Shown here: in pieces, positions 1-64,000 of the stretch | Numbering within the stretch: position 1 is the first letter of the stretch | How the letters are laid out: every line of letters starts with the position of its first letter | NCBI RefSeq assembly: GCF_963675165.1 | Contig: NC_087385.1 | Coordinates: 5,539,412 to 5,603,411, forward strand | Direction of reading: 5' to 3' | Source of the DNA: Halichondria panicea | Lineage: Eukaryota; Porifera; Demospongiae; Suberitida; Halichondriidae | DNA: 64,000 bases | The notes under the pieces: model-generated | Told to the model about the DNA's origin: nothing | The model's database searches: none | The model's input: only the letters and a program-made list of their open reading frames with translations | Translations under genes and position numbers: made by a program

Positions 1-562
1 ATCTTCCTACACATGTATCAAGATCCAAGGCTTAAACTGAAAACCCCCTCCGGATGATACTCAGTGTGTCACAGTCAAAGTAAACATTGAGTTAGACATG
101 CTTATAGAACCGTTAATGTAACAACATGGGATCTGTATAATGAGTGTGTCTATCTCTCTAATACACGCTAAACTTGTTTATCCATCCACCCACAACATAC
201 ACTTCAACATATGCCTGCCTACACTACACAGCTAGCTAAGGGTGGGGCAGGTTAGATAATCTAATGAGAAACATAGCCCGAGATATGTAATAAACACAAC
301 ACATGAGCAATTGAGGGGGTGTTATGTAATAGATAACATGACAAACAAACTCTTGAGCTTTGACTTATGACACAGACTCAACAGAGAAAGCACAGAAATT
401 ACTTCATTGGGTAACAAATTACCCCACACAATGACACACTATTACATACGTATGTACATAATTATGACACTGTGTCTGAGCAGCTGTAATATTTATGGTC
501 AAGTACGCATTGGAAACATAAACATAGTAGTAGGATCGCAGACTATACACAGTGAACCATAC
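1..562. other. Non-coding left edge
   Basis: I see no convincing exon on either strand. The short open frames here have no usable splice junctions. If the minus-strand gene at 563-2112 is real, this is intron and its next exon lies outside the window. Confidence 0.5.
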
Positions 563-2112
563 CTGAAAGCTCCCGTGCTGCATGATAGAGCCCTCTTTTA
601 ATACTTCCATCTGTGTGTGTGAGTGTGAGTGTGTGTGTGTGCGTGTGTGTGTGTGTGCGTGCGTGTGTGTGTGTGTGTCACAATGTCAAGCTTATTGTGA
701 AAGTCTGATAGCAGCGAGAGTTGTCAAAACCCTATAGTGTATATAGTCTACACCGCACAGCCCACCTATCACACGCACCATCACCCACCCATCTAGAGTT
801 GTTTGTAGAATCAACACGATTGTTGTTCATAACACAATGCATAGTTTTTTACAATGGGGAAAAACTGTCAAAATTCACTAGTGACAGAGTGATAATGTAC
901 TGTTCATTTACAATGTACAGCAGAGAGTCAGAAGACAGGGAAAATTAAATTGCATCCCACTGTGCCAAGCTGACATTCGTGGTTTTCGGTACATGCACAT
1001 TTGACCACATAATCCCCATGCAACCTTGCTTTCAAGTTACTTACAGTATATACCTCAACAAATGTTACCCTTCCCATCAACGCCAATCTACCAACGAAAC
1101 CAAAAGCTCAATATAATAATATTATGTAAATTCACACACTCTATATATGACAAGGTGATTTGAAAGGTTTTCTATTGCACAGAAACCAGTGGGCGGTGAG
1201 AAGGTCACGTTAAACCTGCAAATTACACCTATGGATTACACCTTATGGAGAGGACTAATCACTATCCATCCAGCCCTCCCCCTAAGATATATTGCCTGTG
1301 GGGTGAGGGGGCATCAAATGCTCTAACGCCCACTCAACACACATGAGAGTGATCGTGAAACTTGATATACGTGTGTAACAGTGCACTTAACAGGTGCATC
1401 TAATCTTACAAGTGAGTAAACAACATTCCGCTAAGTATCTTTACTTAAGCTTTACAGCTACCGCTATATTATTATATACCGCGCACTACAGCGCACTACC
1501 ATAAAAAGCTTCAGGGTAAAATTAAAACCACCAAAGTGAGGTCACGAGTTACCATACAACGTACGTGTCTTTTCGAAGCATCTTTGGCTTCCATAACTTG
1601 TTCCCTACCATAGAAGCTACGACTGAATTGACCAAGGCAATCTATTAAACTTTAAACACTCTATTAATATGGAAAAGCCAACAATTGACATCGGCTTTTT
1701 ATAGCCTTTCGAGCTGCAACCTTGTACTTAACCACTTGGGGACTTGCCTCTAAAAGCAGATCCGAGTATATTAATGCATGGACAAGCATTGTACCCTTAT
1801 AGGATAATCTCTCCCGATTCTCACCTTGACTCCAGCAATTCTCTTGCTGTGATCTGCACTGATACTGATCTTTCTTTCCCTGCTCTTCCTCCTCTTTCTT
1901 ACACCACCCTCTTTCCCACTAGCAGGCTCCTTAGGGTCGGCTACTGCAGCAGTTCCTGCATCTTGCTCTGCTGGTTTCGTGTCGAACAGCTCATCCTCGC
2001 TCACTTGGTCAAGAATGTCCTCACTGGAGTCAGACACTATCAAAGAGTCCATGCTACTGTTGTTAGACTGGTCCGGGGGCACTGGGCTCAGACTGTGTAT
2101 AGAATCACTCAT
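563..2112 (-). CDS. 5' exons of a gene leaving the window; possibly PH-domain/diacylglycerol-kinase-like
   Basis: Two exons are proposed. Exon 1 (2112-1825, 96 codons from ATG) encodes a Ser/Asp/Glu-rich leader with a basic patch (RKRRKSRERK) and ends at a strong donor, AAG|GTGAGA. Exon 2 (610-563, 16 codons, phase 0 on both sides) reads MEVLKEGSIMQHGSFQ and has a CACAG acceptor and a CAG|GTATGG donor. The KEG...SFQ pattern ending just before an expected tryptophan resembles the first strand of PH domains, notably diacylglycerol kinase delta/eta; this identification is tentative. The remaining exons must lie left of position 1. The acidic leader is probably disordered. The start codon is clear, because no earlier in-frame ATG follows a stop except one 5 codons upstream (MPASN). 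The 3' end of the model is incomplete. Confidence 0.5.
611..1824. other. Intron of the left-edge gene; no gene seen
   Basis: This stretch lies between the two proposed minus-strand exons. It holds the TG microsatellite and AT-rich sequence with no coding segment that I can support. Confidence 0.45.
612..679. repeat. (TG)n microsatellite
   Basis: Imperfect TG/GT dinucleotide run with GC interruptions. On the minus strand it forms the CA-rich tract leading into the acceptor of the 563-610 exon. Confidence 0.9.
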
Positions 2113-2334
2113 GTTTGATGCTGGCAAATAGCTGATACCGCTAGTGTCTTTTGTATAATAAGTTTATGAGATGATCGCGAATTAATATACTGTTATTTGC
2201 AATAATGCGTGGGTAGGGCTCCTCAAGTAAAGATCGACAATGACAAAAATGACAAATTAATGGAATTTAGATAGACATCATAAATGAACTCATAATACAA
2301 ATGCTCACATACTATAAGCAGCTATTGTAAAAGT

Positions 2335-4212
2335 TCATAGGAGGTTGAACTCTTCAAGAACTCTTGCTTGCTCGTCAGTCTACAAGTACACACACATAAT
2401 AAAAATAATAATGTTAATGTTCACTATCATGTATTGAAAACAAGCGAAACAAGCTATGCCAGTCCCATTTCTTCTAACAAAGTCTGAGAACTCTTAGGAT
2501 TTTCTGTTTCCTGAAGTTGGAACATAACGTATTGATTTAGAAGAAAGGGATTGACATATAGTACACATACACACACCGAAAATGAAACAACAATCGTTTT
2601 ATAATAGAAGTGTGATGCTGACTACAGCGTAGCACTATGATACAAGGTGGTTGGTAAAATTCCATAATCTAAGGGCACACAGGGGGTAGTTTCCTGTCTG
2701 TCACTGGTCAACCCATGAAAGGAACCACTTCCTCTACGAGACAGACAGAGGTCACCTAAACAATTATAATACCTCCTGCAGCAGGTCCTGTGCTGTGATT
2801 GCTCTAATGATGTTCTTTTTGCTGGACTCCTGGATCTCACCACCTACCAGTAGCTCATCCAGCATGAAATATGCCTACAGGTGGTCATGTGTGTGATGAG
2901 TATGTGTGTGTATGTGGGTGGGTGTTCAATGGAACTATTCAGGTATTCATATTATTTAGCTATTTAGAGCTTTTTAAAGGTATATACAGTCGTTTATTTG
3001 CAAGAAGTGTATCAGCTCTGGTTGTCAGTGCAGTGTGTACAGGGTGAATCACCTACCTTCTCAAAGTTGAAGATAATGTCTAGTTCACAAACCTGTTGAC
3101 AGTGGGTGAGTATGTCAAATTACTTTCTTTGCACAATGTATCACTTACACTGCCAAAGTACTTGTCCAGAAGCTCCACATATCTGTGCAGTATCTCCAGC
3201 ACAATCAACTCATTGTCATCAGCGTCAATGGCACAGCAAAAGTAGAGGCTGGCATACCTGAAAAAATACAAAACGTAGCTGACCTGAGTTTATACAATTG
3301 TCATTATACGTGCAATTTCCACATACACTAGGATGAATAGGTAGGCATATTTATTCTAAATAAGGCGACAATAATTACGTTTTGGACTTTGTAAGAATGC
3401 GATAATTAATTTTATGTGCGAAATGTCCAAATGTCGCAAACAGTGGAACCTCTATATAACGGACACCATTGGGGAACAAGGTTTTGGCCGTTACAGAGAG
3501 GTGTCCGTTGTTGAGAAGTTTGCCCATATATATGCTTCATGAGCCAATTCCTGCTTCTAGCGAATCTTGGGACTCTACTAAATGCTTCTCTAGGTCTTAC
3601 AAGCTTTGAAAAGACTGAGCAGCTAGATCGTGCAAAAATGCACATCCTAGCAATCATTTTCTGCTGATCCAGTATGTGGCTGGCCGTTAAGGTGGATATT
3701 TTCTATTAAAAAGCAGTTCAGGGAGCAGAAAGGTGGTCGTTATACGGAATAGCGAGGTGGCCGTTCTTGGGGTTGTCTTCTATGGCAAGTACACGTGGCT
3801 GCAATCCGGGGACCTTAGCTTTTAGGCGCTATATACCCGATGGTCATTATTCAGGGGTGGTTGTTTCCACTGTATTTAGAGGACCGCCCTAATAAAATAC
3901 GGTATATGAATATTAAATTGAGTGTGTACATATGAAGGGTGGATACGTATCAGTGTTAAGTCAGCACCGCACCTCTTGTACACTATCTTCTGATCCTTGT
4001 ATTCTAGGATGTTACACATCTTAGACTTCCTGGCGAGGATGGTTGAGACGAGCTCTCGCTGTATCTTTTTCTTTTCTCTCACTTGAAAGGCCTGGTACCA
4101 CTTTTGTAGCCTGACCTTCCCCTGGCGACTGAACAGTAGCACGTATTGAATCTACAGTTGGAGGGTACTATTAATCCAGCAGCCTGGATTTAATACAATT
4201 GGAACTCACCAT
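2335..4212 (-). CDS. AP1S: AP-1 clathrin adaptor complex sigma subunit
   Basis: Small (sigma) chain of the AP-1 adaptor, which sorts cargo into clathrin vesicles at the trans-Golgi network and endosomes. Six coding exons: 4212-4210 (ATG only), 4151-3973, 3257-3149, 3092-3057, 2874-2773 and 2379-2335. Together they give 157 aa, the normal family length. The protein shows the family landmarks in order: [15 protein letters not shown], the [12 protein letters not shown] segment, [34 protein letters not shown] and [21 protein letters not shown] and KKNI point to the AP-1 rather than the AP-2 sigma type. The start codon is cut off from the rest by an intron placed directly after it. A two-codon upstream ORF (ATG ACG TAG, 4257-4249) lies in the presumed 5' leader. 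A short inverted-repeat element sits in intron 2. The left-edge gene follows in tandem 223 bp downstream. Confidence 0.95.
3441..3872. mobile_element. MITE-like element in AP1S intron 2
   Basis: The ends match as an inverted repeat, CAGTGGAA...TTCCACTG, flanked by A/TA. The interior has several degenerate copies of a 'gtgtccgttatata'-like theme and no transposase. The CAG-start with GAACCTC resembles the elements at 28131-28397 and 63450-63625, consistent with a pogo/Tc1-type non-autonomous family (inference). Confidence 0.55.
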
Positions 4213-4684
4213 CTTCTTTTTAGCCTTCTCTGTGTTTATTATTATAGTCTACGTCATACGTTCGGTGCGGCTTATTTTCAAGACGAAAGAACTAATGATT
4301 GTTGATTCATTGCTGCAGTGCAGTACATGTAATGACATTGTGTACGTATATAAACAAAGAATAGTTCATTAAAAACTCTCTCTTGTTAGTTTTAAGAAGG
4401 GCAACAGTTGCATTTTGTCTCTGCAGTAACGGTGACTTCCACGCCGAGAGCATTCCTGATCACCTCAAGACGCTTTGTGTTTTGTCCGTTGCCAGAGAAC
4501 GGAGCAAAGAAGCAGCAGCAGTTGCAGAGGAAGCTGAGTGGACACCATGCTGGAATCAGGCCAGAGGAGAAGGACACACTCTCAGCTCTGGTCATCCCTG
4601 CAGGGCAAAGCAGAAGACACTGTCAAATTATAAATTACTAATACATAAAGTTTAGCACGGAACTGAACAAGGAGGGAGGCTGCA

Positions 4685-4690
4685 TTTATT
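4685..4690 (-). terminator. Polyadenylation signal of the 133-aa gene
   Basis: AATAAA on the minus strand, starting 4 nt after the stop codon of the gene at 4695-5351. Confidence 0.5.
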
Positions 4691-4694
4691 AAAA

Positions 4695-5351
4695 TTATGA
4701 AAACTTATAGCTTCTCTGTGTGTGTGAACCATCATCACCTGGCTCATCTCCAGTGTAGAAGCGGACCTCGACTACATCCAGCCAGTTGCAGCCTTGAGTG
4801 AATTGGAAGATCTCAACGTAACCTCTGGACTTGTCCACCTGCCAGCAATAATCCATATATGGCTGAGTTATTACTGATATTCATAAACAGATTAATTAAA
4901 ATAAACAAATGCCTGACACACCTTGTATACAATGCACACAGATGGATCCATTAGTGTCGTACGGTACCTTATGCACTTCCATCAGCTCAGCCTTATCGTA
5001 ATCCTCCACACCATCAACCAGCTTATCCAGTGCCTGGGCAGGATCCATCTTGATGAGCCATGTCTCTCTGGCCATGTGCAAGTTGCGTAGTCCTGGCACC
5101 CACATCGCGGGTCTAAGGCAGGCTTGACAAGGAGCCTGGGCCCTGGCTATCTGACACACGGGACGAACCACTCTGTTGGAGGCAGCCTTCGGCTCCTCTA
5201 TTGTCAACCTAGTACGATAAACAAAACAGTTGTTATAATATTGGGTAGCTATGGTAATTGTAAGCTAATACAATGGCTACAAATGACATTATAGCCATTG
5301 TCAATGTCATGATTGTCTATATTACAATCTATACCTTTCTGCACGAGACAT
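4695..5351 (-). CDS. Uncharacterised 133-aa protein
   Basis: I do not recognise this protein. Three exons in phase: 5351-5335, 5208-4968 and 4838-4695. The product begins MSRAERLTIEEPKAASNR and ends HTQRSYKFS. It is hydrophilic, has no signal peptide or membrane segment, and carries a cysteine cluster (C-x9-C-x2-C, residues about 23-36). An acidic stretch (DGVEDYDKAEL) precedes a C-terminal beta-like part with GYVEIFQF and WLDVVEVRFY. An in-frame stop without an ATG precedes the start, which sits in GAGGAAATGT. The last exon could instead join from a donor 21 nt further on. The gene is divergent from beta-arrestin, with 229 bp between the start codons, so they may share a promoter. The C-terminal part has a faint look of DUF1499 proteins, which I do not trust without a search. 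A further upstream exon at 5860-5733 is possible. Confidence 0.7.
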
Positions 5352-5580
5352 TTCCTCAGTTTCACAAGCTCCAGGGGATGCAAAACAATGCAAAAGCAGC
5401 TACAGTGCAGTACAGGCTCCAGAGTAAAGCCAAGCATGCAAGGGAGGTGATCACTTCCAGGTTTCTTTAGTGTGGGCCACCACGCCCATCTTGCAATCAA
5501 GGAACTGAGATACTGGAGCTAGCTAGCTAGCTATATTATACTGTACCGGTGGCTAGCTGAGCTAAAAGAATCAACTAGAT

Positions 5581-8574
5581 ATGGCAGAAGTTGGTGCACT
5601 GCCTGAAGAGAAGCAGAGCCTTATGGCCGGAGAAGAGAAACCAGTGGAAAAGAAAAAGAAAGATGATGGAACTAGGCAAGTATCACACTAGCTAGTAATA
5701 ATATTATTTCATAATCTAGTAGTAGGAGCTACCTTTGGTGACTGTTAATGGAGGTTGGCTGGTCTTGAATAGCTTGTTCTCCATTGCCTGAGGCTGGTTG
5801 TAATGTGACCTCAGTGATTGAGTCTTGTGGTCGGGTTTGATCTTCTGTAGCTGTACTCATCGTATTAATATAGCACTGTCAACTACTAGTCTCTTGATAG
5901 CTTGAGTACTTGACTGACTGTAGTGTTGTCTGTGTGGCCCTACCCTTACATAGAGATGTTGGTTTGGCGAGTATTGCTAGATATGACCATACTTCCTTTG
6001 AAGGGGGCTTGAAGGGCTTCCACTGCTTCAGTACGACTGTAAACACTGAGCTCATGTACGTACGTACGTATATAGCCGGAGCCAGTATTGAGATGGTGTA
6101 TTGTAGATTGTGTAATACCGTTAGGAAATGCATTACCGGTTACTATTGCATATGATTATGTAGAAGAAGTGATATTAATTAACCTGCCAATGTACTCATT
6201 GTAACTGTGATTGCATGCCAATAGTATGGAATGTGTTTGGTGCCTTTTGATGTGGCCTTGGGGGTCTTAACACCGTGTTAATAATGAACGATTTAATTGT
6301 TATTTTAAAGTTTCATTGCATTCAGGGAAAACATACCTTCTGAACTTTAAACTCATTGTTAAATATCGAGCTTCTACAAAGATACCCATTGTAATACCTT
6401 GTTGACCTTTGAGAATCTGGACACACTCAGGTTTCACGTTTACACACTGTTACACGATTAGGAACTATAGATATTATATATACACCTATCATTTGTAAAC
6501 TGATCCAGTCGGCTTGACAATCGTGTAATTGTGTACGAGCTTTATGCCATCTATTATGCTATAGATACCGTAGAGATACTATTACATGCACGTTTAGTGT
6601 GTCCTAGCTCCATTGGCGCTTAACTGGTGTGGATTCATACATCACTTTGCATGCCACCAATCGGCAGATCTTAGCCAGGAAAAATTATCCCACACACATT
6701 TACCGGTTATTATTATAACTACAACCTTTTACAGTTCTTTTAATTCCTCCAATCCAGAGTCTTTAAGAAGTCATCTCCAAATGGAAAGGTATAGCTAGCT
6801 AGCTCTAGCTATGCTCTTTAACCGACACATGAGATGCAATTTTATTCAATGCTGCAGATTACTGTTTATGTTGGTCGGAGAGATTTTGTTGATCACATGA
6901 CGACTGTGGATCCTGTTGGTAAATCACATGACTTTACACTCATCCTATTGTGTTATATTATACGTGTATCACCTTCTAGATGGTGTTGTTCTCATTGATC
7001 CGGACTACTTCACCAAAGATGGAAAGAAAGATCGAAAAGGTCAGTAGATGTGTTGACTTGTTAAGCTTACGAATTGTTAATGATGCTTGATGGTGAATGT
7101 TCGGGGTGCGTGAAATTTTGAAAACATGCGTGGAGACCTAATCACAATGTGTTCCTGACCACACCCCTCTCCTGTGCAGTGTTTGCTCAGGTGGTAGCCG
7201 GGTTTAGGTATGGGAGGGATGACCTCGATGTACTCGGTCTTAACTTCAGGAGAGATCTAATTGATGTAAGTCAATTTCCATAATTATAGAGCTGCTGAAA
7301 TACGTATGGGTAAATGAATCTCAGTGTTATACTAAGCACAAAATTCCCATTAATCAATAAATTAGCACCAGAGTGTATTCACAAAATGTGCTAAAGGATC
7401 GTGTGAAACTGAGAGCTACCATAGCAAAATCATCTTATGATAATGGACATTCATTACATAACTCCCTCCCCTCAGGAGCGTATTCAGGTGTACCCTCCCC
7501 CTGAGACGAATGAGCCACAGCTGGTCACACTGCTACAAGTCAGACTACTCAAGAAACTGGGAAGAAATGCTTACCCGTTCACATTTAGTGTAAGTGCAAT
7601 GGCAGCACAGTGCCTTAATTGGTAAAGGTCAATGCTAACTAAACTATCCCCTTTGCAGCTCAAGCCTGGTCTTCCTTCTTCAGTCACTCTTCAGCCAGCT
7701 CAAGGAGATGTTGAAAAGGTATTTGTTTTGCATAGATTTTCCGTATACACGTACAGGTAGTTGCCAAAAGAGTAGTGAATGAAGACAAAACATTAAATTT
7801 GTCAACTATCGGAGCCGGCTTGTTATAGTCTTATCACAGCTGGCCAGTTGGTCTAGTGGCATGATTCTCGCTTAGGGTGCGAGAGGTCCCGGGTTCGACT
7901 CCCGGACTGGCCCTCTTTTTTTTACTTGTTTTATACTTGCGCTAAAATTTTACTTGTTTAACCTCATATTTTCCCATTCCAGCCTTGTGGAGTAGATTTT
8001 GTTCTCCGATGCTATGTAGCCAAATCTGAAGAGAACAAAATGGAAAAGAGAAATTCTGTACGGTTAGCAATCAAGAAAATCACACATGCTCCAGCCGACA
8101 AAACAGAAAGGGTAAGTGTGAATATACCATAGTTTTTCTTTCCGTAAATTTGATTGGATTTTCTTTTTTCCTATATAGCCCACAATTGACGTAACCAAGG
8201 AGTTTATGCTGAGCTCTCATCCTCTCATTGTGGAGGCCAATCTCGACAAAGGCGTAAGTCATTTTGCCCAGTGACTGCAGGGTTCCTTCAGGGGGAAATG
8301 CGAGTACTAAAGTTATGCAATTTAAATTCAAAAATGGTACCCCCTCCTAAAAGTTTAGGTTTTAAGTCCCCTCTTGGAAATATCCTGAGATATCCCCTGA
8401 ACTGGTTGTTATAGTTATGTTGAATACTCTTACAGACGTATCATCATGGTGAAACCATCAAAGTAAATGTGGCCATTGCAAACAGATCCAGCAAGACCAT
8501 CAAGAAGGTCAAAGTACAAGGTAGGTAAAGATGATGATAATTATGCAACTCCACATTAAACTTCATCCTGACAT

Positions 8575-8638
<64 letters not shown>

Positions 8639-10141
8639 TCTAGTTCGTCAGTTTGCAGCAATTTGTATGTTTGCTCAGACAGAGTACAAGTGTGCAGTAG
8701 CTCATATTGAATCAGAGTGAGTTGTTACACAGCTTTCAGAAAAACCCAAAATCAGTGTAATTGGACAAGCCAAACTCAATGGCTGTTTAAAATCACACTT
8801 CCCCCACCCCTACAGTGAAGGGTTCCCAGTGCATACGGGAGGCTCACTGCAGAGGAGCTACGACATCACCCCATTGCTCAAGGATAACAGGGTGAGTATA
8901 CAATATCTGTAGCGATACTGATCGACTGTGTACACAACTACAAGTATTGTACTGGAGTATTGTGTTATCCAGGACAAGAGAGGGTTGGCTTTGGATGGTC
9001 AAATAAAGCACGAAGATACTTGCTTAGCCTCGTCTACATTGTAAGTAAACTTAACTCCCCCCCACCCACACACACATTTTTTACAACTGAACATACTCTC
9101 CATCAACACCCCCCCCCCCACACACACACACACAGCATTCCTGAGGATCCTTCACTGGATCCACGAGAAGTGCGAGAGAGAATGGGAATTGTCGTCCATT
9201 ATACTGTCAAAGTTCGCTGTGTAGTCTCATTTGGAGGGTAAATAAACTCTTCCATTGCACATTTTAAACTAAGCTCTCAGATATATACAATGCGTGCTAA
9301 CAAAGTCTTTATGTACAATTCCTCATAAGCTCACAAATGTACATAAATTCTTAATAATGGTCATGGAACTGTACACCCTTACACAGAGACCTGACACTGG
9401 AGCTACCGTTCACTCTCACACACCCCAAGCCGAGGCCAGTCATCTCTCAGATGATCACCTTCCCTCAGTATCCGGCCACACCCACTACACCTACGGCTGA
9501 CGAGATAGAAGAGGGTGGGGTCAAGGGTGAGCAGACAGCAGGAGCTTTACCTCCTCTGCTCACGAGACCAAGCCTCGCATCAGTACACGATGCTATTGAT
9601 CACAACCTCATCAACTTTGACACGTAAGATCACCTCTACTCTGTATACAGTAGACTATACCACTCATGCACTTAATGGTAGATAATGATATAATTACACC
9701 TTAGCCACACATGCATATATAGCAATGCATGCACAATGTGAACAATTCAACAATAATTAGCCCAACCAATGACAGACTTTGTGTACTCTTTAGCTACTGC
9801 ATAAGCTGCAGGTATATCATATACCGTGTAACTAGTACCTTATACTACTGCATAAGCTGCAGGTATATCATATACCGTATAACTAGTACCTTATACTACT
9901 GCATAAGCTGCAGGTATATCATATACCGTATAACTAGTACCTTATACTACTGTACAGTGTTTTTCTATATACCATACGTATCTCTGTGTATCGACTACTT
10001 AATTATCACTCGATATGCACGCACTCATTCACATGCAGGGAGGAAGTTGCTGAAGATGGGGACAATGATTTTGTGTTTGAAGAGTTTGTTCGGTTACGAG
10101 TGGCCGGAGTAGAGGAAGGAAATAACGAAACAGAAGCATAA
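5581..10141 (+). CDS. ARRB: Beta-arrestin
   Basis: Cytosolic adaptor that binds phosphorylated GPCRs, uncouples G proteins and links receptors to clathrin. Sixteen exons: 5581-5675, 6758-6788, 6858-6918, 6980-7039, 7180-7265, 7476-7589, 7659-7718, 7983-8111, 8179-8253, 8436-8520, 8644-8716, 8816-8891, 8973-9040, 9136-9237, 9387-9623 and 10039-10141. They add up exactly to 484 aa plus stop. Landmarks: VFKKSSPNGK and the VDPVDGVVLIDPDYF strand (N-domain); KRNSVRLAIKK (phosphate sensor); LALDGQIKHEDT (polar-core Asp); LINFD (clathrin box near residue 450); and FEEFVRLR, the FxxFxxxR AP2-appendage motif at the tail. The first 28 residues are a Lys/Glu-rich extension compared with vertebrate arrestins. 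Intron 1 uses a GC donor (AG|GCAAGT), the only join that restores GTRVFKK. A tRNA gene lies in intron 7. The 3' end converges on DHRS12, 213 bp away. Confidence 0.96.
5733..5860 (-). other. Possible antisense coding exon inside beta-arrestin intron 1
   Basis: Open from ATG (5860) for 42 codons, MSTATEDQTRPQDSITEV..., with ordinary protein-like composition, ending at a good donor CAAAG|GTAGCT. It could be the first exon of the gene at 4695-5351, but the phase (2) does not join cleanly to that gene's known exons. It may therefore belong to an alternative or non-coding transcript. Confidence 0.3.
7842..7913 (+). tRNA. tRNA-Pro(AGG): tRNA-Pro (anticodon AGG)
   Basis: A 72-nt cloverleaf. The 7-bp acceptor stem GGCCAGT (7842-7848) pairs with ACTGGCC (7906-7912), followed by discriminator C. 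The D arm contains TGGTCTAGTGG (A box), the anticodon arm TCTCGCTTAGGGTGCGAGA carries loop anticodon AGG, and the T arm has GGTTCGACTCC (B box). An oligo-T Pol III terminator starts at 7916. No intron and no encoded CCA. It lies in intron 7 of beta-arrestin on the same strand. Confidence 0.97.
8576..8637. repeat. (CA)n microsatellite
   Basis: Nearly pure CA run of about 60 bp ending 6 bp before the acceptor of beta-arrestin exon 11, where it takes the place of a polypyrimidine tract. Confidence 0.95.
9795..9950. repeat. 51-bp tandem repeat, 3 copies, in the last beta-arrestin intron
   Basis: Three nearly identical 51-bp units starting TACTGCATAAGC. Each contains the palindrome GGTATATCATATACC. 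The open frame through it encodes a repetitive peptide only because the unit length is a multiple of three, so it is not a gene. Confidence 0.9.
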
Positions 10142-10354
10142 AAACACTACTCCGTTCATTATTATACTCCAACTAAACCAGCCGTGTGTATTTTCAATAC
10201 ATGACCGTCATATATTTTTGTATAACTATACATGTATAGATCTAGCTGTAAACTTAATGAGATAATAATTGGTCTTGCTATTAAATTTACCATCATTAAT
10301 GAGTTAATTAAACAGGATTAAAACGAAATTCTCTCACGAATTATCATAATTATG

Positions 10355-11013
10355 TCAGTTGCTTCTGAACCTAGAGGCTACTTGCTCCAGTCTGGTCATG
10401 AACAGGTTCTCTTCCTCTGTTGTGGACTGAGTCCAAGCCATCGTCAAGTGCTGAGCAACCGCTTGACGGTCTGAACATAATTATAGAAAATGACCATTGT
10501 GAATGATAAACCAGTACTACACAGTACTAATAGTACGCAATACACTATTATTACACTAGTACTGGATTAATTAACTAAAGGTGTTGTAAGTACTATCAAG
10601 AGTGCATATACAATTCCTATAGCAACTCGTACACAATATAAGTATATCATGATCAATGTACCTTGGTAGAACGCTCCATTAGTCATCCCCTTGGCGATAC
10701 ACAGCCAGACGATGGTGTCGGCCCCTTGTGCTGGAGTCCGTAGTCTACTCTCTAGTCTTGCATGAAAGTCTGGCATTGACTGTTGCACAGCTGCAGTACA
10801 CAGATGAGGTAACATACTTATAATATTGATATGGACACTGTGTAGGTACTTAGGGAAGAAAGGGAGAGATTGGAGGATATTGGAAAGGGGGGATAGTGGG
10901 AAGGGGATATTGGTACCTGGTGTATCAGCCCATCCCGGGTGCATGGTATAGAACTTGACTTTTTCATTTGACTCTGCCCATTTCCTGGTCATCACCACTT
11001 GCTGCCGCTGCAT

Positions 11014-11069
<56 letters not shown>

Positions 11070-12261
11070 GCACTCAATAGCAGAAGAGGGGGGGGGGGGA
11101 GTGAACTAGTTACCTTGTTCTGGGCGTAGACCATGTCCCCAGAGAATGAGCAACGCTCAAACTGAAAGTTCTCAGAGTCGAGTTTCATCAAATACATACC
11201 TCCAGATGAGACGGTGACCTGTGGAGGGAGGGCTTGGTTAGAGACGGTACTGGTACAGCTGTCATCAGTGACCTACCACTTTGGGGTCAGAGCTCTTCTC
11301 CAGGGCAGGCAGTAGCTCAGTAGATAGCAAATAGGTTCCTAGAAGTGTCAAGAATACTGAATTATATATGGCAATGTACACATTCTAAATAGTCACACTA
11401 GGGAAATCAAAGTGGATACAAGAAACAACCACTCTGTAAAGCAAGTAATTAATAATCAGGAAGGGATTTTTGGGGATGCACACACCTAGTGTATTGGTGG
11501 CAAAGTTTCTCTCTAGTCCATCTTCAGTCAGCTCTCTCTGATTCACCATGGTACCAGCATTGTTCACCTGCAAATTTAGCAAGTTTACACAGAGGCGTCT
11601 CGAATGTACACCTCACCAACACATCCAGTTGCTGGTCAGACTTGACAAAGTCGTCGGCAAATTTTATCACATCTCGCGGCTTTGAGATGTCCAACAAGTG
11701 CAGTTGTACTTTCTGAGCAAATAAACGTCCGAATATTCACTCTCATAGCTACTTGATAACATGCACAAAAACATACGTACAACATATAGAAAATTTCCTT
11801 GTACGCACATCATTCCCTGTCTGTGATACGATGTCTTGTTTGGCCTCTTCCCCACGGGTAGAGTTCCTGCATACAATGTGCACCGTGGCCCCTTTACCGG
11901 CCAGAGACAGAGCTGTGCTCCTACCGATCCCACTATTGGCTCCGGTAATCATGTACGAGAGCCTGTATACAAATTTATCAATTATAAACACAATACGCTA
12001 CATATACATTGCATATTGGTACATTATCATAAAAACAAGATCACTCCTCACCCCGATATGTCTCCATCTAGATCTGATGTTTGGAAATTTCGTGCAGCTT
12101 TCTGAAAACCATTCCTGCATGAATACAGACCTTATCATTCATAGGCTAGGAGTTTAGCAAGACAGGGTACTTGGTACTGGTAGGGTTATCTACCTTGTAA
12201 ATTCACTCAACCCTTTGAAAAAGAACACTGACTTTCGGTACAAGCTACTGTTGGTCGCCAT
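10355..12261 (-). CDS. DHRS12: DHRS12-type short-chain dehydrogenase/reductase
   Basis: NAD(P)-dependent oxidoreductase of the classical SDR fold; the substrate of the DHRS12 group is not well defined. Ten exons run from the ATG at 12261 to the TGA at 10357-10355, about 321 aa, close to the vertebrate length. Seen in order: N-terminal SLYRKSVFFFKGLSEFTRNGF; cofactor motif TGANSGIG (about residues 50-57); CRN after the second beta strand; LDISKPRDV; NNAG (about 129); catalytic Ser in TVSSGG and the YAQNK catalytic Tyr/Lys pair (about 206-210); then RQQVV and MHPGWADTP, which are diagnostic for this subgroup. The DRQAVAQHL C-terminus also matches. A long CA repeat fills the intron before the RQQVV exon. 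The gene lies in tandem 268 bp downstream of the PARG stop and converges on beta-arrestin. Confidence 0.95.
11013..11069. repeat. (CA)n microsatellite plus G-run in a DHRS12 intron
   Basis: Pure CA run followed by a run of ten G at about 11090. On the minus strand it forms a TG/C-rich tract leading to the acceptor GTGCATGCAG. Long open frames in this area are artefacts of the repeat. Confidence 0.95.
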
Positions 12262-12528
12262 GTGACAGGCTAAGATAATGGTAGCACAGAAGACTAGGAC
12301 TTTTACTACAACATGCATAAATTTTCTTCACAATCGTTTTGTGCTGATACGTATTTAATTTACTCTCATCATGGATACGGACATGCTTGATTGCATAAAC
12401 ATTACATAACAGCTAACTGCTAACAATGAATAACAGGCTCTGGGCTCAGTACAGTACTGAATATAACTACAGTGTATATACTAGCTAAATGTTTGATTCT
12501 AGATCTGTTCGCAACATAATTATTATAT

Positions 12529-15500
12529 CTACATTGTCTCCATGAGCACAGTAAACAGGTCTTTGGTGGCTCTTTTCTTGGCTGGCTTGTTGGCGTAATC
12601 CAGTAGAGCATTGCACAGCTGACCAGTTGTGGTTCTCTTGGACATCAGACACTCCGTCACCATGGCCAACTGTAGGGGGTGAGTATATGTTACCTGGTGA
12701 ATACATTAACACTGACATTAAAATAGTCTACAAACACAACATTTCATGCGAATACAACACATGCCCCAGGCTCTTAATTACCATCACATCCTTAAGTGTT
12801 CTACACAAACACATTAAATTGGCTCGAAGAATTAAACACACATGTACACTATAACCACACTCACCTCTTTCAGCTCCTGATTGTTGAAGGTGTAGTAGAT
12901 CATCTGAGGTCTGTCACACATTGAAGCCACGACCCATTGAAGCATACACTTGACCTGTCGATCACCCTTGAATGCACCACACCCCCAGTTGCCGGTAGCA
13001 ATGGGACGAAGTAGTGCCGTCTTGAGCTTCTGCTGAAAGCTGGCCTCCTCTCCTGAGCTCTGCGATAATACCTCCGCTTGCTCTAGCTTACTTAGGTAAG
13101 AATCGATGGTGCTTTCACTAGTTGGAATTATCATATTAAAAGCATCATAGCCGTCATCGACCTGACTTAGTCGCAGACGTTTAGGCCTCTCTCCACACAC
13201 GCTCAAAATGGCATCGCTCATGAGAATCTTGGTGAAGATGTGCATATAGTCATCGGGGTCTGACACAAGACCAAGAGCTATACGATCAAGGTCTGTTGGG
13301 GAAACTGGCCGAGAGCTTTCATCTCGTGTGGATGCTGTGGACCAGGCATAGCCCATGCTGTGACGAGAGGAACTGGGAGTGAGAAGCCGAGGGTTGAGCT
13401 GACCAGAAAATGAGGGGGTATCGATGTCAGAGTGTTCACTTAGTTCGGAAAAGGATCCTCTTTTGGACATTCGAGCAGCAACAATGGCCAGCTCTTGTTT
13501 TGAGAAGAGCAGTCGGCTCTTGAGAAGTTTCCTTGCCATGTTTGGAGCTTCTTGCTCAGATAACGATGATGGCTGCTCGTCCGTAAGCAGCAGTGTTTTT
13601 GGTGGAGCAACTTTAGAGCTTTCTTTCAAGCTATCCAAAATCGATTGAGTGACTTTCTCTGCTACTTGTTCTGCGCCTTCTTTGGTCACTTGAGGGGGGA
13701 CAATATTCAGCTCCATGCTCTGACTGGTGTACTGGGCAATTGAGAGCCCATCTCTAATCAGATTTTCAGCAAGTTCGTCAGTAAATTCGTGGACTGTGAT
13801 CGACTGTCCAGTTAGACTGGAGGAGCGAGAACTTTTAGGGCTTTCATTAACTCCAGAGGAACCTCGTCTCTCGACTTGAATAAAGATAGTGGGATTATTG
13901 GAAACGCTTCCAGGAGCTGGCTGAGAGAAAGCACTGGCTACAATGTCACTAGCCATTTGATCAGAGAATAAATCCAGTGACTCGTTCGTCATTTCACCAG
14001 AAGTTTTTGTGGAGGAGGGTTCAGGAGAGACAGTTGGTTCCAACGAAGAGTACACGTCAGCAATGATGGACCTCGCAATCTCCTCGGCTTTAGCATCATC
14101 GAGTGTAAATTTTTTCGTCTCAGACTCCATAGAGGATTTCAAAATGGCAGAGGATAGAGAAAACGTAAGATCATCAATGCCAGCTGGCTGCTTGACAGGG
14201 TCTGGGGTATTTTTCTTGGAGGTAGTCGAAGAACGAACGTTATCAAACAGAGAGCTTGCCACTGTGGATGCAAATCTATCAACAGGACTGTCTTGGTCTT
14301 CGGATATTGTTACACCATTTGGCTGCGGTTTCGACTGAACATCACTGAAGAGAGAGGTAACCAGAGAGGAAGCATAATCGCTAACAGTTCGCCTGTCTTC
14401 CGTTTCTTTTGTCTTTTTCTTTGTTGCCTCGTGGACACCAATATTTATGATGCCATCTGCATAGTTGGCAAACAGATTGGATTCGCTGAGCTCTTTGATG
14501 GGAGAGAGGGGAGGGGGCCCTGGGTACTCAACCAGAGAAGGCTTGAGCTGAGAAGAGGAGTTCAAGTTACCCAGAGGAGGATCGGATGACCAGGTTGAGG
14601 ATTGATGGTGGTTGGGATAGTACTCGGCTATAAAGGCCATGGAAGGTCCCTGACTACGTAGTGCAATGAGTTCCGTTGATATGTCTCCTCGATCTTGTAC
14701 GCACATAAAGCCAGCGTACGCCTTGTTCAACTCGCGAAGGATCATCTCATGCTCGAATTGTTTCTCGGGTGATTTTCCAAATGGGTAGGCATCAATGGCG
14801 ACAGTGCTGGTCAAGATGTTTCCAAATACATCTCTCTGCAAAAAAACAAGGGCAACATTAAAAAATGTGCATTAAATAAACTTAATCAGCCCATGCTTGA
14901 AGGGGATTCCCCTATGCAAATATATGCAAACACTGCACACCTACGTACATGTAATGTGTACACTAAACACAGCTAGTACGCATGCAGCTACTGAGACTGG
15001 TAAGGAGAGAGCTTACCTCGGCAATGTCTTCATGCTCTCCGGCAAACTCGAAGGTGTCTCCGTAGCCTGTACACTTTGAGAACTGCTCAGCACCCTGTGA
15101 AAGCAATAGACACATCAGCTACAATGACAGGACACAGAGGACTAAGTCATACGATGATTTAATTGTGACTGTGCTACAAGAATGGTTCAAAAACAGGCCC
15201 ATTTCGGGAAAATCATCCAAGCTATAAAATTATATAGTCCATTCCATTCCTTTGCGAATCGAACGTTTCAATACTAAATAGGCATTTCAAAAGGGTACAA
15301 AATGCATAATTATTTTAGTACATAATTAAGTTATGAGCATTCAAAGTAGCTAATACAAAAGGGCTCATGATTTTTTTTCGAATATTTTGATCCAAAAACA
15401 ATTACTGATAATTAGATATAATTAGATCTAACATAATATTGGCACTCTTTCTTACAGTGATGATAATGGCTTCATTGTCTTCCATATGGTCCATGATGAG

Positions 15501-17358
15501 CCGAGAGATTAGGAGCTCCGGGAACAAGCAGAACTTGATCTCCTCCTGCACGCACCCTCCACGCAACACACCACCACCGATCTTCTTGTTGGCAAAGTCC
15601 ACCTGTAGCAGTCAACAAGGTGCTTATTACAGAGCCAATACTGCACAAATACTCCCGTTTCCAGATGGCTCTAATGGATGAACATTTGTTCATACCTAGC
15701 CGTACTTGTCAAGGTAGGTACAAGCACAGCGACAAGTGCATGGACTCAATCAAGGTAGTGTACAGCATTCCCCAAGGGCTAAAGCAAACCACAACACCCC
15801 CACAAAGCCCACACAATATCCTGCTTAATCGGAAACAACCAAAAGACAATGAGCCCAGCGTATGTCCCAGAACTGGAGGGTAAGGTGGTCAGGGAAAGAC
15901 ATGAACAATTACCTGGAGAGTGTGTGAACCTGATGATTCGATAGTGTGTGTCTCGTCCACCGTTAGGTTACATAAGGGCTTCTGGCTGGCCGTCCAATCA
16001 GATAGCGTCAGCTGGTCCTCCCTCTCAATCACCTGTACGTGTACGTGTAATATTGAAACGAGTGTAGAGTCTAAATACACAGTGTTTATAAAATAGGTAT
16101 TTGTTATGTAAACGAGTATACACACTTTCAAGTCAGTGGGTAGTCAATTGGTGGACCTTAACCTTGGTACCCACCCTACACAAACAAACACACACACCTG
16201 TCTCCTGATTGTTATCATTCCCGCTAGATCGGCTTTGTTTTCAGCCGCCTTCTGAAAGTATGCAAGAATACACTTGAGTTTGCCTGCCCTTGAGCTCAGT
16301 CTCTTCCCTTCACTGCAAGTACATACAGAGATACTTATACACACAGAGTGGCAGCGTTAAGCATGCTTATACACGCAGAGTGGCAGCGTTAAGCTTCAAA
16401 AATACAAAATGCAAAGCTTCATAGAGGAACTTAGCTCTAAGAGAAACATTGACACGTACTTATTGATCTTATTGATATATAATTATAATTATGATGACAG
16501 TTTCATTTCACTCACTTTTTGAAGGCTGGAAACATTTGACTGAAGCTGAAGGTCTCCATATGTTTGTAGCCACTCTCGGGGAAGGTGCAGAGGAAGGCAT
16601 TAGCAATGAGACAAAGCACCAGCTTGCGTCCCAGTACAAGAGAAGCAGCTGTGAATGTGTGCATTAAAAATACATAGCATACTGTGAATGTAGCTATAGC
16701 AATTATATATATCTAGTTGACTCAAAGTCACCGTACCCACGATATAACTATATCCAGTCTCTCGATTGCAAACAGTAGTAATTTGTTAACGCTCACGGTG
16801 GTAATTTGTGACAAAGACTACTGTACAGCATTGTTGACACCAAAGTCTTGACCTCTAGACCTCAAACATTTACCCAACTACATGTACGTAGGTACCTTCT
16901 TGTTGGATGATGAACGGGATTCCACAATCTGGTACCAGGTCGTCCAGTTTTGAGGCCATCTGAGCAATGAATGGCAGTGTCTCACGCATATAGATATCTC
17001 TCTCACTGCTCGTGCAGTAGTCCTTGAGGAACACAACCAGACCACTGAGCTGCTCAAGTCTCTTGGATAGAACTGTGGGTTCTGAGTCTTGACGAGTGTG
17101 AGAAGCGATCAGAAGGTCCAGATCCTTGACACTTCTTATACTGGATAGCAGTAGAAACAATCGCTTGTCCTCCCACCATTCTTCAACCTCACAAGGCAAC
17201 AGAACACGAGCCATGATGATAAGCAACAACTTTTTACTCTTGGGCTTGTAAGGATTGGTAAGAATCATTACAGTCCTAGCCAACAAACAGGGAACTCCAC
17301 GTGGCTGCTTTAGTGGAACCTGAGGCCAGGAGAGAAGAGAAGCTATGGCCTTGAACAT
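12529..17358 (-). CDS. PARG: Poly(ADP-ribose) glycohydrolase with a split macrodomain
   Basis: Hydrolyses the ribose-ribose bonds of poly(ADP-ribose). Eight exons: 17358-16896, 16648-16516, 16312-16198, 16032-15913, 15602-15456, 15094-15017, 14835-12865 and 12669-12529, giving 1055 aa in frame. Residues 1-240 form the helical accessory part (QQEAASLVLG, LIANAFLCTFP, KLKCILAYFQK). The macrodomain follows: QVDFANKKIGGG with the catalytic QEE (residues 296-298), ITGAEQF, TGYGDTF (the Tyr clasp region), VAIDAY and RELNKAYAGF (to 395). After about 570 extra residues the domain resumes with ATGNWGCGAFKGD (965-977) and MIYYTF. The normal linker is about a dozen residues. All signature residues are kept, so activity is plausible. 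The long N-terminal regulatory region of vertebrate PARG is absent. The start is uncertain: the frame is open about 13 codons upstream without an ATG, and the proposed ATG overlaps that of ZRSR2. Confidence 0.93.
13000..14706 (-). other. PARG insert: array of AKAP-like amphipathic helices
   Basis: Residues about 396-964 of the PARG product, inside one exon. Low-complexity Ser/Pro linkers separate about nine similar segments: YADGIINIGVHEA (475-489), DYASSLVTSLFSDV (505-518), DRFASTVASSLFDNV (538-552), DDLTFSLSSAILKS (573-586), EEIARSIIADVYSSL (603-617), DQMASDIVASAFS (644-656), DELAENLIRDGLSIA (705-719), EQVAEKVTQSILDSL (741-755) and NMARKLLKSRLLFS (784-797). The shared pattern is acidic-x-x-A-x-x-[hydrophobic]2-x-x-[small/hydrophobic]2-x-x-[hydrophobic]. 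This is the spacing of helices that dock to the RII dimer of protein kinase A (established for AKAPs; its application here is inference). Two PKA-type sites, RRGS (675-678) and KRGS (810-813), lie between the segments. Confidence 0.7.
16334..16398. repeat. Short tandem duplication in a PARG intron
   Basis: Two copies of a roughly 33-bp unit (CTTATACAC.CAGAGTGGCA...) directly upstream, in the PARG reading direction, of the exon at 16312-16198. Confidence 0.8.
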
Positions 17359-20300
17359 GCCTCCAGATGAATGGAGAAGCTTCAGGTAAGGTTGTATGCC
17401 TAGCTAGTAGTAGTGAGTATACTCCAATACTGCAGCCATAAGAGGCGAAGGCAGCTGATTAACAAAGAGAGGAGGAGAAGGAAGAGAGTGACAGAGGCAT
17501 TGCAGAGAGAACAAAGTTTGTTAATTTACTAGCTCCTGTACAGTTGTATCATTACCCAGTTGTATATTTGTCGTACATTAGAACAAGCTGTTCTCGAACA
17601 AGACCCTGATTATCTGTAAGTTCTGCCCTTCAAATTATTTATTTTTAAAATGTAACCAAATAGTAATAGTATCTTGTCCCATTTCAGTGAGGAGTTGTGT
17701 GCTGAGGAGAGGAAGGTAGCAGAGGGTGAGCGACAGAGGGCTCTGCAGGAGGAGCAATGGCGGGAGACAGAGAGGGTGGCACAGGAAGAGTTCCGGAGAA
17801 AGAGGGAGGCCCAAGAGAAGGTCCTCAGAGAGAGAGAGGAAAGAGAGGTGCAGTGTTACACGTGTTAGTAGCGTTGTTCCATTATGCCATACTGCTTAAA
17901 AACGATTCAGTCAGATTATGATAGCAGAGTTGTATGCAATACGTGCACACCTACATGTATGTACCGTGTAGCGGGTATATTTCGAGGGTATAAACTTTCG
18001 CGGAATGACTGTTAGAAAGTTTCACGGATTTAATTTTCGCGGAATAGCAGCCCTTGGGCAGTATGCATGCATACATGCAATATTAAATTCATGTTCGTGG
18101 TACATGCTTAATCAGCGAAAATCACGAACATTTATACCCTCGAAATATACCCGCTATACGGTATGCTATAACACATAATATATTCATTAGCTGTTCCCAT
18201 GCAGCGTTTGATTCGTGAGGAGTGGGAGTCACTGCAGAGTAGGGAGAGAGATGAGGAGGAACGACAAGAGAGGGCACGGAGAGACAAAGAGGTGACCATC
18301 CCCTTCATTCTGACCAATATCCTCATCATATTCACTGACTGCTAATGTTAACTAAAATAGTAGTTGCTTATTACAAGGACTGTGGTTACTTGTCTTGACC
18401 ATCTTCTCACTCGTTTGGCCAGGAGAGATTGCAGGAGGCGCTCAAGACAGGGGAAACCCCCTTACACCAGGTACCTACACTGTACATGATTATCCTTCTG
18501 TAAACCATATTGTGCAAAATGCTTATTATTATGCCTCGGTGTGCATGCGCAAGCGAGGTATACAGTAGTGTGTGTGTGTGTGTGTAGACTGCTACAGCTG
18601 CTCAAGGATCAATGAAGCGCAAGTAAGAGTTTCTATAGGCTTCTAGTCATGTTTTCTTGGATTTTTATTCGTGGATTTGCAAAATAATGATTCGTTCTCG
18701 AGTTATGCCTAGTTTTGCTTACTTGGAATGCCATTGCAGCCTTTTTGAAAGAGCACGTAGCCAAACTTGTTTACCAAGTGTTGCTACTCTACTTAGTAGT
18801 TAGCTCTGCACTAGAACGCTAGTTATTGGTAGCTGCAAGAGTGAGAAGAGAGCTGCAAGGCTCTGCTGATGGCAGCCATTAATTTTACTTGAACTTTGGC
18901 ATCGATCGTTTTTAACAACAATCATGGTCGATCATTACCCACTCTTTGAGTTTACATGCAGCATGCAGCATGCAAATTAAAAAATGTTCGTCATGTGTAT
19001 AAAATTAAGCTATTAGTAGCTTTATGTTATGTAGCTTTGGTATCTCCACCGAGGCATCAGCACCTGCGGTGCTTTCATTGTTTACTGTTTGATATAGAAT
19101 ATTACAAGGTTTTATGTAACGGGTTTAGATTTGAATAGAAGTATATATAAGCCCTTTCAAGTGGTTTACAAGATATCCACATGTCTATGTAAATTTAAAT
19201 TTGAAACCCTTTAGACATCGTGGGCGTCCCCTCGCTGGACACCTGAATCTTCTACTCCACCGTCATCCCCACCCACACAAGCCACACCATCACCACGACC
19301 TTCACAAAATCCTAACTACGGCACAGAGCAGGACCCTCAGTACTGTTCGTTTTATCTCAAGACAGGTGCTTGTCGTTTCAAGGAGAGGTGCTCCAGACAG
19401 CACCCTCGTCCCTCCTCTAGCACGACTCTGATGCTACCTGGGATGTATACTAGTCTGGGCTTTATGGAGCAGCTGGTAGACGACAAGGACCAGGACACAG
19501 GCCTAGAGGTACGTACGTGTGTGAGTGTAGGACACAGGCCTAGAGGTACGTACGTGTGTGAGTGTAGGACACAGGCCTAGAGGTACGTACGTGTGTGAGT
19601 GTAGGACACAGGGCTAGAGGTACGTACGTGTGTGAGTGTAGGACACAGGCCTAGAGGTACATACGTGTGTGAGTGTAGGACACAGGCCTAGAGGTACATA
19701 CGTGTGTGAGTGTAGGACACAGGCCTAGAGGTACGTACGTGTGTGAGTATGCGAAGAAAGTATCTTCAAAGTTACGTGTGCTATTCACCCCTCATTTTTA
19801 TGTGTCATACATATTAATTATTGTGAATTCAGCTGTGTGTTTTACTAGGCTACTGAACATGTGTTTGGCTTATAACCTCTTGCTGCCCTCTATACAGTAT
19901 GATGAAGGGGAGCTCTATGAGCAGTTCATCGTGTTCTACAACGATGTGCTTCCTGAGTTCAGAATGGCTGGAAAAGTCGTTCAGTTTAAGGTAAGTATAA
20001 AATTCATCTATACCAGCATAATAAACAATAACTGCAGGTGTCTTGCAACTATGAGCCACATCTTAGAGGGAATGTGTATGTACAGTTTTCAACGTAAGTT
20101 CACTCTTTCTACTTCATGTAATTTAATTTCTCCATTATGTTCTGTAGTGAGGAGGAGTGTAGTAAAGCCTTTCAGCTGTTCAACGGGAGGTGGTATGCTC
20201 AGAGACAGCTGTCCTGCGAATACTGCCCTGTGCAGAAGTGGAGAAGTGCTATTTGTGGTAAGTTAATATTGAATTGCTTCAATTAGCTAACTTTTGTAAC

Positions 20301-21339
20301 CACCATTTCATTTGATTGCCGCTGTAGGTTTGTTCAATATGAAGAAATGTTTCAAGGGGAAGCACTGCAATTTTCTACATGTGTTTAAGAATCCTGACCG
20401 AGACTTCTACCGAGCTGACAGGGACCTCCCCCTCACATCCCCACCATCCTCACACTCTCACAGGAGGCACTCCTCACACACGCCCTCACACTCATCTCCC
20501 TACACACCCAGACAGTTAGTCGTCATAACTATAGTCACAGTAACACCTGTAGGAGAATAATATACAACCTGTATGCGTGTATTTTGCATGCAAATCAACT
20601 GCTTACATCAACTTTAGATTTCAATCCTTTGTCTAATTGATACTACAGGTCCAGCAGACAAGATGTCAGTAGAAGCAGTTCGCGATCCCATTGGTCTAGG
20701 AGCAGGAAGTCTTCCTCGGACTCACCTCCCACGGAGAGAAGACATTCCCAGCACTCGAGACCACCTCCCTCTCGACTTAGACGGTCTCGCTCTAGAAGTA
20801 GTGAGAGGAGCTATTACAGACGATACCCTTCTTCAGAGAGGCACTCAACAAGGAGGCGACGGTCTAGATCTAGCAGTGGTGACAAAAGCAGTGGTGACTC
20901 GGACAGCACGCACAGACGCTCACAGCATTTGAAACGCCATCACAAATCCAAGAAAAAGAAGAAGAAAAGTTGTTCTAAGATGGCTAGCCTGTCAAGGTCA
21001 ACAGAGGCGTCTCCATCAAGAGAGAGTTCCCGTCATAAAAAGAAACATAGACGAAAGCGACGCCACAGTAATGACTCTGTTGAAGATAACCAATCACTCA
21101 TTGACATTCCAGGGAATGAGGAAATCAAAGAATCAAATGCTCCTCCTCCACTAATTGATGATGTGACCACACCTAGTGCCCTTGTTGAACTATCGACCAC
21201 CCCTTCACTGTGCAAGACTGTTGTGGGCGTGGCAGAGCAGCCCGGAGATGATTCCACTAATCAAAGTGTGACTCGTGATTATGAAGATAAAACTGAAACT
21301 GAGACTGTTTCTTCTAATGACGCCAAGATAGAAGTTTGA
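17357..21339 (+). CDS. ZRSR2: U2AF35-related splicing factor ZRSR2/URP
   Basis: Recognises the 3' splice site, mainly for the minor (U12) spliceosome, in the nucleus. Twelve exons: 17357-17385, 17436-17515, 17582-17615, 17688-17847, 18205-18291, 18423-18470, 19215-19508, 19898-19990, 20038-20093, 20148-20257, 20328-20514 and 20649-21339, giving 622 aa in frame. Residues 1-146 are a charged helical region (HKRRRQLINKERRRRKR, EEERQERARRDKE). The first CCCH finger is C190-x8-C199-x5-C205-x3-H209. A U2AF-homology RRM follows (YDEGELYEQFIVFYNDVLPE, GNVYVQF, LFNGRWYAQRQL). The second CCCH finger is C330-x7-C338-x5-C344-x3-H348. An RS domain follows from about residue 393, and the tail is acidic. 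The start matches the N-terminus of the family. Intron 7 begins with a tandem array of donor sites. Introns 4 and 6 carry inverted-repeat elements. Confidence 0.96.
17962..18163. mobile_element. MITE, TACCGTGTAGCGGGTATA family, copy 1
   Basis: About 200 bp with long, nearly perfect terminal inverted repeats: GCGGGTATATTTCGAGGGTA at the left and its complement TACCCTCGAAATATACCCGC at the right, inside ZRSR2 intron 4. No coding capacity. A second copy is at 33612-33790. Confidence 0.85.
18531..19057. mobile_element. Putative inverted-repeat element in ZRSR2 intron 6
   Basis: Bounded by ATGCCTCGGTG and CACCGAGGCAT, an 11-bp perfect inverted repeat about 527 bp apart. It contains a TG microsatellite and an exon-like 35-nt segment. 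No transposase, and no second copy in this window. The boundary call is tentative. Confidence 0.5.
19492..19748. repeat. 37-bp tandem repeat spanning the ZRSR2 exon-7 donor, 7 copies
   Basis: The unit AGGACACAGGCCTAGAG plus GTACGTACGTGTGTGAGTGT contains the last 17 bases of exon 7 and the splice donor AG|GTACGT. GT donors recur at 19509, 19546, 19583, 19620, 19657, 19694 and 19731. Copies differ by one or two bases (GGGCTAGAG; GTACATACG). Confidence 0.95.
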
Positions 21340-21425
21340 TTTAATTAATTTTATGATATTATGGTAGCCATTATCTTGTTATTGTTCAATTCATTTTGTA
21401 TATACGTTTGTATATCAACATCAAC

Positions 21426-21431
21426 AATAAA
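21426..21431 (+). terminator. Polyadenylation signal of ZRSR2
   Basis: AATAAA 87 bp after the ZRSR2 stop, in the 269-bp gap between the convergent ZRSR2 and MOSPD1-like genes. Confidence 0.6.
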
Positions 21432-21608
21432 ATTAACAATTAATAATTATGTATAATAATGGAGAAAGTGAATGAAGGAATGAAAATATAAAACCATATA
21501 TGCCAGTACATGAGCTGCAAAACTTGATTGTTCACTGTCCATTAGTCTCATCTGATTGTTAAGACCATCTTCAGTCGATCTCTTTGTCATGCTCAGCAAC
21601 TGCATATC

Positions 21609-24560
<2,952 letters not shown>

Positions 24561-27500
24561 ATGGCTGTCAACCTACTGAGGAAATCCTTCAGACTCAAGA
24601 GAAACACTGTCCCTCTGCTTGTGCCCAGAGAAGAGGAGCCCATTGATTCAATCGACTTTGCAGAAGCCTTTCTCAAAGGTAAGGCCAACTACCTACTTTG
24701 GAGTCTCACATTGAATAAGCTAATACTACAAATTGCTCCATTGTTTTATAAGGGACTGCTTGCTAGTAGCTAGTAAAAAAGGCAAGCCATTTGGTCTCGT
24801 GAGCTATCGACTTGTTGAGGTCTGTATGTGTGAGCTGTGGTGTCATTAAGTGTGCACATATGTAAATAGACTAGGTTTCTATGGTGGCCAGGGCTGCTAA
24901 CTGAAACAGTAGGGAAGCACTTCACTAGAATGCATTTACGCGATTCCTTCCATGACATCATTAGATAAGTAGCTATTATTCGCTGTACAATGTGTGATTG
25001 TCAAGCCTGAAACTCTCCCACTACTTCTACTCCTGTCAATTGTTAGTTGCTGCCTGTATTGTTCGTTGCTCCTGCACACTGTCTGTAGTATAGTAATTAT
25101 TATTGTGTACGTGCAATTCAGAATTGTTTGCCGTGAGTGTGTGTCAGTCCATAGGGATTAAAGGCTAGGTGGGCATGTGTAATAGGAATTACCGACGATG
25201 GCCTAATTAGGGGTATTGCTCGAATGTGTGTTGATACAGATCAACCTGGTATTCAATTGATTAGAGCCTCTGCAGTTGGCTCTCACCTAGCATTGTGCTG
25301 TAGTTCAGCAACATCGTTATGTATAAGTATGTATCCAGCTCCTAAGCAATATTATTGAGTCGATTGTTGGACTATTATTAGTGAGTTATACCAAATAGTA
25401 AATGTGAAAGTTAAGCTTGAGTGTGAATCATATCGACCAGCTGAGCTTTGTCTAAATATCTAAACAACCATTCAGTAATTGTATTGTATAGCGAGTTGAT
25501 AAAAACTGGAGAGTGTACATAACGTTCTGACTGGGAATTTTAGGGCCATGTGCTTGTTATAATATTGTCTACGCAAATGCCAGCATAGCATCATATAGCA
25601 CTCTCAGTGTGTACCACTACAGGGCCAGAGGTTTTCTCTTAACCCACAAGTATGCCATAATGAGTTGATAATGGTAACATTACAATATTGGAATTGTCTA
25701 GTGTGGTGTTATGTTCACTTCATACAAATCCTTAAAATTTGGTACATAATTATTATGCTCTTCAACAGCTTTCATTGGTGTGCTAAAGTGGTTTACTGTA
25801 CCGCCTGGTTGTTACCCTGTCAACAGCAGGACTTCAGTTGTTCCGTCAAATCTGTGTGTCTGTGTTTAATACTCAGCATTACTGAGCTTATTCATATAAG
25901 TGTTTGGATATACAAGCGTACGCAATGACAAGTGGGTGTTAAGTGGTTGCATTGAAGAGCCCCTATACTATATTCTCTAGCTCTCCAGTACTTGTGAATT
26001 ACTCCACCTTTTATGCTCTAATGTGTGTGTGTGGGTGGGTGTGAGTGTGTGCATGAGGTAATTAAGCAAGCAGTTCACTAGTGCTTGATGACTCAGCATG
26101 TTGTTTGGTTTGGCATAGTGCAAGGTCCAGTAGGCTAACACAGAACCCACAGTAAGGTGCAGGTTAGCACCATGAGTCGCTGTCAGGAGCTCCCACTGTT
26201 TTTGTCTATAGCTGTGTTGACTATGGGAGGTGCACTTGTACTGGCTCCCGCCCTACTTGGCTGGTCGTCTGGCTGTAGCTATGTACACATTTGTCCTTCA
26301 ATGTTTGCCAATTGTTGCTTGTACTTGTTGGATTTCAGAGATCATAGAAAGTGGTAAGTGATCCTGTTTTCTTGCCAGTTGCTTGAAACTATTTTTGGAC
26401 AGGAGAGCATAATATAGGATGTCACCATTTCCTATCCCATTAGATCACCTCACATGCTCTTATTTAGTTACAGAAACAGCAGGATTAGGGAATTCCCTAC
26501 ACTTGGCCAAGTATTAGACCCTCCTCTGTAACTGTTAACCCGATCCGTCTTAGAGTATGATATATGCTCAAATAAGTACCTAAAATTCTTTCTCATTACC
26601 AAATAATATCGAGCTACAATCGATTACTGGTTCTTCTACAGATACATGTACAGCTGACATAAATTGGATTAGCTAGAATGCAGTGTGGATGATTGAAGCC
26701 TTAGTGTCTGTGGCCAAACTGAATACTTACAGGTAACCTAGGTGGGGCTATTTTGTAGTAGCTAGGCTAGTATTTTACACATTGCTATATCATTTGATTG
26801 ATGAGGTGTTGGTTGAGGTTGAGTCTTGTGGATTATAGAGGGCCCATTGTGATAGGTGTACACAGTAAAGCTGTAGTAGATTAGCATATGGAGCACTATG
26901 GGAGCAGTCCTTGCTTAATTGCGTTAGTGAGGGCACACCTTTTCCCAGTTGCCTTGGGGCCATTTTACCATGCATGCTGTATAATGTCTACATTTCCCTA
27001 AAAGAAATGTTGGTCTAGTGTACACCTGAGGCTAACCACAACTGATAAGGGCTCCCTGCTCTGGTCAGAGTGGGTAAGTAATGGCCACTTGTGGTCAGAG
27101 AGCTGTAACCTTGACAGCACCCTAATGACTGTGACAAGCATGTTTGTGGCTTGTTCCCTACAAGAATAGCTTGAGGCATCAATAATATGTACAAGAGCTA
27201 GATAGAGCTAGATAGACTTGAGCCAACTTATATCTGGGATACAGTTACCTCAGATAGAGCAAACTAATAATTTACACTCAATATTACAATATATCAATAT
27301 TTTGACATACCTTCTATTATTGTTGGTGAGAGTTTGAAATATAAGACTTGGGTGGTTTCTGTTTTATTGTTGTGAGATGACTTGTATTGATTTGGTAAGT
27401 ACAATGTTAGCAAGTTGATCTTTAGCCAATTGACAATTAGCAGGTGTAAATACTACTATATGGTGTGCACGCTCATCTGTGTAATAGCGTTGAAAACGAG

Positions 27501-28733
27501 CCTCCCTCCGTGTAATCCTGTGTTCATATGCGTCCGTAATCTACAGTGTAATTACTGACTGTAACTCTAGAACACTGAAATGAAATTCGTATCTGTAATA
27601 CTAGAAAGTGATGTTGTATATAGCCATTATTATGATTTCAGCTATTGTTTCGTGCATTCGTTACTTCATAGTCCAGACTAAAATCTGTCCAGCAAGCTTT
27701 ATCCAGCAAACTATAATTATAATGCTTGCTTGATGTACTGACAGCACGTTAGCCCTGGTGCTATAATTATATAGAGAACTGCACGTAGTCTGGCATTGGG
27801 TGGGGATGGGTATCTCCCAAAGAATGTTAAAGCTACTAGGTCTTGTGATGATGTCTATATTTGCCTCTCCCTTAAGGCCGGCCTACTTATACTCTAGAAA
27901 TATACTCTAGAAATATACGTATCTCTCCATGCAGTGCAAAAAGAGATACAAGATCTCAAGAATGAGATATCACAACAGAGTAAAAAGAACTTCAAATTGG
28001 ACAAGGACTTGCGGTTCTTTGATGCAAGAATAGCTCTGCTCATCAATCACAAGATCACTGTTGAGGTAGGTCATGCGTAACTAGCACAGTACAGTAGCCA
28101 TGCACTGTCTGCAGCTGTAAACAGTTACTACAGTAGAACCTCGATTATCCGAACACCTTAATTGGTTCCAGAGGCAGGCTGATAATCGAATAGATAAACC
28201 ACACATTGATCCACCCACTTAATTGATAAACAGCAGTGCCACATGGCTGTCTGCGCAGAAGACAAGCAGGCCTGTCTCCATAGTAGCAGCTGCAATATGC
28301 ATGCGTATTTAAGGGACACGCCCATTTCTGAATTATTAAAGAGAAAATTGCCAAATCGGATAATTGAGGTTCAGGATATTAAATAGAGGTTCTACTGTAC
28401 AATACATGTAGCTTTGAGTGTGTAGGAGAATTAAAGCAGCCCCCAACAAGAATTATCCTTAGCTTAATTAATTAACATTAATTTGTATGGTGTCTACCTC
28501 TCTCACCACAGGAGCTTGAGAGCAGAGTATTTGATGAAGACTGTCCTATGATGCTACCAGGTAAGCTTGTATCCTAGACAACACTCCTTTGACAGCAGCT
28601 GGGTAGATACCAGATGCAGTCTAAACAGAGCAGGGCTATTGTCCATAACTTAACTAGAGTTAATGCATGGTTGCATAGTTTATGAGGTCTCTCTTATTCC
28701 CTGCAGGTGTAATGAAGGACCTTCAACATCCTG

Positions 28734-28776
<43 letters not shown>

Positions 28777-31700
28777 CGTGCGTGCATGCGTGCGGCGGGG
28801 TGTGGCCACGCTTTAGAAAAGAACGTCTGGTCACACCTGTGTGTGTGTGTGTGTGTGTGTTAGTGATAGGGTGTGGCAGCAACTAGAGAGTTCCATAATG
28901 TTAAATTCTATTAAGCATCACTGTCGTTAGCTACAACATAGCTACAATTTCTCATGTGAGTTTGCAACACTTTCACTGATACTACTCTCCTATACAAAAA
29001 CACACACCAAACACAAACACACTTCCCCCCGCCCCCCCCCCCACACACACACACACACACACACAGCTGTATGGGCGTCTGCTATTTCTCCTGCAAACCA
29101 CTCCCGAGTATATAGCCAAGCTCATTCGACTGGTGTCCCTCAAAGAGATTGACGGGCTACTGCAGATTGTCATGTTCACTCTCTATGGTAACCAGTACGA
29201 GGACAGAGAGGAACATCTCCTACTATCCATGTTTGAAGTGAGCTTTTATAATTTTACATTTTATATTGAACTGCCCTTTACCAGAGCAGTTACTTAGTCA
29301 TTATTTCATTTTTAACTTTGTCACCCCTTACCTATGCGTAAGGAAAAGGGGCATTATATTAAAAAGTGAATAATCATTCTTACCAGCCTCTGGTAAAGGG
29401 CAGTCGTATCATAATTATGATTGTTACATGTACTTGACTTGTTGTTGATCTTTACCTCCTCCAGCATGCTCTGACGTTTGAAGTGCAAGAGGCTACAGAG
29501 ATCAACAGTCTCATGAGAGCCAACACGGCCATCACACGGATGATGACTCAGTACTGCAGGTACATATTGCATGCTATAGCGTGCCTGCCCTGTACATGTA
29601 TCTCTGCTTGCCTTAATCCACCAAGACGCAGAGATCAAGTCAATGGTTGCTCATTGGTGCCCGAGTTCCTTACGCTATATAGCTATAAATTATGCCTAGA
29701 GGGAGTCTATCACAAAGCTACAAGTTGGTTTTGCACTGTGTGTACATGCTAGCAGTGCATTCGTGCTAGTAGTGCATTCATGCTAGTAGTGCACTCATGC
29801 TAGTAGTGCACTCATGCTAGTAGTGCACTCATGCTAGTAGTGCACTCACGCTAGTAGTGCATTCATGCTAGCAGTGCATTGTTATTTTAACTGTCTAATT
29901 CCTGTTTTTGCAGACGTGGCCCTGGTCAAGAGTTTGTGAAGAGTTCTCTTGGTGAGACCATCAAGAAATTGGTCAACTACGATGGCTCCATGGAGATTGA
30001 CCCTCTTAAAGTATGTTACACCAGACTAGCTTCTAGTACACCACTTTAGAGATGCTACCTACTTTCCCAGTTGAAACTTAGTATTTTAGTAGCGTTTTTA
30101 GTAGCGTTTGAGTGCTCCCATTTGGTTCATCAATTCAATACCAGTTCTAATAACATGAGTACTAGTGTGTACAGCATTAGTAGCCATGGACCATCATGTT
30201 TGACTCATGGTTTCTTGTTGTGTTGTGTGCAGATCTACCAGGAGATGATAGAAAATGAGGAGGTCAAACCGTCTGAAGCAAATAATCTGTATCAAGACGT
30301 GAGTATATATACCATATCCAACACTTTGTATGCGTAATTACCTTGTTTTTAAACAAGCCAAAAAGTGTAGGCTTCAAATATTCTCATTCACACACCCAAT
30401 TATGTCTACTCCTCCCCACACACACACACACACACACACCCTCTCCCCACACACACACACCCTATCTCCACACACACACACCCTCTCCACCATACACACA
30501 CACCCTCCCACCACACACACACACACACACAGGCTGAGGCTCATCCTAAAGTCCAAGAGCTGATTCAAAAGCACATACCAATCCTACAAGAATATGTCCT
30601 TTTCATTCTAAAGCGACTGAAAGAAATCATCAACGAAGTTCCCTTTGGCATCCGGTGGCTATGCAAGGCCACACGTGCTCTGGTGCAGGAGAAGTTCCCT
30701 GAAGCCGAGGTGGACACCATCAATGCTTTTGTGGGGGGCTTCTTCTTCCTGCGCTACATCAACCCCGTCATCGTTACTCCCCATGGTGAACAGGGGCAAT
30801 GAATACTGAACCTCATTGATTACTCCTGAATGTTAGCTAGTACTTGATAGTTGATGGTATGCTTATCACTGCTTATAAGTACTTTTGTAACAATGGCTCA
30901 GCTAAGCTCTTCTCCTGTGATTACGTAACTATTTGTAATAACAGCATTCTGTATTAAAGTACTAACGTCTTTAATAGTACCCCTCCCCCCCGTAGCGTAC
31001 CGACTGATTCAGAACCCCCCTCCCAAACAAGCTCGACGCAACCTCACATTGGTAAGCACACTTACTCAATTAAATTACCTAGTACACGTAGGTATGTTGT
31101 ATCATAAGTGGTGGCTGTTTCATATGTGTGTCTCTTTAGGTGGTGAAGGTGCTCCAGAAGTTGGCCAACACATCCAGTGTTAGAGAGAGCTACATGATGC
31201 CATTAAATTCATTTGTCCAAGCACATAACGATGAATTGAAAGTGAGTGGAATGTTTAGTCATACCCTCTTTCCTTGGTGCCCGTTTATCGAAAAAATAAT
31301 TATTAGGTCAGTTATTGAATACCACATGTGATAGAACTCGATCCCTGGAGTATAATATATCTTTTTTTAGAAGAATTAAGTTACATACTACACTAAAGTA
31401 ACAAATAATCCTCTTTACCACTATCGCAGTCATTCCTGGGTGACTTGTGTCAGGTGGACGACTTCCACGAAGCCCTACAACTGGAGGAGTACATTGCCCT
31501 CTGTCGTAAGGACCTTCAGATCGACATAGCAGTCAGCGAGATATCACTCCTACACACTCAGCTTGGCAAGTACCAGAATGACATGGTGAGACCTATACAT
31601 TTGATGATCATTACCACATTTAATGTCATGCTCTTTACCTACTGACTAATACTGTGTTTTTTTTTTAATTAACGGGTTATTATGATTATGTTATAGTCGA

Positions 31701-34700
31701 TAAGGATGATGCATTCAACAAGATTTCTATATATAGTACATCACCTGCGAAATAATTATAGTAACAGCAGTATTTCCATTTTTACAGCTAATCATATAAT
31801 TTGTACACATACCTGTAAGGAACTAAGCCTGAGAGCCTGCTATTGACCTTTTGTACCATCTCACCAAATCCTCCACCCCCACCTGGTCAAGCTGGCTAGC
31901 TGCATAATAGCTTCCCAATTCGTCTCGCTACCTAAATTGCCATGGATATATCTATAGACATTTCCAGTAATTATTCAATCAATACTTGAAATCATGTACA
32001 CAGCTGGTAGTTATAAGCGTATTTGTCGGCTTAGACTTTCTTCTTAATTCTGTAAATGAATTAGCGTGTTTTGAGCCTGTATAAACGCTTGCCAACTAAT
32101 TTGCCTATATATTTATAGAGAGTGCAGTATGGTGTTTGCTGGTAATTTACAAAGCCTGCTGTAGGGGGGATGCGTGATGCGTGATTGAGTTAGCAACCGT
32201 ATTTAATGCACACGAGTAATGAACACTGTTGTTGATTGACATTCCGCGTTTTGTTACCAATGCTTGTTAAGGTAGCCATTTCTGATTGCTGATGCATATA
32301 ATATTGCATGTACACACCTCATAAATGAATTGAAGTTCCTAGCATTGTAACCTAGTATGCTGCAGGGAGGAGTCTGGGAGTCTGTCTATGAGTTGGTATC
32401 GTATAGGTGTATCTATAAGAACGGGCACATCCCCTGGTTACATGTACGTAACCTAGTATGCTGCAGGGAGGAGTCTGGGAGTCTGTCTATGAGTTGGTAT
32501 CGTATAGGCGTATCTATAAGAACGGGCACATCCCCTGGTTACATGTACGTAACCTAGTATGCTTCAGGGAGGAGTCTGGGAGTCTGTCTATGAGTTGGTA
32601 TCGTATAGGCGTATCTATAAGAACGGGCACATCCCCTGGTTACATAACACCACCTTCTGTTTTGTCCTCGGATATTGGCCTGAGGCAAAGGGAAGCATGT
32701 TTGTAACTCATATCGTGTGAGCCTGTGGTTATGATAAACAATGGATAATTATCTCATTCATCAGCCTGGCTCAATGATAACCACACGTCTGTGGGTTTGT
32801 TGTAACCCTTTGAAGTCCCTTGATCATGAAATGTGATAAAATCCCAAGGAGAGCTATTGGGGATGTTTTGGGTCGTGTTACCAGTTCAAATTTACTTCCT
32901 CCCAAGTTTTTTGATGCTATACAGTTATGGCTACGGCTCCGTGATGGCGGTCTGACATCCTATATCTCAACACACACACACGCACACCAGACACACCGCA
33001 CACGCACACGCACACACATAACACACCACACACACACACTACACACACACACTACACACACACAGAAAGTGTCAGCTGACGATCCTCTGGGCAAGCTCCT
33101 AAAAGACCTTCGTGAGCCAAACGAAGACAACCTGAAGAGCAAGGCTATGGTCAAACTAGACCTCATCCAAATAAGAGAACACTTAGGTCTGTCGGAAGAC
33201 CTGATAGGTGGGAGGGTGTGCCTTTACTCGTGTATTCAAGGCTTTGGTAGGAGTACCACTTTAGTGCGGAGAGAATGTTCATGGGAGAACGATTTTACTA
33301 TTTTAATTTATTATTTAGCACAATGTCTGCTATTTAAGATCAAAGGTTGTTTGACCACATAGCCCACAAGCATTTAGGGAGTGCGGTCCAAAGTGTCTAG
33401 CTTTTCCTCCCTTTTTGACAAACCGAAAGTTTTCCGCTAGACTGCACTATTAAGTGATATGTTTTGGCTCGGCTGTCCATTAAGCTTTAATGTTCGTACA
33501 AAGCCTTGAATTTTTTCTTGAACAGGGTATGTTTGCAACAATTAAAATTACATATATGACTGCTTTTTCAAGCAAACAAACCCTGTTCATTTTTATCTCA
33601 TTCATAGGGATTACCGTATAGGGTATAAAATTATTTCGAGGGTTTTTGCTGATTAAGCGTATAATGCTAACATTTACACCCTCATATTTCATGCATGCTG
33701 AAAAAGGCTGCTATTCCGCGAAAATGCAAAAACCTTTCTAAAGGCATTCTGCAAAAGTTTATACCCTCGAAATATATCCGCTATACGGTATTTCATTGCT
33801 AGTAATAATTATTGCTCGGAAATGTGCATAATTATATTTCTATAAATATAATTATAAATAATTATAATTATAATTTATTTTCATATATAAATGAAATTGA
33901 CTGTATATATTGCTCTGCACTGAAACTCTGTAGAGCTGCCAATGTTTTCTCCGCGGGGGGTCTCTCTGGACGTCTCAGACGAGATAGCCACCACCTGGAG
34001 ACAGTGCAAGCACATGCTGCTACGACTCTTCGGAATGGTAGGTATACGTATATACATCATCTGCACACCACTTGTGCTGTGTATGTATGTACATCATCTG
34101 CACACCACTTGTGCTGTGTATGTATGTACATCATCTGCACACCACTTGTGCTGTGTATGTATGTACATCATCTGCACACCACTTGTGCTGCTGTATGTAT
34201 GTACATCATCTGCACACCACTTGTGCTGCTGTATGTATATACATCATCTGCACACCACTTGTGCTGTGTATGTATATACATCATCTGCACACCACTTGTG
34301 CTGCTGTATAGAACATTAATTTTGTACGCTGTCCACCAGAGTAGAATTTGTCTAGTTCGATCGATATAAAGTTCAAGTGCTTTAAACCCAAATAATCTTG
34401 TGCTTGCATAGCTAAAGATCTTGCCCGTGTAGTGCACTATCTTGGTTATCGAGATTACCTATTAGTTTATTTGGGGGGGGATGCCTGGCCACATGATAGT
34501 GATGTGGAGTATGTTTAGAAAGCCAGTAAGCCCTTCAAAGCTATCTCGGGTTTCGTAATACCTTACACAAATGCTACCCCACCATGACCGAATTTGAAAA
34601 TAGAATATTTCATACCACAGATGGTTACCACAACAGCGTAGGGCTTGATTGTTGTTTCTTTCAGCTGGTTTACAGAGAAGCATTACGCTGCTCACTTTCG

Positions 34701-37700
34701 GTCACATAGTCAGAAAGTTGTCACGTACACAATAGCGACTTCATTCTTCATTGCACGATTTCAATCCCAACAATTTTGAAGCATGCTTGTGTAAGTACGC
34801 AACTCAGTAGTTTGTCTAACGTATCGCTCAACACTTTTAGTTTTCACCCTGGTTGGAATGTAGTCCTCTATGAAGGCCAGTGTAGGGGCAATGTGTAGTG
34901 GTCTCCTGTCATTAGTGTAGGGGCAATGTGTAGTGGTCTCCTGTCATTACTGGGTAATACGAGGCTCATGCATGGTCCTTCAATAATTTGCTCATGCTCA
35001 AATTTCTTATCTATAAGTAGTCTCTGGATCAGCTGATTGCAGTAACACATTTTCAAATTTGAACAGCCACTTTGAGGCCACCCACACTGTAGTAACTAGG
35101 TTATAGGTTTACCAATATGTGTACTGTATTGCTTGGTTACAAAGTTGAATGTGGTTTAAATGGATTTGATTATAACCCAGATTGTAATTTTGCCCTTAGG
35201 GCATGTATGGAGGACAATAGCTTGTTGTTGCAAGACTAGTAGTCTTTAGTTCTAGCAGTTATCAGTCCTTTCAGGGAAAACCATTATCATGTTAGCAACT
35301 CAGTGAATTTGTAGTCTTGTGTGAAAAAGCTGACATTGAGGTTCAAGGTACTCAGCTGTATAGCCTCTTCAAGTGGTAGGACTTGTAGTATGGGCTTTGT
35401 TAAGCCAGAGTATCAAGAGGGTGATCGATTCTGAATAGAGCATCAGATATAGGTGAATGTCTTGTGGTTTGTCCCAGTCTTGTACTGGTAAGGGGAGCTG
35501 ACAATGCAGCTGATTGGAAGGATCAGGTTTCCTTGGACACTGACTTCAAAGAAGATGGAACTAAAGGATAGACTAATTTGTCTCCATGTGTGTGTTTTAC
35601 AGTCACCTCAAGTTCGGGTATTCTTGGGCTTGAAGGAGCTAAGACGTTAACGTTTTATTCCTAGAGTCCATTGCTAACATTCTCTGCTTATTTAGTTGTA
35701 CAACCGATAGTATCTCGTTATTTCCTCAGTTTGTACTAGGTTAGTCAATTGTTTCCTGGTTTCGATATTTCCTGGGTACACACAGGAAATGCTTTATATT
35801 TATTGATTTGGTGTTATAACCACGGTGTATAAATGTGACATTTCTGTAAACAGTGGTGGCGAAATAACATCCAATATTGTGATTGTCTTGTTATTGTTGC
35901 ATCTTTCCTACATGAAATCATGTCTCTTCCACCGCACTATGTTGCTAGTCGTGTTGTTAATACAAAGCATTCCTTCGCATACTGTGTGATTGCGCTGTTT
36001 GTTTTGATTCGGAGATAAGCAGAGTTGTGTTACAATTAGTAAACTACTGAAAATGGATACAGTAAACTTTGGCTTCCTGGAGATTTTGCTTATGGCTGCT
36101 CATAAAATAAACTGCGTTTATTGTGGGTTTATGATCAATCAAACCTTCGCTTTATTATTGTGCAAAATCACCCAAATAGAAGAACCTAATTTCAAACACA
36201 TATTATGACCTCACCACGGTAACGATGTTGACTGTTATTAAAAGTTAACTTCAACACGAATATGGGGTTGGTGTCATTTGGCTGGACCTCCTCTCTACCT
36301 GGGTGGGAGAGAGGCGACCATTGTCTAGGGCATTCCTCACCATTCGTGGCTCACCAAATACCAGCAAATTCAATATCTCCACTGACCGCATGTTGTTGAT
36401 TCTCCTATTTTGTGAGCTGAGGGAGTGCTTATAGGTCATTCTATCTAGGAAGGTAGTAATTATGTATAAGGTACTGTTTTTAAATTTTGGTTAATTTTAT
36501 AGATTTTAGTGTTGATTGGATTTCTCCTGTGTGGGTGCTTATTTATAATGTTAACAAGCATACAGCAACTGAACAAGCACTGCTATGCAACTGTAGATAC
36601 ATTATAACGCTAGCTATAATTATACTTCCTCTGCACCATTGTAAGCATTTTGGTAACCTGGATTTTTTGCGTAGAGTGTGATCACTATTATATTGGTCAA
36701 CTGTTTGTAAGCTTGTTTACCTCAAACTAAGTTGTATAGTAAAGAGTACTTGAATCAAGTGTGTGCAGCCTCCCTCTCAAGTGCTAGCCCTTCAAAAAAA
36801 ACTTGTAGTATAGGCAACAGTTATCCCCCTTTGATCTTACTCAGAACAGTTTGCTTAGAGACAAGAAATTCAAAGATAGTGAGTACCATACTACTACCCC
36901 CAAAAGTACTCAATTATGGCCACCAATCTGTTGTTGTCTGACCAAAACCATTCAATAGTTTGCAGTGGCTTTAGCCATGAATACTCTAAAGGAAGTTTAG
37001 TGGATCTAGCTGAAATAACTACTAGTGAGAATGTGTGCCCAGTAGAGTAAATTGTGCAATTTGTTGATGCATTTGAGCATTCATCTGAGGTTTTACTACT
37101 TTTTCGGGGTCAGAAATGCATTGTAGATGAGATATCTCTCCGTCAGTGGTTGGAGAACTAGTCTCTATTCGTGTGGATTCATCGATCATTCTTACTCTGA
37201 AGCTATCTCCTAGCTAGCCTGAGCGCCTGTGTGTTATAACTCAAATACTTGTCATTTTATATACGTGTGAGAGGTCAGCGTGAGGTCAAGCGGATGATCA
37301 ACGCGGTAATAAATTGATTTATACCCATTTAATTTTATTGGCACCAAGCATAACTCTGAATGGCTACAAACCTATGAACCATGAACTAGCTCACTGGCTC
37401 ATACATGTACGTGCTACATGTACGTTGCCATCCTACAATTGAATGTAGCGCACTTATACATGGAAATTACACATCTTTGCTATTACTATTTTATGCGCTC
37501 TGTTAGTTACCGCATGAGTGTGTGGGGTTCAATTTAATACAACTTGTTTGCTCCGCCAGCATAGTTTAGATAGTACAAAGAGACGTTGGCTGGTAGCGGC
37601 TTGTTAGCTGTGGGCATACTTTGCGCCAGACTCTCTCCCTATGGCAACTGCTAGAAAACGAAGGAACTCTATGTTACCCAGTACCCCCAATGTGGTTAGA

Positions 37701-40700
37701 TCACCTCGTTAACAGCTGCCTCTGGGCATAGCGGCCCATCTGTGGCTGTGTGTGTCTGGATGGTACTGATATGCTCACCACATATACTACTGCTGGCATT
37801 TGCCAAGAGGTCAAGCAAAAAGTCACCTTTTTACAGAAGGCCAAATGATCATCTTTCTGTGTGTTCTCATAGTCACCATTTTGGAGCACTTGAAGTTAGT
37901 TTACACAACTACAAGCCACAGACCAGCATGCATTGTGTCAGTGTGTTCTTAGATACAATCAATTGTGATAAGGTGCCTTTATTCGAATTTCACTTGGTTT
38001 ACATTGCTCCCCTCAATGCTATGGATTCTTAAGAGGATGGCCGCAGGTATAGACTACTGCTTGTACCTATGTACACAAGAGCATGTATGGCTTTCTGGTC
38101 ACTGTGGGGAAAACAAACTGGTTATTTTTGTTTACTTCCGAAGGCCACAGACCTTGAGGGTAGGATCACTAGCCCTGGTTCGTGCATTCTAGGAGCAAGT
38201 TGTTTGTATTGTATAGAGTTATTATTTAGTCACGGAAGTGCTTCCCCGTCTATTGTAAACATTCAGCATGTGAGTATATAATACAGTTAACAACACCCCT
38301 TCCCCCCCTCCCTCTGTTTAGACACTGTTCTCTGCCTGTGCCCATACTTAGTGTAACTTATCTAGAGGCTATCAGTTCCAGTCTCTCAAGGATTGACTGA
38401 TCGGGTGGGTAGATGAGTCATGCTCGATCAACAGCTGAGAGCCCCACAATGATATTAGACATCGATCTAAGAGTTAATTGTTGCGTTTTACCAGCAAAAT
38501 TAAAATTTAATATTTCCTGGGGTCTAATGATGTCAGTGAGAATGGTATGCCTTGGGGCTTCCTGTAAAAGTCCCTCTACTACTATAGTGGTCTGCTGCAA
38601 CTGATTTGTGGACACAGGTTGCACAGTAACACATGGCTAGCATGGTGTGCGCATGTACAGTCTATTACTGGTTGGTCATTGCTGCTAGGCAACACACTGA
38701 TCCATCGCATGAGAGGTCAGTCCAGTCGGTCAGCTGCTATCTGTGGCCTGTGTCTGTATTGCCGTGTGGTAAAATGCTTAACAAAAGCAGTGGTGTTCCA
38801 CGTTACTAGCACCATGTACAGCTGAATGCTTTGATGTTCACCTAATTGTGTAGTCTAAGTCAGGAGATGGTAACTTGTGGTGACTGTGTTCACTCCAGCA
38901 TGAAATATGCTGGGTTGCCATGCTTTGTTATTTGTCATTTGTGTGCTAAAATGGCCTCATGATCAATAGGAAAACAAAAGGCCTTTAGAAGTACAAAACG
39001 TACCTGTGTCAGTCTTCATTATAGTTTTTTTATAGCTCACCCTAACCCTAACCCTAACTCTTTATAGCTGTTAATTACTATTGTCTACATTTGTTTGCAC
39101 AGTCAAGTGCCTGTTGCTAGTAGAGTGTGTTCGTAGTACTGTAGTAGTACAGGCTCTTACTTCTCAAGTGCCCAGGTTGTAAACAAGGCCAACTGATTAA
39201 GTGCTTTAATTACTCACCATTATCCACCAGTAGTAGGAGTGGGGAGATGCCTTAATCTGCTGTTTGTTTGTTTGTTTGATTGCAAACGGACATAGATACC
39301 TCTCACAGGAAATTTAAATAATTGGACCAGCTCGGCACCGGCTCCATATTACTCAATAAATTATTATAATTCGTTCTCACCTTTGCACCCTGTCTCTTTA
39401 CACACATGTCATCCGGTGAAATTGTACGTGCATACTCTACCTGTGATATCACACGATACGGTTCAGTGGTGGTCCGATATGCACATGGTCGTAGCTCTTA
39501 AAAGTAAACGTCTTACTTATTCAATTTCCACAAAGTGTCATCAGTTTTAAGTGGGTAGGGGAAGGTGTAACTATGGTATGTCCGTCAAAGGTCAGGTCTC
39601 GAACCATTAACTGATTGTGGTGTATCAGCTGACTCTCTTTTGTATTCCATCCTCACTTAAGTGTGTTTATGGAAAAGCAACGATCCCTTAAATCAAAGCA
39701 TACCACTGGTACATTGTGAACCCTTTTGACTCTTGGCAATTAATTATGCTAAAAACTAAAATTGTAAATCTGCACTGAGCAATGTACATGTACATGTACG
39801 TGGTTAGAGTCAAGTAACATTCATAATTACTTTGAAAGTTTATCTTTGTATGCCAACAGGGAAGACCTAGCTCTGCCGGTTTGTTGCCTAACTATAAATA
39901 TGACTTAATGATGAGAATAACTCTCTGTCATGTACACTTTCTCATATATGTACACCCCCAAACTGCTAAATATGTGCTCCTTCCTCTAGTCCTATACAGC
40001 AACACACCAACACACCCACCTGTGTAGGGTATCATACGCACACACACACAAACACACACACACACACGCACACACACTACCTCACTCCTTAATTGTCATG
40101 ACTAGAATCACAATTTCTCTTTCTCGTTGATATATTTTGATGAGGCAAACTCCCTCCCCTCCCCAAATCACTCACAATCAATTTTTTGAATATAATTCTT
40201 ATATAATTGTACCCCTATAAATTATCTCCTTTGATAATTACTCTCCCCCTCTCCAGTCTCCTCACTGTCTCCAGGAGCCCACCTTGAATGCAGCTGTGAC
40301 ACTGGCTTTAGCGTCTCCTCTGGACGACATCAGATCAAATGCTGAGCTGGTCAGAGAGCACCTTAAGACGCTCACCAACTTGGGGGGTCTCAATCATCAG
40401 GGGAGGGATCTATTTGAGGAAGTTAATAAGGTGAGGCCTCATACATTATTATGTTGCTTGTAAAAATGTATGACTGTGGTTGTCAGTGCCCGTAACTGAG
40501 TTTGAGCTGATTTTTGTATGTCCAATACATATATACTCACGATGACAAGCCTCTCACCACGCTGGTAGCACCACTGCCTCGTGCATTAGACCACTGGTAC
40601 CACTGCCTCAATCATTAATTATACCACTACTGCCTCGTGCATTAGACCACTGCTACTTTGCTCATTTCTCACACTTGTAGGGTGACCCCCACTCTCAGCA

Positions 40701-43700
40701 TAGAGATTAATTTTGGCTTCTGCTCAAACCACGTAACTCACAACTGACATAATTATAATAATTATATGCGGGTAGGTAGGAAGATGTTCTAAAGCATCCC
40801 CTCTACACCACAATAGCCCTGTGTGTCTGGTGCATCATGATAGGGATAGTTCCATGGCCATCGTCTAGGCGGCCACAGCAAAATACCTGAGGGCTTATTT
40901 TAATACCCACATCAAGGATTGGTGCACTGCATTCCAGTCTAGATACCTAGGCGACCTCGGGTGTCCATCCCAGTCCATATTAGAACCAGCACCTAGCTAG
41001 TTCGGTTTGACCTTTACATGTATGGTTTGACCTTTACATGTATGGTTCGTGTTGCATATGGTGTGTCTGACCTCTGGCTGTAGACATTTGCTTAAATGTA
41101 CTGTGTGGTTATATTAAGGCCAATTAGTGAATTGACTAACCTGCCCATACCCAATAAGCTATTTCATTTGGCAGACCTTTGCAAGTAACTCTTGACAACA
41201 GGCTTGTGGTATTTTATTAACCACATATCAGATATTTGGTGGTTTAATTGCTAACCAGTGGAGTAGACCATAGTCTGTTGGGCTCCAGGGAAAGTTCTTC
41301 TGGAGTGCTGGATGTGCATATTCTGTACATTCCTCTTCATGTTCCCTGACCAAATAGTCAGTAACTCAAATTGCGTACATACATTGGAGTGTGCCTGTCT
41401 GGCTTCTATTGTATACTGTTCTGGTTACTGGTGCTATAATTATTATTCAGTAACAGTACTCCACCCGTGGGAAGGAAGCAGTGGCAGTGCTGCCATTTTG
41501 TCTCTTTATAGCCTGATTATTATTATTTGAAGCCATGCATATACTTAAAAAACCATACTGCATACATGTACATATACAGTTCATACTGTTAGCAATGGGC
41601 CGGTTTAATTAATTATTGTGTATGACGCTGTGGTACCGAGGCAACATGCCTGAGGCCATTTGAGGTCAGGCATTCAAGCACTTATTGATTGACTATTTGT
41701 AGGTGAACATGATTGATCCCCATGTTGGTATATAGGGAGAGTGTGAACCAATCCACTCCCCCCACCAGAGCTTTGTTAGTGTTCTATAGCAGCTCCAAAT
41801 TATGGCTCTGCGCATTAGCGTGTGGAATGCACTTGGGTCATTGTCTCCCTAATTGGAGGATTGTTGTGATAAGCGGTCACTATAGGTAGTGGGGATTTCA
41901 TATTTCCCCCTTTTTTAGTAATTTCCGGAAATCTATGATGATTGTTGTTTCTCACACCACACACACACAGTGTTTCCCTGACAAGAGCGTGCTCCTAGAG
42001 AAGGCTAAGATAGAGCTCAAAAGTCTCACTAATGTCCATGAGGTAAGTGAGGGGATGAATAACTAATTAAAAGGGTATGTGCCTGTACGTTTGCACTATG
42101 TGTTTCCATTCACCTTACCACCTGTGGCCTAATTTACAGAGTTGAGTATACACATTGAGAGCTGGCCTTAAAAAGGTGTTTTTTTCTCCACCTGTGGCCT
42201 AATTTATGAACAGTTGAGAGTACACATTGAGAGCGTTTGTGGTTGGATGCAGTGCACCTGATGGTGGGAACATGTGTGACCAAATTTGTAACCAGTGCCC
42301 ATGGATCTAAAGATGTGGCCATGATTAGTTATTGCAGTCACAAGTTTGTGTGTTAACTGGACCAATGGTGGTCTACAAAGTAGCTCACATTTCAACCATG
42401 TTAGAGTTTCAACCATGCTGGAGCAATGATGGTAGCTCAGATTTCAACCATGCTAGCTGTAGTACTATGTTGTCAGCTACTAGTGTTTGTAAGCTCTAGT
42501 GTTCTAAGCATTTGATGTGGAGTCAAATACACATCATTAATAGAATGTGTTTGTGTACACAGGAGCTAGCTGCCAGTGCATTTGTGTGTGTGTGCTGTAG
42601 GGATGTACTTGCTAAAGTTGGGAGTAGATAGCAGTTTCAAACTAATCATGTGCTAATATGGTACCCACTCACATAACAGATTTGACCTTGTGTGTAATGT
42701 GGTCACCTAGTTGAGCCAAGCATGCTTTTTTCAGCAGTGTTGATTAGATTAGCCCAACCAGAGCTAGGTACCTGGCAGTAACAGGATAGCTGGGGTGTTG
42801 TAGCTATGTGAGACTGGCGCACTAGAGTGTGGCCAGCCCAACCAGAGCTATAGATACATGGCAGTAACTAGAGTGTGGCCAGCCCAACCAGAGCTAGATA
42901 CATGGCAGTAACAATATAGCTGGGGTGTTGTATCTGTGTGATACTGGTGCACTAGAGTGTGGCCTCCCCACCCGTGTGATACCGGTGCACTAGAGTGTGG
43001 CCTCCCCACCCGTGTGATACCGGTGCACTAGAGTGTGGCCTCCCCACCCGTGTGATACCGTTGCAGGTGCACTAGAGTGTGGCCTCCCCATCCCTACATG
43101 TTTGGTATGACCTCAAGCCAGTGTCAGGGAAACATGTAGCTCACCAACATACCAGACCACAGATGCAACGCATTTTTTTTGCTAATAAAATTACACAAAT
43201 TACACTGATATCACTTAAAAAGATAGGTAATTTAATTTCCGAATTCAAAAAAAAGGTTACCCACCAAGTTATTGTAGTAGCTAGAGAGTAACTATTATCC
43301 TCCATGTCACACAGTTGTAAAATCTGTTTGTCTAATACATTTTCCCTTTCGTAAAATTTGCTATCGCCCTGTCTATCAATAAAAAAGCTTTGTAGTCGCC
43401 TTGTAGCTCCCAATTAATGGTAAGTGCATGCATATAGCTACTGTACTAGGAGCACTCTTGTAGGCCTACATGCATATAGCTACTGTACTAGGAGCACTCT
43501 TGTAGGCCTACATGCATATAGCTACTGTACTAGGAGCACTCTTGTAGGCCTACATGCAACATCTGTGAGCCTTGTGGACCAATGGTCTTAATGTGTAATA
43601 ATTGCTGTAGCAACCATTTTTACTATGGCAATCAATTGAGGCAATTTGTCTTAGCTATGAGCCCTTATGTACCATTATAGATATGACATGCATAGTATTA

Positions 43701-46700
43701 TATTACTTACGTACTATACTACTAAGTGCTGTATCTGCTTTAATTCAGCCTAGCTACAAAAACATTTTTCCTCCTTCTCTTTCTTAGAAAAGTGACTTCT
43801 CAGAAAGAGTGACATACTAGTTCACATTGCTCATTATAGGGCAAATATTTGCTTCTTGATTATCACTTTTCACTTTTATGATGTCCTACAACAACTGTAA
43901 TTGTTTTTTCCTCCCATTCGTTAGACAAATCCTGTTCGCATTTCTTATTAAAGAAATTAGCATTTAAAATATATCTCACCTGCCAAAGTTTCCGTGAGAT
44001 CGCATCATGATCAATTAAGCTCCTTTTCATAAAAATAAACATTTACATGTGCTTTCCGTGTGCATCAATTACCGTGGCGACTATTGTTTATGCATACATT
44101 TGCACATTGAAATCTCTTTCCTTTTGTTTTTTTGTCTGTTTATAATCCCTAACATCCAGTTGTGTATAATAAGTACAAGCTCTTTCAGTATGCTTGAGCA
44201 TGGCTCTACCTAGCACCTACTAATGTTTAAAGGGGAATGGCATGCCATGGGTACTTTAATTTTTCACAGTTAGAAAGTGAATTCATTTACTGTAATTGGA
44301 AGTATGTGGTTGAGTGGAGCGCAAATGCCTCTTGGCTAGAAGTGTGTCCTTGTGAATAACCATTGCAGATCATTTGCTCGCTCTACTGGTCGCGTAAGAA
44401 TCTTGTTTTCAAAACAGGACATTCAATCTCGTTAAAGTTCTATTCCCCACAGTTTGTGTATAGAACCTCTGCAGAATCACTCGCCCCCTCCATTGCCTTA
44501 TACCGGTTGGTCGTCCCAAATATTTACCCTGAGGCGTGACAGCCGACTTGACTCGCTGTCACACATTGTTGAGCACTTATCCAAACAATGTGCAATTAAT
44601 ACACTCATCTAGCCCTGCAACAACAACTGGCTTTAAAACCCTATTTTGGCTCAATAATGATTATTGCCACCTCTTCATCACTTGTGTAAGCAGCTCAGGA
44701 TACTGAATCATGCGTGCTTATAAAGAGTTCACTCTTTGTATGCAATTATAGTTATTATCCACTCAAGCATGCCTCCTGTTTGTGCAAAAATCCTTCACTT
44801 AGAGGCTACTATTCTGATGCAATTACCACACTCTGTGGCAAGTGAAAGACAAAAACATCAATCTCATTTTAGCCATGTATTTATATCAGATGTGTATATG
44901 GCTTACACACTAGAGATACAATACATGTGTTAAAAACCAAAACAGGTGGTGAAATTAGCTCCCCCTGAACCTTGCTCTGATATTTACCTGAGGCTCATCA
45001 GCCCTGTGCACATCTGTTGTGTAGTTGCTCCCTGAGGCAGCTGTATATAGTGAGACAGAGGCACACCTGTTAGGGGGTACATGTATGTGTTGGCTGAATT
45101 AGTGGCTGGTCGAATTCCTTAGAACTCCTCTGCTGTTGGGATGTGGGCTGGTCTTGTTGTTAATACATCAACCCAAACCTAAAGAACTAGGTAATCCCAC
45201 GTCCCTGGTTGCCATTGTTGTCAGGAAGATTGGGCTGTGTGCATCCTGTCCTCTTTCTCTGCATAGTTAAATATACACCCACCACTATCAAAGGCCTCAG
45301 ACACACGCGTGCAACCGTTACCTGTCATGGTTTTTCATGAAGTGTCTGATAATATGGAAACTGGGCTTGAGTACAATGGGCATGTTGGTATTGAACATCC
45401 TGTATTTGTGTATGTTACCTCATCAAACACCTCTTACTTGTATGCAGGCTATGCTGGAACACAGTGACTACCTTCAGGACCAGCTGGATGCCTACAAAGG
45501 TAACCATGCACACACATTCACAAGATAATTAAGCATTCTTGGCATAGACTCAGCTGGATAATTGCGATTGCTCCATTAATTAATGTCCTTAGCTACATTG
45601 TACGTACATGCGTTCGTTAATTTGTATCCTTAAACTCGCTCTAGTTGATGGAGCAAGTTACGGGGGTGGCCAATTATCCGGGTTAATGGTACAAGACGAT
45701 TATTTCAATATCAGTAACGATAGCGGAGGCACACGACTGCGATGGTTTGCATTCTTGTCCAACTACCCACTCAACTAGCTTACATTATATCTGTGGTTTG
45801 GAGAGGCTGATTATGTTATGGTTTGCACATGTACTGCTGCCTCTACCATGTACTATACATGTACTCGTGATGAACAATACCATGAGCCTTGGGATACGCA
45901 TTAAAACATTAGTTATGATTCGCAGACACAAGATTCCGCCCCCTCATTGGCCCTAACAGCCAGCTATAGTCACCTCAAACTAACCACAGGCAGTACTCAT
46001 GCCCACTCATTTGCCAGTGGTGTCCATTCAACTGGAAGTGGGCAGGTGGGATGGTAGGGTTTGTCTGTGGTGGCATTTGTGTGAGCTCCTCTTTTCTCAG
46101 CTCTGTAGCTCCAGAGGCTCTAATTGAGTTACCTTTGGTACCTACTACAGGTGTATGTGTGTAGGCTGTGCTCATGGTTACTGCACCCAGTGGGGGGTGT
46201 TGGGACCCATGTATTCGCTAACTAAATTATTATTATCATCCCCTTTTCCCTCTCCCTCTCTCTTCTTCTCTCTTTCTCTCTCTCTCGTAGAGTATCTCGC
46301 AGCAGTCAGAACCAAAGTAGGAGAAGTGGTAAGTTTAATTTATGAACATGAATACCCTTGGCTTTGGTATTCGCATAAAGTACACCTGTGTTTGCACTAA
46401 ACAATGGCATGCAATTATGCTTTGCTTGGCAAGCCTTTGAGTTGCAAGATGATACCAATCACATACGTGCGTGTATACTTATGCAAATTTGACATTTCCC
46501 AAAGAATCACAACTGTAACCTTCCCATACTTGTTTGTCTTCATGCTTAGCAACCTAGTAACAACATGTTCAGAAAGGCCAGAGGAACATATCGATTCTCG
46601 CACCAGGCTCTAGAGAAGGAAGGAGTGATTCTGGAGACTCCTGGCATACCCGAGCAAAGGTGAGAGGCCGGGTTACCTAAGTGTGTCTAACTGAACCGGC

Positions 46701-49700
46701 CTGTAATAACACGGTCCATTATATCATTAACTTGGAAATTTGCATGAATAGCTTGTGGTAAGCGGTTACACTCTGTACCCAGACTTCAAATGACCCACTC
46801 ACACTTAGTAGACATCCGTTTACCATTTGTAGACATGTTATAAGTTTTGGTGGACTTTTGTTATGTCTTGCTCTTCGTTTTGTCTTGTAGAAGAAAGGCC
46901 ATCTCCTACCAAATGAGCTGTCCAGAGCCTGGGATCTATCTCCTCTCAATGCACTACAAAGGTATGTACGTATATACGTCAATTAATGCATTCTATCTCT
47001 GTATGAGTGATATATGACGTGTGTAATGCACACCACCTCCCTCTGGAATTAATGCCATTCGGAGGAGGTACAGCTAATCCCTTATATGTTTCTGAAAGCT
47101 AAATATAATTGTGTCTTGTGCATCGTACGTTTTCTATTTGGTGTTTTAGTTGTTTCCCCACTGTCACTCCTCAATGTTGGTTTTTACTCATAATTATCAT
47201 GTGTACGTATTTTAATCAATTTTAGCGTTACTGTATGTCTGCAGCCGTAGCAAGAAGTAATGTGTTTGCATATAGGTGTCTAAAAGGAGGCTTTAAGGAG
47301 CTCTGGTATTCGGTTACTTAATCAGCCCTCACACTAGGTGGTCTAACTGTTATCGACATGTGCACGCGTAGCACACTTGTGTGTTCGTGCATCAGTAGAT
47401 TGAATTACAACTCTCAATGCCGTTGTGTGTCCAAATTTAGGGCAAAAATTTTGCGTTTTCTTTAACCCTAATACTATAGTGATTGCGTTATATAACCAGA
47501 GAACACATTTGAAGTAATACCATTTTCCAGTGGCCATGCAGGCTGTAACTTTTGCACAGTTGTTTTCAATGTTGATTACCATGCACTGACAATGTTTGTA
47601 TCAGCTAGCATATCAGATTAGAACATTCAGCACACTTCGGTGTCCTCTACCAACGATCGTGCCTTAATATTTATGTAATGCTATATAGGTCTAAGTTTTA
47701 CTTGTTGGTGTATTGTTGATACGGAGGCTTGTGAATCATCTGTTGATCCTTCCTGTAAAGAACTATACGTATATGTATGCACATACTGTGTGTACATGTC
47801 TCTGAAAGGTGACCTTTCTTCATCTTTATAAAAAAAATTCCATCTGCATATACGTGAAGGTGAATAAAAGTAGAATAGTAGAATGGAATGTGCGTGAGAG
47901 TTGGATTACTCCTCTTTATGAACTCTTGATAGCACCTGGCCATATATTCGTAGGTCCCGTTTAACCACGCTGTGTACTCACTCTCTTACTGAAGAAGCTT
48001 TTCCTGAGTGGGTGTTGAGTGTTGTTTATTGTTCATCTGCACATGTAGGTCTTAACATTTCCTTGTGTGTGGGGGGGAGCAGTGCACTTGTAGCTGTGCA
48101 ACGTTTGGTGTTTGTTTTATTCTTACAGTGCTTACTTTGCCTATAGTTTCCCAGTACAGCAATGTCTTGTTTTGCTTAACCTCTACACTCTGTGAATGAC
48201 CAATATTCTCAATTATGTGCCTATATTTAGCAGATCTAGCTTGTACGTGATCGAATTTGAATTCAACAATTTAAAGTATTCATCAAGCTACTCTGTTGCT
48301 AGGGAGACTATTACGAGGCTGGTAGTAATCTGATAAGTTGTTGAACTTTTCTTTGATCTCCCGAAGTTTATTAATGTGTTAGGAACAAGCATACCTCCAA
48401 GGTGCACAGATTAAGCCATGTGTAGGTTTGGTTCAGCACTAAAGTTGGACTAGTCTCTGTAATGACCCTACATTATAATAAAATAGTACTTTGTTAATAC
48501 CTCAATCCCGCTTTCTCAAGTGTCTCGAATAAACATTCCTCCATTATTTGGTAAAGTCGTTATCGTATCAACTTGTTGCTATCAATTAAGCATACTTAGC
48601 TGATTAAGTACCTGCTGATTTAATCGATGTGATCTTCAAAGACTTTTTGTATTATTAGATCAACGTACATAATAACCTTGTTCCAGCTAGTTAGAGTTGA
48701 ACAATCACCCTGTTATATAGTTTTACCCTTCATTGGGACATTTTTGCAGGGACATCACTTTTCATTTTCAACCTCGTGTGGTAGTTTGTGCATATCTCAG
48801 ACATAATTTCCCTGGCTGAGTTGGTGCTAGTCTGTACAGACTACTAGTTGTTGGTCTCATCGGTGCAATCATGACCACTTTCCAGTCCAATGCACCTATT
48901 AGTATACATTTTCACTTGGGCAATTTTGTCTCAAAATATGTGTCTTTTCAGAGCTAGAAGTGTTTTTGGAAGTTTAAAATGACTACTAGTTTGTGTTGTA
49001 GAAGTTGTTGAAGTGTTTTCCGGCTTATAGATTTACATGTTTTTTTTTAATCTCTCAATAGCTTGAAAGCAAGCCTAATTACAACCAAGCATATTTAATT
49101 GGTGTCCCATTTTCCTTGTGGTTGTTCCTCCCTGAGCATGGGAAGCTGGGTTTCTTTCCTGGAAAGCGGCTGTGTTCATTACTCTTCTCTGCTGAGCAAA
49201 GGACATATTTTACCACAACTGGAATGGATACAAATTAAATTTTCCTTTCCTGTTTATATCAAGACACTTGTACACAATATTAAAGAAGCTCTCACATTTC
49301 TACCGCACTACTACACAGCAATTTTAAGTGTGCATTACAACGATTAGTATGCAGTGCAGTGTGTGTGTGTTTGTTGTGTACATATTATCTGCATCCTATT
49401 ACCTTAATCCTGCGAGATAAGGCACTTCCTCCTACACTCTTTTACATACTCAGTAGAGTCATCTATAGCCTCCGTATATAGCTCAGTGGAGCGTTAGGTG
49501 ATGGATCCATTTAATTGTATCATTCCTTTTTGGCAAACGTATTATGCTGCTCTGGTGATGTATGTATCAGTGGCCCTGGGGGAGTGTTCGTGTGTTGGGC
49601 AGCTGCTTGGTATATTGTCACGTACGTGAGTGGGTGCATGGGGAGTGTGTGTGGTGAAGTTTGTTTTTTGTGGGTGAATTCCTTTTGAGTGTGACCAAGC

Positions 49701-52700
49701 GAGCAAATCAAAGTATGCATTTTATTGAAAAGTTCGCTAATGGCACGCCTCTAGCTGTTTGTTTTGCTTGTGTGCTTATACATGTACCTACTTAACTGCT
49801 TGCTGTGATGTGAATGAGTAATGTTACAGCTGTGACACATTAGACCACCCTTGATGTGTGCCACACAGGCTTACATTACTAGCTAGAACTCAACCTCTTG
49901 TATCACAATTCAAATTCACATTGACATCATCTGTCACACTAGTGCAGCTGGCTGCTCGAGTGTGGTTGCATAATCCAACTAGCCTGAGAAACGCTTTTCG
50001 AGAGAAGCCATGGGAGACTCTTGTAGCTCTGGTTTCCTGCTGTGGTCGGTGGCGCTGAAAGTTTGTATGCTTGCTGCTTTTCCTCTCCCCTTGTTGGCCC
50101 ATCAGGCTGAGTATGGATGTGTGAGGTATCCTCTACACAACCCTCTACTTCCAGTGAAGTCCCTGCAGTTGTCATAATTACTATGGACTAGCGTAGTTTT
50201 ATGAAAATCAGAACTGTAATGAATTTTCCTAGAGTTGCATGTACTCGTTGTTGACTATATTATTTCAGTAAATTAGTGAGCCTCAATAGAAAATTTATTA
50301 AAACTTGGATCAATGGTGAAATTTTTCAAAACCCAATTCTGAAAGTGCTAAATTATATGTTTCAGCTTATGTGTTGGGTTAGGTTCGGAGCTCAAACAGT
50401 TCTGTAAATTAACGTGTCTTCAACCTTATAAACAGCTAGCTTACTACAAGCACACAAGTTCTTGTTGTTATCATGTCTCCTTGGGAATAGGTATAGTGCC
50501 TACACAATACATCCCTTGCATGGCAGTACCTACGCTACATCCTTTAGTAAGCTTGGACAAAGTTAGGTCCCCCTAATTAATGTTGTACCAACATACCAAC
50601 AAGCCTATCGAGATAGGGCTTCTGAAAACTAGTATTTTTTTTTCAGTAGCTATTAGCTAACTTGTTGTGCATAATATGTGGAGAAGTGCGCAAAACAGAA
50701 TTTGTGTAATTTAATTTAATTATCAGTTGGTAATTCTCAACAACATTTTGATGGGAACTGGTGTTTAATTTGGGATGTTTACATGATTGGAATGTTTCTT
50801 TAACCAAGCTGGTTCATGGCTACCCTCTCCGATCTGTTGAGGTTGTTTGATGTGGCATATTTGATCTAATTACCCAAACACCTGTTTCCTGTACCCGCCA
50901 TGGTAGCTAGTATATTCTCTCCCCTCTAAGGTTTGCAGCCGTATGCACACCTCGTGTGCTTCATAGATTATAGTCAAAACAATCTCTGTACATTTATATT
51001 TAAAAGAATTTGAGGCCACTTGAAATTTAGGAGGGACATTTGGCAGACAACGTATGCAGGAGTGAAATCTAATCTGTAGCTCATATGGAGCGTTGTCATG
51101 TACCGTTGCTGTAGCTCTTTGCAAACTGAATTAAAGTGTAGTACTGTCTCGGTATCCCACACACGGTCTCAGACGTTATGCCCCCTCAGGCCCGGTGTAG
51201 CTATAGGTGTATTGGAATGATATGTTCGTAGCCTCAGGTCAATATTTGAGCACTTTAAAGGTGAACATTACTTGCCCATGGGATGTTTTGGGTTCTCTCA
51301 TCCTCTCTCAAAAATTTCCCCATGACCTATGAAATCAGTGTGAACCTCTAGACCGTGTTGTCATGGTGTGGTCAAACTGACCTGTTTTGCTAACGGTAAT
51401 CATGCATTGGAAGATTTCCCTTGATATTATTCACTAGGAGAAAAGACCTTCTATGAATAATTTCCTGGGACAGGACACAGGTGTTTACATGGATTTCTTG
51501 TTTATGCATTCTAATGAATATAATATATTATTCCGGCTACTAGCGCAAAACTGTTCGACATATCACAACAAGCTTATCGTCAAAACTCGCCCACTCATCT
51601 TCAGACATGCACAAGTCTAGCATGCTGCTCACTTGTATAACAGCCAAAATGTTTACTCCTTGCTTTAGCAACACCATTCAGTTGGCTCTAGACTTCAACT
51701 TTAAATACTCGTTCACACTCCTCTGGTTGCTTCTAGCCCCCTCGTTTTGTTTGTGTTAGTCATCCACACCCTGCCCACTATTTCAGACTTTTTGTGATAT
51801 TTAATTTTGAGAGACTGTGATTAAATCATTACAGCTACACAGCGCTCCGTAAAATTAGATATCGGGACAACCATATTAGGTCATTCGGAACGTGCTTTGG
51901 AAAGATGGTTCCTGTTGGCAGAGAGTGGTTCTAATAAGTATAGCAGCTAAGCTCTGCCCACACTTGTGGCCTATCGTCCAAGCCACAGAACTAATTTCTT
52001 TGCAGCTCTCTCTTTGTTACTGTCTCTCACTTCATTTGTGGTCGTGGTGTCTTCCTAAGCAGATTAATCTGAGCCTGAAATCGATCAGTGTTTGGCAACA
52101 TGATTAATTCATCTAAATACTCCTTATTAGCTTTCCATTGTGTGTGGACTAGCAGAGCCAGAGTGGGGGATGCTCTCACTTAGTTTCCATGTGTACAACC
52201 CTATAGGCAATTCCACTTAATAGGATTTTTTGTGTGTCCTCCTCCTAAAAGAGGTCTTGTCATTTCCCTATGTGCAGAAGTACATATTTTAGACCAAATT
52301 CAGATGTTTTTTGCATGTGATCGACTGGTGTCCTCTTTCAATGTTTGTATATATATAGAAGGAATTGGATAGAGTGATGGCTCCCTTGTTACATGTACGC
52401 ATATCAAGGTCACTTTGATCTCAAATCGTTCACCTTAGATTTCATGTTTTTTGGGCACAATATTCTAGTTTGGGTAATGCAAACCTTACTGGAGTTCACA
52501 CAATTCCATTACCATGCAGTCATGATCACATGCATTCTGATAACATCATCATACCTAGCTCATATTTGTCTCTCTTCTTATGCAGGACACCAGAAAGCTA
52601 TCTACGAGAAGACTCTGCATCTGGAGGACCTGCTGGAGCTACAACACCTTCGTGACCCTGTGAGTTTCCATACCAACAAATTGCCCGGTTTATTATTGCA

Positions 52701-53102
52701 CACTTACTTTGCCTTTAGCTCAGTTACACAGTGTGCCTACCTACCCACCTTACTGTCTCTATTTGTGCATGCCTAAAAATCATCCAAATTGTTAGCTGTT
52801 GATTAAGAGCAACATTCCCTTCCATCGTAATTGTGGCTAGAATCACTACTTTTCGAGTATGTTACATTCTTTCTGTTACACTAGCAGCTGTGCCTGTGGG
52901 CATATTAGGTATTTCCCCCTTGTGAAACATTGTGTCTTGTGCCCTACAGGTGATAGACATGGAGGGATTTGTGATACTCAACGTACGGAGAACATTGCTC
53001 CTGTTGAATCGATACTTTATGCGACGAGAGGCTGGTCCAAGTCGACCAATGAGCCGTCACTTCTCTGCCCCAGCTCTCACCCTCAATGGAACAAAGAACT
53101 GA
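24561..53102 (+). CDS. Short IQGAP-class Ras GTPase-activating protein
   Basis: Predicted Ras-GAP. Twenty-two exons: 24561-24678, 27935-28065, 28512-28560, 28707-28735, 29067-29237, 29465-29559, 29914-30010, 30233-30298, 30533-30785, 30996-31051, 31140-31241, 31430-31585, 33066-33207, 33934-34037, 40257-40430, 41971-42042, 45448-45499, 46291-46328, 46550-46659, 46891-46961, 52586-52659 and 52950-53102. Lengths sum to 2313 nt (770 aa). A short coiled N-terminus precedes the GAP domain (residues about 95-400) with [20 protein letters not shown] and [12 protein letters not shown] (Arg 326). The rest matches the IQGAP C-terminal region ([37 protein letters not shown]). There is no calponin-homology domain and no IQ motif, as in fission-yeast Gap1/Sar1 (similar length, from memory). 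Arg 184 sits where IQGAP1 has threonine, so GAP activity is plausible. Five introns exceed 2.5 kb, unlike the neighbouring genes. Confidence 0.92.
24679..27934. other. IQGAP-like intron 1
   Basis: 3.3 kb of AT-rich unique-looking sequence. I found no nested gene, tRNA or clear transposon. Open frames are short and have no protein-like features. Confidence 0.6.
28131..28397. mobile_element. pogo-like MITE, copy 1
   Basis: Starts CAGTAGAACCTCGATTATCC and ends GAGGTTCTACTG, flanked on both sides by TA (target duplication). The interior repeats a sub-terminal TAATTGAGGTTC motif. TA insertion with CAGTAGAACCTC termini is typical of pogo/Tigger-type elements. No open frame. Confidence 0.85.
28735..28862. 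repeat. (TG)n microsatellites
   Basis: Two TG runs (28735-28790 and 28837-28861) starting at the donor of IQGAP-like exon 4. Confidence 0.9.
29024..29066. repeat. C-run and (CA)n before exon 5 of the IQGAP-like gene
   Basis: Poly-C followed by a CA run leading directly into the acceptor CACACAG at 29066. Several other introns of this gene also end in a CA tract (30532, 33065 and 41970). Confidence 0.9.
29745..29880. repeat. 17-bp tandem repeat in IQGAP-like intron 6
   Basis: About eight copies of GCTAGTAGTGCACTCAT with one- or two-base variants. Confidence 0.9.
30413..30532. repeat. CA-rich low-complexity tract
   Basis: CACA runs interrupted by CCCTCTCC and CCCTATCTC, ending at the acceptor of IQGAP-like exon 9. 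Overlapping His/Thr-rich or Cys/Val-rich frames are artefacts. Confidence 0.9.
32349..32646. repeat. 101-bp tandem repeat, 3 copies, in IQGAP-like intron 12
   Basis: Three nearly identical 101-bp units beginning AACCTAGTATGCTGCAGGGA. The third is truncated at GGTTACAT. High identity suggests recent expansion. Confidence 0.95.
32968..33065. repeat. CA-rich tract before IQGAP-like exon 13
   Basis: Imperfect CA/CGCA runs ending at the acceptor CACACAG of exon 13. Confidence 0.9.
33612..33790. mobile_element. MITE, TACCGTATAGCGG family, copy 2
   Basis: About 180 bp in IQGAP-like intron 13. Outer ends are TACCGTATAG and CTATACGGTA, with sub-terminal TTTCGAGGGT and TACCCTCGAAATATATCCGC. Its interior (GCTGATTAAGCGT, CTATTCCGCGAAAA) is the reverse complement of parts of the copy at 17962-18163, so the two copies are in opposite orientation. 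Confidence 0.85.
34045..34311. repeat. Roughly 37-bp tandem repeat just after IQGAP-like exon 14
   Basis: About seven units of TACATCATCTGCACACCACT plus TGTGCTGTGTATGTATG, some with an extra CTG. They begin within 10 bp of the exon 14 donor. Repetitive peptides in all frames are artefacts. Confidence 0.93.
34312..40256. other. Rest of IQGAP-like intron 14
   Basis: Six kilobases without a supportable gene. It contains a two-copy 35-bp direct repeat at about 34881-34938, an interstitial telomeric motif at 39040-39058 and a CA tract at about 40038-40076. It may house regulatory DNA for the neighbouring SOX gene, which is inference only. Confidence 0.5.
39040..39058. repeat. Interstitial telomere-like repeat
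   Basis: CCCTAACCCTAACCCTAAC, three units of the animal telomere hexamer. A shorter GGGTTAGGGTTAGG occurs at about 21798-21811. Confidence 0.85.
42935..43093. repeat. 38-bp tandem repeat, about 4 copies
   Basis: Unit GTGTGATACCGGTGCACTAG plus AGTGTGGCCTCCCCACCC. Degenerate relatives of the CTAGAGTGTGGCC part extend upstream to about 42825. Confidence 0.9.
43427..43556. repeat. 42-bp tandem repeat, 3 copies
   Basis: Three identical copies of a 42-bp unit beginning CATGCATATAGCTACTGTAC. Confidence 0.95.
46962..52585. other. IQGAP-like intron 20
   Basis: A 5.6-kb intron. No tRNA, transposon ends or coding exon found on either strand. The longest open frames are about 80 codons and unremarkable. 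Confidence 0.55.
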
Positions 53103-53114
53103 GCAACTGCCCTC

Positions 53115-53120
53115 AATAAA
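53115..53120 (+). terminator. Polyadenylation signal of the IQGAP-like gene
   Basis: AATAAA 12 bp after the TGA stop at 53100-53102, implying a very short 3' UTR. Confidence 0.65.
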
Positions 53121-53655
53121 CATTACTTACCCGTATTGTCTCACAAACCGTATTTCTCTGTGCATTTTCTTATGTCTCAATTCTTTTCATTCATCTCCTT
53201 TTTTTTAATAACTTGTATTCAGTCTCAGACTGCTTAATAGTTTACACTGTTAATTTTTATTGCCATTATTTTGCTCGTATACAGATTAACTGACATGAAA
53301 CTACCTTTAAAGAGCGATTATTGCCCTCTTCATCCCTAGATGAATCCAGTTAACAATTCTTATTCAGACAAACAAAATATTCTCTGATGTTTGATGCACA
53401 ATAAGGTTTGCATTGAGCTGTAAACTAGAGTAGAGAAGTTTTAATAAGTCCAAGGTGTTAATTAGCCTTTGATACAAGAAAGTAAAAGGAAATTAATTGA
53501 AGAAAAATTGGATTAGAAATAAAAGTGATGACAAGTGATAATTAAATTGCAGCATGTTTTAGCTTCCAGTGGTGTGTGGTTGATTATAACATGTACATCC
53601 GTTCAATTAACTGATTTGATGGAATGCAAAGCAACCAAAGCATATGCATGCAGCC

Positions 53656-53662
53656 TATAAAA
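53656..53662 (+). promoter_or_regulatory. TATA box of the SOX gene
   Basis: TATAAAA in the context CAGCCTATAAAAGCTGCAAA, 94 bp before the ATG. This predicts transcription start near 53690 and a 5' UTR of about 65 bp. No other gene in the window has such a clear TATA box at this distance. Confidence 0.65.
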
Positions 53663-53755
53663 GCTGCAAAACATAAGTTTGCTTATAGTTTTCAGCTACT
53701 GACTTTGACAGTCTCAACGCTATATCTTCTCTAATTGTCTCTTGCAAAATTTGCT

Positions 53756-54952
53756 ATGATGCATCTACCAGGCCTTCCGAACGGGCACCCTCCTACCTAT
53801 GGAACAAGCTACTGTGAAGTGCAGCACCCAGCTCAGCTCCAGGAGCATCATCATGCAACTGTGGGTCGTGTTTCTCCAAACAGCGAGGAGGACGACGATA
53901 AAGTAAAGAGACCTATGAACGCTTTCATGGTATGGTCAAGAAAAATGAGGAAGAAGATTGCTGATGAGAATCCAAAAATGCACAACTCCGAAATTAGCAA
54001 AAGACTTGGAACTCAATGGAAAGCTCTCACTGACGATGAGAAAAGGCCCTATATTGATGAAGCAAAGAAACTGAGAGAAGCTCACATGAAGAAGCATCCC
54101 AACTACAAATACAAGCCAAAGAGAAAGAAGCCGCAGCCCATCAGACGATTTCCGATGGATGTCATTCCTCCCTATGGCCCTGCATTTTCAAGACCAACCA
54201 CTATATTCCCCAGACCTGGTCAGTCTTTCTACCCTCCAGCTGGCATGCAAAGAACTGACTCTCCGTATGCAGTCAAAAATTACTACCCCTCTCCATCTTC
54301 GTATGGTAGTACCTACTATACTCCGGCACATTTTTCTCCGAGACCAACCGCTTATGACTACCCCATTGCAAGCCAACCTCAGTGGGGGCTCTCATCTGCC
54401 CTACCTGTGTCAACTCAAATGAATGGATACTGCAGTCCTGGCAGCATGCAAGATTTCGAAACTCCTCTCTCTTCCTACGACTCGCCCCCTCAAGTAGGAC
54501 TAACAGGTTACGTCAATGGCTACTCCTCAGCACCTATTGCAAGTCCGAACAATTTCTCACTCTCATCCTTTGCAACGTCTTGTGGTACTCCGACCTCTCC
54601 ACCACAAGGAATGTGTGGTTCTGCACTGGATAGCCCCGTGGGCACAAACTCCCCTGTTGGCAGCGTGGACTCTTACCAGGGACCAATTGATTTAGTGGGT
54701 AATCCTGATGATAGTGGAATTGCAAGCCCCCATTCGAGTGCTGAAGCCGACCTCAGCAGTATGATTAACGTTTACCTTGATGATGCGGCTGCAGAATCAG
54801 TTGGCTCAGTTGGACTAGACAGCACGGACAGTTCTCACTTCAAGTTGCTCTCTAGCTCTCCCTGCACAGACTTTGTACCCACCAGTTCAACATTTACAAT
54901 GTCTTCTATTTCTACACACGATACTACAGTTCCTCTACAGCATTTACTGTGA
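53756..54952 (+). CDS. SOXB: SOX-family HMG-box transcription factor, group-B-like
   Basis: Sequence-specific nuclear regulator binding ATTGTT-type sites and bending DNA. Single exon, 398 aa, starting at the first of two adjacent ATGs. A TTG-initiated reading 7 codons earlier is not needed. Residues about 48-126 form the HMG box: [55 protein letters not shown] and [26 protein letters not shown] with [14 protein letters not shown] is the group B signature, and the intronless structure also fits group B. The 270-residue C-terminal part is rich in Ser, Pro and Tyr with repeated SPxS and YxSP motifs, and ends with Ser/Thr-rich sequence, as expected for a transactivation region. Group assignment rests on the HMG box only. 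It lies 0.65 kb downstream of the IQGAP-like gene. Confidence 0.95.
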
Positions 54953-56599
54953 GTTTGTTTTGTGGTCATAATTATATTGTTTGTTACTACCTTTCGTTTG
55001 GCAAATTTAGTTTTCTCAAAATATTTTTTTGCCCCTCTTTGCATGCACTATTTTTGTGCTGTTGTGTATACAAAAGCAGGTTTCTGTCATTTACTATATT
55101 TGTGCACACATCTGAGCAAGTCATTAAGTTATTGTGAGCTCATTCACATCATCAATCAACTCAGCCTCGGACAGATCAATAATTAAGTATTAACGTCGTG
55201 TTCTAGAACCTTTTGTACAACTGTATGTTCAATGTCAATCTACTGCTCCATCCGGAACCATTAGTCACTTGAATTTGTGTCAGAGATTTATCTCTCTTCA
55301 ATTTATTGATTCTGTGTGTGTAGAACATTAATGTTGTCTACTTGTATTGTTGTTTGAATATAATAATTGAACAAATCAGACTATTAAAATGTAAACATAG
55401 CCTCAGGGCGCTAGTTGTAGCTAAGAGCATCATGTACAAACACTGAATATAAACAGTGCTATCAATGTTAAGATAGGATAAGAGTATCAGCAGCATAACA
55501 GTCATAATTATCGTTACATAGGTGACCTCAGTACGCACATTACATTCTTCTTTGAAGATGGTATGCTTTCAATTACATTTCACTCACCTTATATACAGTT
55601 AAAGGGTAAAGAATAAAGGTCTGAAAAAATGTCATAATTCATTTTGGCTGATTTCAGTCACGACAGACTGCCAGACAGACTCCTAGCCATAACCCCCCCA
55701 TGCTGTAGGTTGCCAGAAAACAGCCATCCCTAATTAGGGACCTCATACACAGGTATACAGGTGAGGTGAGGCCTTATTAATGTGGATTCTCTGTTTACAT
55801 TTATGGTTTGGGAGAGCAAAACCACACATCCAGCAAGTGGATGATATGACACAGGATCTCATATACTATACGATAGCTATGACAGGCTCGCTCGTGACCC
55901 CAGTACGTACAGCAAACAATGCTCGGCATTGTATAGTATCAATCAATGATAAACTCATCAACTGGGTTATATAGCAGTACTTACTCTAATTTTTACAGGT
56001 GAAAGGAAATGGAATCGCTAGCTATAAGGAAACATGCAGAAACCGCTGTAGATAATCACCCACCCACACGTTGCACTGTTGCAAACTATGAAAGTTTCAG
56101 TGAGTTTGTTTACTAAACTGGTGAGGTGCTGAGGGGCTAGGCTGCTACCATATTGACTAAACTAGTATGCCCCTCACAGTACAACTTCAAAACTGTGGGC
56201 ACACTTTAGTACACCAAAGTATTATCAAATCAAAATCACATAAATCCACATACAAATACATAGCTGCAAGTACTGTAAACACACAACATGCACACACACT
56301 CTCACACACATACACAGTACACAACCACGCATGCATTCTTGACGATTAATATCTATTAATAGAAGCTATACAATATTCAGGGTGCACATACTTGAGCGAA
56401 TATAGCCTGTATTTCACGTAACGGCCAACTATTGAAAGGAGTGGTTATACAAGACATTGAAGAGTACAGAGTAAACTAGCTAACAAGGCTCCTTCTCAAC
56501 TTTAAAATACAGTCCAAATAGATAAAATTAAGAAATAAATATGTACAACAATGAAAAGACCAAAATGGAATTATTATATATATGCACAATGTGAGTGTT
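54953..56599. other. Intergenic region between SOX and RSF1
   Basis: 1.6 kb between convergent genes. It should include the SOX 3' UTR; a possible AATAAA lies at 55612-55617. No supportable coding segment or RNA gene. Confidence 0.55.
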
Positions 56600-59500
56600 C
56601 TAGACTGTACCTGTGTCCATGCTCTCATCACATGCACTTATCATAGTTAGTTCATTGTTCCCACTCTTTTGGAGTGAACTTTCAGTTTGTGATGTCATGA
56701 GCGATTGACTCGCTAGAACGTCCAATGAGCTTGATTCGACATTGTCTATAGCCAGACTACTATTTATTATAGAGCATGTATTCAGAGAGTTGTTTTCACT
56801 AGTAGTATTGGAGTGAATGTTACTTGGAGAGGAGTGTCCCCCATTAGATTGGTGAGGTGAGGAGGGGAAAGATTCTAATTGTCCTTCTACGGATTCACAA
56901 ACCCGCTCACTACTGGCGGAGACAGTGACATCGATTGCCTCGTCTTGGGTAGACTCAATTCCTACACTTTTGTCTGCTCTTTGTTCTGGAATGGGACTTC
57001 CTCTGTATCGCCTGGTCGAGTTTCTGACTCGGGGTGCCAGATAGTCATCATGTATGTACTCCTGTCCGACTCTGTTTCGCCTTGTAACAGGAGGTGCGCT
57101 CCAATCGTAACCAACATAGTCGCTTCGTCCTAAGGGGGGTAGGTGAACATCATTCAGCTCAGCATAGTTGATCTCCTTGCGTGAGCGACGAGACCTCCTA
57201 CTGACATCCTCTTCGTCCTCCTTCTGCGGGGAGTGAAATCATGATTATTATGAGGGGGTGTGATAGTTTGTGCAGACTACATGTATACAACATCTCAGCT
57301 ACATGCATCTACACATAGCTAGAGGTATAATTAGACTACAATGCATGATCAGGCTGAGAGCTCCTGCCTGTTTAACACCTAAGGACTGCCCAGCCCCAAG
57401 AGAGCTGATAATAATATGATAACCACCTAATCAGAGACAGCTGCAGTACAACTGAAACCAAACAGACTAGCTCAGCAGGTTGGCTAACCCAGGTGGGGAG
57501 AGAACAGGAAGTGTATTCTAATCATGCTGGCGGCCTGTGGGAACATTAGTTAGTGTAATCAGATTAGCATGTGCAACTACAGGACGCTAGACACCAGACA
57601 AATTGCACAGGAAGTACATCTAGAAGTGACATGTACATGTACCTAATGTCCCGCTAGCTCATAGTGTAATATACAGTACATGTACGTATCACAGTACGTA
57701 GTTCAAGGTATTTAAATAAAGCTGCCCCTATGTATAAATAGCCTTCCATTTTATTTCTAGAATAAGAAATAAGAGATGTTATTAAGACGGAGACAGTATG
57801 GTGCCTGTGAAGCTGACAATTTTGTCAGGGAAGCTTTAGGAAAGAACCGCACGGGCAGGAAAGACAATGACCTAATGCCAGCTAGTCAAACCTACAGAGA
57901 CGGTTTTGCAAGATAGGTTCTCTATAATTGAAAGGAGTATCACATTCTAAGACTCATTAGAAGTAACACGATAGATACAGTGGATACTTTGTTGACACAC
58001 GCTAGAGGAATGCTATACCATAACATACCATATACATAAGTGACTGCTAGAGTGGTTATAGAGTGGTTTTCTGAAATACATGTAGGGTTAGGGGAATCAG
58101 ATATCAAAATGTCTTCAAGTAAATACATTTACAGTACGCCAACAACTAATAAATATCTTGTTGTCATAGCTACACAGTACACAGGCAGGATGTATCCTAA
58201 GAAAAGCTGTGGTTTCTAATCACCTTAGGTCCAAGGTACAGGAAGCTATATAGAGACCTGCCTCTGAAATCATAGCCTGAGCTTCTGAGCTTAACCCAAA
58301 CACCCAAATACACACACACACACACACACACACACCAGTACAGACTGCGCTTGGAGTTTACAATAAAATAAAGTGCTGCCAAATTTTGAGCTTGAGGAAA
58401 ACTGCTAATTAAAATTCTTTAACCTTCAAAACAATGCTGAATGATGTGAATGCATGACTACCAGTACTTTGCTTTTAGTTGATATGATATACCGTGTGTA
58501 TATGATACAGTGAGAATCCCTACAGGTGCATGTAAATATTACGTAAGTCGCATATATATGGCTTGGCCTAAATTTGGCTAGGACACTCTTTAGGCATGCT
58601 CCAACACCATCACTGCAACAACTTTGACCTATGTACCATGATATTTTTCACGGGCACACAAAATGGCACGATGATGAGAGAGAGTTAGCTGATGATTGTT
58701 TATGTTTACTGTCGGACATGTATGGACTCTCGACTATGGGACACATAACTGCACAGGTTTCTAAGCAACAAAGTTTGTTGCTATGCAATCAAACAACAAA
58801 ACCCAGCAGCCACATTTAATGTTAGTACAATGATGTCATATACATAGTAACACTCACCAAGATTATATTCTGTACGAGCAAACCAGTTCGTTGCAACCTG
58901 CAGAGACAAAGATAAAATGTGACTAGGAATTGAGGCTCACTAAATATCCTACGAATATCAGGTGTCAATTGCTGTAACAAAATGAGTGCTTTCCCTCCTG
59001 TCTGACTCAACACCTACTAGTACAGGAGGTGAGAGCAGAAACAGAGAGGCTTTGGGAGGGAACGAAGCCCATGCAAAGATGTGATCATATTAGGAAGGTA
59101 TAGGTACATGTAGTAGTTACAAGCGACAGAAAATCTACATGCGCCACTGTAAATGTAATCATTGGAATTTTCAAGCAACTATGTGGGGGTGAATGTGTAT
59201 ATACACACATAATATGGAGGTCACGGTCCCTAAAAATATATTTTTAATATGGCTGTCAAACGCTGTATTTATTTAATCATTTCACAGGCTGCATCCTGCC
59301 CATTTCCAGGTGCATAGTTAGTGTGTACCAACCATCCTATGGGACCATCCCAAGGTAGCACCTACTACGCCCACACAATGAATCTAACTGACTAGAACAG
59401 GTTATGTTATCATCGAGTCAAATATGCCCTATCATTGCAGCCAAAGAAGGGAGGAACATAATCATCGTACATGTGCATGTTCTTCCTGTAGCAGCCTATG

Positions 59501-62500
59501 GAGGGTTCTATTGTACAACCAGAGCCAAAGGCTTCAGGAGATGAGCAGACAAGACTAGAATAAGTCCCCCATTTCAAAATAGCTTCAAGAATAGAAACAA
59601 ATAATAACAAATGATGATCCTAAGTAACACTCTACGGCAAGCCATTCAATACATGCACTGCATGTACAGTGTCCATACCTAGCGATGCTTCTTTCTTTCT
59701 TCTCCATTGTTTTGTCGTGGTAACTTTTGGCTATGCTGGCATCTGTGTAGACTTTCCTCAGCTCTTCAATCAAATGGCCCTATATTGTATGGTATGTATG
59801 TATGTACACACAAGGTAGTTGCAGGCAAAAACCTTCTCGCTCACAAGTATCCTGCAATTAAAACGACCCTGTATTCTATACAAATGGTAGTTGTCGGGTC
59901 AAAACCCCATACAAGACAATTGTCTCACAACCAGTCCGCTATTAAAGCAAAGATGAGGCTGCATACTGTCTAGACCACAGCATAGTTGTATGAGCTCTAT
60001 TACAACCATTATAGAATCCCTATCACCTACTTCCTGACCACAGCAACAAAAAAGGTGGGTGTACAGGAAACAAATAATAACATTTGGTTAACGAGCCTTT
60101 TAAATGATTTCTACACTCACTTCGTTGCAGATAGGACAGCTCCATTTTCCCTTGGGTACCTTCCACAGCCGGGGATACTGACAGTAGGTGTGGCATTCAC
60201 GATCACACTCGTCGCAGAGGAGCATCTGTGGTCATGTGTGTGGGGTGGGGTGGGTAGGGGGGTTAAGGCTGTGCGGTATGGTGGAGGGGGGGTAGGTAGG
60301 GTATGCGGTATGGTGGGGGGTGGGGGAGGTAGGGTGTGTCTGTGGGAGCATAAGTCTGAGTAAATGGACTGCAGACATTCTCAGAATAAACATCCTTCAG
60401 TGATCAATAGCCAGCACACACATGCGTCGGTTCCACCATGACAAGTGAGTGCTCTCCAATGCCTGCCTAATTACCATAGATAAGTTGCGACGACTACCTA
60501 ATAACCATATCAGCTCATAACACCCTGGAAACCGGACGCATGCATCATTGTGAGCAGCATGAAAACAGAACTGACAGTCGGTCTGATACATGGCGCTACC
60601 TGCCAGAACATACTTTCCATATTAGGCTGGGGGGTTATGTACATGTACATGTATAGCGCTTAGTCAGCTACCACGGGATACAGAGAACAGGTATACACAA
60701 CGAGGATAAGACATATAGCATACCTGTGAGTGGTGATTGTCTTTCCTGCACTTGATGCATCCCTCAATGGACTCGTCGCCATCCCAGGCAGCAGGGGAGG
60801 AGTGGTTTGTCTGCAACATGTTGGTATGGCAATGAACACAGTGATGTCATAATTGCCCAATCAACCAATTATATCACAATCATTCACTCACTTTAGTAGA
60901 CTTTTTGGACGTGATTTGAGCTTTTGGTATTTCTTTCTTCTGCTCTATTGCCACGTGGTTGTCATGTGATGCAGACTGCAGACAGTCCCCTCTGGTGGAC
61001 TCCAGTAGAGTGATATACTTGATCAGACCTTCTAGAGACCTGGAGACAGATACCGTACAGCTGGTAATTTTCGTTGGTGTAAACATTTTCGTATGAACCA
61101 CCAAGTTTAATATTTCGTATTCTATTTGTGCAGCTCAGAATAGTGACATAGAACCTATTGTAACATTAAAAATTAATTTTTACAGTTTTAATTTTCTGGT
61201 TTAAAAATACGAAAATTTGAACCATTATGAAGATAACCGTTATATGGTAGGATGCATGAAATAATCAAGCTGATCTGCCCAGTATGCCTGTTATGGACTA
61301 GTTACCAACCAGTTGCCAAATTTCTGTACACGATTCCATGTCTAAACTTGTCATAATAAAGTGGTTGTGTTGCAAGGCGAATACCAAACTACAGGTCCCC
61401 CCCACAGCTCCAGACATTGTGAAGCATGTCAATAAGCCCAAAAACAGTTTTGACACATTCCAAATGGGTTGAAGTCGGTGTGACCTATCAGCATCGTCCC
61501 TTCTCATAAGACATGTGCCAGGAGCACGGTAACTAGGTTACTCCATGCTTCGTCACTGTTAACGGACAACTTTACACAACACAGACCCATTTCAATGACA
61601 CCTGTGTAACATGTACACCTATTAACGATAAGTAAGCTAATGCTGTCACCCTCAGATTAGCATTTAGTGGAGCAAGTGTTTAAGTTCTTCATGCTCAAAT
61701 CCATTAAAACACGAACATTAATGACTAAAACTCTCAATGAGACTTGATGAGATAATATATCAGACCATCCTGAAAAACAGGCGCCACTGTAATTACCGCT
61801 ATCAGTCAGTATACATATTATTATTATGTAGCTACATATGACAGACAGAAAAATGATAGTCACTTCCACTTAATTATGAGGAATTAAATGGGGTATCTAA
61901 TTTTACAGAGGAATGTCGGCCTTCTATGGGTTGAAGGTACACACATAACATCCAGGTCCCCCACAGAGCAAGTTACATGTAGGTATTACCGTATATATAG
62001 CATTATGTTATACAATGATCGTCAATAGTCAACATAATGTCTCCCTCCTCTCCTCTACTCTACTCTACTCACCTGGATAACTCCACCCACTTTGCTTGCT
62101 TGGGAGGTAGCACATCGTACTGACTCTCTCCATAGAGACGGACATCAAACGATGAGTCCTGTCAGACCGTGAACAAAACATAGTGAAGAGATACACCATG
62201 TCGGTTATCTCTGCTCGTCTGCTCATTCCTTACAAGTAGGATCTTACAATGTACCCCTCCCCTGTACTACAGCAAGCCATGGCATTTCTTGGCTAGCTTC
62301 CTGAGACCGTACTGTGCACAGTAAAGTGGCGCACAGCTATCGGTTGGCATACAAAACATGTGGGAGATACCTGAGCTCATCAGTGGAGAATGCTCAGAAT
62401 AATAGAAACCAGTTTACCAAGAAACAGCTCGGGGATATTAGCATCTCAAGAATTTGTTACCTTGAGCAGCCAATGCTTCTGTCCGGAGCTGTCACAGCCA

Positions 62501-64000
62501 AGCAGTGGCTTGCAGAACGGCCCTTCTAACATTTCTTTTGTCAGCTCACTCTTGAAGCTCATGTTGTAGTCAAACTGCTCCTCACAGCACAGCTACAGGG
62601 TCAGGGTATTTTTGAGATCCAATTAAAAGACATAAATCCAGTACAATAAAACTGAGAGAACAACAGCAGAGTATAATCTTCGCATGACCACCCCCCCCCC
62701 CCCCCTAAAATCGTATTTAGTGCAAGATATAACAAAAGTGTTTGTGGGCTGCTGTTTTGTTTTGGCATTAACATTAAGCGGATCGAGCGCTACATGTCAG
62801 ATGTTTAACACAAAGTTGTAGTAGCTCCTTTCAACGACAGAAAAACTGTTTGTAATGCAATTTACATCCAATTAACATTCTTCAAATGCTATGTTTACTG
62901 TTACTACGGTGAAGTTGGCAAAGCAACAGAGAAAATTAGAAGCATTAAAGCATTATATCTTTGAGCTGTTTTCCAATCCAAAATCACTGATCTTTAAAGT
63001 GTATAACGTATGCATTTAAAAGTGTTGTTTTGCTTCCACTAATGACATGAAAACAAAACTATACGGAGGGGTGTAGTTCACGAATTAGCAATCCCAGAGA
63101 AATGCCATAAACAGAGGTAGCTTTCAATCAGCAATGTCAGTAAACACTCAAATTGCTATACCAGGTATACGCCATTAGGGGGAGGTGAAGTCACAACTGA
63201 TTAACACAGTGTAGGTTCCAAATGCAACTCACGCGGAACAGTTTGAGTCTGACTTGAGCTGACAGCTCATGGTAGGGAACAGCCTCACCGCAGAGCTCGT
63301 GACGTCTAGCGCACTGTGTAGAGGGGGTGTGGTTAAATATCTTAGCTTTGAGCTAATACCAACTAGACCGATATGGCCGGAACAGTAACAACATGAATGA
63401 GGATACCTCAGTGTTGTACAGTGTACATGAATAAATATGGTACATTAAGGTAGAACCTCGATTATCTGAGGTCAGACAACTGATAAGCGAATGGATAAGC
63501 TACGCCTACTTCTGTACGTGGTCCATTAGCACCCACTTAATTAATGTTATTATGCATGTGCATTTAATGAACGAGGTTGATGTAGAGAATTTTCCTAGTC
63601 GGATAATCGCCGGAGGTTCTACTGTATATTGCGCGGTAGTGTTTTGTGTGTGCGTGAGGGTCAAGTGTGAGGTACGTATGTTACCTTGACAGCAGAGCGC
63701 TGCCACTCGACCCGAGCCACTCTGTATGATGTGTTTAGAAGGCGCCAATGAATGAGAGCCAGTTGGCTTTCACCAGCTGGACACCCTGCATAGATATATG
63801 GTAGGGATCGTCAGTATAACAACTATCATTCAAATATTGATTTTTGGGCTTTTTTATAAACTCTTCCTGTGTACTCTTTTTAATACTTTTTAGGGTTTAT
63901 GAGGCTCACCTTGTTCAAAGAAGTTTTCTAAGCTGCTCAATGTGACCGGGGGAAGCTTCAATAGTGGACCAAATGTTTGGATAAAAATGTAGGCTTGAGC
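56600..64000 (-). CDS. RSF1: RSF1 chromatin-remodelling subunit (5' end outside the window)
   Basis: Histone-binding partner of SNF2H in the RSF nucleosome-spacing complex, nuclear. Eleven exons seen: 64000(partial)-63910, 63785-63685, 63313-63233, 62592-62461, 62158-62073, 61039-60892, 60810-60724, 60225-60121, 59779-59679, 58897-58858 and 57223-56600. All phases agree, giving 531 residues to the stop. The N-terminal part follows the RSF1/WHIM pattern (FGPLLKLPPVTLSSLENFF, LCCEEQFDYNMSFKSEL, GQKHWLLKDSSFDVRLYGE). The PHD finger has all Zn ligands: GCIKC, LLCDEC, CHTYC and CPIC. After it come a Lys-rich helix, LLVQNIIL and RRSRRSRKEINYAEL, equivalents of the region after the human PHD. The protein is much shorter than human RSF1, lacking the long acidic stretches between the N-terminal part and the PHD finger and after it. 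The last exon has no ATG and was found by splicing. Confidence 0.92.
57224..58857. other. Last RSF1 intron
   Basis: 1.6 kb with a CA microsatellite at about 58309-58336. No nested gene seen. Confidence 0.6.
60238..60345 (+). repeat. G-rich low-complexity tract in an RSF1 intron
   Basis: Repeated GGGGTGGGG, GGGTAGGGGGG and GTATGGTGGGGGG units 12 bp upstream (in RSF1 sense) of the PHD exon. Four or more G-runs separated by 1-2 bases meet the usual G-quadruplex pattern on the plus strand. Confidence 0.8.
62690..62705. repeat. Poly-C run
   Basis: Sixteen or so consecutive C in an RSF1 intron, a likely length-polymorphic site. Confidence 0.9.
63450..63625. mobile_element. pogo-like MITE, copy 2
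   Basis: Begins GGTAGAACCTCGATTATCTG and ends GGATAATCGCCGGAGGTTCTACTG followed by TA, in an RSF1 intron. It shares ends and the internal CCACTTAATTAAT-type sequence with the element at 28131-28397. The outermost CA of the left terminus has mutated. Confidence 0.8.

What the first reader, a model, noticed from the sequence alone, without database searches (positions are those of the whole stretch)
13000..14706. PARG macrodomain interrupted by about 570 residues of repeated AKAP-like helices
Seen: one continuous 657-codon exon runs from the normal PARG core (VAIDAY, RELNKAYAGF) through the insert into ATGNWGCGAFKGD, so this is not a gene-joining artefact. About nine segments share acidic-x-x-A-x-x-L/I-V-x-x-L/A-F spacing, e.g. 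DYASSLVTSLFSDV and EEIARSIIADVYSSL. Established: amphipathic helices with this spacing in AKAPs dock to the PKA RII dimer, and PARG normally has only about a dozen residues here. Inference: a PARG that anchors several PKA dimers in or next to its catalytic fold would couple cAMP signalling to poly(ADP-ribose) turnover.
Basis: partly seen in the sequence, partly recalled or inferred. Interest (0 to 1): 0.93.

Follow-up and report, generated by a model that had tools for sequence, protein, structure and literature searches.

The report
PARG enzyme carrying an AKAP array
An animal-like gene for the enzyme that removes poly(ADP-ribose) has a long stretch of likely protein kinase A docking helices inserted into its catalytic fold, and it looks like a relative of the stage from which the human anchoring proteins AKAP3, AKAP4, AKAP11 and SPHKAP may have arisen.

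Summary
Observation confirmed. A minus-strand exon (12865-14835, 657 codons) runs from PARG core through a 569-residue insert (13000-14706) back into PARG core; three paralogues and human PARG have 10-17 residues there. The catalytic signature and both PARG Pfam domains are intact. The insert is Ser-rich chain with eight or nine amphipathic helices in the published PKA-anchoring register. A generalised motif, fixed after seeing the insert, occurs 8 times against 0.45 per 570 aa in control ORFs. Resemblance to RI-selective peptides makes RI or dual binding as likely as RII. PKA RI and RII genes are present. This gene keeps the whole macrodomain with the array just before that half, as an intermediate would. 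My test that those AKAPs also keep the N-terminal piece is only suggestive (hhalign E 0.026, probability 1.85%). The window protein does not match Pfam AKAP_110. PKA binding, expression and PARG activity are untested; structure prediction was off.

The parts
12865..14835 (-). Large exon, 657 codons: macrodomain segment, insert, macrodomain C-terminal segment
13000..14706 (-). 569-residue insert in the loop between RELNKAYAGF and ATGNWGCGAF
   Evidence: no significant Pfam, NCBIfam or PDB relative
14707..14835 (-). PARG segment before the insert (strand VAIDAY, helix RELNKAYAGF)
12865..12999 (-). PARG segment after the insert: diphosphate-binding loop TGNWGCGAFKGD and LQWVVAS..YYTF
   Evidence: role of the loop and its G[AV][FY] motif from PMC4030884 and PMC7050489 passages
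12527..12669 (-). Last exon, C-terminus of PARG, ending LMETM-stop
15017..15094 (-). PARG exon (GAEQFSKCTGYGDTFEFAGEHEDIAE)
15456..15602 (-). PARG exon with the catalytic signature GGGVLRGGCVQEE (15540-15578)
15913..16032 (-). PARG exon
16198..16312 (-). PARG exon
16516..16648 (-). PARG exon
16896..17256 (-). Upstream PARG exon (helical accessory domain); 5' end not determined, 17256 is an arbitrary in-frame cut
14425..14472 (-). Helix H1 FANYADGIINIGVHEA
   Evidence: 5 of 7 positions, motif, moment P 0.052
14338..14385 (-). Helix H2 VSDYASSLVTSLFSDV
   Evidence: 7 of 7 positions, motif, moment P 0.009
14236..14283 (-). Helix H3 VDRFASTVASSLFDNV
   Evidence: 7 of 7 positions, motif, moment P 0.015
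14131..14178 (-). Helix H4 IDDLTFSLSSAILKSS, weak
   Evidence: 4 of 7 positions, moment P 0.16; not matched by the generalised motif
14041..14088 (-). Helix H5 AEEIARSIIADVYSSL
   Evidence: 6 of 7, motif, moment P 0.057
13918..13965 (-). Helix H6 SDQMASDIVASAFSQP
   Evidence: 5 of 7, motif, moment not above shuffles (P 0.24)
13735..13782 (-). Helix H7 TDELAENLIRDGLSIA
   Evidence: 5 of 7, motif, moment P 0.019
13627..13674 (-). Helix H8 AEQVAEKVTQSILDSL
   Evidence: 6 of 7, motif, moment P 0.004
13501..13548 (-). Helix H9 APNMARKLLKSRLLFS
   Evidence: 5 of 7, motif, moment not above shuffles (P 0.47)
13855..13869 (-). Possible PKA site RRGSS in a linker
   Evidence: pattern only
13450..13464 (-). 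Possible PKA site KRGSF in a linker
   Evidence: pattern only

Best explanation
It is a canonical, probably active PARG whose macrodomain is interrupted, in the loop just before the diphosphate-binding loop, by a flexible Ser-rich arm with eight or nine amphipathic helices. The helices most likely dock the D/D dimers of PKA regulatory subunits (RI or both RI and RII), so several PKA holoenzymes would be tethered to one PARG. The macrodomain can still close because both ends of the arm leave from one loop. Anchored PKA would then phosphorylate the arm (RRGSS and KRGSF lie in its linkers) or neighbours where poly(ADP-ribose) is turned over. Vertebrate AKAP3, AKAP4, AKAP11 and SPHKAP, which end in the C-terminal half of a PARG macrodomain behind helices of the same kind, are probably descendants of such a PARG that lost the enzyme and kept the anchor. 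Shown: the gene structure, the insert, the motif array and the presence of the partner genes. From the literature: the PARG relationship of those AKAP C-termini. Inferred: PKA binding, retained PARG activity and common descent.
For: Exon continuity and splice sites. PARG_cat_C E 1.4e-75 and PARG_cat_N E 1.5e-23 on the spliced protein; signature GGGVLRGGCVQEE intact. Helices in register with LxxxAxxIVxxAIxxA (PMC3682517 passage): 5 clusters at 6 of 7 or better against 0.66 in shuffles. Generalised motif 8 in the insert against 0.22 in shuffles and 0.45 per 570 aa in 110 control ORFs. The same motif, unchanged, gives 14, 7, 5 and 4 matches (some overlapping) in recalled AKAP11, SPHKAP, AKAP4 and AKAP3 against 0.27-0.51 in shuffles; the [YF]A form is 3 in the insert, 10, 3, 2 and 2 in those AKAPs and 1 in 30,432 control aa. 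PKA RII and RI genes exist. AKAP C-termini related to PARG: PMC11377751 passages. In this genome AKAP_110's only two matches at E up to 10 (0.21 and 0.65) are in PARG paralogues, and the C13 PARG C-terminus, joined by eye, matches AKAP_110 at E 1.3e-4 (20.9 bits, below the curated cut-off of 25). An ungapped PARG pattern starting at VATGNWG and ending at LQW.AA. finds the C-terminal piece as the best place in 4 of 4 AKAPs (0, 1, 2 and 1 of 60 shuffles as good). PARG helix RELNKAYCGF ranks first at the N-terminal site in 3 of 4 AKAPs and 24th of 1897 in AKAP11.
Against: No binding, expression or activity data; structure prediction was off. The spliced protein, insert and C-terminus give no match to AKAP_110 or RII_binding_1 in Pfam even at E 10. 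The window C-terminus is not the PARG closest to the AKAPs overall: best for AKAP4, but C13 is best for AKAP3 and C8 for SPHKAP. Order-dependent similarity of the insert to the AKAP arrays is modest for AKAP3 and AKAP4 (6 and 4 of 200 block shuffles reach it) and absent for AKAP11 and SPHKAP (54 and 87 of 200). The N-terminal macrodomain test gave E 0.026, probability 1.85%, 3 of 150 column shuffles as good. The helix pattern is weak against shuffles of each AKAP (1, 5, 57 and 14 of 60 as good for AKAP3, AKAP4, AKAP11, SPHKAP); the VAIDA strand pattern finds the expected N-terminal site in none of the four; and in a full-length MAFFT alignment of the four AKAPs this site is not among the five best of 103 ungapped blocks. 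All AKAP sequences were recalled. The motif was fixed after seeing the insert. 6-of-7 helices are common in other ORFs.
Confidence: 0.5

Rival explanations
1. PKA-anchoring PARG by convergence: the array binds PKA but was gained independently in this lineage and has no common descent with AKAP3/4/11/SPHKAP.
For: No Pfam AKAP_110 match of the window protein; array order not shared with AKAP11 or SPHKAP; the window C-terminus is not uniquely close to the AKAPs. AKAP helices are described as arising repeatedly by mutation or insertion (PMC12203939 section 7).
Against: The coincidence of the same host protein, the same flank (array directly before the PARG C-terminal half) and the same helix type is large.
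Confidence: 0.25
2. The helices dock a different D/D protein (SPA17-, ROPN1- or DPY-30-like), making it a D/D-interacting scaffold rather than a PKA anchor.
For: The genome encodes further RIIa-type domains, one SPA17-like by eye (C9:6065034) and one at C14:6247968. D/D-interacting proteins that do not bind PKA are described (PMC12203939 section 5).
Against: The helices fit RIAD and the AKAP consensus over 16 residues; DPY-30 partners need four turns, PKA R subunits five.
Confidence: 0.12
3. A low-complexity insert with amphipathic segments that serves another purpose (for example self-association or regulation of PARG) and binds no D/D domain.
For: 6-of-7 matches are common in other ORFs; H6 and H9 and H4 have hydrophobic moments not above shuffles.
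Against: Eight motif matches against 0.45 expected.
Confidence: 0.13
4. The insert is an exitron or alternative exon part, removed in the main transcript.
For: A donor-like site TAT|GTGCGT sits at the insert start (14704); with the acceptor at 13358 the pair scores 13.5 bits, within the range of the true introns (8.8-21.9), and keeps the frame while leaving 120 residues.
Against: No in-frame pair that leaves 40 residues or fewer scores above 5.4 bits; the frame is open throughout.
Confidence: 0.05

Closest known systems
AKAP3, AKAP4, AKAP11 and SPHKAP (AKAP_110 family)
   Same: The C-terminal half of a PARG macrodomain at the C-terminus (PMC11377751, passages), with an array of short amphipathic helices before it that share the generalised motif (recalled sequences).
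   Different: The window protein keeps the complete PARG enzyme, including accessory domain and GGG..QEE signature, and does not match Pfam AKAP_110. In the human proteins the N-terminal portion is reported as apparently lost.
Canonical PARG
   Same: Same domains, signature, diphosphate loop and homology to solved PARGs on both sides of the insert.
   Different: 569 residues where the other PARGs seen here have 10-17. PARGs with domains distinct from the human protein listed in PMC4245714 (PBZ, Nab2-type finger, G8, transmembrane, Ribosomal_L32e; passages) are different.
RIAD and AKB-RI (RI-selective) and AKAP-IS, Ht31, D-AKAP2 and AKAP18 anchoring helices
   Same: Same spacing of hydrophobic positions.
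   Different: Those are single helices; here eight or nine lie in one insert and none has been tested for binding.

Membership tests
Canonical PARG | PARG_cat_N and PARG_cat_C domains | tested here: met
   E 1.5e-23 and 1.4e-75, above both curated cut-offs
Canonical PARG | Catalytic signature GGG-X6-8-QEE | tested here: met
   GGGVLRGGCVQEE in exon 15456-15602; definition from PMC4030884 passage
Canonical PARG | Hydrolysis of poly(ADP-ribose) | not testable with these tools
   needs an enzyme assay
A-kinase anchoring protein | Amphipathic helix LxxxAxxIVxxAIxxA | tested here: met
   H2 and H3 7 of 7, H5 and H8 6 of 7; generalised motif 8 times
A-kinase anchoring protein | Binds the D/D domain of PKA R subunits | not testable with these tools
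   structure prediction switched off; no binding data
AKAP_110 family (AKAP3/4/11/SPHKAP) | Match to Pfam AKAP_110 above its cut-off | tested here: not met
   no match at E 10 for the spliced protein, the insert plus C-terminus, or the C-terminus
AKAP_110 family (AKAP3/4/11/SPHKAP) | PARG macrodomain C-terminal half at the C-terminus | tested here: met
   shared with all PARGs, so not diagnostic
AKAP_110 family (AKAP3/4/11/SPHKAP) | Array of helices of the [YFLIMV]Axx[LIVM] type before that half | tested here: met
   motif fixed after seeing the insert, AKAP sequences recalled
AKAP_110 family (AKAP3/4/11/SPHKAP) | Same insertion site, with the macrodomain N-terminal piece kept before the array (my hypothesis) | tested here: inconclusive
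   PARG helix ranks first in 3 of 4, 24th in AKAP11; hhalign E 0.026, 3 of 150 shuffles as good; strand pattern fails in 4 of 4; not among the five best full-length blocks
RII_binding_1 (PF10522) | Pfam match | tested here: not met
   no match; the whole-genome search rang nowhere and is uninformative

The most novel reading that the evidence does not exclude
AKAP3, AKAP4, AKAP11 and SPHKAP are split-macrodomain PARGs: they keep an N-terminal macrodomain piece (in SPHKAP VCFVN.., NEIVVLSG, EINKFLIGL for PARG VDFAN.., NEAIIITG, ELNKAYxGF) at their N-termini and the C-terminal piece at their C-termini, with the PKA-anchoring array inserted at exactly the site seen here. The window gene is the enzyme-competent ancestral form, probably binding type I PKA.
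Probability: 0.35. Interest if true: 0.92.

Novelty: new variant of a known kind. Interest (0 to 1): 0.8.

Why it matters
It would explain how a poly(ADP-ribose) eraser turned into a family of PKA scaffolds that includes AKAP3, AKAP4 and AKAP11. It predicts that the two ends of AKAP11 and SPHKAP pack into one macrodomain, which can be checked in structure models. If the array binds PKA, the gene also gives a direct physical link between cAMP signalling and poly(ADP-ribose) turnover.

Tried and rejected
Pfam, NCBIfam and PDB searches of the insert gave nothing significant; DUF6842 at E 0.075-0.11 was set aside. An own-genome search with the insert gave two other places: a 70-bp identical DNA copy in an intron on C2 and a 26% match at E 0.62 to a large ORF that I did not identify. 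An exitron removing the whole insert scored weakly. That the window C-terminus is the PARG closest to the AKAPs was tested and not upheld. That the insert aligns in order with the AKAP11 or SPHKAP arrays was tested and not upheld. The VAIDA strand pattern did not find the expected site in any of the four AKAPs. RII_binding_1 in the whole genome was uninformative. Silicatein was sought to check the sponge label: the six copies read, of 77 cathepsin-family matches, all have the catalytic Cys, so the organism stays unidentified. The promoter scan was irrelevant. Slips: H4 was scored in the wrong register (right register); the AKAP11 window was one residue off (rank 1432; right register 24 of 1897), and its joint test used that wrong window; the sequence named AKAP11 is SPHKAP-type; one search counted two proteins as one and was redone; one search used a wrong frame and was redone.
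Full report
WHAT IS THERE. The window lies in an unnamed 131-Mb genome of 39 contigs. On the minus strand a PARG gene runs from about 17256 (5' end not determined) to 12527. Its exons, with GT..AG junctions, are 16896-17256 (partial), 16516-16648, 16198-16312, 15913-16032, 15456-15602, 15017-15094, 12865-14835 and 12527-12669. The spliced protein matches PARG_cat_N at E 1.5e-23 and PARG_cat_C at E 1.4e-75, and its part before the insert matches solved PARGs at E down to 2.3e-52. The catalytic signature GGGVLRGGCVQEE is intact (15540-15578). The exon 12865-14835 is open for 657 codons. Between RELNKAYAGF and ATGNWGCGAFKGD it carries 569 residues (13000-14706). The three PARG paralogues have 17, 10 and 15 residues there (C8, C12, C13), and human PARG has 13 (4a0d numbering). 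The insert ends right before the diphosphate-binding loop, one wall of the ADP-ribose pocket (PMC4030884 and PMC7050489, passages).

IS IT CODING. A stop-free run of 569 codons has a chance probability of about 9e-13 at this base composition; the other five frames contain 21-42 stops. Within the insert no in-frame donor-acceptor pair that would leave 40 residues or fewer scores above 5.4 bits, while the seven true introns sum to 8.8-21.9 bits by the same recalled weights. Partial exitrons such as 14704-13358 (13.5 bits, leaving 120 residues) cannot be excluded. There is no transcript evidence.

THE HELICES. The published consensus of PKA-anchoring helices is LxxxAxxIVxxAIxxA (PMC3682517 passage). 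In that register the insert holds H1 FANYADGIINIGVHEA, H2 VSDYASSLVTSLFSDV, H3 VDRFASTVASSLFDNV, H4 IDDLTFSLSSAILKSS (weak), H5 AEEIARSIIADVYSSL, H6 SDQMASDIVASAFSQP, H7 TDELAENLIRDGLSIA, H8 AEQVAEKVTQSILDSL and H9 APNMARKLLKSRLLFS. On seven positions with classes taken from AKAP-IS, Ht31, D-AKAP2 and AKAP18 they score 5, 7, 7, 4, 6, 5, 5, 6 and 5. Five clusters in the insert reach 6 of 7 (shuffles 0.66; 2 of 3000 reach five; one cluster is H6 in a shifted register), and two reach 7 of 7 (1 of 3000). At 5 of 7 the insert has 9 clusters against 5.1 (95 of 3000). This score is weak alone: 29 clusters of 6 or more occur in 7051 aa of other ORFs (2.3 per 570 aa; 11 of them in one low-complexity ORF), though none is 7 of 7. 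A generalised motif, [YFLIMV]Axx[LIVM][LIVMAST]xx[LIVMAGSTR][LIVMFYA], fixed after looking at the insert, occurs 8 times. It occurs 0.22 times in shuffles and 24 times in 30,432 aa of 110 six-frame control ORFs (0.45 per 570 aa; at most 4 in one ORF). Hydrophobic moments have P below 0.06 against shuffles for H1, H2, H3, H5, H7 and H8, but not for H6 and H9 or H4.

WHICH PKA. RIAD (LEQYANQLADQIIKEATE) binds RI-alpha at 1 nM and RII-alpha at 1800 nM; AKB-RI (FEELAWKIAKMIWSDVFQQ) at 5.2 and 450 nM; AKAP-IS and Ht31 prefer RII (PMC4526808 passages). H1 and H2 share RIAD's Tyr-Ala and H3 has Phe-Ala; H2, H3 and H6 have AKB-RI's Phe at position 13. So RI or dual binding is at least as likely as RII alone; this is inference from resemblance. 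The genome encodes PKA RII (D/D domain, RRKSVFAESYEP inhibitor-like site and VHPKSDDQRRSL in L019) and PKA RI (D/D domain in L010 with a cNMP-binding match 2 kb downstream). Five [RK][RK]x[ST] sites lie in the insert (1.19 in shuffles, P 0.005), but RRx[ST] alone occurs once (P 0.21).

THE LINK TO AKAP3, AKAP4, AKAP11 AND SPHKAP. The own-genome search with Pfam AKAP_110 gave two weak matches, both in PARG paralogues (E 0.21 and 0.65). The C13 PARG C-terminus, its exons joined by eye, matches AKAP_110 at E 1.3e-4, 20.9 bits, below the curated cut-off of 25. [quoted passage not shown] The window gene has the whole macrodomain with an AKAP-type array directly before that half. That is the architecture expected of an intermediate. 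The motif fixed on the insert gives 14, 7, 5 and 4 matches, some overlapping, in recalled AKAP11, SPHKAP, AKAP4 and AKAP3 (shuffles 0.27-0.51), and the stricter [YF]A form gives 3 in the insert, 10, 3, 2 and 2 in those AKAPs and 1 in 30,432 control aa. An ungapped PARG pattern from VATGNWG to LQW.AA. finds the C-terminal piece as the best place in 4 of 4 AKAPs (0, 1, 2 and 1 of 60 shuffles as good); how much of that score comes from the part nearest the insertion site was not tested apart.

DO THE AKAPS ALSO KEEP THE N-TERMINAL PIECE. If the insertion site is shared, a remnant of ..VAIDA..RELNKAYCGF should lie before the array. For: the PARG helix pattern ranks first in AKAP3 (residue 44, WLRRDLEKSTAEFQ; of 840 places), AKAP4 (113, WLLSDLQKYALGFQ; of 841) and SPHKAP (170, CIIFEINKFLIGLE; of 1687), and 24th of 1897 in AKAP11 (140, FIFSLLSKYATGIR); MAFFT aligns these four sites when given the N-termini. 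A profile comparison of the PARG N-half (6 sequences) with the AKAP N-termini (4) gives a collinear alignment ending at that helix, E 0.026, hhalign probability 1.85%, 3 of 150 column shuffles as good, reversed control score 7.6 against 18.3. Against: with shuffles of the same proteins the best helix score is reached 1, 5, 57 and 14 times of 60 (AKAP3, AKAP4, AKAP11, SPHKAP); the VAIDA strand pattern finds the expected site in none of the four; and in a full-length alignment of the four AKAPs the site is not among the five best of 103 ungapped blocks. I call this suggestive, not shown.

AGAINST COMMON DESCENT. The window protein does not match AKAP_110 at E 10. Its C-terminus is closest to AKAP4 among five PARGs, but C13 is closest to AKAP3 and C8 to SPHKAP. 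The insert aligns in order with AKAP4 and AKAP3 better than most shuffles (1 of 500; 4 and 6 of 200 block shuffles), but not with AKAP11 or SPHKAP (54 and 87 of 200). All AKAP sequences are recalled; hmmscan checks are good for AKAP3 and AKAP4, limited to the C-terminus for SPHKAP and absent for AKAP11. No orthologue from another species could be searched here.

LITERATURE. The closest papers found are PMC11377751 (AKAP C-termini and PARG; passages) and PMC4245714 (PARG architectures; passages), which names PBZ, Nab2-type, G8, transmembrane and Ribosomal_L32e as domains distinct from the human protein. PMC12203939 was seen in abstract, outline, section 5 part 1 and section 7. Among the records listed by my searches of the held open-access library none is titled or abstracted as describing a PARG with an AKAP-type insert: 12 of 73 listed; 12 of 39; 3 of 3; 2 of 2; 12 of 830; 10 of 45. 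Most subscription papers are not held.

VERDICT.

Noticed in passing
window 14461-14530 and L015 (G000:C2 near 2834807): 70 bases of the insert occur 100% identical in an intron of what looks like a WD40-repeat gene on another contig, with no further similarity found; perhaps DNA copied in during break repair.
   Followed up: partly
L002 (G000:C12:3938241-3938819): A PARG paralogue with a degenerate signature (GFGVSGTQEE in place of GGG..QEE), possibly inactive.
   Followed up: no
window 19355-19791: Tandem repeats that read as LHSHTYVPLGLCPTLTHVRTSRPVSYTHTRTYL-like peptides in all three minus frames, so probably non-coding satellite-like DNA.
   Followed up: no
window 11749-11997, minus strand: Next gene downstream looks like a short-chain dehydrogenase (YMITGANSGIGRSTALSLAGKGATVHIVCRN).
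   Followed up: no
L001 positions 1-1110 and L017: Beside the C8 PARG paralogue lies an ORF that looks like a J-domain plus HEPN region as in sacsin (by eye only).
   Followed up: no
L041 and L042 (G000:C6:4947247 and 4950268): Two cathepsin-L-type copies 3 kb apart with identical protein sequence over 216 residues.
   Followed up: no
L011 (C9:6065034) and L012 (C14:6247968): Further RIIa-type D/D domains, one SPA17-like by eye, which could also be partners of the array.
   Followed up: partly
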